Assembly (NCBI GenBank): GCA_035627955.1
Contig: DASPKU010000006.1
Coordinates: 124,001-188,000 of the forward strand
From: Phycisphaerales bacterium
Lineage (GTDB): Bacteria; Planctomycetota; Phycisphaerae; Phycisphaerales; UBA1924
Length of the DNA: 64,000 bases
Direction: 5' to 3'
Shown here: positions 1 through 64,000 of the stretch, piece after piece
Position numbering within the stretch: position 1 is the stretch's first letter
Layout of the letters: each line of letters begins with the position of its first letter
Translations under genes and position numbers: made by a program
Notes under the pieces: generated by a model
What the model saw: the letters and a program-made list of their open reading frames with translations, nothing else
What the model was told of the DNA's origin: nothing
The model's database searches: none

Positions 1-101
1 CGGTCGACACCCGCTCCACCTTTCACCCCAGGAGGGGATGGTAGACGGTGGCGGTGGGGACGCGCGGTGAATGTCCTGCTCGCGCGCTCCGTCCCACGTC
101 T

Positions 102-118
102 CCACCGCCGTGCGGTGG
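102..118. other. Small perfect hairpin in the left-edge intergenic region
   Basis: The 255 bases before the first gene hold no convincing coding region. The only structure seen is a 7-bp perfect stem, CCACCGC and GCGGTGG, with loop CGT. No T-run follows on either strand, so it is not a clear terminator. Confidence 0.35.
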
Positions 119-251
119 TGGGCTTGGTCCCGGCGAGCGCCGCCGTGGAGCGGTGGTGAGGCCTCCGGGCGTCGCGCGACGGGCGCGCCGGCGGCCGGAA
201 CCCCGCGAGCGGCACCGCTCAGTCTTTACCTGCTCCACCCGCCGCCCGGCT

Positions 252-257
252 TAGAAT
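252..257 (+). promoter_or_regulatory. Possible -10 element (TAGAAT) for a leaderless transcript
   Basis: TAGAAT matches the TATAAT consensus at five of six positions and ends seven bases before ATG 265. No good -35 hexamer is seen at the right distance, and no Shine-Dalgarno sequence precedes the start. Confidence 0.35.
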
Positions 258-264
258 GTGGGTG

Positions 265-687
265 ATGGTCACCCACGCCACGCCCAAGGTCATGCTCGTT
301 GACGACAACGAGCTCCTGCGCGCCACGCTCGGGAGGTGGGCGGCTTCCTCGCACTGCCTCCAGGTGGTGGGGTCCTTCGCGGACGGGCAGGGCGTCCACG
401 AGGCCGCGCGTGCGGCACGGCCGGACGTGGTCCTGCTCGATTACCACATCCCCGGCACCGACACCCTGGCCCTGACGCGCGAGCTCACCGCGGCGGGGCT
501 GCGGGTGGTGCTGCTGAGCGGCTACACGGACAAGGACGTGATCTCGGCCTGCATCGACGCGGGTGCGGTGGGTTTCCTCTCCAAGCAGCTCTCCCCCTCG
601 GAGATCGCCCGTCACGTCGCCGACGCCATCAGTGGGAACTTTGCGCTGTGCGAGACCAGCCTTGCGGCTCTTAGCAGGCGCGCGTAA
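265..687 (+). CDS. Stand-alone response regulator receiver domain protein
   Basis: A single REC (CheY-like) domain of about 140 residues with almost nothing after it. Counting from the upstream ATG at 256, the acidic pair is D16/D17, the phospho-acceptor D62 (in VLLDYHIPG), the switch S88 and the conserved K110 (GFLSKQ). The helix after the lysine (SPSEIARHVADAISG) is like that of NarL/LuxR-type regulators, but no HTH output domain follows, so it should act through protein contacts. There is no histidine kinase next to it. ATG 256 is an alternative start; ATG 265 is preferred because a TAGAAT hexamer lies over 252-257, which would leave ATG 256 inside the promoter. Confidence 0.88.
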   Translation: MVTHATPKVMLVDDNELLRATLGRWAASSHCLQVVGSFADGQGVHEAARAARPDVVLLDYHIPGTDTLALTRELTAAGLRVVLLSGYTDKDVISACIDAGAVGFLSKQLSPSEIARHVADAISGNFALCETSLAALSRRA

Positions 688-861
688 CGGCTCGCCGGCA
701 GGCGTGGATGGATGAGCGGGCTCCCGGGAGGCCGGCGTTCCCCCGTGTCGCAGTTCCGAGATTCCCCTTGCATGAGCCCGGCGGCCCGCTACCGTGAGGG
801 CTCACCGGCCCGGGGGGTGTGTGGCGGGCCCGCGTCGGCGCGGTGGCAAGGAGTGTTGTTT

Positions 862-1602
862 ATGGTGTGCAAGTGCGTGATCGGGGTGGCGGCGCGGGCC
901 TCTGCGGTGGTGGGCGTGGTGGTGGGCGTGGGGTTGGTGGGGATGGGGACGGCGTCGGCCGACATTGTGAACGCAGGGGGGCAGTTTGACCGCACCATCT
1001 CGGTGCGCGACCCCGTGGGGCAGTCCTTCACCGCGGTGGACGCCGACATCGGGGCCATCTCCCTTGCCTTCAGCGACATCAACCCGAGCTTCCCTAACGA
1101 CCCGGTCACTATCGCGGTGTACGCGGGGGCCGGGGTGACGGGGGCGCTGCTGGACCAGCGGACGGTCACGCTGCCCGCGGTGCTGCCGGGGACGCTGGCG
1201 ACCCCCGAGTTCATCGACATCGACTTCACCGGGCTGACACTCACACCCGGGCAGGTGTACAGCATCGCCGTGACCACCGGGAGCAGCCCCAAGGTGGCGC
1301 TTGTCTACGGGCCCAACGCGTACGCGGGCGGGGTGTACTTCGATTCCGCCGGGGTGGACGCCACGCTGGACGTCAACTTCCGCGTGCTGGCGGCGCCGGG
1401 GCCCACCTGCGGCAACGCCGACTACAACGGCGACGGGGACATCGGCACCGACCAGGACATCGAGGCCTTCTTCGCGTGCCTGGGCGGGACCTGCTGCGAC
1501 ACCTGCTGGGAGGGAGGCAGCGACTTCAACGGCGACGGCGACTTCGGCACCGACCAGGACATCGAGAGCTTCTTCCGTGTGCTGGGCGGGGGGCCGTGCT
1601 GA
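862..1602 (+). CDS. Secreted protein with C-terminal double dockerin-like (GC-type) module
   Basis: Predicted 246-aa exported protein. The start at ATG 862 is chosen because AAGGAG lies at 848-853 with normal spacing and because residues 1-33 then form a clean signal peptide ending at TASA before DIVN. The middle (about 150 residues) is a beta-rich region of unknown function. The last ~60 residues carry two tandem copies of a calcium-loop motif, D-Y/F-N-G-D-G-D-x-G-T-D-Q-D-I-E, each followed by a short helix (FFACLGG / FFRVLGG), with several cysteines between them. This arrangement resembles the dockerin-type anchors common in Phycisphaerales. The longer upstream reading frame from 712 has no ribosome binding site and would hide the signal peptide. 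Confidence 0.8.
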   Translation: MVCKCVIGVAARASAVVGVVVGVGLVGMGTASADIVNAGGQFDRTISVRDPVGQSFTAVDADIGAISLAFSDINPSFPNDPVTIAVYAGAGVTGALLDQRTVTLPAVLPGTLATPEFIDIDFTGLTLTPGQVYSIAVTTGSSPKVALVYGPNAYAGGVYFDSAGVDATLDVNFRVLAAPGPTCGNADYNGDGDIGTDQDIEAFFACLGGTCCDTCWEGGSDFNGDGDFGTDQDIESFFRVLGGGPC

Positions 1603-1632
1603 CGGCCACCGGCGGGTCGGGGACGAGCGCCG

Positions 1633-1758
1633 GGTGGCATCACCTTCAACCGTGCCACCACCATTCGGCTCTGCGGATGGTGGTGTCTTCGCGGCGACCG
1701 TCGTCAAACCATCACCTTTCGCAGAGCCGAAAGGTGACGGCACGACGGTAATGCCACC
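1633..1758. repeat. Intergenic double-hairpin element with complementary loops
   Basis: Hairpin 1 has stem CACCACCAT (1656-1664) pairing with ATGGTGGTG (1677-1685). Hairpin 2 has stem TCACCTTTCG (1712-1721) with CGAAAGGTGA (1728-1737). The loop of the first contains GGCTCTGC (1667-1674), the exact complement of GCAGAGCC (1721-1728) in the second. Outer arms GGTGGCAT (1633-1640) and ATGCCACC (1751-1758) enclose both. It lies between the dockerin-type gene and the PGPGW gene. It may be a folded RNA, a terminator region, or a miniature mobile element. Confidence 0.6.
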
Positions 1759-1880
1759 TGCCGGCGGGGCGTTGTGCGCTGGGTTGGCCCGGCTCTGCCG
1801 GGGGCGGTGGATACCCGGGCGCGGGGGAGGCTTCACGGCGCCCTCAGCCGCTCTTCCTCCGCCCGCGCGGACGATGCCGC

Positions 1881-2327
1881 ATGCCCGATTGGATCAGGGA
1901 CCACTGGGTGCTCATCACGTGGCTGTCGAGCGCCTCTCTGCTGCTGTTCGTGCTCTCGCTGGTGCTGGTGCCGCTGTACCTGGTGCGCATGCCCGCGGAT
2001 GCGCTGGCGGCGGGGCGGCGGCCCTCGCGCTGGCTCCTGGCCCGGCCGCGGTGGCAGCGGGTCGCCCTGCGGGTCCTCAAGAACGCGCTCGCCGTGCTGC
2101 TGATCGTGGGCGGCGTCGCCATGCTGGCCCTGCCCGGCCAGGGGCTGCTCACGCTGCTGCTGGGCGTGCTGCTGCTGGACTTCCCAGGGAGGGCCCGCGT
2201 GCAGCAGTGGCTGATCACCCGCCCGCGCGTGATCCGCCCCATCAACTGGCTGCGCCGCAAGGCCCGCAAGGAGCCGCTGGTGCTCTTCCCGCCCCCGCCC
2301 TACCCGCCGCAGCAGCGGGCGGCCTGA
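1881..2327 (+). CDS. PGPGW-family small membrane protein
   Basis: 148-aa integral membrane protein of unknown function. Two hydrophobic stretches are seen: residues about 10-37 and 62-95. The second contains MLALPGQGLLTLLLGVLLL, which matches the P-G-x-G-x-L-T signature of the PGPGW family in place of the commoner PGPGW. The C-terminal tail is basic and then proline-rich (PPPPYPP). No clear ribosome binding site precedes ATG 1881. It stands alone between two long intergenic regions, so the context gives no functional hint. Confidence 0.75.
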   Translation: MPDWIRDHWVLITWLSSASLLLFVLSLVLVPLYLVRMPADALAAGRRPSRWLLARPRWQRVALRVLKNALAVLLIVGGVAMLALPGQGLLTLLLGVLLLDFPGRARVQQWLITRPRVIRPINWLRRKARKEPLVLFPPPPYPPQQRAA

Positions 2328-2681
2328 CGCTTGCAGTGAACGAAAACACGCCGCGGGGGACGATTGGTGGTTGGCTCCGAGCCCGCAGCGTGCGGTTGTG
2401 GGCCGGCTGCTTGAAGGCCGACCCGGTCGAGCGGCGTGAGGGGCATTTGGGGGGTCATTCTCCACAAAGTGCCGGGCCGCGGTTGACATGAGGGGCCGGG
2501 GGGGCCACACTGCTTTCATAGGGCCTCCCCGTGGGAGGCGCCTGTCCCCGAGCTCCGACCCGCCGCCGTCCACCTCCGGACACTCGCCTGCGGCGCACCA
2601 CCGGAGTTCCTGTGCAGGCCTGGGGGCGATCTTCGCCCCGCCGGGTCCTTCCCAGCGAGTTCTGTTCAAGGTCGGTCCGCC
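2328..2681. other. 354-bp intergenic region with a candidate promoter and a 5' hairpin
   Basis: No coding potential is recognised. A perfect -35 hexamer TTGACA lies at 2483-2488, but the spaced -10 (CACACT at 2506-2511) is weak. Downstream a 7-bp hairpin, GCCTCCC (2523-2529) with GGGAGGC (2533-2539), would sit in the leader of the PAS gene. Confidence 0.4.
2483..2511 (+). promoter_or_regulatory. Candidate promoter for the PAS protein gene
   Basis: TTGACA at 2483-2488, a 17-base spacer, then CACACT at 2506-2511, which matches the -10 consensus at only three positions. It would give a leader of roughly 165 bases. Confidence 0.3.
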
Positions 2682-3215
2682 ATGAAACCCGCAGAGCAGC
2701 GCCCCGCCACGGGGCCCCCGGTGTCATTGTCCCTTTCGCCTTACGCGCCGCCACCGGTGCCCATCCCTGTAGAGCCGGCCGGGAGTGAGGCGGTGTTCCG
2801 TGACCTGACCTCGCGCCTGGAGCTGGCGAGCGCTGAGCTTCGGCGGGAGCGGGCCCGCTTCCGGGTGTTCTTCGACGCCCTGCCGCTGGCGTGCGTGGTG
2901 ACCGACGGGTTCTCGCTGGTCCGCTCGGTGAACCGGGCGGCGGAGGTGGTCACCGGGCCGCTGCCGCGCCTGGTTGGGCGGCCGCTGCTGACGCTGCTGC
3001 CCGAGGAGGACCTGCCCCTGGGGCGCACGCGGGTGGTGCGGGCGCGCCTGGGCGAGCCCGCGGCGTGGGAAGGCCGGGTGGTTGGCGCGGGCGGCGAGCT
3101 GGTGCGCGTGCGCATGACGGTCACGCCGCTGGGTGAGGGACCCGAGCCGAAGGACGGGGCCGCGCCCCCCGAGTACGCGGAGCTGCTGTGGACGCTGCGG
3201 CCGCTTGAGGGGTGA
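2682..3215 (+). CDS. PAS domain protein without an output domain
   Basis: 177-aa soluble protein. A proline-rich N-terminus (residues 1-35) is followed by a charged helix likely to be a coiled coil (about 36-65, LTSRLELASAELRRERARF) and then one PAS fold (about 65-150: FFDALPLACVVTDGFSLV, NRAAEVVTG, LPEEDLPLG). No kinase, GGDEF or HTH domain is attached, so it probably signals through dimerisation or a partner encoded elsewhere. No heme or flavin ligand can be assigned from sequence alone. The start at ATG 2682 has only a poor AAGG upstream. Confidence 0.78.
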   Translation: MKPAEQRPATGPPVSLSLSPYAPPPVPIPVEPAGSEAVFRDLTSRLELASAELRRERARFRVFFDALPLACVVTDGFSLVRSVNRAAEVVTGPLPRLVGRPLLTLLPEEDLPLGRTRVVRARLGEPAAWEGRVVGAGGELVRVRMTVTPLGEGPEPKDGAAPPEYAELLWTLRPLEG

Positions 3216-3287
3216 CGCGCGGGCCAAGGCGGTGCGCCCGGTGCGGCCCTGCCGGGCTTGATCACCCGGGGAGCTCACCCGTCTTGC

Positions 3288-3617
3288 TTACCCCTCGATG
3301 CGCGCCCTGATATACGCCAGCACGTTGGGGAACTCGCTCTCGTTGCGCACGGTGAAGCCCTTGATGGGCTCGTCGGCCCCCTTGGCGGGGTCGGAGATCA
3401 TGATGTGGGCGATGTCGGGCAGCTCGGGCGCGTCGATGGTGATGTACACGTTGACGTCGTGCGTGCCCTTCCTGGGCAGCTTCCAGCGGTAGATGGTGCC
3501 GTTGTCGACGGGGATCTCGGTGGGCGGGCCCAGGGCCTGCGTGAAGTAGTCCAGCCCCTTTTCGCGGAACGAGCGCGGCGGCGGGCCACCGCCGGGTGAG
3601 TCCTTGTGCTGAGCCAT
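3288..3617 (-). CDS. Conserved hypothetical protein, 109 aa
   Basis: Soluble protein of unknown function with no signal peptide or membrane segment. The N-terminus is Gly/Pro rich, and the body alternates beta-strand-like segments (TIYRWKLPRKGTHDVNVYITIDA). It is convergent with the PAS gene and 114 bases downstream of the manganese catalase stop. GGAGC lies just before the ATG. A TACGGT hexamer ends five bases before the start and could be either a -10 element or chance. No family is recognised. Confidence 0.6.
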   Translation of the reverse strand: MAQHKDSPGGGPPPRSFREKGLDYFTQALGPPTEIPVDNGTIYRWKLPRKGTHDVNVYITIDAPELPDIAHIMISDPAKGADEPIKGFTVRNESEFPNVLAYIRARIEG

Positions 3618-3731
3618 GCTCCACCGTACCCCGCACCCGGGGTGTCGGCATGAGCGCGGTGTGGAGGGGGCAGGTTGTGGGGGGCGGACCCGGAGAAGTC
3701 GCTGCGGCTGTAAGCGCGACGGCGGGCGTGT

Positions 3732-4742
3732 TCAGCCGGGCCGGTGCTTGGCCTTCGCATCCGCGCGGCGCGGGGCGCCGCCCGGGGGCTCGGCGTCGGC
3801 ACGCTTGGCGCGGTCGCGGGCGATGCCGGCGACGTCGCTGCCGAACATGCGCTTGGCGTAGTGCGTCAGCATGTCGGGGTCGAGCTGCTCGTTGTCGGGC
3901 CCGGTGGGCGCGGTGAGCTGCGGCTCGGCGTCGAGATCGGGCGGGGGCGCGCCCTCGGGCGGCCCGTCCCGCACCTCGAGGGGCTGGCCGTCCTCGGGGT
4001 GGTCTCCGGTCCACACCTCGGTGATGCGCTTGTAGTCGTCGGGGCTGAAGCGGTATAGGATGCGGTGCAGGCCCTGGGCCTCGTGACGCGCGGCCTCGGG
4101 GAAGCGCTTGTTGGAGATGTCGGGGATCGGCAGCAGCTTGCCCACGGGCACGCCGCTGAGCTTCTCGAGTGCCTTGGCGTAGGCGACGATGTGCACGCCG
4201 CCGCGGACGAGCAGGAAGCCGACCATGGCGCGGGCGGTGGGGTCGCTCACCATCTCGTAGACGCGGATCTTGTTGGCGCGGGCGCCGCACTCCAGGAAGA
4301 AGTTGTGCAGCAGGTCGAGCTTGAGGTTGCCGCTGGAGAACACGTTGTCGCCGGACCAGAAGTTGCCCTGCGAATCGCCGCACACCGCCTGCTGGCCTGT
4401 GGCGATGTAGTGGTAGCTGTTGCGGGCGTTCTCGGCGCCGGCAAGGGGCGCGGCGACGGGGTCGGGGTTGCGGTCGGTCGCACCGGTGAGCAGCAGGTTG
4501 ATGGTGTAGGTGACCAGCTCGACGTGCCCGAACTCCTCCGCGGCGATGTTGGCGATGAGGTCATAGAAGGGCCGCACCTGCGAGCGGCCCCGCAGGTTGA
4601 AGGACTGCATGGTGTAGTTCATCAGCGTGGACATTTCGCCGAACTTGCCGCCCATGAGCTCCTGCACCGCCGCCGCGCCGTTGGGCGAGGGGCCGTTGGG
4701 GATGGGGAGCTCGGTCATCAGCCGGTCGACGCGGAGGATCAT
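3732..4742 (-). CDS. Manganese-containing (non-heme) catalase
   Basis: 336-aa enzyme that should dismutate hydrogen peroxide to water and oxygen with a di-manganese centre. All five ligands known from the Thermus/Lactobacillus enzymes can be placed: E36, E70 and H73 (in AAEEFGHVE), E151 (FFLECGARANK) and H184 (RGGVHIVAY). The C-terminal 35 residues are basic and low in complexity, beyond the catalytic core. ATG 4742 is chosen because AGGAG lies at 4754-4750 on the minus strand, seven bases upstream; the frame extends further upstream but without family similarity. Its upstream neighbours on the same strand are a small membrane protein and a Gly-rich hydrophilic protein, suggesting a stress group. 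Confidence 0.92.
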   Translation of the reverse strand: MILRVDRLMTELPIPNGPSPNGAAAVQELMGGKFGEMSTLMNYTMQSFNLRGRSQVRPFYDLIANIAAEEFGHVELVTYTINLLLTGATDRNPDPVAAPLAGAENARNSYHYIATGQQAVCGDSQGNFWSGDNVFSSGNLKLDLLHNFFLECGARANKIRVYEMVSDPTARAMVGFLLVRGGVHIVAYAKALEKLSGVPVGKLLPIPDISNKRFPEAARHEAQGLHRILYRFSPDDYKRITEVWTGDHPEDGQPLEVRDGPPEGAPPPDLDAEPQLTAPTGPDNEQLDPDMLTHYAKRMFGSDVAGIARDRAKRADAEPPGGAPRRADAKAKHRPG

Positions 4743-4958
4743 GCGGGCGCTCCTGGGTGGATGGCGGGAGGGGGTGGAACGCAAGCATCGCACGCCCGCG
4801 CGAAGGTAGGGTGAGTGTGCTGTGATGCTCTTGCCGCGCGGGGCAGCCCGCTGTGTGCTTCGTGCGGGTGGGCACGGAAGTGAGCTGGAGTGGGCTGATT
4901 GGAGCCGCTTTGATGGGAGTCGACCCGGGCTGCGATGCTCCCGCGGGTGCGCATGTGA

Positions 4959-4986
4959 GCCACCGAGATGAGGACATCTCGGTGGC
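4959..4986. terminator. Perfect 12-bp stem-loop between catalase and the SPW-like gene
   Basis: GCCACCGAGATG (4959-4970) pairs perfectly with CATCTCGGTGGC (4975-4986) around the loop AGGA. No T-run follows. It lies 24 bases after the stop of the leftward gene at 5010-5426 and upstream of catalase, so it may end the first transcript, or it may be an operator or processing site for the catalase transcript. Confidence 0.5.
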
Positions 4987-5009
4987 ACGGTGATTGGTGA
5001 GTACAGCCG

Positions 5010-5426
5010 TCAGGTGGGTGAGGCGAGCTCTTCCAACACGCGCTCATCTTTCATCCGCGGGAGCTGCGAGCGCGTCGACTGGCTCACCCCGTCGCTTTGC
5101 GTCATCAGGCCCGCGGCCAGTGAGTAGAGGCCCACGCCGATCACGGCGTTGCGTGCGGCCCTGGGTTCATCCCGGAGGAAGGTGTAACCGGCGAGCAGCA
5201 AGGCGGCGCCGGTGAGCAGGTCGACCTTGAGGTGCTGGTTCACCGGGATTCTGGGCATGACCCCGAGCCCATGATCCGTCATGAGGTTGGTGGCGACGCT
5301 GACAACGCCCACCGCCCCCAGCACGCCCGCGCTCTTCTTTGGCAGTGCGGCCGCCGCGGGGATGGAGAGGGCCGCGACGGCGTAGTCGGCGATGGCGTGG
5401 GCGGTGGGGGAGATGGGCTTGTTCAT
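5010..5426 (-). CDS. SPW-repeat-like small membrane protein
   Basis: 138-aa protein with about four hydrophobic segments. The pattern N-terminal 'HAIADYAVAALSIPAA', central 'TDHGLGVMPRIPVNQHLKVDLLTGAALLLAG' and a final small helix matches membrane proteins with SPW-type repeats, although the SPW tripeptide itself is not present. Function is unknown. It lies between a Gly-rich hydrophilic protein and manganese catalase on the same strand, which hints at a role in envelope or general stress. Confidence 0.65.
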   Translation of the reverse strand: MNKPISPTAHAIADYAVAALSIPAAAALPKKSAGVLGAVGVVSVATNLMTDHGLGVMPRIPVNQHLKVDLLTGAALLLAGYTFLRDEPRAARNAVIGVGLYSLAAGLMTQSDGVSQSTRSQLPRMKDERVLEELASPT

Positions 5427-5453
5427 GGTGCGTCCCTGCGTGAGTGTGCGTGC

Positions 5454-5990
5454 TCAGTCCGTGTCCATGTCCGTTGTGTCCATGGGCTCGCGCTGGTTGG
5501 TGACGTCGGCCTGGCCGCCGCGACCCATCGGGGTGGAGGGCTTGTCGTTCATTTCGCGCCCCGGCGTCCTGGACTTCTTGTCCATCCTGGAGCCGCCGGT
5601 GACGCCGCCGACATCGTCATCGCCCATGCCGATCTCGCCGCCGGCGTCGTCGGATGACGCGGCCCCGCCGATGTTGGTGTCGGACGACGTGGGGGCGTCG
5701 CCGCCGGCATCACGCCCGATGGCCCCGCCGCTGCCGCCGCCCGTGCCCGCGAGCGAGCCGATGCCGCTGCCGGTGTCGGCGTCCTGCATGTGGGCGAGGG
5801 TGTCGCCGTCCATGCTGGACTGGCCGGCGTTGTGCTTGCCCTTATTGAGATCCTTGTCGAGGTCCTCGGTCATCCCGCCGCCGCCACCGCCCGCGCTGCC
5901 GGAGCTGGCGCCGCCCGCGCCGCGCCCGCCGCCCTGGTCGCCCACGCCCTCGAACGTGCCCTTCTGACCCTTGCTGCCCTTGCGTGCCAT
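5454..5990 (-). CDS. Gly/Asp-rich hydrophilic low-complexity protein
   Basis: 178 residues dominated by G, D, S and T, starting with a basic MARKGSKGQKG and containing many GG and DD runs. There is no signal peptide or hydrophobic core, so it is probably disordered, in the manner of hydrophilins. It is the first gene of the leftward group that ends with catalase. AAGGAGG lies just upstream of ATG 5990 (complement of CCTCCTT at 5996-6002), supporting the start. No enzymatic role can be proposed; a desiccation or oxidative-stress role is only inferred from the neighbours. Confidence 0.6.
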   Translation of the reverse strand: MARKGSKGQKGTFEGVGDQGGGRGAGGASSGSAGGGGGGMTEDLDKDLNKGKHNAGQSSMDGDTLAHMQDADTGSGIGSLAGTGGGSGGAIGRDAGGDAPTSSDTNIGGAASSDDAGGEIGMGDDDVGGVTGGSRMDKKSRTPGREMNDKPSTPMGRGGQADVTNQREPMDTTDMDTD

Positions 5991-6094
5991 GTGAGCCTCC
6001 TTGCTTGGTGTAGGAGATCATCGCGGGGGCGCGTGGGGCGTGGGCAAGGGGCGGGCGAAGATCGGCTCACCGGGTGACGGGCACACGGGCAACG

Positions 6095-6123
6095 AAAAAA
6101 GGGGAGCCGGTGGGCTCCCCTTT
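6095..6123 (-). terminator. Intrinsic terminator of the prolyl oligopeptidase gene
   Basis: On the minus strand GGGGAGCC and GGCTCCCC form an 8-bp stem (6120-6113 with 6108-6101) with a four-base loop, followed by TTTTTT (6100-6095). It lies about 30 bases after the stop codon at 6155. Confidence 0.85.
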
Positions 6124-6154
6124 GGTAGTGCTTGAGGTTTGCTGAGGTGGAGGC

Positions 6155-8326
<2,172 letters not shown>

Positions 8327-8392
8327 AGTGATCTCCGTTGGGGGCGTGATTCCCAGTTTAGACGATGCGGGTTATCGGGGGTTCCGTCGGTG

Positions 8393-8398
8393 TATACT
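8393..8398 (+). promoter_or_regulatory. -10 element (TATACT) of the toxin-antitoxin operon
   Basis: TATACT matches the -10 consensus at five of six positions. The -35 region is poor, which is common for repressed promoters. Transcription would start near 8405, inside the palindrome at 8404-8421. Confidence 0.5.
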
Positions 8399-8403
8399 GA
8401 ATG

Positions 8404-8421
8404 CGGATCGAATTCGATCCG
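8404..8421. promoter_or_regulatory. 18-bp perfect palindrome, likely antitoxin operator
   Basis: CGGATCGAATTCGATCCG is perfectly self-complementary. It sits six bases after the TATACT hexamer and 13 bases before the antitoxin start, where Phd/YefM-type antitoxins usually bind to repress their own operon. Confidence 0.65.
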
Positions 8422-8433
8422 ATAGGGAGGCGT

Positions 8434-8715
8434 ATGCACCTGTCAAGGGACACCTACTCGTTGACGGACTTCAAGCAGAACGCCCAGGAGCACCTGCAGC
8501 GGCTCCGCGAGACTGGAAGGCCCGAGGTTCTCACGGTCAATGGGCGTGCGGAGGCGGTGGTGATGTCCCCCGAGCTGTACGACCAGCTCGTGCAGCTCGC
8601 GTTCGGTGATGTGCGGGCGAAGATCGAGGTTGGGCTGAGGCAGGCCCGCGAGGGCAAGCTCATTGATGGTGACGAGGCGCTTCGTGCGCGGCAGGCGCGT
8701 CGGAACTTGAAGTGA
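8434..8715 (+). CDS. Type II antitoxin, Phd/YefM family
   Basis: 93-aa protein with the Phd/YefM N-terminal DNA-binding fold: an early 'DTYSLTDFKQNAQEHLQRLRETGRP' helix pair, then 'VLTVNGRAEAVVMSPELYDQL', a typical strand-turn-helix of this family. The C-terminal tail is the basic, helix-forming part that would wrap the toxin. ATG 8434 is used because AGGGAGG lies at 8424-8430 (short three-base spacing) and the promoter hexamer would exclude ATG 8401. The stop codon overlaps the toxin start (TGATG). Confidence 0.85.
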   Translation: MHLSRDTYSLTDFKQNAQEHLQRLRETGRPEVLTVNGRAEAVVMSPELYDQLVQLAFGDVRAKIEVGLRQAREGKLIDGDEALRARQARRNLK

Positions 8716-9020
8716 TGAGCCGCTATCAGGTCACGCCAGCGGCTGACGCCGATCTCGAGGAGATCTGGCAGCGGATCTCGTCGGAGGCGGGGCCTATGAC
8801 GGCCGACTCTGTCGAGCAGGAGCTGCACGTGGCCATGGTGCGTGTCGGCGAGTTCCCTCACATGGGCAGACTCCGTGAGGACCTTGCCGATGAGCCGCTG
8901 CGGGTGGTTGTCGTTCACCGCTTCCTGATCATTTACCGCGCGGAGAACACGCCGGTAGAGATCGTTCGCGTGCTTCACGGCGCTCGCGACGTAGAGGCTG
9001 TGCTACGAGGCATGTCTTAG
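8715..9020 (+). CDS. Type II toxin, RelE/ParE family
   Basis: 101-aa protein with the ParE-like fold: helix 'ADLEEIWQRISSEAGPMTADSVEQEL', then strands 'FPHMGRLREDL', 'LRVVVVHRFLIIYRAE' and 'VEIVRVLHGARDVEAVL'. The 'FLIIYR...VLHGARD' ending is characteristic of this superfamily. ParE relatives inhibit gyrase and RelE relatives cut mRNA; sequence alone does not decide which applies. ATG 8715 overlaps the antitoxin stop, so the two are translationally coupled; a GTG at 8712 is an alternative. The 3' end overlaps the convergent ispH gene by four bases. Confidence 0.85.
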   Translation: MSRYQVTPAADADLEEIWQRISSEAGPMTADSVEQELHVAMVRVGEFPHMGRLREDLADEPLRVVVVHRFLIIYRAENTPVEIVRVLHGARDVEAVLRGMS

Positions 9021-10063
9021 TTGTTTCGCGGGGCGGAGACTGTCAGCGGTACCGCCCCGTAGCGGTCCTGCGTGATTACCGGCGCACTCACCCTGAACGA
9101 CTTCGCCGTGGGGTCGATGCCGCGCTCCACCATGACCTTGCGCAGGGCGCCGGGCGGGGCGAAGTCGACGTCTTCGTCGACGATCTCGCGCTGCTCGATC
9201 GTGCCGCCAAAGCGTGCCAGCAGCGTGCGGCAGACAGTCTCGACGAGGTCCTCGGGGGCGGAGGCGCCGGCGGTGATCAGCACTGTTTCGTTGCCGGTGG
9301 GGAACCAGGCGAAGTCCACCTCGGAGATGTCGTCCACGCGCTTGGCGGGGGTGCCGACGTTGGCCGAGATCTCGGTCAGCCGCACCGAGTTCGACGAGTT
9401 GCGGGATCCGATCACCAGCACCAGGTCGCACTCGGGGGCGATCTGCCGCACGGCGTGCTGCCGGTTGGTGGTGGCGTAGCAGATGTCGCTGCTGGGCGGC
9501 TCCTTGATGAGCGGGAAGGCTCGCTTGAGGGCGTCGATCACAACGGCCGCGTCGTCGGTGGAGAGCGTGGTCTGGGTCAGGTAGACGAGCTTCGCGGGGT
9601 CACGGATGACGAGCGAGGGGATATCGGCGGGGGACTCCACCACCTGCGTTGCGTCGGGCGCTTCGCCGAAGGTGCCCGCGACTTCCTGGTGGTCCTTGTG
9701 GCCGACGAGGAGAATCTGGTACCCCTGCCGCGCATACCGCACGGCCTCGGCGTGCACCTTGGTGACCAGCGGGCAGGTGGCGTCGATGCTGAAGAGCTTG
9801 CGGCGGCGGGCCTGCTCGCGGATGGCGGGGGAGACGCCGTGGGCGGAGAAGACGACGATGGCCCCCTCGGGGACGAGTTCGAGGTCATCGACGAACTGGA
9901 CGCCGCGGTCGACGAAGCGGCCGACGACGTGCTTGTTGTGGACGATCTCGTGGTAGACGAAGACCTGCTCGCCGGGGAAGAGGTCGAGCACCTGGTCGAC
10001 GACATCGATCGCCATGCGGACGCCGGCGCAGAAGCCGCGGGGGTTGGGGAGGATGATCTTCAT
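9017..10063 (-). CDS. ispH: 4-hydroxy-3-methylbut-2-enyl diphosphate reductase (IspH/LytB)
   Basis: 348-aa iron-sulfur enzyme for the last step of the MEP pathway, making IPP and DMAPP from HMBPP. The N-terminal PRGFCAGVRMAI motif supplies the first cluster cysteine (C12), IDATCPLV the second and DICYATTNRQ the third. The conserved HEIVHNKHV and SAHGVSP segments that bind substrate are intact. Length is a little above the usual 310-330. The partner enzyme IspG is encoded 16 kb away in this window, not in an operon with it. Confidence 0.96.
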   Translation of the reverse strand: MKIILPNPRGFCAGVRMAIDVVDQVLDLFPGEQVFVYHEIVHNKHVVGRFVDRGVQFVDDLELVPEGAIVVFSAHGVSPAIREQARRRKLFSIDATCPLVTKVHAEAVRYARQGYQILLVGHKDHQEVAGTFGEAPDATQVVESPADIPSLVIRDPAKLVYLTQTTLSTDDAAVVIDALKRAFPLIKEPPSSDICYATTNRQHAVRQIAPECDLVLVIGSRNSSNSVRLTEISANVGTPAKRVDDISEVDFAWFPTGNETVLITAGASAPEDLVETVCRTLLARFGGTIEQREIVDEDVDFAPPGALRKVMVERGIDPTAKSFRVSAPVITQDRYGAVPLTVSAPRNN

Positions 10064-10399
10064 AACTGCCGGGGCGGTGGGCGGTTGCGGGGCGGCTCCC
10101 CCGAGGCGGTGTGTGGCGGGCGTGGCCCGGGGGAGTGCGGGCGCGGAGGACGTACGTGCGGCGGGCGTTCACGGATCATACGCGGCGTGTTCGGAACCCC
10201 CGACCGGGCGGCGTTTGCGTCGGATGCGAACACGCGGGCGGGTTGCAGGGCCGATTCTGCGCGTTCAGGTTTGGTGAAGGGCTGTCGGTAAGTTGAGGCA
10301 GGGACTCGGCCCCGATAAGCTGGAGGGCCCGGATTTTTTCAAGGTGTACCGGGGCGGGCGCGCCGGTTCCGGCGGGCCGCGGAATCCACCGGAGTCTCA
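10064..10399. other. 336-bp intergenic region upstream of the small anchored protein
   Basis: Divergent region between ispH and the gene at 10400. No coding potential is recognised. A weak promoter-like pair TTGAGG (10293-10298) with TAAGCT (10316-10321) and a short GC stem before TTTTTT (10334-10339) are the only signals noted; neither is convincing. Confidence 0.3.
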
Positions 10400-10789
10400 A
10401 TGGGCACCGTCAAACCGTGGCAGATCGTTGTGATGGTGCTGGCCGTGGTCGCGGTGATCGGGTCGGTGGTGTACTCGTGCTCGGGCGAGAGCACTGCACC
10501 ACCCGAGCAGGCAAGAGAAGTGACGCTCGTTGACATCCGCACGGGCGACCTGTTCATCGCCGACTACCCGGAGCGCCGCCCAGTGATGTTCCCCGCGAAG
10601 AACCCGGACGACCAGCAGATGACTCTTTACCCCGTCAATGAGAAGGACGGGAAGTGGATGCTGAACATGCGGTACATGAGCCAGATCCGGAAGGAGAAGG
10701 GGCTCAAGGCCGACCTGTTGTCCGACCAGCAGTCCGGCACCGTCAACGTGACTAACCCGACTCCCCGTCGCGCGAACGTCTTCGAATAA
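10400..10789 (+). CDS. Small membrane-anchored protein of unknown function
   Basis: 129-aa protein with one N-terminal hydrophobic segment (residues about 7-26, [20 protein letters not shown]) that is either an anchor or a signal peptide, then a soluble extracytoplasmic part. Segments [29 protein letters not shown] look beta-rich. CGGAG lies six to seven bases before the ATG. The gene ends 13 bases before the prepilin-like gene and is probably co-transcribed with it, so it may assist its processing or assembly, but no family is recognised. Confidence 0.7.
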
Positions 10790-10802
10790 GCAGGAGCAAG
10801 CC

Positions 10803-11849
10803 ATGCAGGCCCAACACACGACGATCCGGCGAGCTTTTACGCTCATCGAACTGCTGGTCGTCATTGCCATCATCGCCCTGCTGATCTCCATCCTGCTTCC
10901 CGCCCTGAGCAAGGCCCGGGAAGCCGGGCGGAACATCGTCTGCGCGTCCACGGTGCGGCAGTTGGCGCTCGCACAGTCGACCTACATGAACGATTGGAAG
11001 GAGTACTACGCGGCCCGCTACACCTCGGGAGCGGAAGCCGACGCGACGGGCGGAAGTGCGATTGTCGGCAGTACGAGCTCAACGACTCCCACGACGAACT
11101 TCGACTGGATCAGCCCGACCATGGGTGAATCGGCAAACCTGCCGACGAACCGCGCCCAGCGGACCATCCACATCTTCAATCAGTGGCGCTGCCCGTCCGC
11201 GACGTCGTTCAATCAGACGCTGTACGGCTCCGCGTCTGACACAGCTGACTTCACTGCAGCCTTCGCGGTCGCAGGCGCTCGCCAGGTGAGCTACCTGCAG
11301 CCCGCCGGCTTCGCGCTTTGGAGCGCAAACGCACCAGCATCGGTCGCACTCTACCGCCGGCCCAACGGAACAACCTTCGATCGACACTCTCTGTCCGATT
11401 CTGCACAGTTCTCAAACCCCGTCACGATTCCGCGCGAGTTCGTCCCGAACATCTCAAAAATCGGCATCCAGGCGTCAAACAAGGCGATCGTGGCGGACGG
11501 CACCCGCTACTGGGACACTGACCGTCTCGACTTCGACATCAACCCTGCTCCCGGTCGCTACAGCTCGTTCACTGATACTCCTTCGTTCATCGAGTCGACC
11601 GCGTACGGGCGTTCGAGCCCCCGTGCGCCGCAGCAGCAGAACCTCAAGCTCTCGTTCCGCCACCAGGGCAACTTCAACGTCGGCTTTTTCGACGGCAGCG
11701 TCCGCGCCATCACGAAGGAGACCGCGTGGCGCCGCGTGGACTATTGGTATCCGGGCGGCAGTATCTTCAATGGGATCGACGCTCCGGCCGAGTCTCGTCG
11801 CACGGCGTCGAACCCGGACGGGTTCCCCGTCAACCAGCCGCTCCCGTAA
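10803..11849 (+). CDS. Prepilin-type cleavage/methylation protein with H-X9-DG motif
   Basis: 348-aa pseudopilin-like protein. After a short basic leader, cleavage is expected before F12 in [20 protein letters not shown], with the conserved glutamate at +5 and a ~20-residue hydrophobic helix. The body is a long extracytoplasmic domain. Near residues 285-297, [13 protein letters not shown] fits the H-X9-DG motif found with many planctomycete prepilin-like proteins. A CAGGAG site precedes ATG 10803. It would be a substrate of a prepilin peptidase not in this window; it could belong to the secretion machine encoded at 40-57 kb or to a separate surface structure. Confidence 0.88.
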
Positions 11850-11909
11850 CCCCTCCCCACAACCCGCCGCATCCCCTACGCTTTCCGGCACCATTGCCGG
11901 AGAGTTTTG

Positions 11910-13337
11910 ATGTCTACACCTGCCGCCGTCCTTGACACCCTTGCAAAGAACGAGCCCGCCGCGATTCAGCGGTTGATCGACTGGCTCAAAATCCCGAGCA
12001 TCTCGACGGACCCCGCGTACAAGGGTGAGGTGCGGCGGGCGGCGGACTGGGCCGCGGGGCAGCTGAGGGAGCTGGGGTTCAGCGTGCGGGTGCTGGATAC
12101 GGGGACGCCGGCGGGGGCAGGGCACCCGATCGTGCTCGCGACCATCGCGCCGGCGCCGGCGTACAAGGGCGCGCACGTGCTGTTCTATGGGCACTACGAC
12201 GTGCAGCCGGTCGATCCGCTGGAACTGTGGGAGAGCAAGCCGTTCGAGCCGGTGATCAAGCCCGCGACACCGGGCGGCCCCGGCGAGCGGATCGTCGCCC
12301 GCGGCGCGGTGGACGACAAGGGCCAGGTCATGATGTTCATCGAGGCCTGCCGCGCGTGGAAGCAGGCGACCGGGCACGCCACCGGCGGCGCGGCGTTCAC
12401 GGTGCTGCTCGAGGGTGAGGAGGAGTCTGGCTCGGCCAACCTCCAGCCCTTCGTCGCGGCGCACCAGGATGAGCTCAAGAAGTGCAACGTGGTGCTGATC
12501 TCCGACACAGGGATGATCAGCAAGGACCGGCCGTGCATCACGTACGGCGTGCGGGGGCTGGCGTACACGGAGATCACGCTGCACGCGGCCAACCAGGACC
12601 TGCACTCGGGGCTGTGGGGCGGGCGCTGCCCGAACCCGAATAACGAGCTGGCCAAGGTGCTGGCGCAGCTGTGGGACGAGAAGCGGCGGGTGACGATCCC
12701 GGGGTTCTACGACGATGTGCGCCCGCTGCGGCAGGAGGAGCGGGACGCGTGGCAGAAGCTGGGCGTCACGGCCGCGGAGGCGCTGGCGAAGATCGGGCTG
12801 CCGCCAGCGGCGGACATTGGCGAGGAGGGGTACACATTCCTGGAGCGCGAGTGGGCGCGCCCCACGGCCGAGGTGAACGGCATCTGGGGCGGGTACATCG
12901 GGAAGGGTGCGAAGACGGTGATCCCCGCGCACGCGAGCGCGAAGGTGTCGTTCCGGCTGGTGGCCGATCAGGACCCCAAAAAGGTCACGCAGATGTTCTT
13001 CAAGTGGCTGGAAGCCCGGACGCCCCCCGGCTGCCGGTGGGAGCTGAACGATCATCACGGCGGGTTCGGCGTGACAGTCCCAACGGACTCGCCGGTGCTG
13101 GGTGCGGCGCGCCGGGCCATCGAACGGGCGACGGGCAAGCGGCCGGAGCTGATCAAGAGCGGCGGGTCGATTCCGGTGGCGGGCATGCTCAAGGACATGC
13201 TGGGCCTGGACACGATCTTCATGGGCTTTGGGCTCGAGGATGACCGTGTGCACTCGCCCAACGAGAAGTTCGAGCTTGAGTGCTACCGCATGGGGGCGAA
13301 GTCGCACGCGATGTTTATCGCGGAGCTGGTGGGCTAG
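11910..13337 (+). CDS. M20 family metallopeptidase (dipeptidase type)
   Basis: 475-aa cytoplasmic zinc dipeptidase/aminoacylase-like enzyme. The di-zinc residues are recognisable: H in FYGHYDVQP (about residue 94), the bridging D in RGAVDDKGQ (about 135), the catalytic E-E pair in LLEGEEESGS (about 168), D in ISDTGM, and the terminal H in VHSPNEKF. A dimerisation 'lid' domain lies between them (about 210-360), containing NQDLHSGLWGG. The length fits the carnosinase/PepV-like subgroup. ATG 11910 is preceded by GGAGAG; a TTG at 11907 is the only extension. The 3' end overlaps the convergent small gene by four bases. Confidence 0.93.
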   Translation: MSTPAAVLDTLAKNEPAAIQRLIDWLKIPSISTDPAYKGEVRRAADWAAGQLRELGFSVRVLDTGTPAGAGHPIVLATIAPAPAYKGAHVLFYGHYDVQPVDPLELWESKPFEPVIKPATPGGPGERIVARGAVDDKGQVMMFIEACRAWKQATGHATGGAAFTVLLEGEEESGSANLQPFVAAHQDELKKCNVVLISDTGMISKDRPCITYGVRGLAYTEITLHAANQDLHSGLWGGRCPNPNNELAKVLAQLWDEKRRVTIPGFYDDVRPLRQEERDAWQKLGVTAAEALAKIGLPPAADIGEEGYTFLEREWARPTAEVNGIWGGYIGKGAKTVIPAHASAKVSFRLVADQDPKKVTQMFFKWLEARTPPGCRWELNDHHGGFGVTVPTDSPVLGAARRAIERATGKRPELIKSGGSIPVAGMLKDMLGLDTIFMGFGLEDDRVHSPNEKFELECYRMGAKSHAMFIAELVG

Positions 13338-13552
13338 GCGGCCTTGCGGTTGTCCTCCGCCTCGCCGACCTCCACGATCTCCTGGGAGGCCATCCGCTGC
13401 AGGCGGTCCAGACGCTCCTTGCGGAGGGTGCCCACGCGGACCCGCATGTCGTGGATGTAGGTGACATCCCGCAGCCCCGCGGCCATGAAGTGGAGCAGGG
13501 CGAGCAGGCCGATGGCCGTCAGGATGATGGCGAGCGTCCAGACCGGTCCCAT
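13334..13552 (-). CDS. Small single-pass membrane protein, hypothetical
   Basis: 72-aa protein starting at MGPVWTLAIILTAIG, with one membrane helix (residues about 4-25) and a basic/acidic cytoplasmic tail containing a likely coiled coil (RVGTLRKERLDRLQRMASQEI). No family is recognised. The start at 13552 is chosen for the clean membrane segment; a longer frame up to 13663 would overlap the promoter and start of the rightward gene at 13607. Confidence 0.5.
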   Translation of the reverse strand: MGPVWTLAIILTAIGLLALLHFMAAGLRDVTYIHDMRVRVGTLRKERLDRLQRMASQEIVEVGEAEDNRKAA

Positions 13553-13594
13553 ACCAGCGGGATCGGCGGGTGAAACCGGAGGCTTGAATCCCTG

Positions 13595-13600
13595 TAGAAT
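13595..13600 (+). promoter_or_regulatory. -10-like TAGAAT six bases before a GTG start
   Basis: TAGAAT matches the -10 consensus at five of six positions and ends exactly six bases before GTG 13607. No Shine-Dalgarno sequence is present. This would give a leaderless mRNA. Confidence 0.45.
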
Positions 13601-13606
13601 CCAGGC

Positions 13607-16138
13607 GTGAGCCAACCGTCTGATAAGCACCCCGCGGCCCGCCCTTCCCTTCACTGGCCGCACATCCTGCGTGCGCTGGTGCTGGCGATAACCCTTGCGG
13701 CGTCGTTCGGGCTGCCCGCGACAGCGCGGGCGCAGGGCACGGCGGCCCCGGGGGCGGCGCCGATCACGTCGGGCGAGGTGAAGATCGAGCTCGAGTCGTT
13801 CGGCTTGGGGAACGTGGCCCGCGTGGGGGACTGGACGGGCATCCGCCTGAAGATCACGGACACCGGCAGCAAGAGCCGCGACCTGATCATCCGCATCGCT
13901 GGCCTGGACTTCGACGGCGACACGCCGCTGTATCAGCGCGTGATCGCGTCCAACCCCGGCAGCCCGATGAGCGTGTGGATGTACGTGCGGCTGCCGTTCA
14001 GCTTCAACCAGACGAGCGGGCTGCCGGTGTACGCGTACGAGGCCTCGGAAGAGACGGGTGAAGGCGCGGATGATGCGAGCGGGGGGCGGCGTGCGGGGCG
14101 GCTGCTGGGCTTCACTGAGCTGCGGTCGACCGGGACGGTGCGCGAGGCTCCGCAGGCACTAATCGCGGTGGTCGGGCCGCAGGCGCCGCCGCTGGGATTG
14201 AACGCGTACAGCCTGACATCGGGTGGATCGCCGCTGTCGCGGGGCGTCAACCCCGCGGCGCACGAAGTGACGGACATTGTGCAGCAGCTCAATCCGGCGG
14301 CATTGCCTGACCGCTGGACGGGGCTGGAGTCGTTCGACGCGGTCGTGTGGGCCCAGGGCGACCCGGTGCAGCTCGATGAGCCGCGGAGCAACGCCCTGCG
14401 GGAGTACGTGCTGCACGGCGGGCACCTGGTCATTATCCTGCCCTCGGTCAACCAGACGTGGACCGACGAGCGGTCGAACAAGCTGCTGGACGTAATGCCC
14501 GCGGTCTCGCTGGCGCAGAAGGACGTCGAGGACTTCGACCGGTACCGGCCGCTGCTGGCGCGTCAGCCTCTGCCCGGGGCAACGCCGCCCACGCAGGCGT
14601 TCCCGCGTCGGATGCCCGTGTACACGTTCACGCCGCGCCAGGGGGCGGAAGTGGGCGAGGCGGTGCGGGTGCTGAACGGGCCCGACGGGGATTGCGTCGT
14701 CGTGCGGCGGCTGGTTGGATCCGGCGCCATCACACTGGTGGGCCTGGACCTCAACAACCAGTCGCTGTGGAAACCCGGGTACATCGACGCGGACATGTTC
14801 TGGCACCGCGTGCTTGGGCGGCGTGGTGATTACAGCCCCAGGCCGCAACAGGGCGGGGGGATTTTCGGCGGGCAGCGGAAGATCTGGATGCTGGACGAGG
14901 GCATCGCGGGCGAGATCGCCAAGCAGGGCGACGCGGCGGCGGGCGTGCTGGTGGGGTTCGTCGTGTTCCTGCTGTACTGGCTGGTTGCGGCGCCGGTCGG
15001 GTTCTTCCTGCTTAAGCGGTTCAACAAGACGCAGCACGCGTGGGTGGCGTTCGTGGCGACCACAGCGGTGTTCACGGTGATCTCGTGGACGGGCGCGAAG
15101 TTTCTGCGCGACTCGACGGTGGGGGCCAGCCATCTGACGGTGCTCGATCACGTGTACGGCCAGCCCTATCAGCGGGCCAAGATGTGGTCCAGTGTGTCGA
15201 TCCCGCGCTACGGCACGGCCACCATCAGCGTGGGCGAGCAGGACACCGGCGACGCGCCTCCGATCAACAACCTGATTGCGTCGTGGGACACCCCCGCCGA
15301 CACGGCGTGGGGCGGCTTCCCCGACGTGCGCGGGTATGTGGTGGACACGCGCAGCCCGGACACCATCCGCGTGCCGGTGCGCTCGACGGTGAAGCAGGTG
15401 GAGGTGGTGTGGGCGGGCGGACCGCAGTGGCAGATGCCGCGCCCGATGCGCCCGGAAGAGGGCGGGACGGGGACATTGCGGCTGCAGGACCGCGGGATCG
15501 ATGCGAGCGGCATGCCGACCGCGTCGGCCGTGGGCAAGATCGTGCACAGCATGCCCGGGCCGCTGGAAGAGGGGCTGCTGGTCATCGTGCGACGGCAGCG
15601 GAACATCGCGCGGTTCTCTTCGGATTGGCCGGTGTGCGTGGGCGAGGTGTTCAAGATCAACTACGCCTGGCAGCCGGGCTCGCCCCTTGATCTGGACCTG
15701 CTCACGAAGTCGGTGCTCCCCAAGGACAGCGACTTGCGAGCGGTCACCAACACCATGTTCCGTGTCGGCGAGGGCGGCGGCGCCGCCACCGACATGGATC
15801 GTCGTTTCGCTGCCCTGGCCTTCTTCAACCAACTCCCGCCCAACGAGCCGGGGCTGGAGAACGCCGCGGCCCAGCGGACCTCGACGCACGGGTGGGACCT
15901 GGGGCACTGGTTCACGCAGCCGTGCATCATGATCATCGGGCGGGTGGGCAGCGACCGCGCGGGCGTGGCGTCGCCGGTGCCGCTGATGGTGGACGGCGAG
16001 GCGGTGCCGAACACGGGGCAGACGATGGTGCGGTGGATTTACCCGCTGCCGGACGACCCGCCGCCGTTCCCGCAATCGAGCGACGCGCCGACGGCGCCGG
16101 TGAACGACGCGCCGGCAGTTGAGGGTGGCGAGGGCTGA
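13607..16138 (+). CDS. Large exported membrane protein, unknown function, beside an ABC ATPase
   Basis: 843-aa protein. A signal peptide or first anchor covers residues about 18-43 (ILRALVLAITLAASFGLPATARAQG). An extracytoplasmic part follows, which contains a region like a glutamine-amidotransferase/flavodoxin-like fold (FDAVVWAQGDPVQLDEPRSNALREYVLHGGHLVIILP, about 243-280). Two membrane helices lie near residues 444-470 and 476-500, then a second ~340-residue soluble domain. This layout resembles large accessory proteins next to ABC-2 type exporters in planctomycetes. The GTG start is supported by the TAGAAT hexamer. The next gene, 37 bases on, is an ABC ATPase without its own permease, so the two may work together. 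The exact role is unknown. Confidence 0.7.
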   Translation: MSQPSDKHPAARPSLHWPHILRALVLAITLAASFGLPATARAQGTAAPGAAPITSGEVKIELESFGLGNVARVGDWTGIRLKITDTGSKSRDLIIRIAGLDFDGDTPLYQRVIASNPGSPMSVWMYVRLPFSFNQTSGLPVYAYEASEETGEGADDASGGRRAGRLLGFTELRSTGTVREAPQALIAVVGPQAPPLGLNAYSLTSGGSPLSRGVNPAAHEVTDIVQQLNPAALPDRWTGLESFDAVVWAQGDPVQLDEPRSNALREYVLHGGHLVIILPSVNQTWTDERSNKLLDVMPAVSLAQKDVEDFDRYRPLLARQPLPGATPPTQAFPRRMPVYTFTPRQGAEVGEAVRVLNGPDGDCVVVRRLVGSGAITLVGLDLNNQSLWKPGYIDADMFWHRVLGRRGDYSPRPQQGGGIFGGQRKIWMLDEGIAGEIAKQGDAAAGVLVGFVVFLLYWLVAAPVGFFLLKRFNKTQHAWVAFVATTAVFTVISWTGAKFLRDSTVGASHLTVLDHVYGQPYQRAKMWSSVSIPRYGTATISVGEQDTGDAPPINNLIASWDTPADTAWGGFPDVRGYVVDTRSPDTIRVPVRSTVKQVEVVWAGGPQWQMPRPMRPEEGGTGTLRLQDRGIDASGMPTASAVGKIVHSMPGPLEEGLLVIVRRQRNIARFSSDWPVCVGEVFKINYAWQPGSPLDLDLLTKSVLPKDSDLRAVTNTMFRVGEGGGAATDMDRRFAALAFFNQLPPNEPGLENAAAQRTSTHGWDLGHWFTQPCIMIIGRVGSDRAGVASPVPLMVDGEAVPNTGQTMVRWIYPLPDDPPPFPQSSDAPTAPVNDAPAVEGGEG

Positions 16139-16175
16139 AGGCACGACAGGCTGAACGTACGAGAGACCGACACAC

Positions 16176-17138
16176 ATGCCGATGATCGAGACCATCAATC
16201 TGACCAAGCGCTACGGCGAGCTCGTGGCGCTGAACAACCTGAACCTCACCATCAACGAGGGTGACTGCTTCGGGTTCATCGGCCCCAACGGCGCGGGCAA
16301 GACGACCACGATCAAGATCCTGGCGACGCTGCTCAAGCCCAGCAGCGGGCAGGCGAACATCGCGGGCCTGACGATCGGCTACCAGAACCGCCAGATTCGG
16401 CCGCTCATCGGCTACGTGCCCGACTTCATGGGCGCGTACGAGGACATGGTGGTCACCGAGTACCTGGAGTTCTTCGCCGCGGCGTACAACATCCACGGCC
16501 AGCAGCGCAAGAAGGTGATCGCCGACGTGCTGGAGCTGACGGACCTGGGGTACAAGGCGACGGCCGAGGTGAACTCGCTGTCGCGGGGCATGCAGCAGCG
16601 GCTGGCGGTGGCGCGGGTGCTGCTGCACGACCCCAAGGTGCTGCTGATGGACGAGCCCGCCAGCGGCCTAGACCCCCGCGCCCGCATCGAGATGCGCGAG
16701 CTGCTCAAGGAGCTGCGGCGGATGGGCAAGACCATCCTCATCTCCAGCCACATCCTGCCCGAGCTCGCGGAGCTGTGCAACGTGGTGGGGATCATCGAGC
16801 GCGGGCAGCTGCTGTTCAATGGAACAGTGGACGAGATCCTGCGGCGGGCGAAGGTGGGCCACATCCTGCACGTGGGCGTGACCGACCGATTCGAAGAGGC
16901 GGGCAACCTGCTGGCGAAGGTGCCGGGGGTGAAGAAGGTGGCGGTCGCGAATGACGATTCGGGCAGCGGCAAGCTCGGCAAGGTGCTGCACGTCAACTAC
17001 GACGACACGGCCGGGCAGAGCGTGACTGATCTGCCGAACATCCTCGTGAACAGCGGGTTCCGCCTGACGAAGTTCACGGAGGAGCCTGTGAACCTGGAGA
17101 CGGCCTTCATGCGGCTGACGAAGGGGCTGGTGCAGTAG
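16176..17138 (+). CDS. ABC-2 type exporter ATP-binding protein
   Basis: 320-aa nucleotide-binding subunit. Walker A is GPNGAGKTT (about 34-42), the signature motif LSRGMQQRL (about 139), Walker B VLLMDEPASGLDP (about 158-170), and the switch histidine lies in ISSHILPEL. The C-terminal ~90 residues form the extra domain seen in drug/NodI/Nat-type exporters. It follows the 843-aa membrane protein gene by 37 bases and is probably co-transcribed. No classical ABC-2 permease gene lies on either side; citrate synthase is convergent downstream. Confidence 0.9.
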   Translation: MPMIETINLTKRYGELVALNNLNLTINEGDCFGFIGPNGAGKTTTIKILATLLKPSSGQANIAGLTIGYQNRQIRPLIGYVPDFMGAYEDMVVTEYLEFFAAAYNIHGQQRKKVIADVLELTDLGYKATAEVNSLSRGMQQRLAVARVLLHDPKVLLMDEPASGLDPRARIEMRELLKELRRMGKTILISSHILPELAELCNVVGIIERGQLLFNGTVDEILRRAKVGHILHVGVTDRFEEAGNLLAKVPGVKKVAVANDDSGSGKLGKVLHVNYDDTAGQSVTDLPNILVNSGFRLTKFTEEPVNLETAFMRLTKGLVQ

Positions 17139-17165
17139 ACGCCGCCGCGGCCGAACGGTCTGGAG

Positions 17166-17201
17166 CAAAAAGCAGGGGGCCGCGATCTTCATCGCGGCCC
17201 C
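17166..17201 (-). terminator. Terminator between the ABC ATPase and citrate synthase
   Basis: GGGGCCGCGAT (17176-17186) pairs perfectly with ATCGCGGCCCC (17191-17201) around CTTC. Reading leftward, the stem is followed within a few bases by TTTTT (17171-17167), so it is a good terminator for citrate synthase and could also stop rightward transcripts. Confidence 0.8.
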
Positions 17202-17233
17202 GCGTTACGTTCTGGTCTATTCGAGCGCGCCGA

Positions 17234-18412
17234 TCACCAGCGCCGCACCGGCTCGCCGACGTAACGGGAGAGCGGGCGGATGATGCGGTTGTTCGCGTGC
17301 TGCTCCATGATGTGGGCGCACCAGCCGCTCACGCGGGCGGCGACGAAGATGGGCGTGTACTGCGGGACGGGGATGCCCATCACGTAGTACGTCATGCCGC
17401 ACGGGAAGTCGACGTTGGGGTGGATCTTCTTGTCGCGGAGCATGATCTTCTCGACCTCGTCGCCGATCTCGAACCACTTGAGCTGCGAGGGCCCCTGCTT
17501 CTGGGCGATGGCGCGGCCGAGCTTGTTGAGGATGGGGGCGCGGTGGTCGCCGTTCTTGTAGACGCGGTGGCCGAAGCCCATGAGCTTGCGCTTGGTGGCG
17601 AACGCGTTCTGCATGAAGTCGTTAACGGTGCCCTTGCCGGACTCGATGAAGGTGCGGATTTCCTTGAGCATCTCCATCGCCATCTCGTTGGCGCCGCCGT
17701 GGAGCGGGCCCTTGAGCGCGGCGATGCCGCCGCAGACGGCGCCGTGCATGTCGGAGAGGGTGCCGGCGATGACGCGGCTGGCGAAGGTGCTGGCGTTGAA
17801 GTCGTGCTCGGCGTAGAGGATGAGCGAGATGTCGATGCAGCGGGCGTACTCGGCGGGCTGCTTCGTGCCGGTCATCAGGTAGAGCAGGTTCGCGGCGTGA
17901 TCGAGGCTGGGGTCGCCGCCCTTCTCGACGCCGATCAGCGGCTTGCCGTCGATCACGTTCTGCATGTGGCCGATGATGGTCGGCACCTTGGCGAGCAGGC
18001 GCTTGCTCTTGCGGAGATTGGCCTCGGCGGAGTTGTCCTGGCAGTCCTTGTCGAGGTGGCCGAGGATGCTGACGGCGGTGCGGACGACGTCCATGGGGAC
18101 GGCGGTGCCGGCCTTGAGCGCGGGGCCGGCGTCCTTGAGGAACTGGATGACGAGCGGCGGCAGGGCGCGCTCGGCGACGATCTCGCCCTTGAACCGCTTG
18201 AGCTCATCAGGACCAGGCTTGTGGCCCTCGAGGAGGAGGAACGCGACCTCCTCGAAGGTGGCGTTCTGTGCGAGGTCGTGGATCTCGTAGCCGCGGTAGA
18301 AGAGGCCGCCCTGCTCGATGGAGCAGATGGTGGTCTCACCGGCGATGACACCTTCCAGGCCGCGAGAGAACGCGGCTTCGGCAGCGGACGGGGCGGCGGG
18401 CGCGGTCGTCAT
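17234..18412 (-). CDS. gltA: Citrate synthase (type II short form, citrate/2-methylcitrate type)
   Basis: 392-aa enzyme joining acetyl-CoA (or propionyl-CoA) to oxaloacetate. The catalytic triad is visible: H in GPLHGGANE, H in MGFGHRVYK and D in NVDFPCG. The N-terminal GLEGVIAGETTICSIEQGGLFYRGYEIHDLA is typical of the bacterial short-form enzymes shared by citrate and 2-methylcitrate synthases; the two cannot be separated with confidence here. No prp genes are adjacent, so citrate synthase is favoured. A GAAGG sits just before ATG 18412. Confidence 0.93.
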   Translation of the reverse strand: MTTAPAAPSAAEAAFSRGLEGVIAGETTICSIEQGGLFYRGYEIHDLAQNATFEEVAFLLLEGHKPGPDELKRFKGEIVAERALPPLVIQFLKDAGPALKAGTAVPMDVVRTAVSILGHLDKDCQDNSAEANLRKSKRLLAKVPTIIGHMQNVIDGKPLIGVEKGGDPSLDHAANLLYLMTGTKQPAEYARCIDISLILYAEHDFNASTFASRVIAGTLSDMHGAVCGGIAALKGPLHGGANEMAMEMLKEIRTFIESGKGTVNDFMQNAFATKRKLMGFGHRVYKNGDHRAPILNKLGRAIAQKQGPSQLKWFEIGDEVEKIMLRDKKIHPNVDFPCGMTYYVMGIPVPQYTPIFVAARVSGWCAHIMEQHANNRIIRPLSRYVGEPVRRW

Positions 18413-18497
18413 AAGCCTTCAAACTCCGTGGAAAAGTAAGGGTGAATCCGTGTTTTCGAGTGTAGGCGGGGCGGCCGGGGGCGCGACATCCCACGGT

Positions 18498-18521
18498 AAA
18501 GGGCCGGCGGTGGCCGGCCCT
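18498..18521 (-). terminator. Terminator-like hairpin after the secreted protein gene
   Basis: AGGGCCGGC (18500-18508) and GCCGGCCCT (18513-18521) form a 9-bp stem with a four-base loop. Reading leftward it is followed by a short run of T. It lies 40 bases after the stop codon at 18561. Confidence 0.6.
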
Positions 18522-18560
18522 GTGTGGGGTGCAGGTGGCTGGTTGCAAGTGCCTGTCGCG

Positions 18561-19637
18561 TCACTTCTTGGCGGGGGCGGCCGTCGGCTGGTCGCTCCTC
18601 GAGCGCTGGGGGGTGGTGGCGGTCGGTGCTGCCTGGCCGCTCTGGATGGTGGTCTCCAGCTTGATGGAGCGCTTCATCTCCTCGGGCGGGCTCTGTGGGG
18701 GGGTGGCCCGCACCTGCTCGCTCGAGGTCAGGGTCATCTTCGAGTCCACGGGCGCCATGGCAAGGGTTGAGCCGCGGTAGGTGCCGCTGCCGGCGCCGGT
18801 GAGACTCACGAGCTCGAGCTTGTAGCCGGGCGGCAGGTTCGGGAGCGCCATTTCCTGCGGCTCGGCCCTCTGTGTCACGGCGGTGTCGAGGGTGAAGGTT
18901 GCGTCCTTCGTCTCCTGAAGTGTCGCGGTCGTGGTCTGGGACATCGAAAGGCCGAGGTTGTCGACGACAGCGCTGACTTCCCACTTGGCGCCCTTGCCGA
19001 CTGATTCGACGGGGAGTGGCGTGACGAGCTGGTTGAGCATCGTGCGGATCTTGTCCACCATCTCGGGCGCCGCGGCCGCGGCGGTCTCGGGGAGCTTGAA
19101 GTCGGCACTACGGGTCTCGCCACGGCTGGAGACCACGACGCGGGCGGTCATGCCCTGCATGGCGTTGAGGGCGTCCTTGATGAGCTGGGCTTCCATCGGG
19201 TTGGTGCCAGCGCCGTCGGTGGTCATGGTCGTGAAGGTTGCGTCGTAGGTGATGTCGCCGCCGGGCGCGACCTCCTTCACGGCCTGGTCCATGCGGATCA
19301 CGACCGAAGGGGTCGACATCTGCATGACCTTGCCCGCGAAGTCGGCCTGCGAGGACATGGACATGCGGATGTTGACGGTGTTGGTGCTTCCAACCGCGGG
19401 GGCGTAGCGGAGCTGCACGCGGGGCTCGGCGCCGGCGTCGATGAGCTTGATGACGGGGGTAGAAACGGTGAGGGCGGGATTCTTGGGCTGGTCCTGCTTC
19501 GGCGCTGGCTGAGCGGGGCTTGAGGGTTGGGTGGGGCGGGGCTGGGTCGGCTGGTTTGCTGGTGTGGGCTGTGCGTGCGTGACAGCGCTGGCGGCTGCCA
19601 CGGTGATTCCAAGCCACATGAGACGGCGCGTGGGCAT
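18561..19637 (-). CDS. Exported protein of unknown function (possibly DUF6263-like)
   Basis: 358-aa protein. A signal peptide (residues 1-22, ending VTHAQ) is followed by a Pro/Gln/Thr-rich linker (about 23-55) and a soluble domain with 'VQLRYAPAVGSTNTVNIRM' near its start. The C-terminus is Pro/Ala rich. ATG 19637 is supported by AAGGAG six bases upstream. It is 32 bases downstream of the KMO-KynB gene on the same strand, so it may be the last gene of the kynurenine operon, although its sequence suggests nothing about that pathway. The DUF6263 link is only a resemblance. Confidence 0.65.
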   Translation of the reverse strand: MPTRRLMWLGITVAAASAVTHAQPTPANQPTQPRPTQPSSPAQPAPKQDQPKNPALTVSTPVIKLIDAGAEPRVQLRYAPAVGSTNTVNIRMSMSSQADFAGKVMQMSTPSVVIRMDQAVKEVAPGGDITYDATFTTMTTDGAGTNPMEAQLIKDALNAMQGMTARVVVSSRGETRSADFKLPETAAAAAPEMVDKIRTMLNQLVTPLPVESVGKGAKWEVSAVVDNLGLSMSQTTTATLQETKDATFTLDTAVTQRAEPQEMALPNLPPGYKLELVSLTGAGSGTYRGSTLAMAPVDSKMTLTSSEQVRATPPQSPPEEMKRSIKLETTIQSGQAAPTATTPQRSRSDQPTAAPAKK

Positions 19638-19669
19638 ACGGGACTCCTTGGTGCACAAGGGTACGGTGC

Positions 19670-21787
19670 TCAGGCGAGCGGGCGCAGCACGGCCCGCACG
19701 GGGCTCCCGTCGAAGCCCATGAGCTTGAGCGGCGCGGCGATCAGCTCGTACTCCCCGGGGGCGACGCTCTGGAGGTCGAGCCCTTCGAGGATTGCGATGC
19801 CCTGCTTGAGAATGGCCTTGTGGGCGGGCAGGTCCTTGGAGTCCTGAAGGTCGACGCTGGGGGTGTCGATGCCGATGGTGCGGACGCCTTTCGCCGCGAG
19901 GGCCTCGACGAGCTCGACCGAGAGGGCCGCGAAGTCGGAGTTCCAGGACTCGAAGCTCGGAAAGGTGCCGGTGCGGATGAGCACGCGCGGGTGGCGGATG
20001 GCATCGAGGCCGGTGCAGTGCTGGGGTAGGACGCGCTGGGCGCTGGGTGTGGTCGCGGCAATGACGTGACAGGGGCCGATGTAGTGGTCCAGCGGCATCT
20101 CGCCGACGCTGGGAGCCTTGTCGCCGTAGTGGTTGGGACCGTCCGCGTGAGCGCCGAGGTGAACGGTGGTGCGGAGCGTGGAGAGCGTGATGTTGTCGCC
20201 GCGCGAGATGTCGCAGAGGACCTCGCGCGAGGGGCAGGTGTCGCCGGGCCAGACGTTGGTGGTCGGGGTGATGGCGGGGGTGATGTCGATGAGCCGCTTG
20301 TCGCCGCTGGATGAGCCGCCGCCTGCGAGCACGCGCCCGGCCACCTCGGCGACGCGTGACCGCCAGTTCGCGTCGCCGAGCGTTTCGATCGAGCCGCGCG
20401 GCACCTCACGGATGACGGCGTCCAGCACCCGGTCGAGCTCGCGACCGCGCTGGCGGGCCTGCGCGTAGGGCACGGTCGAGAAGCTCACGAGGTTGTACTG
20501 CGGCGTGACGGTGCCCAGGTGCGCGTGGTGCACGGCCTGCTCCACCTTCTTGCGGTAGACGAAGTCGGGCTGCCCGGTCTTGTCTCGCATCTCGACGAAG
20601 TTCTCGACCGCCATGTCGGCGATGGCGTCGGCGTTGGGCTTGCGATCCGCCTGGTACGCGCTGAGCGCGCCGGTGAAGTCCCAGCGGTTGCCGCTTCGCT
20701 CGGGCGGGTGCTCGCGCAAACAGCGGGAGAGCGCGGTGCAGTCCTCGAACGCGGCGTTCATGCCCTGGCCGTAGAAGGGCACGATGGCGTGCGCGGCGTC
20801 CCCGAGCAGCGCCACCCGGCCTCCGTGCTGCCAGGGCCAGCAGCGGACGGTGACGAGCGAACTCGTCGGGTTGCGGGTGTAGTCCTCAACGAGCGTTGGC
20901 ATCAGCGGCACGGCGTCGGGGTAGTGCTCGCGGAAGTGCCGCTCGATGTCGGGGGGGGTCCGCAGGTTCTCGAAGGAGTGGGGGCCCTTGAAGGGCCAGA
21001 AGAGCGTGCAGGTGAAGGAGCCGTCGCGGTTTGGGAGCGCGATCATCATGGACTGGCCGCGGGGCCAGATGTGGAGGGCGTGGGGTTCCATGGCGAAGGA
21101 GGAAGACTCCACCGCGGAGTTGGCGGAGGGGGCGGAGGTGCGCGGAGCGGAGTTTGGAGCGGGCGGGATGTGGAGTTCTTTGTAGCCGTGCTCGAGGTAG
21201 GACTGGCTGTACTCGAAGCGGTCGGTCTTCTGGAGCCGGCCGCGGACCCCACTGAAGGCGCCGTCGGCGCCGATGATCAGGTCGGCCTCAACGCGCGTGA
21301 TCGAACCGTCGGGCTTCTGGAAGATGGCCGCAGGCGCGGGCGAGTCCAGGTCCACGTCGATGCAGAAGTGGTCGAACGTGAGCGACACGCTGCGGTGCTC
21401 GGCCGCGGCCTTGATGAGGGTCAGGTTCAGCCCGCCGCGGGAGACGGAGTTGATGGCGTCCTTGGGATCGTGCGAGTAGGGCAGGAAGTAGGTGGGGGTG
21501 GTGCTGTTGGGCGGGCCGGGCGGGTGGATCATGCGGCCGGGCATGCGGATGGCGTCGCTGCGCATCACCCGCTCGTCGAGCCCGGCGCCCGCCAGGCCGG
21601 CGATGCCGCGGGCAGAGAGGGCGAGGTTGATGGACCGGCCGCCGGCGTAGCCGTGGGCGCGCGGGTCGGAGCGGCGCTCGAACAGCGACACGCGATAGCC
21701 CTCGCGGGCGAGGTAGCAGGCCATGAGCGCGCCGGCGAGACCCGCGCCGGCGATGAGCACGTGGATGTCGGCGTTTGAGCGACCCAT
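19670..21787 (-). CDS. Bifunctional kynurenine 3-monooxygenase / kynurenine formamidase fusion
   Basis: 705 residues holding two complete enzymes. Residues about 1-490 are an FAD-dependent kynurenine 3-monooxygenase: GAGLAGALMACYLAREGYRVSLFERR binds the nucleotide, GRSINLALSARG and LLGDAAHAIVPFYGQGMNAAFEDC are family signatures. Residues about 498-705 are a KynB-type metal-dependent N-formylkynurenine formamidase: WPGDT, the H-x3-H-x-D-x3-H site in HLGAHADGPNH (H543, H547, D549, H553), H656 and E668 in HKAILKQGIAILEG, and the ending YELIAAPLKLMGFDGSPVRAVLR. The formamidase makes kynurenine, which the monooxygenase then hydroxylates. One intact frame joins them, with no internal start needed. 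GTG 21823, touching the upstream stop, is an alternative start. A Ser-Ala-rich insert interrupts the first domain near 21111-21154. Confidence 0.93.
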   Translation of the reverse strand: MGRSNADIHVLIAGAGLAGALMACYLAREGYRVSLFERRSDPRAHGYAGGRSINLALSARGIAGLAGAGLDERVMRSDAIRMPGRMIHPPGPPNSTTPTYFLPYSHDPKDAINSVSRGGLNLTLIKAAAEHRSVSLTFDHFCIDVDLDSPAPAAIFQKPDGSITRVEADLIIGADGAFSGVRGRLQKTDRFEYSQSYLEHGYKELHIPPAPNSAPRTSAPSANSAVESSSFAMEPHALHIWPRGQSMMIALPNRDGSFTCTLFWPFKGPHSFENLRTPPDIERHFREHYPDAVPLMPTLVEDYTRNPTSSLVTVRCWPWQHGGRVALLGDAAHAIVPFYGQGMNAAFEDCTALSRCLREHPPERSGNRWDFTGALSAYQADRKPNADAIADMAVENFVEMRDKTGQPDFVYRKKVEQAVHHAHLGTVTPQYNLVSFSTVPYAQARQRGRELDRVLDAVIREVPRGSIETLGDANWRSRVAEVAGRVLAGGGSSSGDKRLIDITPAITPTTNVWPGDTCPSREVLCDISRGDNITLSTLRTTVHLGAHADGPNHYGDKAPSVGEMPLDHYIGPCHVIAATTPSAQRVLPQHCTGLDAIRHPRVLIRTGTFPSFESWNSDFAALSVELVEALAAKGVRTIGIDTPSVDLQDSKDLPAHKAILKQGIAILEGLDLQSVAPGEYELIAAPLKLMGFDGSPVRAVLRPLA
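21111..21154 (-). repeat. Degenerate CTCCGC repeat inside the kynurenine monooxygenase domain
   Basis: On the coding strand CTCCGC occurs five times in 44 bases, three of them nine bases apart. It encodes an N-S-A-P / T-S-A-P / S-A-N-S-A run between 'YKELHIPP' and 'MEPHALHIWPRG', where bacterial KMO proteins normally have only a few residues. It is in frame. Confidence 0.5.
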
Positions 21788-21823
21788 GGGTGGATTGTTG
21801 CCGCGCCGCGGGGCGGCGCTCAC

Positions 21824-22432
21824 CTACCGCACGCGGACGATCTCGACGGTCTCGGCGCCCGGGTTCCAGAGTGCGTAGCGGGGCTCGTCGATGCCGTCGC
21901 GCCCCCGCCCGACCGCGCCGACGCAGATGGCGTACCGGCGTGCCGCGTCGAGCGTGACGGGCTCGCCGTACTCGAACGGGACGACGAGCGCCTCGTCGCC
22001 ATCGCTGGCGAAGATCGCCGGGATGTGGATGTGACCAACGAAGCACAGGCGCTGGCGCGTGCCGCGGAAGAGCTGCGCGGCGTCGCGCAGGTCGCGCACG
22101 CCGCGTGCCCCCGCCACCGGCGAGATATGGGTGAACAGCACGTCGCCCTCGCGGAGCTCGCGGGGCATGCTGCGCAGGAACTGGTCCTCGGGCGAGCCCT
22201 CGGGCAGGTCGCACATCAGGTCGCAGTTGCCTAGCACGCTGGGCACGCCCCTCCGCAGCAGCTCCGTCAGCACGGGAGCGCCGCCGCGCCAATCGTCCAC
22301 GTTGTCGCCGAGGCTGATGATGCGGCTGATGCCGCGGCGGTCGATGTCGGCGAGCACGGCCTGGAGCCGGGGAAGGTCGCCGTGCGCGTCGGAAATGATG
22401 GCGGTGGGGGTGTTATTGATCGGAGGCGTCAC
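21824..22432 (-). CDS. Metallophosphoesterase (YfcE-like) in the kynurenine operon
   Basis: 202-aa calcineurin-like phosphoesterase. The metal-binding motifs are all present: SDAHGD (D-x-H), SLGDNVDD (G-D), LGNCD (GN-x-D) and FVGHIHIP (G-H-x-H). Such proteins cut phosphodiesters or phosphomonoesters; the natural substrate is unknown. The start codon overlaps the kynureninase stop by four bases (ATGA), and the stop touches the following KMO-KynB region, so the three are one transcript. Its presence in the middle of a tryptophan-degradation operon is not explained by the pathway. Confidence 0.9.
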   Translation of the reverse strand: MTPPINNTPTAIISDAHGDLPRLQAVLADIDRRGISRIISLGDNVDDWRGGAPVLTELLRRGVPSVLGNCDLMCDLPEGSPEDQFLRSMPRELREGDVLFTHISPVAGARGVRDLRDAAQLFRGTRQRLCFVGHIHIPAIFASDGDEALVVPFEYGEPVTLDAARRYAICVGAVGRGRDGIDEPRYALWNPGAETVEIVRVR

Positions 22433-23724
22433 AGCACCCTCTTCAGCACCTGCACGAGCTCCCAGCAGTCACGGTAACTGACGTAGAGCGGGGCGGGGGC
22501 GACGCGGACCACGTTCGGCTCGCGGAAGTCGACGACAACGCCCTGGGCGTGCATGCGCTTCTCGAAGTCGCGGGTGGCGCCGCTGACGGCGAGCGAGAGC
22601 TGCGCCCCGCGCTGCTCCCTCTCCCGCGGCGTGATGATCTGCACCTTGCCGGGCAGCTCGCGTGTGATGAGCCACTCGAGGTAGCCGGTGATCTTCTCGC
22701 TCTTCTCGCGGAGGGCACCCATGCCGACGCGGTCGAAGATCTGCATGGACGCCTTCACGGGGGCGAGGGCCATGATGGGCGGGTTGCTGAGCTGCCAGGC
22801 CTCGGCGCTCTGCATGGGCTCGATGGTGGGCCTCATCTGGAAGCGGGTGGCGGGCTGTGTGCCCCACCAGCCTTCGAATCGGGGGAGCGAAGAGCCGCCG
22901 CGGAGCGGCGGGGTACCCGGTACCTTGAAGTGACGTTCGTGGACGAATGCGCCCGCTACGGCACCGGGGCCGCTGTTGAGGTACTTGTACGTGCACCACG
23001 CGGCGAAGTCGACGCCCCAGTCGTGCAGCTTCATAGGCACATTGCCCGCGGCGTGGGCGAGGTCCCAGCCGACGGTGCAGCCGCGCTCTTTCGCGGCCGC
23101 GGTGATCCGCTGCATGTCGAACCACTGGCCCGTCAGGTAGTTCACGGCGCCCAGCATCACCAGCGCGACCTGCTGCCCCTGCTCCCACAGGAAGGCCTCG
23201 ATGTCGCTGGTGCGGAGGGTGTGCTCGCCGTCTCGCGGACGCAGGCGGATCAGACCGTCCTTAGGGTCGATGCCGTGGAACCGCAGCTGGCTTGCGACCG
23301 CGTAGCTGTCGGAGGGGAACGCGGTGTCCTCGATCACGATTTTGTAGCGTTCGCTGGTGGGCCTGAAGAACGACACCATCAGGAGGTGCAGGTTGGTGGT
23401 GAGACTGTTCATCATCACGCACTCACCGGGCACGCCGCCGACGAGCCTGGCCGCGGGCTCGCGGAACCATTCGTGGTAGGGCAGCCACGGGTCGCGCCCG
23501 TGCAGGTGGGCCCCCACGCCCAGCCGAGCCCAGTCCTCGAGTTCCTGCTCGAGCAGTGCACGCGTCGCCATGGGCTGGCACCCCAGCGAGTTGCCCGTCA
23601 TGTAGACGCACGGACGCGACGGGTCCTTGGCGCTGGGCGGGATGTGGAAGAGCCCGCGGCACTCCTGCAGCGGATCGGCGGCGTCGAGTGAGGAGGCGAA
23701 GGCTTCGTCGGAGCGAAATTCCAT
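22429..23724 (-). CDS. kynU: Kynureninase
   Basis: 431-aa PLP enzyme splitting kynurenine or 3-hydroxykynurenine into alanine and anthranilate or 3-hydroxyanthranilate. Conserved features are YMTGNSLG near the N-terminus, NSLTTNLHLL, the aspartate in GWDLAHAAGN, and the PLP lysine in CTYKYLNSGPG (K247). SNPPI and a C-terminal VRVAPAPLYVS fit the family. Residues about 268-279 (VPGTPPLRGGSS) are an extra segment relative to bacterial homologues, which run from VHERH almost directly to LPRFAGWWG; it is encoded by a palindromic repeat at 22894-22918. ATG 23724 is preferred to GTG 23742 because TATCCT lies exactly six bases before it. First gene of the operon kynU - phosphoesterase - KMO/KynB. 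Confidence 0.95.
   Translation of the reverse strand: MEFRSDEAFASSLDAADPLQECRGLFHIPPSAKDPSRPCVYMTGNSLGCQPMATRALLEQELEDWARLGVGAHLHGRDPWLPYHEWFREPAARLVGGVPGECVMMNSLTTNLHLLMVSFFRPTSERYKIVIEDTAFPSDSYAVASQLRFHGIDPKDGLIRLRPRDGEHTLRTSDIEAFLWEQGQQVALVMLGAVNYLTGQWFDMQRITAAAKERGCTVGWDLAHAAGNVPMKLHDWGVDFAAWCTYKYLNSGPGAVAGAFVHERHFKVPGTPPLRGGSSLPRFEGWWGTQPATRFQMRPTIEPMQSAEAWQLSNPPIMALAPVKASMQIFDRVGMGALREKSEKITGYLEWLITRELPGKVQIITPREREQRGAQLSLAVSGATRDFEKRMHAQGVVVDFREPNVVRVAPAPLYVSYRDCWELVQVLKRVL
22894..22918. repeat. Palindromic repeat copy inside kynureninase
   Basis: The 23-base core CGCCGCGGAGCGGCGGGGTA plus CCC (22896-22918) is identical to 63071-63093 and matches the complement of 32226-32248 at 22 of 23 positions. 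CCGCCGC and GCGGCGG form a 7-bp stem with loop GGA. Here it is translated, in frame, as part of an extra loop. Confidence 0.75.
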
Positions 23725-23730
23725 GGGTGC

Positions 23731-23736
23731 AGGATA
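23731..23736 (-). promoter_or_regulatory. -10-like TATCCT six bases before kynU
   Basis: TATCCT on the minus strand matches the -10 consensus at four of six positions and ends six bases before ATG 23724. No Shine-Dalgarno sequence is visible, so a leaderless transcript is likely. No good -35 was found. Confidence 0.4.
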
Positions 23737-23793
23737 AGGCACACGGCCTTGAAGCGAGGCCGTCAGCAGTCCCGCAGGTCCTGCTACACCCGG

Positions 23794-24816
23794 CTAGCAG
23801 TCTCCGCCGCCCAGGACTCGGAAGAAGGCCTCGATGTCCTGGTCGGTCCCGGCATCGCCGTCGCCGTTGAAGTCGGCGCCGCCCCGCCAGCACGCGGCAC
23901 AGCAGTTCCCGCCGAGACAGGCGAAGAACGCCTCGATGTCCTGATCGGTGCCGCCGTCGCCGTCGCCGTTGAAGTCCTGCGGCCCGCAGGGGGGTGGCGG
24001 CGGAGTCAGGTCGAGCAGGTCGATGTAGCGGCCGCTCCCGGCGTAGATGAGCTCGTCAACCCCGGTGCCGGGGTCGTAGCGGTGGATGCCGGCGCTGTTG
24101 GTCCACACGACGCTCCCGTCGCGCAGCTGGTGCACGCCCCGGGCCTCAAAGGCCGGGAACGAGGACAGGATCTGCCCGGTGTCCTTGTGCAGGGTGGCGA
24201 TCCGGGCATCGGTGAACGAGGCGGCGAGAACGTGGCCGTCGAGGTCATGCCCGAGCTGCTCGACGAACCGGACGCCGATGCCGTTGTTGAAGGTGCCCAG
24301 TGAAACACCGCCATAGGTGTAGCGGTGCACTTCATCGAATGTGGTGACGCTCGCGCCAACGAGCAGAGCGCCCTGGTGCTCGAGGACCGAGAACGGGCTT
24401 GAAGCCTGCCCGGAGGTGGAGAACCGAAACACGAATGCGCCGTTGGTATCGAAAACCTCGATCGAGTTGGCGTTGCGGGACACGTACACCCGACCGTCCG
24501 CGTATTCCATGCCGCGGACGTTGTCCATTGTCTGAGGCGGGTTGCCCTCTACGGCGCCCAGGTACTCGCCGGTCAGGCTCCAGCGGGAAACCCGGTCAGC
24601 GTTCTGTTCTGAGACCCAGATCTCCTGCCCCACCTGCATGGCGTGGAACGGCAGTCCGCCGGCCAGCGTGAAGTACGCGTCGTTCTCCACCGCTCCGGTC
24701 TCCGGGTTCAGGAGCACCAGCCGGTTGGCGGCCGAGTCGGGCATCATCAGGTACTGCTGCCCCAGCGCGGGGAGGGCAAGCAGCATGGCGGTGATCAGGG
24801 CGAACCCTCGGGGCAT
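23794..24816 (-). CDS. Secreted beta-propeller-like protein with double dockerin-like (GC-type) module
   Basis: 340-aa exported protein. Residues 1-19 are a signal peptide (FALITAMLLALPALGQ). The next ~255 residues read as repeating blades (for example LVLLNPETGAVE, VSRWSLTGEYLG, IEVFDTNGAFVFRFST, HRYDPGTGVDEL), like NHL or lactonase-type propellers. The last ~60 residues carry two copies of D-F-N-G-D-G-D-x-G-T-D-Q-D-I-E-A-F-F with cysteines between, the same module as in the protein at 862-1602. ATG 24816 is supported by AGGAG ten bases upstream; the frame runs on to 25482 but that part lacks any protein character. Confidence 0.8.
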   Translation of the reverse strand: MPRGFALITAMLLALPALGQQYLMMPDSAANRLVLLNPETGAVENDAYFTLAGGLPFHAMQVGQEIWVSEQNADRVSRWSLTGEYLGAVEGNPPQTMDNVRGMEYADGRVYVSRNANSIEVFDTNGAFVFRFSTSGQASSPFSVLEHQGALLVGASVTTFDEVHRYTYGGVSLGTFNNGIGVRFVEQLGHDLDGHVLAASFTDARIATLHKDTGQILSSFPAFEARGVHQLRDGSVVWTNSAGIHRYDPGTGVDELIYAGSGRYIDLLDLTPPPPPCGPQDFNGDGDGGTDQDIEAFFACLGGNCCAACWRGGADFNGDGDAGTDQDIEAFFRVLGGGDC

Positions 24817-25019
24817 TCCGGCGAAACTCCTCGGCGGGCGTGGACCAGGGCAGCGCCACCCGCGCGGAATCTGCTGGGGGGCGGTGAGAGACAGCCCATC
24901 CGTCGCAGATGGCCGATGGGATGCGTCGAACCGGGGATTCCGTCTGTGGGTCGCTGCACCCACCGGGCTCCCACGGGTGGTGGGCCCGAACAGGGGCCCG
25001 GATCGGTGCCGAAAAGGCG

Positions 25020-25307
25020 TTATCTGGAGAGGGTGAAGGCCCACGCGATAAGGTGGGAAGCGGTTATCAGTAGGGTGACCAGGACAAAGGGCAGCTTCCG
25101 GTTCTTGTGCGTGACGATCAGCATGGCCGCGATCGCACCCGGGAACCCGCCGAGCAGCTCCGCCAAGTGAAGCGAGGATTCGGGTATGCGGCGGCGACCG
25201 GCTACGGCGGCGCGTTTGTCGCGGGCGAACGCCGCAAACGTGACCAGTGAGGCGATGGCGTACCAGCCGGCCGTCAGGATGAGGGTGAGCTCGGGGTGGG
25301 ATGGCAT
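25020..25307 (-). CDS. DUF1294 small membrane protein
   Basis: 95-aa protein with three hydrophobic segments. AFARDKRAAVAGRRRIPESSLHLAELLGGFPGAIAAMLIVTHKNRKLPF matches the DUF1294 pattern D-K-x-A-A...R-x-x-R-I-P-E...G-G-x-x-G-A...H-K-x-x-K-x-x-F. Function of the family is unknown. GTG 25310, three bases upstream, is an alternative start. It lies between ispG and the dockerin-type gene on the same strand. Confidence 0.8.
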   Translation of the reverse strand: MPSHPELTLILTAGWYAIASLVTFAAFARDKRAAVAGRRRIPESSLHLAELLGGFPGAIAAMLIVTHKNRKLPFVLVTLLITASHLIAWAFTLSR

Positions 25308-25325
25308 CACAGGCCGAGCCGCGCC

Positions 25326-26591
25326 TTATCGCCCGGACACCGTCAACGGCGTGAGGCCGCCGGTGGCCACTTTGGCGTAGCCGCTGCCCAGCTCGCCGAT
25401 GGGGTCCGGGGGCACGATTTCCACCTTCTTCTCGCCCAGCTTGGCCTCGCCGCGGAGCACCTTGTCCTGGAATGCCAGGCACTCCGCCAGCAGGCGGGGC
25501 AGGATTTCCGGCTCAGGTACGTTTGCGACCCGCTCGCCCTGCACGTAGATGATGCCGCGACGGTCTCCCGCGAACACGGCCACGTCCGCCCCCTCCGCCT
25601 CGCCCGGCCCGTTCACGATGCACCCCATCACCGCCACCTTCATTGGCACAGTGACCTTCTCCGCAAGGGCCTTGCGGACATCCTGAATGAGCGTGAAGAG
25701 GTCGACTTGGATGCGGCCGCACGTGGGGCAGGCGATGAGGTCGACACCCACACGCTGCCGCAGGCCGAGGGAGTACAGCAGCTCCAGCCCGTCCTGCACC
25801 TCGTAGATGGGGTCGTTGGCGTAGCTGATGCGGATGGTGTCCCCGATGCCGTTAATGAGCAGACCCGCCAGCGCCGCCACCGACCGAATGCAGCCCGTCT
25901 CCTTAGGCCCGGCGTGCGTCACTCCCAGGTGCAGCGGGTGGTCGAAACGCTTGCTGATCTCGGTGTAGGCGTCCACCACGATCTGCGCATCCATCGACTT
26001 GGCGCTGATGGCGATGTCGTAGAAGTCGCGCTCGTAGAAGATGTCGAGGTACTCCTCGAGCTTGGCGATCATGATCGCCAGCAGGTAGCCGTGCTTCTGG
26101 TCCGAGAACACGGCCCCCAGCTCCTTCATCCGCTTCTGCTTGTCCTTGCGCTCGATGATCGAGCCCTCGTTGACGCCCACGCGGATGGGGATGCCCCTGC
26201 CGCCGTTGGCCGCCTTGCACGCGTCGATCACCGCGTTCACCTGCGCCCGGTCCTGAATGTTCCCGGGGTTAAGGCGGATCTTGTGCACGCCCGCCTCCAC
26301 CGCCTCGAGGGCGCGCTGGAAGTGGAAGTGCACGTCCGCGACGATCGGAACCTTCACCTGCGGGATGATGTGGCGGAGGGCCTCGGTATCTTTCTTTTCC
26401 GGCACGGCCACGCGGACGATGTCGGCCCCCGCCGCCGCGAGCTTGTTGATCTCCCGCACGCACCCGTCGATGTCATGGGTGTACCCGGCGGTCATGGTCT
26501 GCACCGAGACAGGGGCGTCGCCGCCGATCTTGACGATGCCGACGCGCTCGTCGCCGACCTGGATTTGACGGGTCTTCTTGCGTGGGGTCAT
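25326..26591 (-). CDS. ispG: 4-hydroxy-3-methylbut-2-en-1-yl diphosphate synthase (IspG/GcpE)
   Basis: 421-aa iron-sulfur enzyme converting MEcPP to HMBPP in the MEP pathway. The TIM-barrel part has VSVQTMTAGYTHDIDGCVREI, VADVHFHFQRALEAVEAGVHKIRLNPGNI and GVNEGSI; the C-terminal part carries the cluster cysteines in IACPTCGR and VMGCIVNGPGEAEGADVAV. Length fits the bacterial form without the plant insertion. ATG 26591 begins the conserved protein; the frame continues upstream without similarity. The enzyme for the next step (IspH) is at 9017-10063. Confidence 0.96.
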   Translation of the reverse strand: MTPRKKTRQIQVGDERVGIVKIGGDAPVSVQTMTAGYTHDIDGCVREINKLAAAGADIVRVAVPEKKDTEALRHIIPQVKVPIVADVHFHFQRALEAVEAGVHKIRLNPGNIQDRAQVNAVIDACKAANGGRGIPIRVGVNEGSIIERKDKQKRMKELGAVFSDQKHGYLLAIMIAKLEEYLDIFYERDFYDIAISAKSMDAQIVVDAYTEISKRFDHPLHLGVTHAGPKETGCIRSVAALAGLLINGIGDTIRISYANDPIYEVQDGLELLYSLGLRQRVGVDLIACPTCGRIQVDLFTLIQDVRKALAEKVTVPMKVAVMGCIVNGPGEAEGADVAVFAGDRRGIIYVQGERVANVPEPEILPRLLAECLAFQDKVLRGEAKLGEKKVEIVPPDPIGELGSGYAKVATGGLTPLTVSGR

Positions 26592-26662
26592 GTGCGGGGA
26601 TGGTAGGAAACCGGGAGTGGCACTGGGCGCGTGCGTGCGCCCGCAAGGCTGGGGATTGGTCG

Positions 26663-27445
26663 TCAGGCGCCCTGCGGCTGAGCAGCGGGTGTAGTACTGC
26701 TCGGGGCCTTCCCCGGTTCGGAGGCGTAGCGGCAGACCTTGACGCCGATGTGATGCAGCCAGGCGACGTACATGGTGGCCAGGAGGAACACGGCGGTGCC
26801 CATGGACTGGAGAAGGACCGCGAGGTTCAGGTTGTTGATGCGGGAGGCGTAGCGGAGCAGGGCGGGCTCGACATTGGAGAGGACCGCGAAGGCCAGCCCG
26901 AAGCCGAGCCACGCGAACGACGCATGCCCGCGGACCGCGCGGTAGCAGGTGCTGGAGACGGGCCACTTGTACAGGGCGCGGTAGAGCGCCGGGCTGAGGC
27001 GGGCATCGATCAGCATCACCAGCCACGGCGCGAAGGCGAAGAGGATCGAATGCACCAGCCCCAGGGGGCGCAGGATGGTGATGGTGGCTCCGGAGCGGAA
27101 CTGGACGCCGCCCTGGGTCATGCGGCCCGCGGCCATTGACACGAGGGCGGTCGCAAGGAGCCCGCCAACGAGGATGATGACGGAGGCGGTGCTCGCGTTG
27201 CGGCGTGCGAGTGCATCGGCCGCACGGGACTCGATCCGGATCCCTTGGAACAGCAGGCGCGGGCTACGGAGGAAGGCGATGTACGTGCCCCACCAGTCGC
27301 GGGCGACCTGCCAGGGCGACCCCGGCCGGTGCTCGGGAAGCGAGTGCGCGATGGCACGCCCGCACTCCGGGCACGACCCCTCGATGGGCAGGTCGGCAAG
27401 TGGATACCCGCAGGACTCGCACAGAATGCCTTGCGCAGCAAGCAT
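26663..27445 (-). CDS. Zinc-ribbon membrane protein (paralogue of 30451-31224)
   Basis: 260-aa protein. The N-terminus has a zinc ribbon, C-E-S-C-G-Y (about residues 9-14) and C-P-E-C-G-R (about 25-30), then the shared segment SLPEHRPGSPWQ, and four to five membrane helices in the C-terminal 180 residues, like Yip1-type proteins. The same order and the same ESCGY...CPECGRA...SLPE-x-x-P-G-x-P-W-Q words occur in the protein at 30451-31224, so the two are paralogues. ATG 27445 is preceded by TACCAT five bases upstream and no ribosome site. Function unknown. Confidence 0.75.
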   Translation of the reverse strand: MLAAQGILCESCGYPLADLPIEGSCPECGRAIAHSLPEHRPGSPWQVARDWWGTYIAFLRSPRLLFQGIRIESRAADALARRNASTASVIILVGGLLATALVSMAAGRMTQGGVQFRSGATITILRPLGLVHSILFAFAPWLVMLIDARLSPALYRALYKWPVSSTCYRAVRGHASFAWLGFGLAFAVLSNVEPALLRYASRINNLNLAVLLQSMGTAVFLLATMYVAWLHHIGVKVCRYASEPGKAPSSTTPAAQPQGA

Positions 27446-27595
27446 TCGCAATGGTAGAACGCAGGCGTGCGTACGAGCCCGGAACGCAGTGACGGGTCCC
27501 CCGAGGAACCCGCGACGAAGGCAGCACCGCCCGCTCACTCCGTTCGGGGCTCGTTTCGAACGTCCCTTGTGTTGAATGAGGCTTGTTCCACTCGG

Positions 27596-27601
27596 TAGGC
27601 T
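27596..27601 (+). promoter_or_regulatory. Promoter with -10 TAGGCT six bases before the start codon
   Basis: TTGAAT (27572-27577), an 18-base spacer and TAGGCT (27596-27601) form a promoter-like pair. The -10 ends exactly six bases before ATG 27608, so the mRNA would begin at or next to the start codon. Confidence 0.45.
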
Positions 27602-27607
27602 GGTGCG

Positions 27608-28771
27608 ATGGCCGACGTCAGCCGTTGCCCAGAGTGCGGGAGCGATCCCTCGGTCCCCGGGCCTCTGCCATGGTGGGGGCGGCTCACAGGCCTCCCGCTC
27701 GTCATCGCTACTTGCCTGCTGGGCTTCTGCGTGCTCATGGCGGCGGTGCGGATGCAGAAGGGCACGTCCACGATCGGTGGGGCGAAGGCGACCGGCCTGG
27801 GAATGACGGTCGGCGAGGTGCGGGACGCCGCCGCGGGCGAGCTCGGCCTTCAGCGGCGGCTCGCGGACGCGATCCTGAAACCCGCCGAGGACTTCATGTT
27901 CACAGGCAGTGCGGAGTGGGAGGTGGGCTGCGGGCCGGGGCCGGTCCAGAGGGTTGACCAGTGGGCCATCGGGTTCCCCGTGCAGTGGGTGACGTGGAGC
28001 AGCTTCACTCAACTGCGGAAAGGGCCTGCGCTCGCGCCCATGGACGAGTGGAGGTGGTTCGGGCTGACGCTCCGATGGACCACGCGCGCAGCTACGGGGC
28101 CAACGAGCACGCTCCTGATCGACCTGCCGGGGCTGGCCCTCGTGCTGCTGTGCGTGCTAGTGATCGCGGCCGTGCTGCAGCGCATCGCGAGCTGCCGTTC
28201 AAGGCGCGTGAAGGGGTCGGCGTGGGCGTGTGGGGTCATTGCTCTGGTGCTGCTGCTGTTGTGGCCGGCTCATACCACCGAGCAGCGCTACGGATCGGGC
28301 GGCATGCCGCGGGGAGTTTCCCGGAACCGAACGCGAATCCTCGCAAAGGACGCCGAAGGACTCGCCTCGATCGCCGTCACCGCCGCGGCTCAGCTGGCGC
28401 AGCGAGATCCGCTTGAAGCCGCCGTGGTCGAATGGCAGATGCCGCAGAATGGCAAGATGGAGTACACGGAAGTGGGCTGGCCGCGCGCCTGGGGCGGCAT
28501 CGGTGTGTATGCCGCCGTGCCACCAGATGAGCACGCGGGGGAGGACCTTGGGCTGCGTGTGCAACAAGGCATCTTCCGCTGGCGGTGGTTCGGTGACGAC
28601 GGGCGACTGCGGTCGTTCGCGATTCCTGCGAAGTCGGTGGCGACGACGCTCACGCCCGTGCTGCTGCTGTCGCTGGGTGTGCACTGGACGGCGGTGAGGT
28701 TGCAGGGCCGGCGCGAGCGACGACTCGCGAAGGAGAACTGCTGCCTCGGTTGCGGGTACAACGTGACCTGA
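27608..28771 (+). CDS. Membrane protein with half zinc ribbons at both ends
   Basis: 387-aa protein. It opens with CPECG at residues 7-11 and ends with CLGCGYNVT as its last nine residues. Together these are the two halves of the CxxCGY...CPECG ribbon seen in the neighbours, but split and in swapped order. Between them are a membrane helix near residues 27-48, an extracytoplasmic stretch, two helices near 173-190 and 205-222, another soluble domain with several acidic and tryptophan residues, and a last helix near 345-362. No family name can be given. It is divergent from the 26663-27445 gene and convergent with the MFS gene, whose stop is only six bases away. Confidence 0.65.
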   Translation: MADVSRCPECGSDPSVPGPLPWWGRLTGLPLVIATCLLGFCVLMAAVRMQKGTSTIGGAKATGLGMTVGEVRDAAAGELGLQRRLADAILKPAEDFMFTGSAEWEVGCGPGPVQRVDQWAIGFPVQWVTWSSFTQLRKGPALAPMDEWRWFGLTLRWTTRAATGPTSTLLIDLPGLALVLLCVLVIAAVLQRIASCRSRRVKGSAWACGVIALVLLLLWPAHTTEQRYGSGGMPRGVSRNRTRILAKDAEGLASIAVTAAAQLAQRDPLEAAVVEWQMPQNGKMEYTEVGWPRAWGGIGVYAAVPPDEHAGEDLGLRVQQGIFRWRWFGDDGRLRSFAIPAKSVATTLTPVLLLSLGVHWTAVRLQGRRERRLAKENCCLGCGYNVT

Positions 28772-28777
28772 GCGGCG

Positions 28778-30379
28778 TCACGCCGGCTGCGTCGCCCGCG
28801 GCTTATGTGCGGCCGCGGTCAGCCCCCGCCAGAAGCCGGGCACGCGGTCGTACCCCGGGTCGCCGGGCTTGAGGCCGTCGACCTCCGGCGTTCGGTAGGT
28901 CATCATCACCCATCCGGCGACGATCAGCATGACCGCGCAGGCGCCCACGCCGATCTGCACCGAGAGCCCCTCGGCGTCCTCGACCATGGAAGGGCTGACG
29001 CGCCGGACCACCTCCGTCCCCGCGTGCCCGATCGCCGACGCGGCGAAGTACCCCGCGGGCATGAGCCCCAGCGCCACGGTGTTGCACACCGCGAGCGCCC
29101 GCCCGCGCATGGAGTCATCCACCAGCATCTGCAGGCTGGACATCGCGCTATTGAAGCTCCACATCCAGAACCAGCCGACGAAGAACATCACCGCGCCCGC
29201 GATCCAAACGTTGGTCGCAATCGAGAACAGCAGGATCCAAACGCCTCCCAGCAGCACTGACAGCGGGATGAAGTGGTGGCGCGGGTACCACGCGGGCACC
29301 AGCTTCATCGCCAGGCCGCCCACCACCGCGCCGACGCCCATGACCCCCGTCAGCACGCCGAAGGTCTTCTCCTGCAGGTGGTAGACGTTGCTCACGAACA
29401 GCGACAGGAATCGAAGGATGGGCGTCGCGAACACGCCGAACACCACGCAGGCCAGGAACGCGGCGCGGGGGCCGGGGCGGTGCCAGACGAACGACGCCGC
29501 GGCCTTGGTGTCCTCCCACACCTTGCGCCACCAGTTGGGCTCGGGCGCGGGGGCGGGTGCGTCGGGGGTGGTCATCACCGCGAACATCACGCCCACGAAG
29601 CTCACGGCGTTGATGACGAACAGCGCCATCGGGCTCCACGCCCCCATGATCAGCCCGCCCACGGCCGGGCCGATGGCGCGGGCCGCGTTGAAGCTGATCC
29701 CCTGCAGCGTGATGGCCCGGATCAGTTCATCCCGCGGCACCAGGCGGGGCACCAGGACCTGCCACGCCGGATTGTTGAACGCGATCGCGATACCCTGCGC
29801 GGTGCACAGCACCACCAGCCAGTACAGCAGCGGCTTCACTTCCTCCGGGGGCGTGGTCGATCCCTTGGGCGCGTCGGGCAGGTCGCGGTATACGTGCACC
29901 ACCACCGCGAAGCCCACCGCGATGAGCATCATGGCCACCTGCGTCACCAGCAGGAGCTTCTTGCGGTTCATGCGGTCGGCGACGATCCCGCCGAGCAGGC
30001 CGAGCACGAAGGTGGGCACGAGCTGGGCCGCGCCCAGGATGCTCATCCACTCCATGCTTCCGGTCTTGGCGGTGACGACCCACTGCGTGCCGACGAACTC
30101 GAACCAGTTGCCGACGAAGGAGAAGAACGCCGCGATCCAGACAGTGCGGAAGTGGGAGTGGCGGAGCACGCCAAGGCGGCTGGTTCCCGGCGGTGCGGCG
30201 GGGGCTGGTGCGGGCTGAGGCTCTGTGGCGTGCGACTTCAGTGGCGTTGTGACCGGCGAAACATCATCCGTCGCGGCGTGCGATGACGCGATCGCCGCCT
30301 CGCCCTCCACGTCGAGCGCAACCGGCACCTGCGGCGCCCGCTCGGGGCGCGCGACGTCGGTGTCAGTTGGACCATCCAT
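28778..30379 (-). CDS. MFS transporter (MFS_3/EntS-like)
   Basis: 533-aa integral membrane protein. A ~65-residue Pro/Ala-rich cytoplasmic N-terminus precedes 12 predicted helices. LGVLRHSHFRTVWIAAFFSFVGNWFEFVGTQWVV at the first helix, GGIVADRMNRKKLLL at the helix 2-3 loop and FNNPAWQVLVPRLVPRDELIRA are typical of the DHA3/enterobactin-exporter branch. The substrate is unknown. A GGAG sequence lies a few bases before ATG 30379. It lies between zinc-ribbon membrane protein genes with no obvious functional link. Confidence 0.88.
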   Translation of the reverse strand: MDGPTDTDVARPERAPQVPVALDVEGEAAIASSHAATDDVSPVTTPLKSHATEPQPAPAPAAPPGTSRLGVLRHSHFRTVWIAAFFSFVGNWFEFVGTQWVVTAKTGSMEWMSILGAAQLVPTFVLGLLGGIVADRMNRKKLLLVTQVAMMLIAVGFAVVVHVYRDLPDAPKGSTTPPEEVKPLLYWLVVLCTAQGIAIAFNNPAWQVLVPRLVPRDELIRAITLQGISFNAARAIGPAVGGLIMGAWSPMALFVINAVSFVGVMFAVMTTPDAPAPAPEPNWWRKVWEDTKAAASFVWHRPGPRAAFLACVVFGVFATPILRFLSLFVSNVYHLQEKTFGVLTGVMGVGAVVGGLAMKLVPAWYPRHHFIPLSVLLGGVWILLFSIATNVWIAGAVMFFVGWFWMWSFNSAMSSLQMLVDDSMRGRALAVCNTVALGLMPAGYFAASAIGHAGTEVVRRVSPSMVEDAEGLSVQIGVGACAVMLIVAGWVMMTYRTPEVDGLKPGDPGYDRVPGFWRGLTAAAHKPRATQPA

Positions 30380-30450
30380 GCTCCGGCCTCGTACGTGGGG
30401 GTGGGGTCGACGCCGTCACTCATCTCGGCGGGCGTCTTGGGGCGGGCATG

Positions 30451-31224
30451 CTAGGCGGCAGTGGGGGATGGGCGGGCCCCCGGCGGATTAGCGAACCTGC
30501 AAGTCCTTGCCCCCTTGAGGGCTATGAGCTCGAACGCGACGAGTCCACAGAGGTAGCCGGCGATCGGCAGGCCAATCCCCAGCACCGTCTGCCACGACCA
30601 CGCCGGCGCCCCCGCGGCCCGTGTCACCGGCCCGGTGAAGTCCATCTTCAGCAGCGTGCCGAGGATGTAGTAGGCCGCCATGAACAGCAGCGGGAGGATG
30701 GCCGCGACGAGCCAGCCCGCGCTGGCGTGGGCGCAGATGATCCATGCCGTGCGTGCGGAGAGCCGCCAGCCTTTCACCCTCCCCAGCAGCGTGATGCCAT
30801 AGACATCGAAGACAGTGAAGGCCAGCAGCACCGACGCCGCCACGCCCGTCCACGCTGAGAACGAGGAAAGTAACGACAGCACCTCACCCAGGCCGCCGGT
30901 CCCGCGAGCACTCCGCGCCCAGTCGCCAATGAACACGCCCGGGAACGGCGCGACGAGGAGCGCGCTCGCGACCAGCACGTTGGTGATCAGCAGCCCCTTG
31001 GGCATGCTCTCCGTGCTCATCGCGCGGAAGAGCTCGCCGGGCCGGAACAGCGCCATCCAGTTCGTCCGCACCCACGAGTACGCGTGCGAGTCGCTCTGCC
31101 AGGGGGTGCCGGGGTGCGACTCCGGAAGCGAGTCACGCACCGCCCGCCCGCATTCAGGACAGCGGGAGTCCTCCTCCGAGCTGGACAGGTTGTACCCGCA
31201 AGATTCGCACAGGAACTCGCTCAC
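30451..31224 (-). CDS. Zinc-ribbon membrane protein (Yip1-like layout)
   Basis: 257-aa protein with an N-terminal zinc ribbon, C-E-S-C-G-Y (about 6-11) and C-P-E-C-G-R (about 22-27), then SLPESHPGTPWQ and about five membrane helices. It is a paralogue of the protein at 26663-27445: ribbon, linker and membrane part come in the same order. The start is GTG 31224, four codons before the ribbon. It is divergent from the Fur-family gene, only 63 bases away, so both promoters must overlap there. Function unknown. Confidence 0.75.
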   Translation of the reverse strand: MSEFLCESCGYNLSSSEEDSRCPECGRAVRDSLPESHPGTPWQSDSHAYSWVRTNWMALFRPGELFRAMSTESMPKGLLITNVLVASALLVAPFPGVFIGDWARSARGTGGLGEVLSLLSSFSAWTGVAASVLLAFTVFDVYGITLLGRVKGWRLSARTAWIICAHASAGWLVAAILPLLFMAAYYILGTLLKMDFTGPVTRAAGAPAWSWQTVLGIGLPIAGYLCGLVAFELIALKGARTCRFANPPGARPSPTAA

Positions 31225-31287
31225 GACACCAACGGTACCGGCTCAAGTAGGGCGAAGTTCCAGTCGACCCGGAGAGGTGAGGGGGGA

Positions 31288-31737
31288 ATGATCAAGGGAC
31301 TCATGGGCCCCACCCTCGACGAAGTCCGCGAGCTCTTCCAGCTGCACCAGCTGCGGTGCACGCGCCAGCGCGAAGTGGTCTACGCCGCGCTCGCGGGCAC
31401 CACGGGCCACCCCACGGCCGAGGAGCTCCACTCGCTGGTCCACGCCATCGAGCCGGGCCTGAGCCTCGCCACCGTGTACAACACGCTGGAAGCCCTGACC
31501 GAGTGCGGCCTGGCCCGCAAGCTGCCCGGCTCGGGCGGGTGCTGCCGGTTCGACGCGGTGGTCTCGCCCCACGTCCACGTCACTACCCGTGACGGTCGAT
31601 TGATGGATGTGCCGCAGGACCTCTCGCAGCGGCTGATGGCCGGGCTCTCGCCCGAGCTGCTCAGGGAACTCGAGCAGCGGATGGGGGTTGCAATCGAGCA
31701 CCTGAACGTGCAGGTCGTAGCCAAGTCCCATAACTAG
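31288..31737 (+). CDS. Fur family transcriptional regulator
   Basis: 149-aa metal- or peroxide-responsive repressor. The winged-helix part is clear: LHQLRCTRQREVVYAAL, HPTAEELHSLV, LSLATVYNTLEALTECGLARKL. The dimer part keeps a shortened metal motif, SPHVHVTTRDGRLMDVP, but has neither of the C-terminal CxxC pairs of classical Fur, so it may be PerR-like in metal use. The ATG at 31288 follows a strong purine-rich stretch (GGAGAGGTGAGGGGGGA). Targets cannot be named from here; catalase lies 27 kb away. Confidence 0.88.
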   Translation: MIKGLMGPTLDEVRELFQLHQLRCTRQREVVYAALAGTTGHPTAEELHSLVHAIEPGLSLATVYNTLEALTECGLARKLPGSGGCCRFDAVVSPHVHVTTRDGRLMDVPQDLSQRLMAGLSPELLRELEQRMGVAIEHLNVQVVAKSHN

Positions 31738-31798
31738 CCCCGGCTGAGGTCAAAGAGTCCCCGATTTGCACTGAACTCACAGCGGGGGCAGCCCGATA

Positions 31799-31812
31799 GT
31801 GCTTGTAAGCAC
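31799..31812. promoter_or_regulatory. Inverted repeat upstream of the PilZ gene
   Basis: GTGCTTGTAAGCAC has 6-bp perfect arms around GT and ends 17 bases before ATG 31830. It could be an operator or a small leader hairpin. No convincing promoter hexamers were found around it. Confidence 0.35.
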
Positions 31813-31829
31813 AGAGAGGGCCATCACCG

Positions 31830-32216
31830 ATGCCGCTGAACCTTCACAACCGTCGCCAGCATGAGCGTGTCAACGTCGCCCCCATGTACACGCACGTGGG
31901 CGTGACCATTCCCTCAACCGGCGAAGTGCTCGACGGCCACAGCTACGACGTCAGCGAGGGCGGCGTGCAGATCGAGCTCGATGATGCGATCGAGCCGGGC
32001 ACGCAGGTCTCCATGGAACTCGTCCTGCCCCTCGTTGGGCGCATCCGCCTAGCGGATGAGGACCGGATCGTTCGCGTCACCGGCAACGTGGCGTGGGTTG
32101 ACGACAGCGAACCGGGCCCGGTGCGGCTGGCGATCGCGTTCACGCGCTTCGCGAGCGAGGCGGACCGGGCACGGCTGGTTGAGCAGATCGCGCCGCGTCA
32201 GCGTCGTGCGGCCTGA
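31830..32216 (+). CDS. PilZ domain protein
   Basis: 128-aa single-domain protein expected to bind cyclic di-GMP. The two binding motifs are present: R-R-Q-H-E-R near the N-terminus (R-x-x-x-R type) and YDVSEGGVQIEL (D-x-S-x-x-G). The beta-barrel strands follow (QVSMELVLPLVGRIRLADEDRIVRVTGNVAWVDD). It stands alone between an upstream Fur gene and a strong downstream terminator, and may control pili or other surface functions such as the machine encoded at 40-57 kb; that link is only an inference. Confidence 0.88.
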   Translation: MPLNLHNRRQHERVNVAPMYTHVGVTIPSTGEVLDGHSYDVSEGGVQIELDDAIEPGTQVSMELVLPLVGRIRLADEDRIVRVTGNVAWVDDSEPGPVRLAIAFTRFASEADRARLVEQIAPRQRRAA

Positions 32217-32225
32217 GTCGGCCTG

Positions 32226-32257
32226 GATACCCCGCCGCTCCGCGGCGGTTTTCGTTT
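32226..32257 (+). terminator. Terminator built from the palindromic repeat
   Basis: CCGCCGC (32232-32238) and GCGGCGG (32242-32248) form a 7-bp stem with loop TCC, followed by TTTTCGTTT. It ends the PilZ transcript ten bases after the stop. The 23 bases 32226-32248 match the complement of the repeat inside kynU and imuA at 22 positions. Confidence 0.8.
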
Positions 32258-32269
32258 GACATGCTGCGA

Positions 32270-35200
32270 CTAGTGCACGCGCCCATTTCCGTTCGCGTGC
32301 CCGTTGCCATTCGCGCCAGCGTGTACCGGCTCCAGCATGCGGGTCGTCGCCGCCGCGTCCTCGGCCTCGATGCGGGCGCGCCGCTTGTCGAACCGCGCCT
32401 GGATCTTGTCAAGGTAGATGTAGAACACGGGCGTGGCATACAGCGTCACCAACTGGCTGAAGAGCAGGCCGCCCACGACCGCCAGCCCGAGCGGGCGGCG
32501 TGACTCCGCGCCGGCGCCGTGCCCCAGGGCGATGGGCAGCGTGCCCAGCAGCGCGGCCATGGTCGTCATCATGATGGGCCGGAAGCGGACCACGCACGCG
32601 TCGAAGATCGCCTTCTCGGCGCTGATCGACGGATTGCGCCGCCGCTCCTCCACCGCGAAGTCCACCATCATGATGCCGTTCTTCTTGACCAGGCCGATGA
32701 GCATGATCACGCCCACGAAGCCGTAGATCGAGAGCTCGACGTTGAACAGGTAGAGCGTGGCCAGCGCGCCGAACCCCGCAAAGGGCAGGGCCGAGAGGAT
32801 GGTGATGGGGTGAATGAAGGACTCGTAGAGCACGCCCAGTATCACGTACATCACCAGTGTCGCGATGATCAGCAGCATGCCCAGGCCCTGCACTGAGGAC
32901 TGGAACACCTGGGCCGTGCCCTGGAATGACGTGGTGATCGTGGCCGGCAGCGTCTCGCGTGCGAGGCGATCGACCTCCGCGACGGCGGGGCCGAGCGACG
33001 CGCCGGGAGCGAGGTTGAACGAGATCGTCACTGCGGGCAGCTGCCCGGCGTGGTTGACGCTCAGCGGCCCCACGTCGCGCTCCAGGGTTGCGACCGATGT
33101 GAGACGCACGAGGTTGCCGTTGCTGGAGCGCACGTAGAGCGTGTCCAGCCACTTGGGGTCGGTCTGGAACTCGGGCAGCAGCTCGAGGATGACCTGGTAG
33201 GAGTTCGTGGCCGCGTAGATGGTCGAGACTTGGCGCGTGCCGTAGGCGCTGCTGAGGGCGAGCTCGATCTGTTCGGGCGTGACGCCCAGCACCGCGGCCT
33301 TGTCGCGGTCGATGTCGATCCGCAACTGCGGGTTGCTCAGCTGCGCGTCCGTCGTCACGTCCTGCACGCCGGGGATGGTCTTGACCTTGTCCGCCAGTGC
33401 GTTGGCCGCGCGGTACATCTCGTCGGTGTCGGGCCCCTGCAGCGTGTACTGGTACAGGCTCTTGGTCAGCTGCCCGCCGATGCGGATAGTGGGGGGGTTC
33501 TGGAGGAATACCCGCGCGCCCGGCACCGCCGCCAGCTCCTTGCGCAGCTCCTGGATCACCTCATCCACCGACTTCTTCCGTTCGGGCTTGTCCCGCAGCC
33601 GCATGAAGATGGTGCCGGTGTTCGTCCCTGTCGACTGCGAACCACGGGCACCAACCGACGACATGAAGGAGTACACGTCCGGGTGCTTCGCGACGATGCT
33701 CGCCAGCTGCTGCTGATACCCCAGCATCGCATCGAAGCTCGTGCCCTCCGCGGCCTCGGTCTGCGCGAAGATGCGCCCCGTGTCCTCCGCGGGCAGGAAC
33801 CCCTTGGGCACGATCTGGAACAGGTACACGGTGGCCGCGAGGATCCCCGCCGAGAACAGCATCATCAGCGGCTTGGCCTTGAGCGTCCAGCCGAGCGTCT
33901 TCTCGTAGACCCACAGGCTGCCCGTGAACACCTTCTCCACGGCGTTGTAGATCGCCCCGTGCTTCGGGCGGCCCTGCGCGTCGTGCTTCACGGGCTTCAG
34001 CATGGCGGCGGACATCATGGGCGTGAGCGTTAGCGACACCACGCCGGAGATGAGGATCGCCACCGCGATCACCACCGCGAACTCATGCAGCAGCCGCCCC
34101 AGCAGCCCGCCCATGAACAGCACTGGGATGAACACCGCGACGAGAGAGATGGTCATCGACAGCACGGTGAAGCCGATCTCGCGGCTGCCGTCGAACGCCG
34201 CCTGCCGCGGCTTCTTGCCCATCTCGATGTGCCGCACGATGTTTTCGAGCACCACGATGGCGTCGTCGACCACGAACCCCACGCAAAGCGTGAGGGCCAT
34301 CAGCGACAGGTTGTCGAGGCTGAACTCCATCCACCACATCACCGCGAACGTCGCCACGATCGACAGCGTCATCGCGACCGTTGGAATCACCGTCGCCCGC
34401 AGGTTCCGCAGGAAGATGAAGATCACCATGACCACCAGCGCGATCGCCAGCACCAGGGTGAACTTCACGTCCGCTACTGACTCGCGGATCGAAGCCGAGC
34501 GATCGTTGAGGATCTCGATCGTGACCGACGCCGGCAGCTGCGCCTGGAAACGGGGGATCAGCTTCAGCACGTTCTGCACGACCTCGACCGTGTTGGTCCC
34601 CGGCTGCCGCTGCACCGCCAGGATGATCGCTCGGCTGGGCACGCCGTCCTTGTAGTACCACGCCGCGTTGCGGTTGTTCTCGACGCTGTCGGCCGCGATA
34701 CCCAGCTGGTTCAGGTAAATCGGGTTGCCCGAGCGGTACGCCACGATGGCGTCGTTGAACGGCTCGGCCGACATGAGCTGCCCGCTGCTCTGGAGCGTCA
34801 GGGCCTGCTCGGGCCCTTGCAGCACGCCAACGGGCAGGTTCGTGTTGCGCTCCTGGATCGCGCGCGCGACCTCGTCGATACCGATGCCCTTGGCCGCGAG
34901 CTTCTCCGGGTCCACCTGCACGCGCACGGCGTACTTCTGGCTGCCGAAGACCTGCACCTGGGCGACGCCCGCAACCATTGAGATCCGCTGCCCCATCACC
35001 GTCTCTGCGTATTCGTTGAGCTGGTGCAGCGGCAGCGTGTCGGACCGGATCGCCATGTAGATCACCGGCTGGTCCGCGGGGTTCACCTTGCGGTAGCTCG
35101 GCGGCGTCGTCATCGTGCGCGGCAGGCGGTTGCCCGCCCGCGAGATGGCCGCCTGCACGTCCTGGGCCGCGGCGTCGATGTTCCGGGACAGATTGAACTG

Positions 35201-35479
35201 GAGCGTGATCGAGCTGCTCCCCTGCATCGACACCGACGACATGGAGTCGATGCCTGCAATCGTCGAGAACTCCTGCTCGAGCGGCGTGGCCACCGACGAC
35301 GCCATCGTCTCGGGCGAAGCGCCCGGCAGCGACGCCGACACCTGGATCGTGGGGAAGTCCACCGGCGGCAGGTCCGAGACAGGCAGCTGGCGGTACGCCA
35401 TCACACCGAAGATGGCGAGGGCCGCCATCAGCAGGATCGTCATCACGGGCCGGCGGATGAAGGGTCCTGAGAGGTTCAC
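32270..35479 (-). CDS. RND family multidrug efflux pump, inner-membrane permease
   Basis: 1069-aa AcrB/MdtB/MuxC-like pump driven by the proton gradient. It opens with NLSGPFIRRPVMTILLMAALAIFGVMAYRQLPVSDLPPVDFPTIQV, has the periplasmic docking and porter domains, the proton-relay pair in VGFVVDDAIVVLENI, and the second half repeat ending in VGVIMLIGLVKKNGIMMVDFA. Length is normal. The short His/Asn/Gly-rich tail is variable. The start overlaps the stop of the membrane-fusion gene by four bases (ATGA). No outer-membrane channel gene is in the operon. Confidence 0.95.
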   Translation of the reverse strand: MNLSGPFIRRPVMTILLMAALAIFGVMAYRQLPVSDLPPVDFPTIQVSASLPGASPETMASSVATPLEQEFSTIAGIDSMSSVSMQGSSSITLQFNLSRNIDAAAQDVQAAISRAGNRLPRTMTTPPSYRKVNPADQPVIYMAIRSDTLPLHQLNEYAETVMGQRISMVAGVAQVQVFGSQKYAVRVQVDPEKLAAKGIGIDEVARAIQERNTNLPVGVLQGPEQALTLQSSGQLMSAEPFNDAIVAYRSGNPIYLNQLGIAADSVENNRNAAWYYKDGVPSRAIILAVQRQPGTNTVEVVQNVLKLIPRFQAQLPASVTIEILNDRSASIRESVADVKFTLVLAIALVVMVIFIFLRNLRATVIPTVAMTLSIVATFAVMWWMEFSLDNLSLMALTLCVGFVVDDAIVVLENIVRHIEMGKKPRQAAFDGSREIGFTVLSMTISLVAVFIPVLFMGGLLGRLLHEFAVVIAVAILISGVVSLTLTPMMSAAMLKPVKHDAQGRPKHGAIYNAVEKVFTGSLWVYEKTLGWTLKAKPLMMLFSAGILAATVYLFQIVPKGFLPAEDTGRIFAQTEAAEGTSFDAMLGYQQQLASIVAKHPDVYSFMSSVGARGSQSTGTNTGTIFMRLRDKPERKKSVDEVIQELRKELAAVPGARVFLQNPPTIRIGGQLTKSLYQYTLQGPDTDEMYRAANALADKVKTIPGVQDVTTDAQLSNPQLRIDIDRDKAAVLGVTPEQIELALSSAYGTRQVSTIYAATNSYQVILELLPEFQTDPKWLDTLYVRSSNGNLVRLTSVATLERDVGPLSVNHAGQLPAVTISFNLAPGASLGPAVAEVDRLARETLPATITTSFQGTAQVFQSSVQGLGMLLIIATLVMYVILGVLYESFIHPITILSALPFAGFGALATLYLFNVELSIYGFVGVIMLIGLVKKNGIMMVDFAVEERRRNPSISAEKAIFDACVVRFRPIMMTTMAALLGTLPIALGHGAGAESRRPLGLAVVGGLLFSQLVTLYATPVFYIYLDKIQARFDKRRARIEAEDAAATTRMLEPVHAGANGNGHANGNGRVH

Positions 35480-36654
35480 GTCCCGCCTCCGGCCACGGGC
35501 TGCACCTTGGCGGCGTCAGTGGTCGGCTCAGCCGCAGGCGCGTCGGCCTGGCGAGCCGCGACCTTCGCGCCCGCGGTCAGCCGCAGCTGACCGTCCACCA
35601 CCACCGTCTCACCGGGCTGTACGCCCGATTCGATGACGGTGGTTCCGTCGGTCGCTCGCCGCACCTTCACCTTCCGCAGCTCGGCCGTGCCGTCCTGCTT
35701 GATGACGAACACCGCCCGCCCGCGCTGTGACGCCTGCACGGCCGTCGAAGGCACCACCACCGCGCCCTTGTCCACGCCCAGGGTGATCACCGCGTTGACG
35801 AACTCTCCGGGCCAGAGCCGCCGATCCGCGTTCTCAAACCGTGCCTTCAGCCGCACCGCGCCCGTCGTCGCGTCCACGCGGTTATCAAGGAAGCTCAGCT
35901 TCCCTTCCACAGGCGTTGGCTCGCCCGCGATGGTGACAACCACCGGCACCGTCCCGGCGCCCATGGCAGCGCGCACACCCGGCAGGTCCTGCTCACGTAC
36001 GGAGAACGCCACGTCAATCGGCGCGAGCTGCGTCAGGTCCACCAGGTCCGTTTCGTTGGCTTTGACAATTGCCCCCGGCTTCACCCTGAACGCCCCCAGC
36101 CGCCCGGGGAAGGGCGCGGCGATCGTGCAGTACGAGAGCTGCAGCTTCGCGGTCTCGAGCGCCGCCTGGTCCTGCAGCACCTGCGCCTCCGCAGATGTGG
36201 CCTTGGCCTCCGCCGCCTCCACCTCGCGGATCGACACGGCCCGTCCGTTCAGTGCCGATCGCAGCTGCTCGGCCGCGCGGCGCTCGTCGGAAGCCAGCGC
36301 CTGGTTCTTCGCGAGCGTCGCCTCGACTTCGCGCACCGCAGCCTGGAAGGGGCGCGGATCGATGCGGGCGATCACATCACCCGCGTTCACGTCCGTTCCT
36401 TCGGCAACCGGCGTCTCCATCAGCTGCCCCGCCACCTGCGGGCGCAGCGTCACCGCCGCGATCGACTCGACATTCCCAACCGACCGCAGCTGGATAGGCA
36501 TGTCCCGCTGCTCCGCCTTGGCCACCACCACGGGCACCGGCGGGGGCGCGGCCGGCGCTTTCGCCTGCTCCTGCTTCTTGCACGCGGCCACGCCTACCAG
36601 CACCGCCACCGCACCGACGATCGCTCGAACTGCCTTTGCTGCGGACAGGCTCAC
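35476..36654 (-). CDS. RND efflux periplasmic adaptor lipoprotein
   Basis: 392-aa membrane-fusion protein of the MdtA/AcrA type. The N-terminus is a lipoprotein signal with the lipobox VAAC (C25), then a Pro/Ala linker. The lipoyl-like half motifs (VTLRPQVAGQL...GDVIARIDP and LSYCTIAAPFPGRLG) flank a helical hairpin rich in E, A and Q (about 107-170), followed by beta-barrel and proximal domains. It pairs with the RND pump by a four-base overlap, and its own start overlaps the TetR stop, so the three form a tight operon tetR-mfp-rnd. Confidence 0.94.
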   Translation of the reverse strand: MSLSAAKAVRAIVGAVAVLVGVAACKKQEQAKAPAAPPPVPVVVAKAEQRDMPIQLRSVGNVESIAAVTLRPQVAGQLMETPVAEGTDVNAGDVIARIDPRPFQAAVREVEATLAKNQALASDERRAAEQLRSALNGRAVSIREVEAAEAKATSAEAQVLQDQAALETAKLQLSYCTIAAPFPGRLGAFRVKPGAIVKANETDLVDLTQLAPIDVAFSVREQDLPGVRAAMGAGTVPVVVTIAGEPTPVEGKLSFLDNRVDATTGAVRLKARFENADRRLWPGEFVNAVITLGVDKGAVVVPSTAVQASQRGRAVFVIKQDGTAELRKVKVRRATDGTTVIESGVQPGETVVVDGQLRLTAGAKVAARQADAPAAEPTTDAAKVQPVAGGGT

Positions 36655-37346
36655 TCAGCACTCTCCTTGCTGCCGTTGCGATGGATTCGAGCCATCCGCC
36701 TTGTGGATTCCTCGGGCGTCAGCAGGCCGTGCAGGGCGACCTCAAGGATGTCCTCCGCCTGCTGCGCGAGCGACTTCTCGTGCCCCGCGAAGTAGTTGGT
36801 GCACATCGTGCCGTACACCGCGCTGCTGAGCACGTCGGTGATGCGCTCCACCGGCAATCGGTCGCGGAGGCGCCCGGCCGCGATCAACCCCCGGTAGAAG
36901 TCGTGCCACCGCCCGATCGCCGCCTCACGGTGCTCGAAGTACGTCGACCTCTTCTTGTCGCGGAACTCGGCCCGTTCCTGCATGATCAGCTCCACGTACT
37001 CGGGGTGCTCGTCGAAGTACGACAGGTACGCACGGATCGCGGCGTACAGCTGGTCGAGCGGGTCGGTCTCCTGCGCCACGGCCGCATCCACCGCCTCACG
37101 CATGCCGGTCAGCACGCGGGTGAGGGCCGCCTGGAACAGGTCCTTCTTCGACGGGAAGTACCGGTACAGCGTCCCCTTGCCGACCCCGAGCTTGTCGGCG
37201 ACAACCTGAAGGTCGGTGCACGAGTAGCCGTTTCGGGCGAACAGGTTGATAGCGACCGGCAGAATCTCGTCGGCACGGCGCTCGGCCAGCCCTTCGATCC
37301 GAGGGCGCCCGCGTTTACGCTTGGGGGGAGTCGGAGCAGTAGACAT
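36651..37346 (-). CDS. TetR family repressor of the RND operon
   Basis: 231-aa regulator. The N-terminal HTH is clear: RRADEILPVAINLFARNGYSCTDLQVVADKLGVGKGTLYRYFPSKKDLF. A basic AT-hook-like KRKRGRPR precedes it. The C-terminal ligand-binding helices are of the AcrR type. It is the first gene of the operon and should repress it until a ligand of the pump binds. A palindrome lies over its promoter (37363-37378). The start codon lies where transcription is expected to begin, so its mRNA may lack a leader. Confidence 0.9.
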   Translation of the reverse strand: MSTAPTPPKRKRGRPRIEGLAERRADEILPVAINLFARNGYSCTDLQVVADKLGVGKGTLYRYFPSKKDLFQAALTRVLTGMREAVDAAVAQETDPLDQLYAAIRAYLSYFDEHPEYVELIMQERAEFRDKKRSTYFEHREAAIGRWHDFYRGLIAAGRLRDRLPVERITDVLSSAVYGTMCTNYFAGHEKSLAQQAEDILEVALHGLLTPEESTRRMARIHRNGSKESAE

Positions 37347-37352
37347 CGGCTG

Positions 37353-37380
37353 ATCATTCCTCGACGGACTCGTCCGTCAA
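37353..37380 (-). promoter_or_regulatory. Promoter and operator of the tetR-mfp-rnd operon
   Basis: On the minus strand TTGACG (37380-37375), a 16-base spacer and AATGAT (37358-37353) form the promoter. A perfect inverted repeat, GACGGAC and GTCCGTC around TC (37363-37378), covers the -35 and part of the spacer, the usual place for TetR-type autorepression. AATGAT ends six bases before ATG 37346. Confidence 0.6.
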
Positions 37381-37423
37381 GTAAATGAACGCCCCCGGCT
37401 GAGAGGTATTGCAGACGGCCCGG

Positions 37424-39289
37424 TCAGCCCGTCCTGATCGCCCGCAAGGCCAGGAACATCGGGATCTCGCGCCTGGCCCGGTTCTCCTCGGCGGCGCGGG
37501 GGCCGGGCTGGCTGGAGCGCACACTGGGCCACTCTTCCATCGCGTCCACCAGCAGGCCGGCCGCGGCCAGCGCGTTGACGTAGGTCTGGATGGGCCGGTG
37601 GAACGTGACGGTGGTCACGGGCTTCTCGCCCTTGGAGACGGCGCCGGGGTTCATCACGATGGGCGAGACGCCTGGCGAGAGGTACCCATCAACCCGCCGG
37701 TATTGCCGGAACTCGCGCCCACGCGTCTTGTGCTTCGTCGGCGCGGGCTCGTCGAAACCCCACGAGGTCTGCCCCGGTGCGCGGAAGGCAGGGTGCAGGA
37801 TGACGGCGACGAAGCGGCCGCCCGAACGGAGCTTGGCGGCGATGCCGGAGAGGACCGGCGCGAGCGGGTCGATGTTCATCAGCGCCATGACGCAGGCGCT
37901 CGCGTCAAAGGGCGCGCCCAGGTCCATCGAGCCGACCGCGCGCGCGTCGCCCACCTGGAACTGTTCCGCTGGGGAGGCGCCCCGCTGCGCGGCCTCTATC
38001 AGGCGCGGGGCCGCATCCACGCCAACTACGTTGGCACCGAGGGACGCGAGCCGGTGAGCGAGGATGCCCTGGCCGCAGGCGACATCGAGCACCCGCTGAC
38101 CACGCGTCAGCGCGAGCAGCCGCGTGACGCCGGGCAGGATGACGAGCTCGTGATGGTCCGAGCGGCGCTCCTCGATCAGGTCGGAGTACCAGTCGGCGAC
38201 GTGGTCCCAGTCGGTCGCGCTGGTGCGCGGTGCCGCGGAGGGCTGGTCGCCCTTTGCGCGAGCGCTGGGTACCTCGGCAGCAGCAGGAGTGTGACTCGCG
38301 CCAGCCGCGTCGATGCGTGCACGTGCTTCGGACGTGGGAGGGAACTCGATCGCCTGCGCGAACGGCTCTTGATCATCATCCGGCTTCGAACGGCCGATCA
38401 GTGAGTGGAACGGCCCCGGTGTGACGCTGCGGTAGCGCACCGTCTGCCCCGTTGCCGGGTGCGTGAAGCCTAGTTCCATTGCGTGCAGGCACACGCGCCC
38501 GATCGGGTCGGTGGCCGCGCCGTAGCGGCGGTCGCCAACGATCGGGTGCTGGATGTCCTTCATGTGCACGCGGATCTGGTTCTTGCGCCCGGTCTCCAGC
38601 CGCACCTGGAGCAGCGACCGCCCCAGCGCCGCCTCGATCACCCGCCAGTGCGTCACCGCCAGCTTCGCGTGATCGCCGTGCCCGTCGCTGTCGCTGACGC
38701 GGAAACCGGGCTGCTTGGCGGCCCGTGTCGCCTCGGTGGGCGTCTTGAACGAGTGCACGATGCCCTTCTCGTCCTCCATGAGGTACGACTGCACCGTGCC
38801 GCTCGCGGGCTGCGCGATCCGCCGCTCGCCCACCACCTTGGTCGAGTCGCTCGCGATCTCGCCCTCAACTACCGCCGAGTAGAGGCGGTGGGGGCGCTTG
38901 GCACGGAACTCCTCCTTGAGGAACTCAAAGGCCCGCTCGCTCTTTGCGAACACCAGCAGCCCCGAGGCCTCCTTGTCGAGGCGATGGATGATCCACACCT
39001 TGGTGCCGCGCCGGCGGTGCTGGTCCTTGATGTAGACCTTCAGCGAGCGGAACACGGACTCCACATCCTCACCGGGCATGCCCGCGGTGAGCAGCCCGCT
39101 GGGCTTATCGATCACGATGAGGTCATCGTCCTCGTGCACGATGTTGATGCCGCCGGGCAGCGAGTCGCGCCGCGCCGCCCCCTTGGGGCTGGCCTTTAGG
39201 GGGCCGCGGGGGCCGCTGCGCTTGGGGGCGCGTCGCCGGTCCTCCCCGCGCCGGGGGGGCGGACGTCGATTGTCGTTGGGGTTGGGCAT
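37424..39289 (-). CDS. RluA-type pseudouridine synthase fused to a SAM methyltransferase
   Basis: 621-aa two-domain protein. A basic tail (residues 1-44) leads into an RluA-family pseudouridine synthase (about 45-300) with the catalytic aspartate D105 in IIHRLDKEASG and RLETGRKNQIRVHM. A Pro/Ala linker (about 301-358) joins it to a class I methyltransferase (about 359-621) with motif I VLDVACGQGI (400-409), the acidic D of VVGVD about 24 residues on, and a VMALMNIDPL motif IV-like segment. The substrate of each half is unknown; rRNA or tRNA is likely for the first. It follows coaB by 15 bases on the same strand. Confidence 0.88.
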   Translation of the reverse strand: MPNPNDNRRPPPRRGEDRRRAPKRSGPRGPLKASPKGAARRDSLPGGINIVHEDDDLIVIDKPSGLLTAGMPGEDVESVFRSLKVYIKDQHRRRGTKVWIIHRLDKEASGLLVFAKSERAFEFLKEEFRAKRPHRLYSAVVEGEIASDSTKVVGERRIAQPASGTVQSYLMEDEKGIVHSFKTPTEATRAAKQPGFRVSDSDGHGDHAKLAVTHWRVIEAALGRSLLQVRLETGRKNQIRVHMKDIQHPIVGDRRYGAATDPIGRVCLHAMELGFTHPATGQTVRYRSVTPGPFHSLIGRSKPDDDQEPFAQAIEFPPTSEARARIDAAGASHTPAAAEVPSARAKGDQPSAAPRTSATDWDHVADWYSDLIEERRSDHHELVILPGVTRLLALTRGQRVLDVACGQGILAHRLASLGANVVGVDAAPRLIEAAQRGASPAEQFQVGDARAVGSMDLGAPFDASACVMALMNIDPLAPVLSGIAAKLRSGGRFVAVILHPAFRAPGQTSWGFDEPAPTKHKTRGREFRQYRRVDGYLSPGVSPIVMNPGAVSKGEKPVTTVTFHRPIQTYVNALAAAGLLVDAMEEWPSVRSSQPGPRAAEENRARREIPMFLALRAIRTG

Positions 39290-39304
39290 GGTTCTCGCCG
39301 GGGT

Positions 39305-39988
39305 TTACCGCAGGGCACGGTACGCCGCGTCGATGTGGTCCAGCAGCCAGGGGGCGAAGTCGGGCTTGGTGAGGGTGCCGGGCGTGCGGACCTCGGAGCC
39401 ATCCTTATTGATGACGATCGCCTCGACAGTGTCGCTGTCCATGGTCTCCAGCGGGTTGCCTACGACCATGTCCACCTTCTTGCGGGTGAGCTTGGCCCGC
39501 GCGGACGCCAGCAGTTCATCCCGCGGCTCGAGCGCGAACCCCACCATGAGCTGCTCGGGCCGGCGGGCCGCGGCGACCTCCGCCAACAGGTCGGGCGTGG
39601 GCTCCAAGGTCAGGCTCAGCTCCTCGTTCTTCCGGCGAAACTTGCCTCCGAAGAACTGCGGGTCCACCTTCGGGCGGTAGTCCGCCACCGCCGCGGCCAT
39701 GACCAGGGCGTCCGCGTGGGGGACGTGCTGCCGCAGCAGTGCCTGGAGGTCGGCACACGTTCGGAACCTGTGGATGCGGACCCGCGAATCTGTTGGGAGT
39801 ACCGCGGCGGGTCCCATCAGCAGGGTCACTTCCCATCCACGCTTCGCTGCCTCCTGGGCCAGCGCGCTGCCCATCCGCCCGGATGAGCGGTTGCCGATGA
39901 AGCGGACAGCGTCGATGGGCTCGTGAGTGGGGCCGGCGGTGATGAGCATCCGGCGTGTGGGGTGTGCGTTGGTAGTTTGGTTGGACAA
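39305..39988 (-). CDS. coaB: Phosphopantothenate-cysteine ligase (CoaB), stand-alone
   Basis: About 227 aa, corresponding to the C-terminal half of bacterial CoaBC. It joins cysteine to phosphopantothenate in CoA synthesis. MLITAGPTHEPIDAVRFIGNRSSGRMG is the nucleotide-binding and dimer signature; AAAVADYRP, the lysine in FRRKNEELSLTLEPTPDLL, and GFALEPRDELLASARAKLTRKKVDMVVGN follow as in CoaB. The CoaC decarboxylase half is absent here and must be elsewhere. The start is uncertain: TTG 39988 has GAGAGG just upstream, while ATG 39949 begins directly at the conserved strand. Confidence 0.88.
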   Translation of the reverse strand: MSNQTTNAHPTRRMLITAGPTHEPIDAVRFIGNRSSGRMGSALAQEAAKRGWEVTLLMGPAAVLPTDSRVRIHRFRTCADLQALLRQHVPHADALVMAAAVADYRPKVDPQFFGGKFRRKNEELSLTLEPTPDLLAEVAAARRPEQLMVGFALEPRDELLASARAKLTRKKVDMVVGNPLETMDSDTVEAIVINKDGSEVRTPGTLTKPDFAPWLLDHIDAAYRALR

Positions 39989-40264
39989 ACAGACCTCTCG
40001 GGAGCGCGTGACTGGTTTCGGCGCACAGGATGCCCGGAACAGGTCATCACGCGGGGTGCGATCAATTGATAGCATGCCCGCTGGAGAGCATAATGGCCGT
40101 TCACCCGGCGCTGAAGCGTCGGGCCGGTCGGGGTTTGGTCGTTCTGGCGCGCCGGTCATCGGCGCGCGCGGTGGGTGTTTCACTCAAGGCGAGATCCGCC
40201 CGGGTTGCGCCGCTTCGTTTAGCGTCTCCGGGCTCGATTCAAGTGGGCGGGACTGAAGGCACTT

Positions 40265-42013
40265 ATGGCGAGACTACGGAAAAAGCTCGGCGAGATCCTG
40301 GTGGGCTGGGGCGCGATCACCAACGACCAGGCGGAGAAGGCCGCGCAGCTGGCCAAGGCCTCGGGCAAGCGCCTCGGTGAGGCGATCGTCGAGGCCGGCT
40401 TTGCCAAGGAAGACCAGGTCGCCAAAGCCCTCGCCACCCAGTTCGGGATGGAGTACGTCGATCTCAACGCCCCGGGCGTGTCGGAGAAGATGCAGCCCAA
40501 GCTCATCCCCGACGACCTGATCAAGAAGTACCTCATCCTCCCCATGACCAAGAGCGGCAACCGCTTGCAGCTCCTGATCCATGACCCCATGGACCTCGAG
40601 CTGTTCGACATGCTGCGCTTCCGCCTCAACGTCGAGCTGGATCTGCGCCTCACCAGCAAGAGCGCGATCAAGAAGTACCTCGACGCCGCGGCTCAGGGCA
40701 CCGCCCGCAAGTTCGAGGCCGGCCAGTCGCTGGTCACCGAGTCGATCGACAAGACCATCGACCGCACCATCGACAAGTCGGTGGACCGCTCGCTGGACAA
40801 GTCGATCGACGTCAGCGAGGAAGAGGCCCCGATCGTCAAGCTGGCCAACCGCATCATCGCCGAGGCGGTGCGCATGCGGGCCAGCGATATTCACATCGAG
40901 CCGATGCACGACCGCGTGCGTCTGCGCTACCGCATCGACGGCGTGTGCATGGAGCGCGACAACCTGCCCAAGCGCATGCAGAACGCCCTGCTCTCGCGCG
41001 TGAAGCTGATGTCAGGCGTGAACATCGCCGAGAAGCGCATCCCGCAGGACGGCCGCATCAAGCTGCAGGTCGACGAGGCCCTCGTTGACTTCCGTGTGTC
41101 GTCCTGCCCCGCCTACCACGGCGAGTCGGTGGTGCTCCGTATTCTGCGCCCCGACAGCGTCCGTATCGGCCTTGCCAATCTTGGCTTCGAGGCCGACAAC
41201 CTCGCGATCTTCAACAAGATCATCCGCCGCCCCAACGGCATCTTCCTCGTGACCGGCCCCACTGGTAGCGGCAAGACCACCACGCTGTACTCGGCGCTGG
41301 ACGTGCTCAACCGCCCCGACAAGAAGATCATCACCGCCGAGGACCCCGTCGAATACAACTTCGAGGGCATCAACCAGTGCCAGGTGCGCGAGCACATCGG
41401 GCTGGGCTTCCCGCAGATTCTGCGGTCGATGCTGCGTCAGGCCCCCAACATCATCCTGGTGGGCGAAATCCGCGATAAGGAAGTGGCCGAGATCGCCATC
41501 CAGGCCGCGCTGACCGGCCACCTGGTGTTCTCGACCCTGCACACCAACGACGCCCCGTCGGCAATCACGCGTCTCATCGACATGGGCGTGAAGCCGTTCC
41601 TCGTGGCGTCGTCAATCCAGGCGGTCATGGCCCAGCGGCTCATCCGCGTGCTGTGCAAGGAGTGCAAGAAAGTCGCCGGGGCCGAGGACCTGGACCCCAA
41701 GCACCTCAAGCTCACCGGCCTCACCCTCGAGGAGGCACTCGGCAAGGCCCACAAGAACGTCGGCTGCGCCAACTGCGTGCAGACCGGCTACCGCGGCCGG
41801 AAGGCCATCTTCGAAATGATGCTGATGAACACCCAGATCCGCGAGCTGGCCTTCAAGCTCGCGCCCATCAGCGAGCTCCGGCGTGCCGCCCTCAACAACG
41901 GCATGCGCCCCCTCGTCGGCGACGGCAAGCTCAAGATCCTCAGCGGCACCACCACCGCCGCCGAAGTCGCCTCCACGACGCAGGTCGACCTCGACAACAT
42001 CCCGGCCCACTGA
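40265..42013 (+). CDS. GspE/PilB-type secretion or pilus assembly ATPase (copy 1)
   Basis: 582-aa hexameric ATPase that powers pilus or pseudopilus extension. An N-terminal MshEN/GspE_N domain (residues about 1-140) has the usual LGEILV...QAEKA...LGEAIVEAGF pattern. Then come Walker A GPTGSGKTT (about 331-339), the Asp box around ITAEDPVEY, Walker B ILVGEIRD (about 396-403), HTND, and a tetracysteine zinc site (CKEC near 463 and CANC near 500). A linker at residues 160-183 repeats a four-residue unit ([S/T]-[I/V/L]-D-[K/R]) six times. GAAGG precedes the ATG. First gene of the secretion/pilus block. Confidence 0.93.
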   Translation: MARLRKKLGEILVGWGAITNDQAEKAAQLAKASGKRLGEAIVEAGFAKEDQVAKALATQFGMEYVDLNAPGVSEKMQPKLIPDDLIKKYLILPMTKSGNRLQLLIHDPMDLELFDMLRFRLNVELDLRLTSKSAIKKYLDAAAQGTARKFEAGQSLVTESIDKTIDRTIDKSVDRSLDKSIDVSEEEAPIVKLANRIIAEAVRMRASDIHIEPMHDRVRLRYRIDGVCMERDNLPKRMQNALLSRVKLMSGVNIAEKRIPQDGRIKLQVDEALVDFRVSSCPAYHGESVVLRILRPDSVRIGLANLGFEADNLAIFNKIIRRPNGIFLVTGPTGSGKTTTLYSALDVLNRPDKKIITAEDPVEYNFEGINQCQVREHIGLGFPQILRSMLRQAPNIILVGEIRDKEVAEIAIQAALTGHLVFSTLHTNDAPSAITRLIDMGVKPFLVASSIQAVMAQRLIRVLCKECKKVAGAEDLDPKHLKLTGLTLEEALGKAHKNVGCANCVQTGYRGRKAIFEMMLMNTQIRELAFKLAPISELRRAALNNGMRPLVGDGKLKILSGTTTAAEVASTTQVDLDNIPAH

Positions 42014-42083
42014 CCGACCACTGATCCTCTTCCAGTCCGCGCAAACCTCTCACCGCCCCGTCTGAAGCACCAGGAACCCGACC

Positions 42084-43205
<1,122 letters not shown>

Positions 43206-43405
43206 CCGGAAACGCGTCAAAATCTAAGTGACATGACATTGTGAGCCAAGGATTCGGCTTGGAACGTTCAAACCGGTCCGGTATTCTGACCGAATGGGCA
43301 TGGACGCGCCGACCAGGTGCCGTTCCCGCGGGAGTTCGCGGACGTGCAGTGGCGGCGGTGGCCCGTGGGGTTCGGGACTGCCGGCGGTAGGAAGTGCACT
43401 GACGT

Positions 43406-45142
43406 ATGGCGATTGACCCCGCAGAACTCAAGGGACGCAAGCTCGGGCGCGTGCTGACCAAGCTCGGCAAGGTGAGCCGCGAGCAGGTCCACGAAGCCCT
43501 CACGATTCAGAAGACCCGGAAGTCGAAGCTGGGGGAACTCCTGGCTGAGCTCGGGTACTGCACCGCGACTGACGTGGCCGAGGGCCTCGCCGGTCAGGCG
43601 GGCATGAACTACATGAACCTCAAGGGGTACGACATCCCCGACGTCGCACGGGACGCGATTCCGGCGGAGAACGTCCGGATGTACGAGGTTGTCCCAGTCG
43701 AGTACAACCCAACGGCCAAGCGCCTCAAGATCGCGATGAAGAGCCCGGACAACTTCCGGGCCGTCGACGACCTGAAGATGCTGCTGTCGGCCAACGTTGA
43801 TGCGGTGGTCGCCGACCCTGTGCTGATCGACGCCCTGATTAAGAAGCATTACTCGAAGACCGAGTCGATCACCGACGTCGTCAGCAACATTAAGCTGGAC
43901 GACAAGCTCAAGGGCTTGGACGTCAAGGGCGACCAGTCCATCGACCTCGACGCCCTCGCCGGGGCCGCGAACGACAACCAGGTGGTCAAGCTGATCAACC
44001 TGGTGCTCCTCCAGGCGATCAAGGACCGCGCGTCGGACATCCACTTCGAGCCCTTCGAGAACGAGTTCAAGATGCGGTACCGCATCGACGGCGTTCTCTA
44101 CGAGATGGTGCCCCCGCCCAAGCAGCTGGGCCCGGCGATCACCAGCCGCGTGAAGGTCATGGCCAACCTCGACATCGCCGAGCGGCGCCTGCCGCAGGAC
44201 GGACGTATCGAGCTGACCGTGGGCGGCAAGCAGGTGGACCTGCGTATCGCCATCCTGCCGACGATCTACGGCGAGTCGTGCGTGATGCGCGTGCTCGACC
44301 GCAGCAACGTCGAGCTCGCGCTGGACCGCATCGGCCTGCGGCAGGACGACTTCGACACCTTCGACCGCCTGATCCACAAGCCCAACGGCATCGTGTGCGT
44401 CACCGGCCCCACCGGCTCGGGCAAGACCACCACTCTGTACTCGGCCCTGGCCCGCCTCAACGACATTGAGACCAAGATCCTCACGGTCGAGGACCCCGTC
44501 GAGTACGACATCGACGGCCTGCTCCAGTGCCAGGTGAACGAAGAAGCGGGCCTGACCTTCGCCAAGGCGCTCCGCAGCTTCCTTCGTCAGGACCCCGACA
44601 TCATCCTGGTGGGTGAAATCCGCGACCTGGAGACGGCGCAGATCGCCGTGCAGGCGTCGCTGACGGGCCACCTGGTGCTCAGCACCCTGCACACCAACGA
44701 CGCCCCGAGCTCGATCATCCGCCTGGTGGACCTGGGGATGGAGCCGTTCCTCCTCACCGCCACCATCGAGGGCATCGTTGCTCAGCGCCTCGTGCGCACG
44801 GTGTGCAAGCACTGCAAGGAGCAGTACGAGCCCAAGGAGGAGGAGCTCATGGAGCTCAACCTCCTGCCCGAGAACGTGCGCGGCAAGAAGTTCTTCCGCG
44901 GGCGCGGGTGCGACAACTGCAACAAGTCCGGCTACCGCGGGCGCATGGCGATCTTCGAGATCATGACCATGGACGACGAGATGCGCGAGCTCGTCATGCA
45001 GCAGGCCAACACCACCGCCCTGCGGGCACACGCCCGCCGGCGCGGCATGCGCTCGCTCCGCGAGTCGGGGCTCATGGGCATCTACGAAGGGCAGACCACG
45101 ATCGACGAGGTCGTGCGCGAGACGATCGCCGAGGACGAGTGA
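43406..45142 (+). CDS. GspE/PilB-type secretion or pilus assembly ATPase (copy 2)
   Basis: 578-aa paralogue of the protein at 40265-42013. The N-terminal domain has LGRVLTKLGKVSREQVHEAL...LGELLAELGYC. Walker A is near residues 333-342, followed by LTVEDPVEYDIDGLLQCQVNEEAGLTF, Walker B VGEIRD, STLHTND and a zinc site CKHC...CDNC. The tetrad repeat of copy 1 is replaced by an Asp/Lys/Leu-rich linker (about 155-185). It is separated from pilT by 200 bases, in which no gene is seen. Having two assembly ATPases suggests two related fibres or two stages of assembly. Confidence 0.93.
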   Translation: MAIDPAELKGRKLGRVLTKLGKVSREQVHEALTIQKTRKSKLGELLAELGYCTATDVAEGLAGQAGMNYMNLKGYDIPDVARDAIPAENVRMYEVVPVEYNPTAKRLKIAMKSPDNFRAVDDLKMLLSANVDAVVADPVLIDALIKKHYSKTESITDVVSNIKLDDKLKGLDVKGDQSIDLDALAGAANDNQVVKLINLVLLQAIKDRASDIHFEPFENEFKMRYRIDGVLYEMVPPPKQLGPAITSRVKVMANLDIAERRLPQDGRIELTVGGKQVDLRIAILPTIYGESCVMRVLDRSNVELALDRIGLRQDDFDTFDRLIHKPNGIVCVTGPTGSGKTTTLYSALARLNDIETKILTVEDPVEYDIDGLLQCQVNEEAGLTFAKALRSFLRQDPDIILVGEIRDLETAQIAVQASLTGHLVLSTLHTNDAPSSIIRLVDLGMEPFLLTATIEGIVAQRLVRTVCKHCKEQYEPKEEELMELNLLPENVRGKKFFRGRGCDNCNKSGYRGRMAIFEIMTMDDEMRELVMQQANTTALRAHARRRGMRSLRESGLMGIYEGQTTIDEVVRETIAEDE

Positions 45143-45251
45143 TCAGGGAAAGACCAGGAGCAGTGGGGGCCGCGGCAGCGCGGCCGGGAACGACAACCTG
45201 AGCCTTCACACCCCAGCGGGGCGGGGCTCGTAGCTGAGAAGGGCTGGATTC

Positions 45252-46538
45252 ATGGCCACATTCGTGTACGAGGCTCTGAACGCCGCGGGCAAGCCGCAGA
45301 AGGGGACGGTCGACGCCGGCACGACCGAGGAAGCGATCCAGCGGATCAAGGCGCAGGGGTACTACCCGACGTCGGTGCGCGAGCAGCAGGCCAAAAAGGC
45401 GGACCAGGCCGCCGTGGCCGCGGGCGTCAAGAAGAAGAAGAAGGGCGGCGGCGGCATCGCCATCGGCGGTATCAACGCCAAGGTCATGACGACCTTCACC
45501 CGTCAGCTGTCGACCCTCCAGGACGCGGGCCTGCCGCTGCTGCGTTCGCTGCAGATCCTCGAGAGCCAGCAGAAGCCGGGCAAGATGAAGAACGTGCTGC
45601 TTGGCGTGTGCGAGGAGGTCGAGGGCGGCACCTCGCTCTCCGAGGCGATGAGCAAGTACCCCCGCGCCTTCAACCACCTGTACGTCAAGATGGTGGCGGC
45701 CGGTGAGGTCGGCGGCGTGCTCGACATCATCCTCCAGCGCCTCGCCGAGTTCATGGAGAAGAGCCAGCGCCTCAAGAGGAAGATCAAGGGCGCGATGGTG
45801 TACCCGATCGTGGTCATCGTCATCGCGGGCCTGATCCTCACGGGCATCATGGTGTTCATCATCCCGAAGTTCGAGGCGATCTTCACCGACTTCGGTGTGG
45901 CCCTCCCGGGCCTGACCCGCTGGCTGATGAAGACCAGCCGCTGGTTCGCCGGCACGCTGCCCGAGCAGGGGATCCCGGGCTGGATGATCGCGCTCCCCGC
46001 GCCCATCGCGGCGTTCATCATCTGGAAGCTGATCCGCCTCGCCGGTCCGGGACGTGCGGCCACCGACTACATGATCCTCTACATGCCGATCATCGGCCCG
46101 CTAATCCGCAAGTCCACCATCGCCCGCTTCACCCGCACGCTGGGCACCCTGGTCTCCGCGGGTGTGCCCATCCTCGAGGCGATCAAGATCACGAAGGAGA
46201 CCTCGGGCAACTACGTGTTCGAGAAGGCGCTCCAGAAGGTGCACGACTCCATCCGCGAGGGTGAAGGCTTCGCGGGCCCCCTCCGCGAGAGCAAGACCTG
46301 CGACGCCATCGTCGTCAACATGATCGACGTGGGCGAGGAGACGGGCGAGATGGACGCCATGCTCATCAAGATCGCCAACAACTACGACGAAGAGGTGGAC
46401 GTGGCCGTGGCCTCGCTGGTCTCGCTGCTCGAGCCCATGATGGTCGTGGTGCTCGGCGGCATCGTCGGCACGATCGTCGTGGCCATGTTCCTCCCGCTGG
46501 TGAAGATGATCGAGTCGCTCCAGGGCGGCGGCATCTGA
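45252..46538 (+). CDS. PilC/GspF inner-membrane platform protein
   Basis: 428-aa protein with two repeats of the T2SSF domain, FTRQLSTLQDAGLPLLRSL (about residue 81) and FTRTLGTLVSAGVPILEAI (about 292), and membrane helices near 180-205, 258-278 and 395-420. Residues 55-72 are a Lys then Gly run (KKKKKGGGG). It anchors the assembly ATPases and pulls in pilin subunits. It lies 109 bases after the second ATPase. Its stop is followed at once by a strong GC hairpin. Confidence 0.94.
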   Translation: MATFVYEALNAAGKPQKGTVDAGTTEEAIQRIKAQGYYPTSVREQQAKKADQAAVAAGVKKKKKGGGGIAIGGINAKVMTTFTRQLSTLQDAGLPLLRSLQILESQQKPGKMKNVLLGVCEEVEGGTSLSEAMSKYPRAFNHLYVKMVAAGEVGGVLDIILQRLAEFMEKSQRLKRKIKGAMVYPIVVIVIAGLILTGIMVFIIPKFEAIFTDFGVALPGLTRWLMKTSRWFAGTLPEQGIPGWMIALPAPIAAFIIWKLIRLAGPGRAATDYMILYMPIIGPLIRKSTIARFTRTLGTLVSAGVPILEAIKITKETSGNYVFEKALQKVHDSIREGEGFAGPLRESKTCDAIVVNMIDVGEETGEMDAMLIKIANNYDEEVDVAVASLVSLLEPMMVVVLGGIVGTIVVAMFLPLVKMIESLQGGGI

Positions 46539-46551
46539 TGGGTCCTCGGCC

Positions 46552-46580
46552 CGCCCGGGCGCCGCAACGGCGCCCGGGCG
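46552..46580 (+). promoter_or_regulatory. Very stable 13-bp hairpin after pilC
   Basis: CGCCCGGGCGCCG (46552-46564) pairs perfectly with CGGCGCCCGGGCG (46568-46580) around CAA. No T-run follows. It lies between the pilC stop (46538) and the prepilin start (46604), where it could protect the upstream mRNA end, attenuate transcription, or lower prepilin expression. Confidence 0.6.
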
Positions 46581-46603
46581 ACGGCCCTGCATGGAGTCGG
46601 GCG

Positions 46604-47635
46604 ATGAACGCAGTGAACTCCCTTCGGAACTCGATGGACGCTCGCAGGCGCGGCATCACCGCCCGCTCAAGGGGCGGCTTCACGATGGTGGAGATCATGT
46701 TCTCCGTCCTCGTGGTGGGCATCCTGCTCGGGCTGCTGATCGTCGGCGCCCGCAGCGCCACCGCCTACGTCCGCAAGACCAGCGACCAGGCCGCGGTCCG
46801 CAACGTCGCGATGGCGATCAACGAGTTCAAGAAGCAGTTCGGGTTCTACCCGCCGCTGGTATGGGAGAAGACCACCGGGGGCGGCGGCGCTGAGGTCATC
46901 ATGACCCCGACTCCACGCAAGGTCCGGGTCTACAGCCTGAGCACTCCCGCCGAGCTTGCATTTCTTGAGACGCTCCCCCCCTTGGACGCAACCAATCCGT
47001 TCTTCGATGAGCGCTTCAGCATCCGCTCCCTCCCCATCTATCTTGTCGGTGGCCTCAACCTGGGGATCGACGCGGCGCACAACGATCCCGCGGCGAACAA
47101 CTTCGTGCCCATCGATGGAGTGCCGGGCCCGGGCTTCTGCAAGCCGCGCCAGGACGGCTCCTTTGAAGTGCCGCCCGAGAGCCTGATGACCGGCGGCACC
47201 AAGACGAGCAAACGCAGCAACAGCTACGAGCCGATTCTGAACCTGGGCGGGTCCAGCCTCAAGCTGTTCGTTGATCCGACTGACACTGACCGTAGCCGGA
47301 TCAGCATCCTGGACCGAAACGGGATTGCAATCCGCTATTACCGCTGGGAACCTGCGAACTCCGCGAGCGCGACGTTGCTGCAGAACCTCAGCGTGCCGAG
47401 GATCGTCGGTCGTGAGACGCCGGGGTTCCTGAAGACTCCGCGCGAGCGGGACCTGTCGGAGAACTCCGCACTCAAGGGCGCTCGCTGGGCGGTGGTGGGA
47501 GCGGGCCCCAACAAGGTCTTTGGCGATGAGGAGATCGGAACCCTGCGTCGCGAACTCGGCGCCTCCGCCGGCGACACCGACGAGCAGGTCCGTGCCGAGG
47601 CCGAAGAGGACAACATCGTGGAGGTCGGCCAGTGA
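46604..47635 (+). CDS. Type IV prepilin-like protein 1 of the secretion/pilus cluster
   Basis: 343-aa pseudopilin. A long basic leader ends at RGG before FTMVEIMFSVLVVGILLGLLI, with the conserved glutamate at +5. The hydrophobic helix is followed by a ~300-residue extracytoplasmic domain with no recognised family. ATG 46604 is chosen over ATG 46538 because the latter would place the 13-bp hairpin inside the coding region. The stop overlaps the next start (TGATG). Confidence 0.85.
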   Translation: MNAVNSLRNSMDARRRGITARSRGGFTMVEIMFSVLVVGILLGLLIVGARSATAYVRKTSDQAAVRNVAMAINEFKKQFGFYPPLVWEKTTGGGGAEVIMTPTPRKVRVYSLSTPAELAFLETLPPLDATNPFFDERFSIRSLPIYLVGGLNLGIDAAHNDPAANNFVPIDGVPGPGFCKPRQDGSFEVPPESLMTGGTKTSKRSNSYEPILNLGGSSLKLFVDPTDTDRSRISILDRNGIAIRYYRWEPANSASATLLQNLSVPRIVGRETPGFLKTPRERDLSENSALKGARWAVVGAGPNKVFGDEEIGTLRRELGASAGDTDEQVRAEAEEDNIVEVGQ

Positions 47636-48858
47636 TGACACGCATCATCCGTCGCGCGTTCACGATGACCGAACTGCTGGTGGTCATCGCCATCGTCGTG
47701 CTGCTCATGGCGATCGCCGTGCCCGCGTTCTCCAGCCTGATGAGCTCCTCCGAGCGCTCGCTGGCGGAGAACCAGCTGAAGGCGGCCCTCGCCGGCGCCC
47801 GGGACGTCGCCATTCAGAGCGAGACCGGCGACTCCGTGGCCGCGTTCTTCTTCACACCCGGCGGGCGCGTCAGCATCGTCGCCTGTGTGAGCGTGGGTCG
47901 TCTCCCCGTCCAGGACGTGGACCAGGACCCCACCGCCCCGCCGCGTGAGGTCTTTGTCCCCGTCAACACCTCCGAACCGTTCCAGATGCCCCGCGGCTGG
48001 AGCGTGCGCGGGCTCGCCGCCGAGGGCACCGTCTTCAACCCCACCGCCGGCACCGGCATCACGCAGCGCGAGCTGTGGTACCGGAGCCACTACGGAGCAA
48101 CCCCCGACAACGCCGCGGTAGGCGACACCGGTTGGGTGTTCCCCGAGAACGCGATGTTCAACCAGGGCGTCGCGGCCAACATGCTGACGGCCGACTGGAA
48201 TGCTCTTTCCACCGCAACCCCCAACCTGGCAACCAATCTTGTCGGGCCCGGCCGCCGCACGTTTGTCGTGCGGTTCAAGATGGGCACGGGGGAAGTCGAC
48301 CTGAGCAACTCCGCCACCGTCCTGATCTTCGACCCCGTTCTGCGGAGCGACTTCAGGGCGACCAGGGCTCCATACGACTACTTCCGCTCCGATCAGCTCC
48401 GCATCAACGGCGTGCCCTCCTCCAGCGCGGTGTCATACGTGCGCCGTGTGCTTGCCGACCCATTTCTGACGAACTACTCCACCGGCGGCGGCATCCGCCG
48501 CACCACCGGCTTCTCACGCGCGCTCCTCGGCGTTGCATCCCCAGACACCATCCTCGCCCGCCCCGTGAGCGAGCTGGCCCTCTACAAGGAAGCCAACCTG
48601 ATCGCCGGCATCGGCGGGCGCGGCCCCAACGCCGTGACCGGCACCTACTGGAGTCCCGACGGTGGGACGCACTTTGAGATTGATTCCAACGCGCTCCCCG
48701 CCAGCGTTACCAGCATGCAGGCAGTTTCCGTCGCGGTCCGCAACTGGATCGAGGGCGGGCGCCAGGACAGCGATGCCGATCGTGAACGCCGGACGTACGA
48801 CGCACGCATCTTCACCCTGACCCGGTACCTGGGCCAGACAGAGGAGGTCGAGCCATGA
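47635..48858 (+). CDS. Type IV prepilin-like protein 2
   Basis: 407-aa pseudopilin. A short leader MTRIIRRA precedes [24 protein letters not shown], with E at +5, closest in style to GspH/FimT-type minor pseudopilins. The extracytoplasmic domain is long and of unknown fold. The start ATG 47635 overlaps the previous stop; a GTG three bases upstream is an alternative. The stop overlaps the next gene by four bases (ATGA). Confidence 0.85.
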   Translation: MTRIIRRAFTMTELLVVIAIVVLLMAIAVPAFSSLMSSSERSLAENQLKAALAGARDVAIQSETGDSVAAFFFTPGGRVSIVACVSVGRLPVQDVDQDPTAPPREVFVPVNTSEPFQMPRGWSVRGLAAEGTVFNPTAGTGITQRELWYRSHYGATPDNAAVGDTGWVFPENAMFNQGVAANMLTADWNALSTATPNLATNLVGPGRRTFVVRFKMGTGEVDLSNSATVLIFDPVLRSDFRATRAPYDYFRSDQLRINGVPSSSAVSYVRRVLADPFLTNYSTGGGIRRTTGFSRALLGVASPDTILARPVSELALYKEANLIAGIGGRGPNAVTGTYWSPDGGTHFEIDSNALPASVTSMQAVSVAVRNWIEGGRQDSDADRERRTYDARIFTLTRYLGQTEEVEP

Positions 48859-49958
48859 GCCTGATTCAACCCCAGGATGGTCGGCGCGGGTTCTCTCTGA
48901 TTGAGGTGCTGATCGCCATCGTGGTGCTCGCGCTGGGTCTGCTGGGCATCGCCGCGGTGTTCCCGGCGGTGGTCACCCAGCAGCGGGCGACCACCGACGC
49001 GGTGCAGGGCGGCGCCCTGGCCAAGTCCGTAGAGGCCGTGCTCAAGTCCCACTACGGCGCCAACCGCCAGAGCCCGCGCCCCGGGCCCGGCGGCATCGTC
49101 TCCCGCGGCGCAATGCGCGGCTGGTTCTCGCTCGTGGGGCTGCCAACCTGGTCGCCGCCTGTTGCCGCCCGCATGAACCCAGCCCCAGGGAGCGGCTCCG
49201 CTCCTAACTTCGACGGCAACTGGGACCTGCCCCGACCGGGCGCAATGCCCCCCGGCATCCGCCTGGATGCCGCCAACGGCAACTACCTGGTGATGGGGAC
49301 AACGGCCAACGTGCGTCTGGGGCGTGACCCCCGCGACCCCTCTTCAGAGCCCTATGGCTACGCAATGCCCGGCTTCCTGCTTGACGCCAACGAGCGTCGC
49401 TTCGGGGGCGAGTATGTGTTCGACTTCGCCGCACGCCGCATCGGCGCGGGCCGCCCATTCGTGAACGCCACGGGGTGGGCGGACCTCACCTGCCAGGACG
49501 ACATGCTCCAGCTCGCGGTATTCATCCGGCGTGTGGAGCGATCCACCGGCGCGCCCCTGGTCGGTATGGACGCCACCACCGAGCGGCCCACGTTCAACGG
49601 CTCGGGTGTGTACTCGACCATCAAGTCGGCGGGCTACACCATCCCGATGCTCGACATGGCGGACCCTGACAACAACAGCAGCAGCGGTTCGGTCGTCGAG
49701 CTCGACAGCACCCAACTCAACTACATGCGTCAGGTCGGGCAGAAGTTCGTGACCCAGTGGGGGACTGTTCACACCGTCTCCCGCCTCCGGGACGACCCCG
49801 AGCAAGTCGTCATCAAGCCGGCGCTCGATGCACGCAAGGTCGCGTTCTATCAGGCGACGACAACTCCTGCCCCTCAGCTCTCGTTCCTTTACACCCCCCA
49901 GATCCCCGTCAACGTGCACATCGTGGACATCGAGCCCTCCGTGGTCGATCTGCAATAG
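48855..49958 (+). CDS. Type IV prepilin-like protein 3 (PilV/GspI style)
   Basis: 367-aa pseudopilin with leader MSLIQPQDGRRG and FSLIEVLIAIVVLALGLLGIAAVF, the form usual for PilV/GspI minor pilins, with E at +5. The remaining ~330 residues are extracytoplasmic and larger than in classical GspI. It begins inside the stop codon of the preceding gene, so translation is coupled. Confidence 0.86.
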   Translation: MSLIQPQDGRRGFSLIEVLIAIVVLALGLLGIAAVFPAVVTQQRATTDAVQGGALAKSVEAVLKSHYGANRQSPRPGPGGIVSRGAMRGWFSLVGLPTWSPPVAARMNPAPGSGSAPNFDGNWDLPRPGAMPPGIRLDAANGNYLVMGTTANVRLGRDPRDPSSEPYGYAMPGFLLDANERRFGGEYVFDFAARRIGAGRPFVNATGWADLTCQDDMLQLAVFIRRVERSTGAPLVGMDATTERPTFNGSGVYSTIKSAGYTIPMLDMADPDNNSSSGSVVELDSTQLNYMRQVGQKFVTQWGTVHTVSRLRDDPEQVVIKPALDARKVAFYQATTTPAPQLSFLYTPQIPVNVHIVDIEPSVVDLQ

Positions 49959-49968
49959 GGAGCGGCGC

Positions 49969-51837
49969 ATGCGACGCAAGACACTCAGCCCCCGCACCCT
50001 CACCCGCGCCAGCGGGCGCGCCTTCACACTCATGGAGATGATGGTCGGCGTCGGGGCCGTGGCGATCATCGCGGTGGGCCTCGCCGCCATCTTCGATTCG
50101 GTGGGCAAGACGGTCGCCGGCGGCCGTCGCGTCAGCGTGATGAACACCTACGCCTCGCTCATGGAGTCGCAGATGCGCCGCGACTTCGAGAACATGGCGC
50201 GCGACGGGTTCCTGGTGATCCGTCACCAGTGGGTAGACATCGATGGGAACGGCATCGCCTCGCTGCCGGCCGAGCCCGCCACCAGCCCCGATGACGTGCC
50301 GCTGTTCGCCAACCAGCGCGCCACCGACCAGAAGCCCCGCCGCATCGACGAGATCCAGTTCGGCGTCGTTGGGCGCTACGAGACCGCCCGTCAGCCGCTG
50401 ATCCCCGGTGTGCGGGCCGAATCGCACGAGGCCCTCGTGTACTACGGGCATGGCCAGCGCGCCCGCTTGAACACCGCACTTACCGCTGAGAACTACAAGA
50501 AGAGCAAGCCCTTCCTCTCGGACCCCAACATCGATCAGGAAGCCCGGCTCGGCTTTGCGGCAGGCACCGGCACACCCAACCCCAACCAGTACCCCAGCGA
50601 TTGGACACTGCTCCGGCATGTGACGCTGCTGGTGAACCCCGACGCGGCCCAGACGCAGCCCGTGCCGCTCGCCGCAGGCGGTAGCGTGTTCGGTGTGCCC
50701 AACAACCCGGCGTCGCTGCCATTCTTCCGGAACCGGCCGACGCAGTACTTCCTCCAGCCGGCGCAGAGTTCGCTCTTCCGTTCCGTCGCGTGGGCGTTCC
50801 CCGTCCAGAGCGGGGCCGGCTCGGGCCCCGAATCCCCCGCCTTCGCCTTCCGCACGCGCTGGGGCGCCCCCGGCACCAACGACGCGTACCCGCTGCGCTC
50901 AAGCGGCATCGTTGACATCGCTTCCAGCAGTTTCGCCGACATCCGCATGATGGTGACCACGTGCGATGTCTGGCCGGATCAGGTCGGCGTGGGGACCCCT
51001 CCACGCGAGGCGATACCTGATGGGCGGCTCGTCCCCGTCCCCCTCTCGGGCGGGACGGCGCTCGACCTCATGCACGCCTGGATGAACGACTCCATGCCGA
51101 CCGACTCGCGCAACCGCCAGGCGGTGGCGAACCGGATTGCGGCGGGCTCGGGCGAGCCGCCGCTCCCGGCAACGTTCCAACCGGCCCGTATCCGCTACGA
51201 GCCCGGCCCCGACGACCTGCTCCCGGCGATCTCGATGCAGCCCACCACCGGCAACCCTCAGTTCGAGCGTGCCGTTGCCCGGGCTGATCAGCTGATGCTC
51301 TCGGCCTCAAACTTCGTCCCTCACTGCACGAACTTCATCGTCGAGTGGTCCTACGGCTCGATGGACGGCAACGGGCACGTGCGCTGGTACGGCCTCAATC
51401 CCGGCCCTTACACGCCGCCGGGCGCGCGGGTGCAGCCGTATGGAGTGGCAACGACTGCCGACCCTCTGGGCGAGGGAATCACCTACGTCACCTGGAATCT
51501 CGGCGATCCCAACGCGGTCCCGCCGCAGCCTCCTATTAACCACCCGATCACCTCGCGCCTGATCTACGGCATCCCGCCCGCGAACGGCCAGCCCGATGAG
51601 AACGCAGCGGAGCTCACGGCCTACTTCGGCTACACCGACCCGACCTTCGCGCCCGACGCCAGCACCATCCCAGTGCCGTTCCCGCACCGCACCACCAACG
51701 GGGTGATGGATTGGATGTGGCCCAAGATGGTCCGCATCCGCGTCACGCTCGCCGACCCCAACAACCTCGCAGACGAGCGAGAGTTCGTTTACGTGTTCAA
51801 CGTGCCCGACGACCGGGCCGTGATGCGCCGCGACTGA
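49969..51837 (+). CDS. Type IV prepilin-like protein 4 (GspJ/PilW style), large
   Basis: 622-aa pseudopilin. After a basic leader, cleavage is expected before FTLMEMMVGVGAVAIIAVGL, with E at +5. The extracytoplasmic part is about 580 residues, roughly three times a classical GspJ. ATG 49969 follows AGGGAG by six bases and lies 11 bases after the previous stop; the frame runs further upstream only as overlap with gene 3. Residues near the C-terminus (WPKMVRIRVTLADPNNLADEREFVYVFNVP) resemble the last strands of PilW-type proteins. Confidence 0.85.
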   Translation: MRRKTLSPRTLTRASGRAFTLMEMMVGVGAVAIIAVGLAAIFDSVGKTVAGGRRVSVMNTYASLMESQMRRDFENMARDGFLVIRHQWVDIDGNGIASLPAEPATSPDDVPLFANQRATDQKPRRIDEIQFGVVGRYETARQPLIPGVRAESHEALVYYGHGQRARLNTALTAENYKKSKPFLSDPNIDQEARLGFAAGTGTPNPNQYPSDWTLLRHVTLLVNPDAAQTQPVPLAAGGSVFGVPNNPASLPFFRNRPTQYFLQPAQSSLFRSVAWAFPVQSGAGSGPESPAFAFRTRWGAPGTNDAYPLRSSGIVDIASSSFADIRMMVTTCDVWPDQVGVGTPPREAIPDGRLVPVPLSGGTALDLMHAWMNDSMPTDSRNRQAVANRIAAGSGEPPLPATFQPARIRYEPGPDDLLPAISMQPTTGNPQFERAVARADQLMLSASNFVPHCTNFIVEWSYGSMDGNGHVRWYGLNPGPYTPPGARVQPYGVATTADPLGEGITYVTWNLGDPNAVPPQPPINHPITSRLIYGIPPANGQPDENAAELTAYFGYTDPTFAPDASTIPVPFPHRTTNGVMDWMWPKMVRIRVTLADPNNLADEREFVYVFNVPDDRAVMRRD

Positions 51838-51934
51838 TGCACGACCGCCGAAACGATCGATCCGCGGAAGGACCCGCAGCCTTGTGTTTGCACCCGTCAC
51901 CAGGAGTGACGGCCCATGATGGAAGGACTGGCCC

Positions 51935-54900
51935 ATGACCACGAATGAGACCAAGCAGCCCATGATCCTGGCCCGGGCTGGCCGGGGCGTCGCCTCCCTG
52001 CTGCGCTCGCTCGCGGGCACGCCCGCCGGCTGGCAGTCCTCGCGCCGACGCGGCTCGTTCCTCATCATCGTGGTCGGAACCCTCGCCCTCCTCGCCGTGC
52101 TCGCCATTATCTACAGCAGCATCGGCAGCCACGACGTCCGCATGACCGCGGCCGTGAAGAAGCAGGAGCGGATCGAGACGATCCCCGATCAGGTCAAGGA
52201 CTACCTCATCACCATCATCGGTGAGAGCACGCTGGGCACGTTCTACGACTCCAGGCGGTACGTCGCGGGCAACATCCCGCTCAGCCGCATGACGTTCGAC
52301 TACCCCGCGACGAACTACGACGCGCGGTCGGATCAGCTCACGCCCACAGCGACCAACATGCCCTTCACGCCCACGGGCTCGGTGTCGGGGTTCATGGGCA
52401 GCTACAACTTCACCGACCAGGCCCGCCACCCGGTCAACATCATGCCGTTCGTGTGGGCGCCCTCCACGCCGTGGCTGGCCGATACCGAGCCGACGTACCT
52501 GGGCGATCCGCTCGACGCTTTGGCCGGTGAGCAGGACCGGCTGTACCAGTACCGTCGCGACTGGCGGAAGATCAGCAACATCGCGCCCGACGGCCGCTTC
52601 GTCAACCTTGCGAATCTCCGTCCCAACCGCCACGGGTGGAACGCCAACCACAAGCAGATGGCGGAGAACACCAACTACATCTACTCCGGGGACCCGGCGA
52701 ACTTCGCGCAAGGGGCGACGGTCCGGAACACCGACTTCGTGTCGCCGATTGTGCCCATGGACCTCGACGTCCCTGCGCACTTTGACAGCCGCCAGATCTG
52801 GCTCTTCCGCCCTGCCCGTGCCAATGCTCTGCGTCAGCCGGGCGACTTCAACTATGACCTGAACCTGTTCGCCGACGCGGACGGCGACGGCATGTTCGAC
52901 TCGCGCTGGCAGGAGCTCAGGGAACTGCGGGTCACTCCGGGCGGGACGGTCCAGAAGGACTACCTCGATATCGACGACAGTCTCCGCGTGTTCGTCGCCG
53001 TCCGCATCATCGACGCCAGCGCGATGATCAACGTTAACACCGCCACCGATCAGCGGGGCGCGCCAACCGCCCTCGCACCGCTCGGCCTCACGCCCGGCGA
53101 CGTTGACCTCCGCAAGCTGCTGACCGGCTGGGATGCGCGCATCGCTTCCGAGACCGGCCCTGACCCGGCCAGCTTCGGGCGCGGCCACGAGTGGCTCCAC
53201 CAGGAGTTCCCGTTCCCCGCCCCGAACACCGCTTCTGAATACAACCGCGACCCGTTCAACTACGAGGTCGGGGACGATAAAGCCGGGCGGGACCTCACGT
53301 TCACCAGCGGCATCTACGCCTACGACGCCCTCCGACTCTCGATCCTGACCGGCGTGACTCCTCAGCTGGGCCTCACCGGCGCGGATATCGGCACCACCTA
53401 CGAGGCCACCTACTCCGTGCCGCATGACAGCTGGGACTACACCAACCAGCCGCTCTACAAGGCGGACCACTACCACCGCACGGCCGTGAGCCTCCAGGGC
53501 GCCATGCGCGAGATGAACCTCCCCACCGGCGCTCCCGCCAGTGTGCGCATGCTCGGTGGGTTCAACGCCGATGAAATGTTCGAGCTCTACGCCCGGCGCG
53601 TGGTGAACGATCCGACGATCACGTCGACGCTCGAACTGACGCTCGGTGGGCGTGCTGATGCGTCTTCGGCCCCACCCAACGAGACCCGGTTCAGCCCCCT
53701 GCGCAGCAACCGCCCGCTCGAGATCGAGCGTCGCAGCTTCAGCCAGTTCAGCGCGGTCCACGACGACGATTACGCCCGCACGATGCGCCTCTTCGAGCTC
53801 GATCAGCGCAGCCGCCTGACCACCATCAGCGGCGCACGCGAGCTCCGCTTCGCGCCCTCGACCATCAACAGCGGCGGGCTGCGCTCGATCGACCCCTATG
53901 AGCTCGGTCAGTCCGAGCTCCGCGTCGATGTGCGCCTGGCGATGGCCGACATCAACAATCAGATCGCCGACCCGATTCTCTCCGCCCAGGCGAAGGCCGC
54001 CGGCACCTACAGCATCTTCCGCAGCTACGTCGATGCGCTCGCCCCGAGGCTCGGCTTCGGCACCCCGTGGACAAGCCCCCAGCTCCAAGAGCGGGCGACC
54101 GAGTTCTACGGCCACCGCGGGCCCGAAATGGCTCTGCGTGTGGCGGCGCACATGGCGGTCAACTTCATCGACTGCTTCGACCGGGCCATTCCTGCGACCA
54201 CAGGTGGCGCCCAGCCGCCCGAGCAGCCCACCATCCACACGCTGCTGGCCCGCCGTGACCTCACCGATGATCTCAATGCTCTGGTCATCACCACCCCCGA
54301 GGGGCTGGCTGTCAGCAGCTGGCTCGCCGGGCCGACGTTCCCGGTCCCGACTACGTCGGGGTCCATTGACGTCCGCCCGCTCGAGCTCATCCCGCCATCT
54401 GCATCCAACAGCGCCACCGAGCGCCTCGCCGCCAGCACCGACCCCGTTGTTGCGCCCGTGGTGAACGTCTATGGAATCGAAGCCCAGCCCTTCATCACGC
54501 AGGTGGCGAGCTTCACGGTCTATGCCGACAAGCACGGCACCAGCGACGGTGAGAGCGACGAAGCCAACATCCAGGGCGGCGAGCACTTCAGCAACCCCGA
54601 CCTCATGTACCGCATGGTCGCGGTGCAGCTCCACAACCCGTTCCATGTGGACATCAAGCTGAGCCACCAGGATCCGACCCCCGGCGTCGAGACGCCCCTC
54701 GCGGTCGATGGCAGCTCCACCGACAGTTCCTATTACTACCTGCAGTTCGGGGACAAACAGTTCAAGCTCGCGCAGCTGGTGGAAGCGGTTGACCCGACCA
54801 CCGGCAAGTACAGCGCCTCGCACCCGACCCCGCCCGAGACTACGGCCGAGCCGATCACGATCCCGGCGGGTGGGACGATCGTTGTGTACGCCCTGACGAA

Positions 54901-57142
54901 GAGCCCGTTCAACATCCTGCACGACATCGCCGAACTGCAGGACGGCAGCGGCTACCTCGACCAGGACTCGGGTTCGGGGCGCCTCCGAGATCTCCGCCGC
55001 ACCGCCGAGCAGATACTCGAGACGAACCTGGGCGGCAACAACATCGGCACCAACGCCGGCCAGATTGCCGGCATCTACTGGATCCCCGAAATCAACAACG
55101 TCGGCCGTCTCTCGCCGACGACGCCCTCGGGCCTGTTCCCCACGGTGACCACGCTCACCGACCCACCCGTCACCATGCAGCTCTGGCGGACGATCCGTGT
55201 CGACAACGTGGACGAGGCGGGGCGCACCAACCTTACCGGCAACGATCAGCTCGTCGACCGCCTGCGCATCCTCGCGGAGGACTACGTCACGGACGCGGCC
55301 GGCAACGGCTTCAATCGCTTCCTCCCGGGGTCGGCGACCACCCCTCAGCAGCATGAGATCGACGGCAGCGACGCCGCCGACACCTCGAAGCTGTACATGG
55401 TCACCTTCTCGGCCACAGTGAGCCGCCCTGGGGACCCCGCGCCCGCCGCCCCTCCGCGTGGTTCGATCCCCGCGTACTGCCTGGAGCCCAAGTTCCAGGA
55501 CTCAACCGCCCCCTGGAACGTTCTCGACGATGACGGCATGGACACCGACAGCCTGCCCGACTCGGACCCTCAATACTGGTCCGGTTCGAGCGACCCGAAC
55601 TTCATCGGCCGGGCTGAATCCGTTCGCGCGTGGTACTCCAACATGACCGGCCCCGCGGGCACAGAGCTCGAGCGCCCCATCCACGAGCACCCAAACGAGC
55701 TCGACGCGCCCACGGGTGCGACTGCGTGGATGTCGGCCGACAGTGTGCAGCGGCCATACGACCGGCACCGCATCGAAGTCCCCATCCTCGACAACAACCT
55801 TCAGACCACCGGCACAGTTGCCGGCAACTCGGTCACCACGACCACCGTCCGGCCGGCGGACCTGCTGCTCCCGCTCGGTGTGGGCCCGGAGGAGATGCCG
55901 CTGGACTTCAGCAGCGGCACCCCCACGCTGATCACCGACCTCGAGCGCCGCTGGACGACGCTGGGCGAGGCGCTCGCGATGTCGCTGCTCTACCAGACGA
56001 ACCCGTCGCCCGTTCCTGAGGACGTCAGCAGCATCTTCTACCCCGTGGCTGGCAGCTCCCTCGACCCGCTCTTCACCGACCGTGGCGGCCTGCGGCTCGA
56101 CGCATTCCCGCCATTCATCGATGTCAACACGGACACTATCTTCGACCCTCTCGTGGACGAGCGCATCGGAACACAGGCGCCCCTCGCCCTGAGCATCCTC
56201 GACAACTTCACCACCAGCCCCGCCGACTTCATCATTGCCGATGACCCCGCGGACTTCGACCGCAACTACCGCTGGGACACGCTCAAGCGCGCCACCCCTG
56301 GCACGGTCAACTTCAACACGGCCGCGCTCAACACCCTCCGCGCTGGCTTCCCCACGCTGTGCCCGCCACCTGACACCGAGTTTGTCGGCGGTGCACCATG
56401 GTGGTGGTGGTCCGGTGGCGAGCTGAACCAGCGCAGCGACATCGCCGCGACCATCGTAAGCTACCGCGACAAGGTCGATCAGTACGTGCACGCCCTGGCG
56501 CAGGTCGCTGACATGGCCAACGCGCCCGGGAACGCGCCGCCGAACACGCCCGCGGGTCGGCAGGACCGCCTCGTCACCTTCGAGTTCAATACTTCGACAC
56601 CCGCCGATCCCGACCGCGACGAGGGTCGCACCGGGGGGACCCGGATTATCGGCATCGGCGAGCGCGCCGGGTTCCGCACCCGCGGCGAGCTCCTCGCGGC
56701 CAACTTCCTCTACGGGAACGACCCGGCCAATCCCAATCTGTTCCGCGGCTGGCCCGGCAACATGACCTTCCTCGGCCACGACGTGAACGCCTCCGGCCAG
56801 GAGACGCCAACCGGCATCGAGGGCCTCGACACGCTGCTCCACCGCGACAGCACCGGCGCCATCATCCCCAACGAGATCCCCAACTCCTACAAGGAGCAGC
56901 TCGCAGTCATCAACAGCGTGGTCAACTCCGCCTCCACCCGCAGCGACTACTTCATCTGCTGGTTCCTGGTGCACGGGTACAAGAAGAGCGACGTCGAGAG
57001 CCTCACCGACGCCGACCCCATGGTCCCCACCATGGCCCGCCGCTTCCTGATGATCGTCGACCGCAGCAAGGTCACCCGCCTGGGCGAGAAGCCCAACGTG
57101 ATCCTGTTCAAGGAGGTCCCCGTCGACCCGGCCCCGCGCTGA
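51935..57142 (+). CDS. Giant GspK/PilX-like minor pseudopilin, 1735 aa
   Basis: The N-terminal 60 residues hold one membrane helix after a basic patch (RRRGSFLIIVVGTLALLAVLAIIY), as in GspK/PilX proteins, which lack the E+5. Two 'N-x-N-T-A' sites of the type found in GspK helix-hairpin regions are present: MINVNTAT near residue 365 and VNFNTAALNTLRAGFP near residue 1456. The ~1100 residues between them show no known domain. An EF-hand-like DADGDGMFD lies near residue 316. GGAAGGA precedes the ATG. It is the last gene of the block, and its length is about five times a normal GspK. Confidence 0.8.
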   Translation: MTTNETKQPMILARAGRGVASLLRSLAGTPAGWQSSRRRGSFLIIVVGTLALLAVLAIIYSSIGSHDVRMTAAVKKQERIETIPDQVKDYLITIIGESTLGTFYDSRRYVAGNIPLSRMTFDYPATNYDARSDQLTPTATNMPFTPTGSVSGFMGSYNFTDQARHPVNIMPFVWAPSTPWLADTEPTYLGDPLDALAGEQDRLYQYRRDWRKISNIAPDGRFVNLANLRPNRHGWNANHKQMAENTNYIYSGDPANFAQGATVRNTDFVSPIVPMDLDVPAHFDSRQIWLFRPARANALRQPGDFNYDLNLFADADGDGMFDSRWQELRELRVTPGGTVQKDYLDIDDSLRVFVAVRIIDASAMINVNTATDQRGAPTALAPLGLTPGDVDLRKLLTGWDARIASETGPDPASFGRGHEWLHQEFPFPAPNTASEYNRDPFNYEVGDDKAGRDLTFTSGIYAYDALRLSILTGVTPQLGLTGADIGTTYEATYSVPHDSWDYTNQPLYKADHYHRTAVSLQGAMREMNLPTGAPASVRMLGGFNADEMFELYARRVVNDPTITSTLELTLGGRADASSAPPNETRFSPLRSNRPLEIERRSFSQFSAVHDDDYARTMRLFELDQRSRLTTISGARELRFAPSTINSGGLRSIDPYELGQSELRVDVRLAMADINNQIADPILSAQAKAAGTYSIFRSYVDALAPRLGFGTPWTSPQLQERATEFYGHRGPEMALRVAAHMAVNFIDCFDRAIPATTGGAQPPEQPTIHTLLARRDLTDDLNALVITTPEGLAVSSWLAGPTFPVPTTSGSIDVRPLELIPPSASNSATERLAASTDPVVAPVVNVYGIEAQPFITQVASFTVYADKHGTSDGESDEANIQGGEHFSNPDLMYRMVAVQLHNPFHVDIKLSHQDPTPGVETPLAVDGSSTDSSYYYLQFGDKQFKLAQLVEAVDPTTGKYSASHPTPPETTAEPITIPAGGTIVVYALTKSPFNILHDIAELQDGSGYLDQDSGSGRLRDLRRTAEQILETNLGGNNIGTNAGQIAGIYWIPEINNVGRLSPTTPSGLFPTVTTLTDPPVTMQLWRTIRVDNVDEAGRTNLTGNDQLVDRLRILAEDYVTDAAGNGFNRFLPGSATTPQQHEIDGSDAADTSKLYMVTFSATVSRPGDPAPAAPPRGSIPAYCLEPKFQDSTAPWNVLDDDGMDTDSLPDSDPQYWSGSSDPNFIGRAESVRAWYSNMTGPAGTELERPIHEHPNELDAPTGATAWMSADSVQRPYDRHRIEVPILDNNLQTTGTVAGNSVTTTTVRPADLLLPLGVGPEEMPLDFSSGTPTLITDLERRWTTLGEALAMSLLYQTNPSPVPEDVSSIFYPVAGSSLDPLFTDRGGLRLDAFPPFIDVNTDTIFDPLVDERIGTQAPLALSILDNFTTSPADFIIADDPADFDRNYRWDTLKRATPGTVNFNTAALNTLRAGFPTLCPPPDTEFVGGAPWWWWSGGELNQRSDIAATIVSYRDKVDQYVHALAQVADMANAPGNAPPNTPAGRQDRLVTFEFNTSTPADPDRDEGRTGGTRIIGIGERAGFRTRGELLAANFLYGNDPANPNLFRGWPGNMTFLGHDVNASGQETPTGIEGLDTLLHRDSTGAIIPNEIPNSYKEQLAVINSVVNSASTRSDYFICWFLVHGYKKSDVESLTDADPMVPTMARRFLMIVDRSKVTRLGEKPNVILFKEVPVDPAPR

Positions 57143-57164
57143 CCCGCCCTACACTTCGGCTCAG

Positions 57165-57238
57165 CAGGGTGTAGCTCAGCTTGGTAGAGCGCGTGGTTTG
57201 GGTCCACGAGGTCGCAGGTTCGAATCCTGTCACCCTGA
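57165..57238 (+). tRNA. tRNA-Pro (anticodon TGG)
   Basis: Complete cloverleaf of 74 bases: acceptor CAGGGTG with CACCCTG (the C1-G72 pair is typical of bacterial tRNA-Pro), D arm with GGTAGAGC, anticodon stem CGTGG/CCACG with loop TTTGGGT (anticodon TGG at 57199-57201), and T arm GCAGG-TTCGAAT-CCTGT. The discriminator is A57238. The CCA end is not encoded. Confidence 0.97.
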
Positions 57239-57274
57239 CTTTCCCGGTAAACGCAACGGTGCGGGCGCGAGTCG

Positions 57275-58012
57275 TCAGGCCTCTTTCAGCAGCCGGCGCA
57301 GCAGCCGGGCGTTCTTGATCGCGTACGCGTCGCGGTCGTTGTTGAAGTAGCAGTACACACGCCGCGCCCCGCAGGTCGTGATCCTCTCGGCCCAGCCCTC
57401 AAGCTCCTCGCGCGAATAGTCGTGGCGGTACCAGCGTTTCACGCCGTGGAAGCGGATATAAACGTCCAGCCCGGTCTTGACCAGTGTGTCGGGCAGCCGC
57501 GGCCCGCTCGTGCAGCAGAACAGCACCCCGCCCTCGCTGGCGTCGCTCGCCTCGCGGATGATCGCGAACGCCTCGTCGTTCCACCAGCCCCGGTGCCGGA
57601 ACTCCAGTACATTGGTCCACCGTGGATCCAGTTGATTGAGGATGCGGCGCAAGCGCGCCGGCGTGTAGCGGAAGCTCGGGGGCATTTGGAACAGGAACGC
57701 GCCCATGTGCTTCCCGAGCACCTCGCCCAGCGAGCAGAACTCGCGGATGAGCTTCCTGGTGCCCTGGAAGCGGCGGTCATGCGTGATCTCGCCGTTCACC
57801 TTCACGCTGTAGACGAAGTTGCGGTGTGCATCGCGCAGCCACCGCTTGACCGTCGAGGGCTGGGGCCAGCGGTAGAAGGGGGCGTTGAGCTCGACCGTGT
57901 TGAAGCTCCGCCGGTAATGGGCGAACCACTTGTGCGAGGAGAGCTCCTGGGGGTAGAAGCAGCCGTGCCAGTGGCGGTAGTACCACCCCGAGCAGCCGAC
58001 CCGGATATCCAT
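57275..58012 (-). CDS. DUF72 family protein
   Basis: 245-aa TIM-barrel-like protein. It starts MDIRVGCSGWYYRHWHGCFYPQEL and continues with FNTVELNAPFYRWP, FVYSVKVNGEITH, FLFQMPPSFR, VLEFRHRGWWNDE and RFHGVKRWYRHDYSREEL, all standard DUF72 landmarks; YCYFNNDRDAYAIKNA closes it. Biochemical function is unknown for the family. ATG 58012 is selected because the conserved protein starts there; 19 further upstream codons are open but unconserved. It is convergent with the tRNA. Confidence 0.9.
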   Translation of the reverse strand: MDIRVGCSGWYYRHWHGCFYPQELSSHKWFAHYRRSFNTVELNAPFYRWPQPSTVKRWLRDAHRNFVYSVKVNGEITHDRRFQGTRKLIREFCSLGEVLGKHMGAFLFQMPPSFRYTPARLRRILNQLDPRWTNVLEFRHRGWWNDEAFAIIREASDASEGGVLFCCTSGPRLPDTLVKTGLDVYIRFHGVKRWYRHDYSREELEGWAERITTCGARRVYCYFNNDRDAYAIKNARLLRRLLKEA

Positions 58013-58074
58013 GCTCGCACCCTGGGCCACGCTCCAGTATGCCCCGGGCCCGGCCGGCGTGCGACGCAATGACA

Positions 58075-58103
58075 GCGGGGCCGGCCAGAACGGCCAGCCC
58101 CGC
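58075..58103 (-). terminator. Terminator-like hairpin after the secreted protein gene
   Basis: GCGGGGCCGGCC (58075-58086) and GGCCAGCCCCGC (58092-58103) pair with one mismatch around AGAAC. It lies about 30 bases after the stop of the leftward gene at 58133. There is no T-run, so it may be a transcript-end stabiliser. Confidence 0.5.
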
Positions 58104-58132
58104 GCGATTCGGCCTCCACCATCCGGCGGGGC

Positions 58133-58876
58133 TTACTTCTGAGCGACCTTGACCACGGGGGCCGCGGCCTTGGGCTGCTCATCCACCTTCTTCGCGATCA
58201 CGGCATCCTTGGGCAGCACCTTGGGGGCGGTGCTCTTGAGGGCGACGGTGGGGAGCGTGATCACCGGCTTGGCCTGCACCTTCATGCGCGACTTGAACGC
58301 AGGGATCTCGGGGTTGACCTCTATGACGCCGCGGGGCTCGGGCAGGCGCGTCTCGCGCTTCGCCTCAGGCAGGTTGTAGAGCACCGCGTCGTTGACGTGC
58401 GTGCGCACGCCGCCGACGTAGTTGTTGTCCTTGAGCCACTGCTGGCGGGCCTCCTCGGCGCGCCGAGCCATCTTCGTGTGGGCGCGGCTGTAGGCGTCGC
58501 TGTAGGGGCTCGCCTGCTGCTGCGCCACGGGCGTCCAGGGGCTGAACTCGACGGTGGTGGTGGGGTGGTAGCGGAAGAGGCCCTCGACTTGCGCCGTCAC
58601 GCGCACGCCCTCTTCACCGAGCGCACCGTGCGCCGCGGCCGCGTCAGCCGCCGGGCCGCGAGCCCCGAGCTCGTGCTGGCCGATGATGGCGCGGCCCTTG
58701 TACACGCGCCCGTTGACCACCTGCTGGCTTCCCACGCCCGGGAAGGAGTACGTCGGGCTGCTGTTGCTCTGCACGTGCACGCTTTGGGCCGTGTAGTTGG
58801 GCGAGCGGGGCGAGCACGTTTCGGGAGCGCCGTTCTGGGCGGCCAGCGCCGCCGCCGCGATGACTGCGAGCATCAT
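58133..58876 (-). CDS. Exported protein of unknown function
   Basis: 247 residues starting with MMLAVIAAAALAAQNGAPE, a short signal peptide. The mature part has no recognised domain. A ~20-residue Ala/Gly-rich stretch is followed by basic, Lys/Val/Pro-rich segments, and the C-terminus repeats A-P-x-V-x-K/P-K words (APKVLPKDAV, AAAPVVKVAQK). AAAGGT lies just before ATG 58876. No partner gene is evident. Confidence 0.65.
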   Translation of the reverse strand: MMLAVIAAAALAAQNGAPETCSPRSPNYTAQSVHVQSNSSPTYSFPGVGSQQVVNGRVYKGRAIIGQHELGARGPAADAAAAHGALGEEGVRVTAQVEGLFRYHPTTTVEFSPWTPVAQQQASPYSDAYSRAHTKMARRAEEARQQWLKDNNYVGGVRTHVNDAVLYNLPEAKRETRLPEPRGVIEVNPEIPAFKSRMKVQAKPVITLPTVALKSTAPKVLPKDAVIAKKVDEQPKAAAPVVKVAQK

Positions 58877-59057
58877 GTCTGCACCTTTCTGTTGGATGTC
58901 GGCCGCACCCGCTCCACGCCCGGGGCCCGCCGCCTCAAGGATGCAACGGAACTTCAGGGAATCAAGCAGAATGGGCGTGGCGCGTGCCGGGAAGAGCGGT
59001 CAACCGCCCCTGTTGCTCCGCCGCACACGGCTATAGGACCCTGCCCTCGGGTGGTTC

Positions 59058-60158
59058 TCACGGCAGCGGCAGCGGCTCGTCGGACGACAGCCAGTCGTAC
59101 GCGCTGAGCACGGCCCGCACGTGGTCGCTCGCGCGCCGGGCGGTCTTCACGTGCTCGCGGGCGGTCTTGGAGAGGGCTCGCGCCCGCTCGGGGCTGGTCA
59201 CCACGTCCCGCAGCACGGCGGACCACTCCGCGGCCATGGGCCGCTTCACCAGCCGGGCGGTAAGCCCATCCTGGAGGATGCTGACCATCGGATCCGCCCC
59301 GGCTACGACAACCATCCCGGTGGCCATGGCCTCGAGGAGGATGCTCCGCTGCTCGCCGTGGGCTTCGGGCTGGACGAGGATGTCGCCGTAGAGCAGCAGG
59401 TCGCGCCGGCCCTCGAGCTCGTCGATGAGGGAGAGGTTGTGCAGAATGCCCAGCTTGCGGGCGAGCGCCCACGCGTCGGTCCGGCGCGCGGCGAGCGCGT
59501 CGCAGAAGATGAGCAGGTCTGGCCGTTCACGGGCGATGGCCGCGATGCCCTCGATCGCGGTGCGGAAGGCCTGCTCGTCGCGCCCGGAGCCGACGAGCAT
59601 GATGGAAGGGGCACGCCCCTCGGTCAGGATTTCGCGGGCCGTGGAGGGGGTGTGCACGCCCCACGCCGCCAGCCGCACCGCCGGGTGCTCCCCGCCCGCG
59701 GGCACCTTGAGCAGCGCCCGCTCGATCGCCTGATCGGGCGCGATGAAGAGCGGCGCGTCGTCGTCGAGGTGAATCGTTTTCGCCCGATCGACAAGGCCGG
59801 AGCGCCAGACTTCGAGGGCGAGGCCAGCGCCGATCTCGGACGCGAGGTCGGCGCCCAGGTGCCACACCGAGCCGCCGAAGACGTGCACCACGTCGATGCC
59901 CGTAGCTTCGGTCGTCGAGTCCATCTCGGCGACGGCCCGCACGAGCTTCCGCACCGCGAGCGGGCGCGTCAGCAGCAGCGTCTTGGATGAGTACGTCAGC
60001 ACCCGCGAGAACACGCCCTCACTCGAATCGGTCGGCGTGCCTTCGGGCACGGCGTGGATCACGCGCACGCCCTCATCCGCGAGGCCGATCTCGAGGCGCG
60101 TCAGCAGCCCACGCTCGCGGCTGGCGAAGAACTCGTCGGCGAGGATCAGGACGCGCAT
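59058..60158 (-). CDS. Glycosyltransferase family 4-like protein
   Basis: 366-aa two-Rossmann-domain protein. The N-terminal half opens with RVLILADEFFASRERGLLTRLEIGLADEGVRVIHAVPEG. The C-terminal half has the GT-B features: SIMLVGSGRDEQAFRTAIEGI, LLLYGDILVQPEAHGEQRSILLEAMATGMVVVAG (E...E spacing like EX7E enzymes), then AEWSAVLRDVV. Donor and acceptor are unknown. ATG 60158 has TAGGAT exactly six bases upstream and no Shine-Dalgarno sequence. Confidence 0.82.
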   Translation of the reverse strand: MRVLILADEFFASRERGLLTRLEIGLADEGVRVIHAVPEGTPTDSSEGVFSRVLTYSSKTLLLTRPLAVRKLVRAVAEMDSTTEATGIDVVHVFGGSVWHLGADLASEIGAGLALEVWRSGLVDRAKTIHLDDDAPLFIAPDQAIERALLKVPAGGEHPAVRLAAWGVHTPSTAREILTEGRAPSIMLVGSGRDEQAFRTAIEGIAAIARERPDLLIFCDALAARRTDAWALARKLGILHNLSLIDELEGRRDLLLYGDILVQPEAHGEQRSILLEAMATGMVVVAGADPMVSILQDGLTARLVKRPMAAEWSAVLRDVVTSPERARALSKTAREHVKTARRASDHVRAVLSAYDWLSSDEPLPLP

Positions 60159-60164
60159 CGGGTG

Positions 60165-60170
60165 ATCCTA
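60165..60170 (-). promoter_or_regulatory. -10-like TAGGAT six bases before the glycosyltransferase start
   Basis: TAGGAT on the minus strand matches the -10 consensus at four of six positions and ends six bases before ATG 60158. It is one of several genes in this window with the same spacing. Confidence 0.4.
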
Positions 60171-60195
60171 TGGGCCCACGTGCCACGATCATGCT

Positions 60196-61287
60196 TCATG
60201 ATCGTGTACGGACCTCCCCGCGCCTGAACGAGAGGTCCGGCGGCCGGCAAGCAGCACCCGCGACGGTCGCCGTGCGCCAGACACCAACCCAGTGCTCGGG
60301 CTCGACCTCCAGCAGCTCGTACTCGCCAGCGGGGCGTTCGGCCCGATGCAGGTCCGCCGGTACCTGGTGCCACGGCCACCACGCCCGCACGCCGCGCTCG
60401 CCACCGGGCAGGCGCGCGGCCTCGGCGGGGTTGTCGACGATCTCCTTGACGGTGACCAGCCGATCGCGCCGGTTTGTCATGCGCGGGATGGAGTTGAGCA
60501 GGCCTCGGGTGTAGGGGTGCAGGGGAGCGCGGAAAAGGTCGGTGACGCGGGCGTACTCGACCACGCGCCCGGCGTACATGACACAGACGACGTCTGCGTT
60601 CTCAGCCACGACGCCCAGGTCGTGGGTGATGAGGAGCACGCCCATGCCGCGCTGCCGCTGGAGCGAGCGGAGGAGCGCGAGCACCTGCGCCTGGACGGTT
60701 ACGTCGAGCGCCGTGGTTGGTTCGTCGGCCAGCAGCAGCCTGGGCTGGCACGCGAGGGCCATCGCGATCATCACGCGCTGCCGCATGCCGCCGGAGAACT
60801 GGTGCGGGTACTGGTCGATGCGGTTCACGGGGTCGACGATGCCCACCTCCGCAAGCGAGCCGAGCGCGACTTCGCGGGCCTGCTTCCGCGACATGCTGCG
60901 GTGCAGCTGCACGGCCTCGATGATCTGCTCGCCCACGGAGTACACCGGGTTCAGGCTGGTCATCGGCTCCTGGAAGATCATCGCGATCTCGTTGCCGCGG
61001 ACCTTGCGGATCTGGTCGGGGGTGAGCGCGAGCAGGTCGACCGGTGCTCGCCCATTACCGCCATCAAAGAACGCCTGCCCGCGGTCAAACCGCCCGGGCG
61101 GGCGCGGCACCAGCTGCAAAATACTCATCGCCGACACGCTCTTCCCACAGCCCGACTCGCCGACGACTGCGACCGTCTGCTGCGGGTACACCGTGAGCGA
61201 GAGGCCGTCCACCGCCTGCAGGCGCGGCCCGCCGCGGTTGGCGAACGAGAGCGCGAAGTCCCGCACGGAGAGCAGTGGGGCGGTCAT
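60196..61287 (-). CDS. Oligopeptide/dipeptide ABC transporter ATPase (OppD/DppD type)
   Basis: 363-aa nucleotide-binding subunit. Walker A is GESGCGKS, the signature [15 protein letters not shown], Walker [16 protein letters not shown], and [28 protein letters not shown] follows. [14 protein letters not shown] marks the Opp/Dpp subgroup. After it, the usual cysteine-rich segment (CPFxxRC) is missing and is replaced by an unrelated ~65-residue tail. It overlaps the permease gene by four bases (ATGA). No substrate-binding protein or second ATPase follows. Confidence 0.92.
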
Positions 61288-62549
61288 CGGCGCGCCCTCT
61301 TGGGGTCGATCGCCTCGCGCAGGCCCTCGCCGACGAAGTTCAGCGCCAGCAGTGTCGAGCCCAGGAGCAGGCACGGGAACAGCAGCAGCCACCAGTTGCT
61401 GTCGTAGGAGTTGAGTTGTTCGAGGCCGTCAGCCGCGAGATTGCCCCAGCTCGGCAGCGGTGGCTTGACACCGATGCCCAGGAAGCTGAGGAACGACTCC
61501 TGGAGCATCGCCTGCGGCACCGTGAGCGTCGCGTACACGATGATCGGCCCTGCGAGATTCGGCAGCAGGTGCTTGCGGAACAGGCGCGGCAGCGGCACAC
61601 CCACCGCCCGCGCCGCCTCCACGAACGGCTGGTTCTTCAGGCTCAACACCTGCCCGCGAATGACCCGCGACATCGTCAGCCAGCTCAGGCCGCCGATCGC
61701 CACCAGCAGCGTGACCACATCGAGCGTGCGGCGGGCGCCGGTGGACATCTCACGCGCGGGGAGCGCCTCGGCGGCTCGGGTTTCAAGCTGCTTGCGGAGC
61801 TCAGTGTCGGCCTCGAGCAGTTCCCGAGCGGCGTCATCGCTGGTGAGGCCGCGCTGGGTCGCGATCGCCGCGGCCTCGACGTGCACCCAGCCGGCCCGCT
61901 CCTTGTTGCGGGCCACGTACTCGCCGATGAGGGCATCCCCCGCAACCGCGAGCAGCACCACGAGCAGCACGTATGGCAGCCCGTACAGCACATCCACCAC
62001 GCGCATCATGAGGGCGTCGGCGGTCCCGCCCGCGTAACCCGCCACGGCCCCGTACACCGTGCCGATGAACACCGACAGCAACGCGGCCGCGAGTCCGATG
62101 CCCAGCGACAGCCCCCCGCCCGCCAGGCACCGCAGCAGCAGGCTGCGCCCCAGCACGTCGGTGCCGAGAAAGTACCGTGGCCAGTGCTCGCTGAGCGCCT
62201 CCGCGGCAGGGCCGCTGGTCGCGCTGAGAACATTCTGAACGCTCATCGCGTGATCGCGGGCGACGCGCTCGACGACCGCGGCATCGACCACCGCGTTGAG
62301 GCGCGCCCGCTGCGTCGGTGTGGGCGTCACCCATGAGGGCGGCAGCCGCCCATACGCCGGCGTTCCCTCGTTGTACCTTGGTCCTGACTTGCCCGCCGGC
62401 ACGCCGAGCGTCCACGGCAGCGACCCCAGGCACACCGCCAGCATCAGCCCCAGGAACGCCATCCCGATCATCCCGGCCACGCTGCGCGTGAACGGGTTAT
62501 CCCGCTTCAGCGGCGGCGCGGCGATGGCTGGGACCGACTCCTCGGGCAT
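61284..62549 (-). CDS. Oligopeptide/dipeptide ABC transporter permease (OppC/DppC type) with two insertions
   Basis: 421-aa permease, against about 300 for normal OppC. The family landmarks are present: [15 protein letters not shown], the helix [15 protein letters not shown], and the coupling [21 protein letters not shown] followed by [20 protein letters not shown]. Two extra hydrophilic segments stand out: about 75 residues before GTDVLGR (around 50-125), and about 70 residues between membrane helices (around 210-275, [22 protein letters not shown]...). Both read as charged helices. It is the upstream gene of a two-gene operon with the ATPase. Confidence 0.9.
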
Positions 62550-62578
62550 GGGCGGTCACCATATCGGAACAAAAGAGC

Positions 62579-62596
62579 CGATCGCGCAAGCGATCG
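62579..62596. other. Hairpin with GCAA loop in the imuA/permease intergenic region
   Basis: CGATCGC and GCGATCG form a 7-bp stem around GCAA. It lies between two divergent genes, 30 bases upstream of the permease start; it could be a leader hairpin or an operator. Confidence 0.35.
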
Positions 62597-62722
62597 AGTA
62601 TTCAACCTCAGACTGCCCCCGGACAGCCCACCCGCCCGTTTCCGCCGGCCCACGCTCGCCCTGGCTCCACGTCCCGGGTCAGCCCAGCGCAAAACCACCA
62701 AACAAAATCCTTCTCATCCCAT

Positions 62723-62777
62723 TGACGAAGCCCCGTCTATCCGTATCCTAACAAAAGTCGTCCAGCTCGCAAGCTGG
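62723..62777 (+). promoter_or_regulatory. Candidate promoter and leader hairpin of imuA
   Basis: TTGACG (62723-62728), 16 bases, then TATCCT (62745-62750). Transcription would begin near 62757, just before a hairpin CCAGCT (62762-62767) / AGCTGG (62772-62777). No known SOS box could be recognised. Confidence 0.45.
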
Positions 62778-62794
62778 CTGCTTGAAGGTACGCC

Positions 62795-63751
62795 ATGGGC
62801 TCCCGGGAATCACTCCAAGCCATTCTGGATCAAGGGCTTGTCCGACGTGTGAAGGACACTGACGCCCCCGCGCCAACCGACGCCCCGATCATCCCCACCG
62901 GCATCGCCGATCTCGACGCCACCCTCCCCGGCGGCGGCCTCGCCCGCGGCATGACGCACGAGTGGGTCCTCGATGGCCTTGATGGCTTTGGGTACCCCGC
63001 CACTCCGTGGCGGTCTTCGGGCGATCAGGGCAGTTCTGAACCTTCAGTACCAAGGAAGGTGAGTAGGAGTCGCCGCGGAGCGGCGGGGTACCCAAGGGCG
63101 GGTCACCCAAACCCAGAGGTCTGGCACCCACCTCTCCTGATCCTTACGTACCTGGCCGCGCGTCCGCCGGGGCTGACGGTCTTCATCGGCCAGCGCTGCT
63201 GGCCCTGCCCGTGGACGATCGCGAAGGTCGGCCTGGACTTCTCCCGCTGCCTGTTTATCGACCCGCGCCCGGAGGAGCGCGCGTGGGCCATCGACCAGGC
63301 GCTCCGCTGCCCCGGCATCGGCGCCGTGGTGGGGGATGTCGAGGGCATGGACATGGCCGATAGCCGCCGACTCCAGCTCGCGGCCGAGGCGGGGCAGACG
63401 CTCGGCCTGCTCACGCGTCCCGCGCCCGAGATCAAGCTGCTGTCGGCATCGGGCACGCGCTGGGTGGTCTCGCCGCAGCCTGGGATGAGCGACCGCGTGC
63501 GGTGGAAGGTGGAGCTGCGGAGGTGCAAGGCCGCGGCGTTGTGGGCGGCGGCATCGGGCGGGTCGGTGCGTGAGTGGGTGCTGGAATGGGACGAGCGCCG
63601 GCGCGGCGTGCAGGTCGTGACCGGCGCGCCGGGCGAGGTGTCGGTGGATGGTGCGGGGGTGCAGGAGGTGCGGCGTGAAGCGGGTGGCGTGCGTGTGGCT
63701 GCCGATGTGGCCCGTCGATCTGGCGCGGCGGAGGTCCGCCGCACTGCATGA
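62795..63751 (+). CDS. imuA: ImuA-like RecA-related protein with an in-frame repeat insertion
   Basis: 318-aa protein of the damage-inducible mutagenesis cassette. IIPTGIADLDATLPGGGLARGMTHEWVL is the N-terminal part of the family; LLILTYLAARPPGLTVFIGQRCWPCPW, FIDPRPEERAWAIDQALRCPGIGAVVGDV and RLQLAAEAGQTLGLLTRP follow. Residues about 65-100 are an extra Arg/Ser/Gly-rich segment encoded by a 108-bp palindromic element (62988-63095), which leaves the frame open. GAAGG precedes the ATG. The 3' end overlaps the imuB start by 77 bases. The protein is thought to aid the ImuB/DnaE2 mutasome. Confidence 0.82.
   Translation: MGSRESLQAILDQGLVRRVKDTDAPAPTDAPIIPTGIADLDATLPGGGLARGMTHEWVLDGLDGFGYPATPWRSSGDQGSSEPSVPRKVSRSRRGAAGYPRAGHPNPEVWHPPLLILTYLAARPPGLTVFIGQRCWPCPWTIAKVGLDFSRCLFIDPRPEERAWAIDQALRCPGIGAVVGDVEGMDMADSRRLQLAAEAGQTLGLLTRPAPEIKLLSASGTRWVVSPQPGMSDRVRWKVELRRCKAAALWAAASGGSVREWVLEWDERRRGVQVVTGAPGEVSVDGAGVQEVRREAGGVRVAADVARRSGAAEVRRTA
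62988..63095. repeat. 108-bp palindromic element inserted in frame in imuA
   Basis: Two inverted copies of the repeat bound the element: the left arm TTGGGTACCCCGCC... (62988-63013) and the right arm (63071-63095). The right core is identical to the copy in kynU. The left core differs at two positions that pair with each other (CCGCCaC / GtGGCGG), so its stem is kept. The length, 108, is a multiple of three and contains no stop in the imuA frame. Confidence 0.75.
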
Positions 63752-64000
63752 GGGCGGGCCTCAGGGTGGGCAAGGTCGGCGCGAGGTCCTGCTCATGCAG
63801 GTCAAGGCCAACCAGCAGCTCGTCACGGCGTGCTGCGGCCAATGCCTCCGCGCCGGCGTGCGCCCGGGCATGACCATCGCCCATGCGCGGGCGCTGCTGC
63901 GCGACCCTGTCGTTGTCGATGCTGACCCGGGGCGCGACCGCCGCTCGCTTGAAAAGCTGGCGCGGTGGATGATGCGGTTCTCGCCCTTCGTCGCCGTCGA
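63675..64000 (+). CDS. imuB: ImuB-like Y-family DNA polymerase homologue (5' part, runs off the window)
   Basis: Only the first 108 codons are in the window. GTG 63675 has a perfect AGGAGGT (63663-63669) five bases upstream, lying inside the imuA coding sequence, which it overlaps by 77 bases in another frame. The protein starts VKRVACVWLPMWPVDLARRRS, goes on with LMQVKANQQLVTACCGQCLRAGVRPGMTIAHARALL and ends here at LEKLARWMMRFSPFVAV. These match the N-terminus of ImuB/DNA polymerase Y-like proteins. ImuB proteins usually lack polymerase activity and recruit DnaE2 to damaged DNA. Catalytic residues lie beyond the edge. Confidence 0.85.
   Translation, partial: MKRVACVWLPMWPVDLARRRSAALHEGGPQGGQGRREVLLMQVKANQQLVTACCGQCLRAGVRPGMTIAHARALLRDPVVVDADPGRDRRSLEKLARWMMRFSPFVAV

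Follow-up and report, generated by a model that had tools for sequence, protein, structure and literature searches.

The locus described here raises the question whether one long open frame in the genome of a Phycisphaerales bacterium, which an earlier sequence-only reading had interpreted as kynurenine 3-monooxygenase (KMO) joined to kynurenine formamidase (KynB), really encodes two complete and consecutive enzymes in a single chain, and, if it does, where such a gene came from and what the joining achieves. The frame lies in a stretch of 64,000 nucleotides that was analysed as a whole and is called the window below.

The fusion gene and its two domains

The gene is read on the minus strand, which the earlier reading had not named, from an ATG at 21787 and continues as one open frame of 705 codons up to a stop codon at 19670-19672 (Table 1); a GTG at 21823, located right behind the stop of the upstream gene, offers an alternative start that would extend the frame to 717 codons.

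Table 1. Coordinates of the fusion gene, its parts and the neighbouring genes in the window.
Feature	Position	Strand	Remarks
KMO-KynB fusion gene, 705 aa	19670..21787	-	possible GTG start at 21823 (717 aa)
KMO part, residues 9-456	20420..21763	-	5fn0 match; substrate residues R85, Y104, N396, Y431
KMO C-terminal helical stretch, residues 441-487	20327..20467	-	
variable linker, residues 488-497	20297..20326	-	pLDDT under 50 at 490-496
KynB formamidase domain, residues 498-705	19673..20296	-	H543, H547, D549, H553, H656, E668; S644
metallophosphoesterase gene between kynU and fusion	21824..22432	-	
kynureninase gene kynU, upstream of fusion	22429..23742	-	TIGR01814

The N-terminal part matches the KMO of P. 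fluorescens (5fn0) with E 7e-83, scores over the Pfam cut-off of PF01494 and, in the predicted structure, is assigned by Foldseek to 6foy with TMt 0.89. According to PMC6376250, the kynurenine carboxylate is contacted in P. fluorescens KMO by R84, Y98, N369 and Y404, which correspond in the 5fn0 alignment to R85, Y104, N396 and Y431 of the fusion, and these four are invariant in all 24 fused genomes, the window's included. No KMO-named model was found among the best 25 of the 70 NCBIfam families that match the protein, and the top FAD-family model within these 25 is VioC, at 180.1 bits against a cut-off of 760. The fold and the substrate residues are common to the fusion and to known KMO proteins (P. 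fluorescens 5fn0/6foy and rat 6lkd); however, the C-terminal KynB domain is present only in the fusion, which also lacks the predicted membrane helix of mammalian KMO and of many unfused relatives.

The C-terminal part (residues 499-704) matches the KynB of B. cenocepacia (4cog) with E 1.4e-48, likewise exceeds the cut-off of its Pfam family (PF04199), and is placed by fold with 4cog at TMt 0.92, while the NCBIfam arylformamidase model TIGR03035 aligns over its full length (profile positions 1-206 of 206) at 197.8 bits, which is under its cut-off of 223.05. The ligand residues H50, H54, D56, H60, H161 and E173 of BaKynB, as well as its S149 (PMC4243253), are equivalent to H543, H547, D549, H553, H656, E668 and S644 in the fusion, with the numbers assigned by motif and spacing rather than by direct alignment. 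All 24 fused genomes, again with the window's included, share these residues and D646 without variation, and the active-site tryptophan, W513, is retained in 21 of them. In its six ligand residues, S644 and W513 the fusion resembles the bacterial KynB proteins (4cog, 4cob; PMC4243253), which differ from it in being separate proteins of just over 200 residues and not the C-terminal part of a 705-residue chain.

The comparison with relatives, the conserved active sites and the predicted structure support the view that two complete consecutive enzymes are truly fused. The earlier reading of a complete FAD monooxygenase, followed after about residue 497 by a complete KynB, is thereby borne out for both domains, and the single frame of 705 codons that joins them was also confirmed by its uninterrupted recurrence in related genomes.

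Distribution and origin of the fusion

Full-length matches without interruption were found in 24 of the 163 genomes of the window's family, counting the window's own, and a match of any kind in 89 of the 163. Among the matches listed from 400 genomes of the order these 24 are the sole fused cases, and no fusion outside the family was found among the matches listed either there (down to E near 4e-132) or for 392 genomes of the phylum (down to E near 2e-29), two samples that share genomes and in which at most two candidates were scored per genome, so that weak or distant fusions could escape. Plasmids yielded 69 matching records out of 72,556, none of which matched over 80% of the query, and no fusion was listed among them. 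Five genomes of the order (G391, G053, G063, G361 and G399) encode both parts in a shared frame that a single stop divides. A scan of named contigs matched 511 stretches and revealed 24 fused genes among the best 80 loci, 20 of them under titles that name Phycisphaerales, Phycisphaerae or Phycisphaeraceae; these named loci (L) overlap with the surveyed genomes (G) and the two samples are not independent. The genome titles of L097, L123 and L173 (Verrucomicrobia, Leptolyngbya and Kuenenia, respectively) are at odds with their KMO genes, which probably reflects wrong names or mixed bins. The matches listed for the 24 fused genomes (to about 1e-4) include no second hit to KMO or KynB that is stronger than E 1.9e-8, and for this reason the fused gene seems, as far as sequence matches tell, to provide all KMO and KynB activity of these genomes, with an unrelated formamidase being possible.

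When 81 loci were compared (80 named loci and the window), 25 proved to be fused; in 27 kynB adjoins kmo, in six the two are separated by one in-frame stop, in 13 kynB is more distant or lies on the opposite strand, and ten are without kynB nearby. Thus, kynB lies directly behind kmo in 33 of the 56 unfused named loci (27 adjacent and six behind one stop). The unfused Phycisphaerales in which kmo and kynB are neighbours, often with kynU upstream, have the same genes in the same order and on the same strand as in the fusion, but each of the two genes has its own stop and start where the fusion has a single frame.

A joint tree of KMO and KynB was calculated for 46 of the 81 loci, all loci without a nearby KynB and many membrane-tailed ones having been left out by choice. 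On these 46 rows the fused state needs three changes, compared to a mean of 15.4 after shuffling (0 of 500 shuffles were as low), and a branch with 87/92 support unites the 25 fused rows with three split ones. The fused rows form a single clade in 0% of 200 bootstraps, across which three to four changes are needed, and the well-supported branches force at least two. This tree is most simply read as one fusion followed by two re-splits (L122; L123 with L125). In L123 and L125, which belong to a group that is otherwise fused, kmo and kynB are split and their stop and start overlap as GTGA; the two loci probably represent a re-split fusion. In the tree of KMO only (86 rows), seven changes of the fused state are needed and at least three are forced, and the unfused loci L124 and L132, both without kynB nearby and absent from the joint tree, branch within the fused group.

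Several independent fusions of adjacent genes, as opposed to one fusion with re-splits, would agree with the number of changes in the KMO-only tree and with those forced in the joint one, and the position of L124 and L132 makes several fusions, or else more losses, possible. Against this, the three changes in the joint tree are readable as one gain and two losses, and every fused genome among the matches listed belongs to one family, and we regard repeated fusion as rather unlikely, if worth keeping in mind. A single origin appears likely from these sequence comparisons: the fusion would have arisen, probably a single time, when neighbouring kmo and kynB genes lost the stop between them, and it may have been split again on at least two occasions.

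The unfused relatives differ also in the C-terminal tail of KMO, which at the position of residues 441-487 is either similarly soluble or a predicted membrane helix. Eukaryotic KMO ends in a C-terminal membrane helix, and the same is predicted for many planctomycete KMO proteins. With a 19-residue C-terminal hydropathy of at least 2.0 as the criterion for a membrane tail (the inter-domain stretch being scored in fused proteins), such a tail is predicted in 0 of 25 fused loci and in 31 of the 56 unfused named loci, or in 30 of the 56 by the threshold alone, since L138, whose sequence holds Ns and whose hydropathy is 1.05, was set as membrane-tailed by hand. Another 18 loci from the order and phylum gave 16 scorable tails, of which 11 reach 2.0; the position of the tail could not be established in L085 and L090. 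Membrane-tailed KMO proteins are predicted among the unfused named loci in L117-L119, L121, L128, L134, L137, L139, L144, L146-L149, L151, L153, L154, L156, L158, L160-L162, L164-L166, L168-L171, L173 and L174, and among the further loci in L077, L078, L083, L084, L086-L089 and L092-L094.

In a branch of 34 rows that contains every fused row, the tail is soluble in eight of the nine unfused rows, which suggests that soluble tails probably preceded the fusion, and the KMO of the ancestral lineage would then have been soluble-tailed already. In mammalian KMO the C-terminal anchor is reported to be essential for activity, for the pig enzyme in PMC6376250 and for the human one in PMC3969302. One could imagine that KynB took the place of the membrane anchor, in that the tail turned soluble and a dimeric formamidase became attached, resulting in a soluble, obligately dimeric two-step enzyme whose KynB both feeds and stabilises KMO, but we regard this as a long shot.

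The joined chain: tether, channel or two products

The sequence-only reading had proposed that the fusion would channel kynurenine. An evolved channel, with kynurenine handed directly from KynB to KMO, would suit two steps that are consecutive and whose genes adjoin in many unfused relatives, but the analysis gave it no support and we consider it improbable. The linker (residues 488-497) has no invariant site in the aligned fused rows, and between residue 441 and the KynB motif the fused proteins differ in length, with 53 to 74 residues. A comparison of 25 fused with 21 unfused rows yielded no fused-specific conserved residue in either domain. A docking surface was sought as sites at least 92% identical among the fused rows but under 40% identical among the unfused ones, or with these roles exchanged, and was rejected because no site reached these thresholds; the test is weak, the fused rows being kin. 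The predicted structure of the whole protein has a mean pLDDT of 87.4 and a pTM of 0.67, and the mutual arrangement of the two domains in this model is uncertain; besides, two lineages have apparently split the gene again. Because fused-only residues are missing, the linker is variable and re-splits are apparent, a simple tether is favoured, and the fusion looks more like such a tether than like a channelling machine. The linker may act as a flexible tether, and the fusion would serve mainly to supply both enzymes in equal amounts and close together, not to form a sealed channel. As described in PMC4243253, separate KynB is a dimer in which the partner subunit contributes to the active site, and for this reason the KynB dimer would make the fusion at least dimeric.

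It has also to be considered whether KynB is made additionally or mainly as a separate protein, through internal initiation or proteolysis, so that the fusion would chiefly reflect how the genes are arranged. Of the 25 fused genes, 17 have one or more ATG, GTG or TTG codons ahead of the KynB motif, and in the window's fusion GTG occurs at -18 and -14 with respect to the motif, the latter with GAGG upstream. However, in the other eight of the 25 the region that starts 25 codons ahead of the motif and reaches two codons into it is free of all three codons, and no internal start position common to all 25 was found, which led to rejection of a shared internal start for KynB and leaves the production of a separate protein with only a slim chance of being correct. 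Chance was rejected as well, as the frame is present in 23 further genomes of the family at 57-68% identity. Finally, a single sequencing or assembly error could in principle have merged two ordinary neighbours, because unfused kmo and kynB commonly stand side by side with ends that overlap or with one in-frame stop between them, but the uninterrupted frame in 24 of the 163 family genomes, with linkers that differ in the 23 further ones, rules out an assembly error to the point where its probability is negligible.

Gene neighbourhood, pathway and significance

The kynureninase gene located two genes upstream was correctly recognised in the earlier reading: its product scores 421.6 bits with TIGR01814 (cut-off 246.4), and a metallophosphoesterase gene lies in between, overlapping kynU by 4 nt and ending 36 nt before the ATG of the fusion. 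A kynU gene precedes the fusion on the same strand in 17 of the 25 fused loci, and the stretch examined in the other eight revealed none; nothing that matches the window's metallophosphoesterase was detected in the surroundings examined for KMO in the 80 named loci. It also holds, as had been stated, that tryptophan dioxygenase (TDO) and 3-hydroxyanthranilate dioxygenase (HAO) are not near: their best matches are on contigs C11 and C3, respectively, and the window is on C6. Together with NadA (C7), NadB (C23) and QPRTase (C15), the genome encodes both the kynurenine and the aspartate route to quinolinate. On C19 (L177:8659-10053, minus strand) it has a second, distant tryptophan-dioxygenase-like protein directly behind a tryptophanyl-tRNA synthetase gene, and on C3 the HAO gene (L175:9527-10828, plus strand) is followed at once by a gene for an anthranilate/aminodeoxychorismate synthase glutaminase.

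The pathway was surveyed in 60 chosen genomes, 51 with and nine without a KMO or KynB match. HAO is present in 50 of the 51 genomes with a match and absent from all nine without one, NadA is missing in eight of the 51 and present in all nine, and TDO is found in 55 of all 60. The 20 fused genomes surveyed contain HAO in 19 cases, NadA in 18 and TDO in 20, with one fused genome, G036, having neither an HAO nor a NadA match. The genomes without a NadA match are G012, G007, G022, G074, G140, G216, G206 and G036, some of which are nearly complete, and they perhaps make quinolinate via kynurenine only. The pattern of genes fits a kynurenine route to quinolinate, which some members may use in place of the aspartate route.

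It is very probable, judging from the genes and their conserved residues, that the fusion gene yields one soluble bifunctional polypeptide leading from formylkynurenine through kynurenine to 3-hydroxykynurenine, with both activities present. The C-terminal KynB domain would hydrolyse N-formylkynurenine to kynurenine and formate, and the N-terminal FAD domain would hydroxylate kynurenine to 3-hydroxykynurenine, which kynureninase from the upstream gene would cleave to 3-hydroxyanthranilate. This product would pass to 3-hydroxyanthranilate dioxygenase, whose gene lies elsewhere in the genome, and so enter quinolinate and NAD synthesis or the breakdown of tryptophan. No earlier report of a KMO-KynB fusion was found in the literature searched, a weak negative since most subscription journals were outside its scope; in the available parts of two papers, no such report was found in PMC11136935 and the word 'fusion' occurs solely in the reference list of PMC4217691. 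Gene fusion of consecutive enzymes is a well-known kind of event, of which the KMO-KynB case is a new variant.

The fusion is real, conserved and probably bifunctional, and is known so far from one planctomycete family. It provides genomic evidence that kmo and kynB cooperate in planctomycetes, as well as a natural case for testing the channelling of kynurenine. In addition, it is predicted to be soluble and is thus of interest as a relative of mammalian KMO, an enzyme that, according to PMC6376250, is hard to express owing to its membrane binding. The relatives form a graded series, from membrane-tailed KMO beside kynB, to soluble-tailed KMO beside kynB, to a single in-frame stop, to the fusion and to the apparent re-split, which makes it possible to trace the birth and loss of a bifunctional enzyme.
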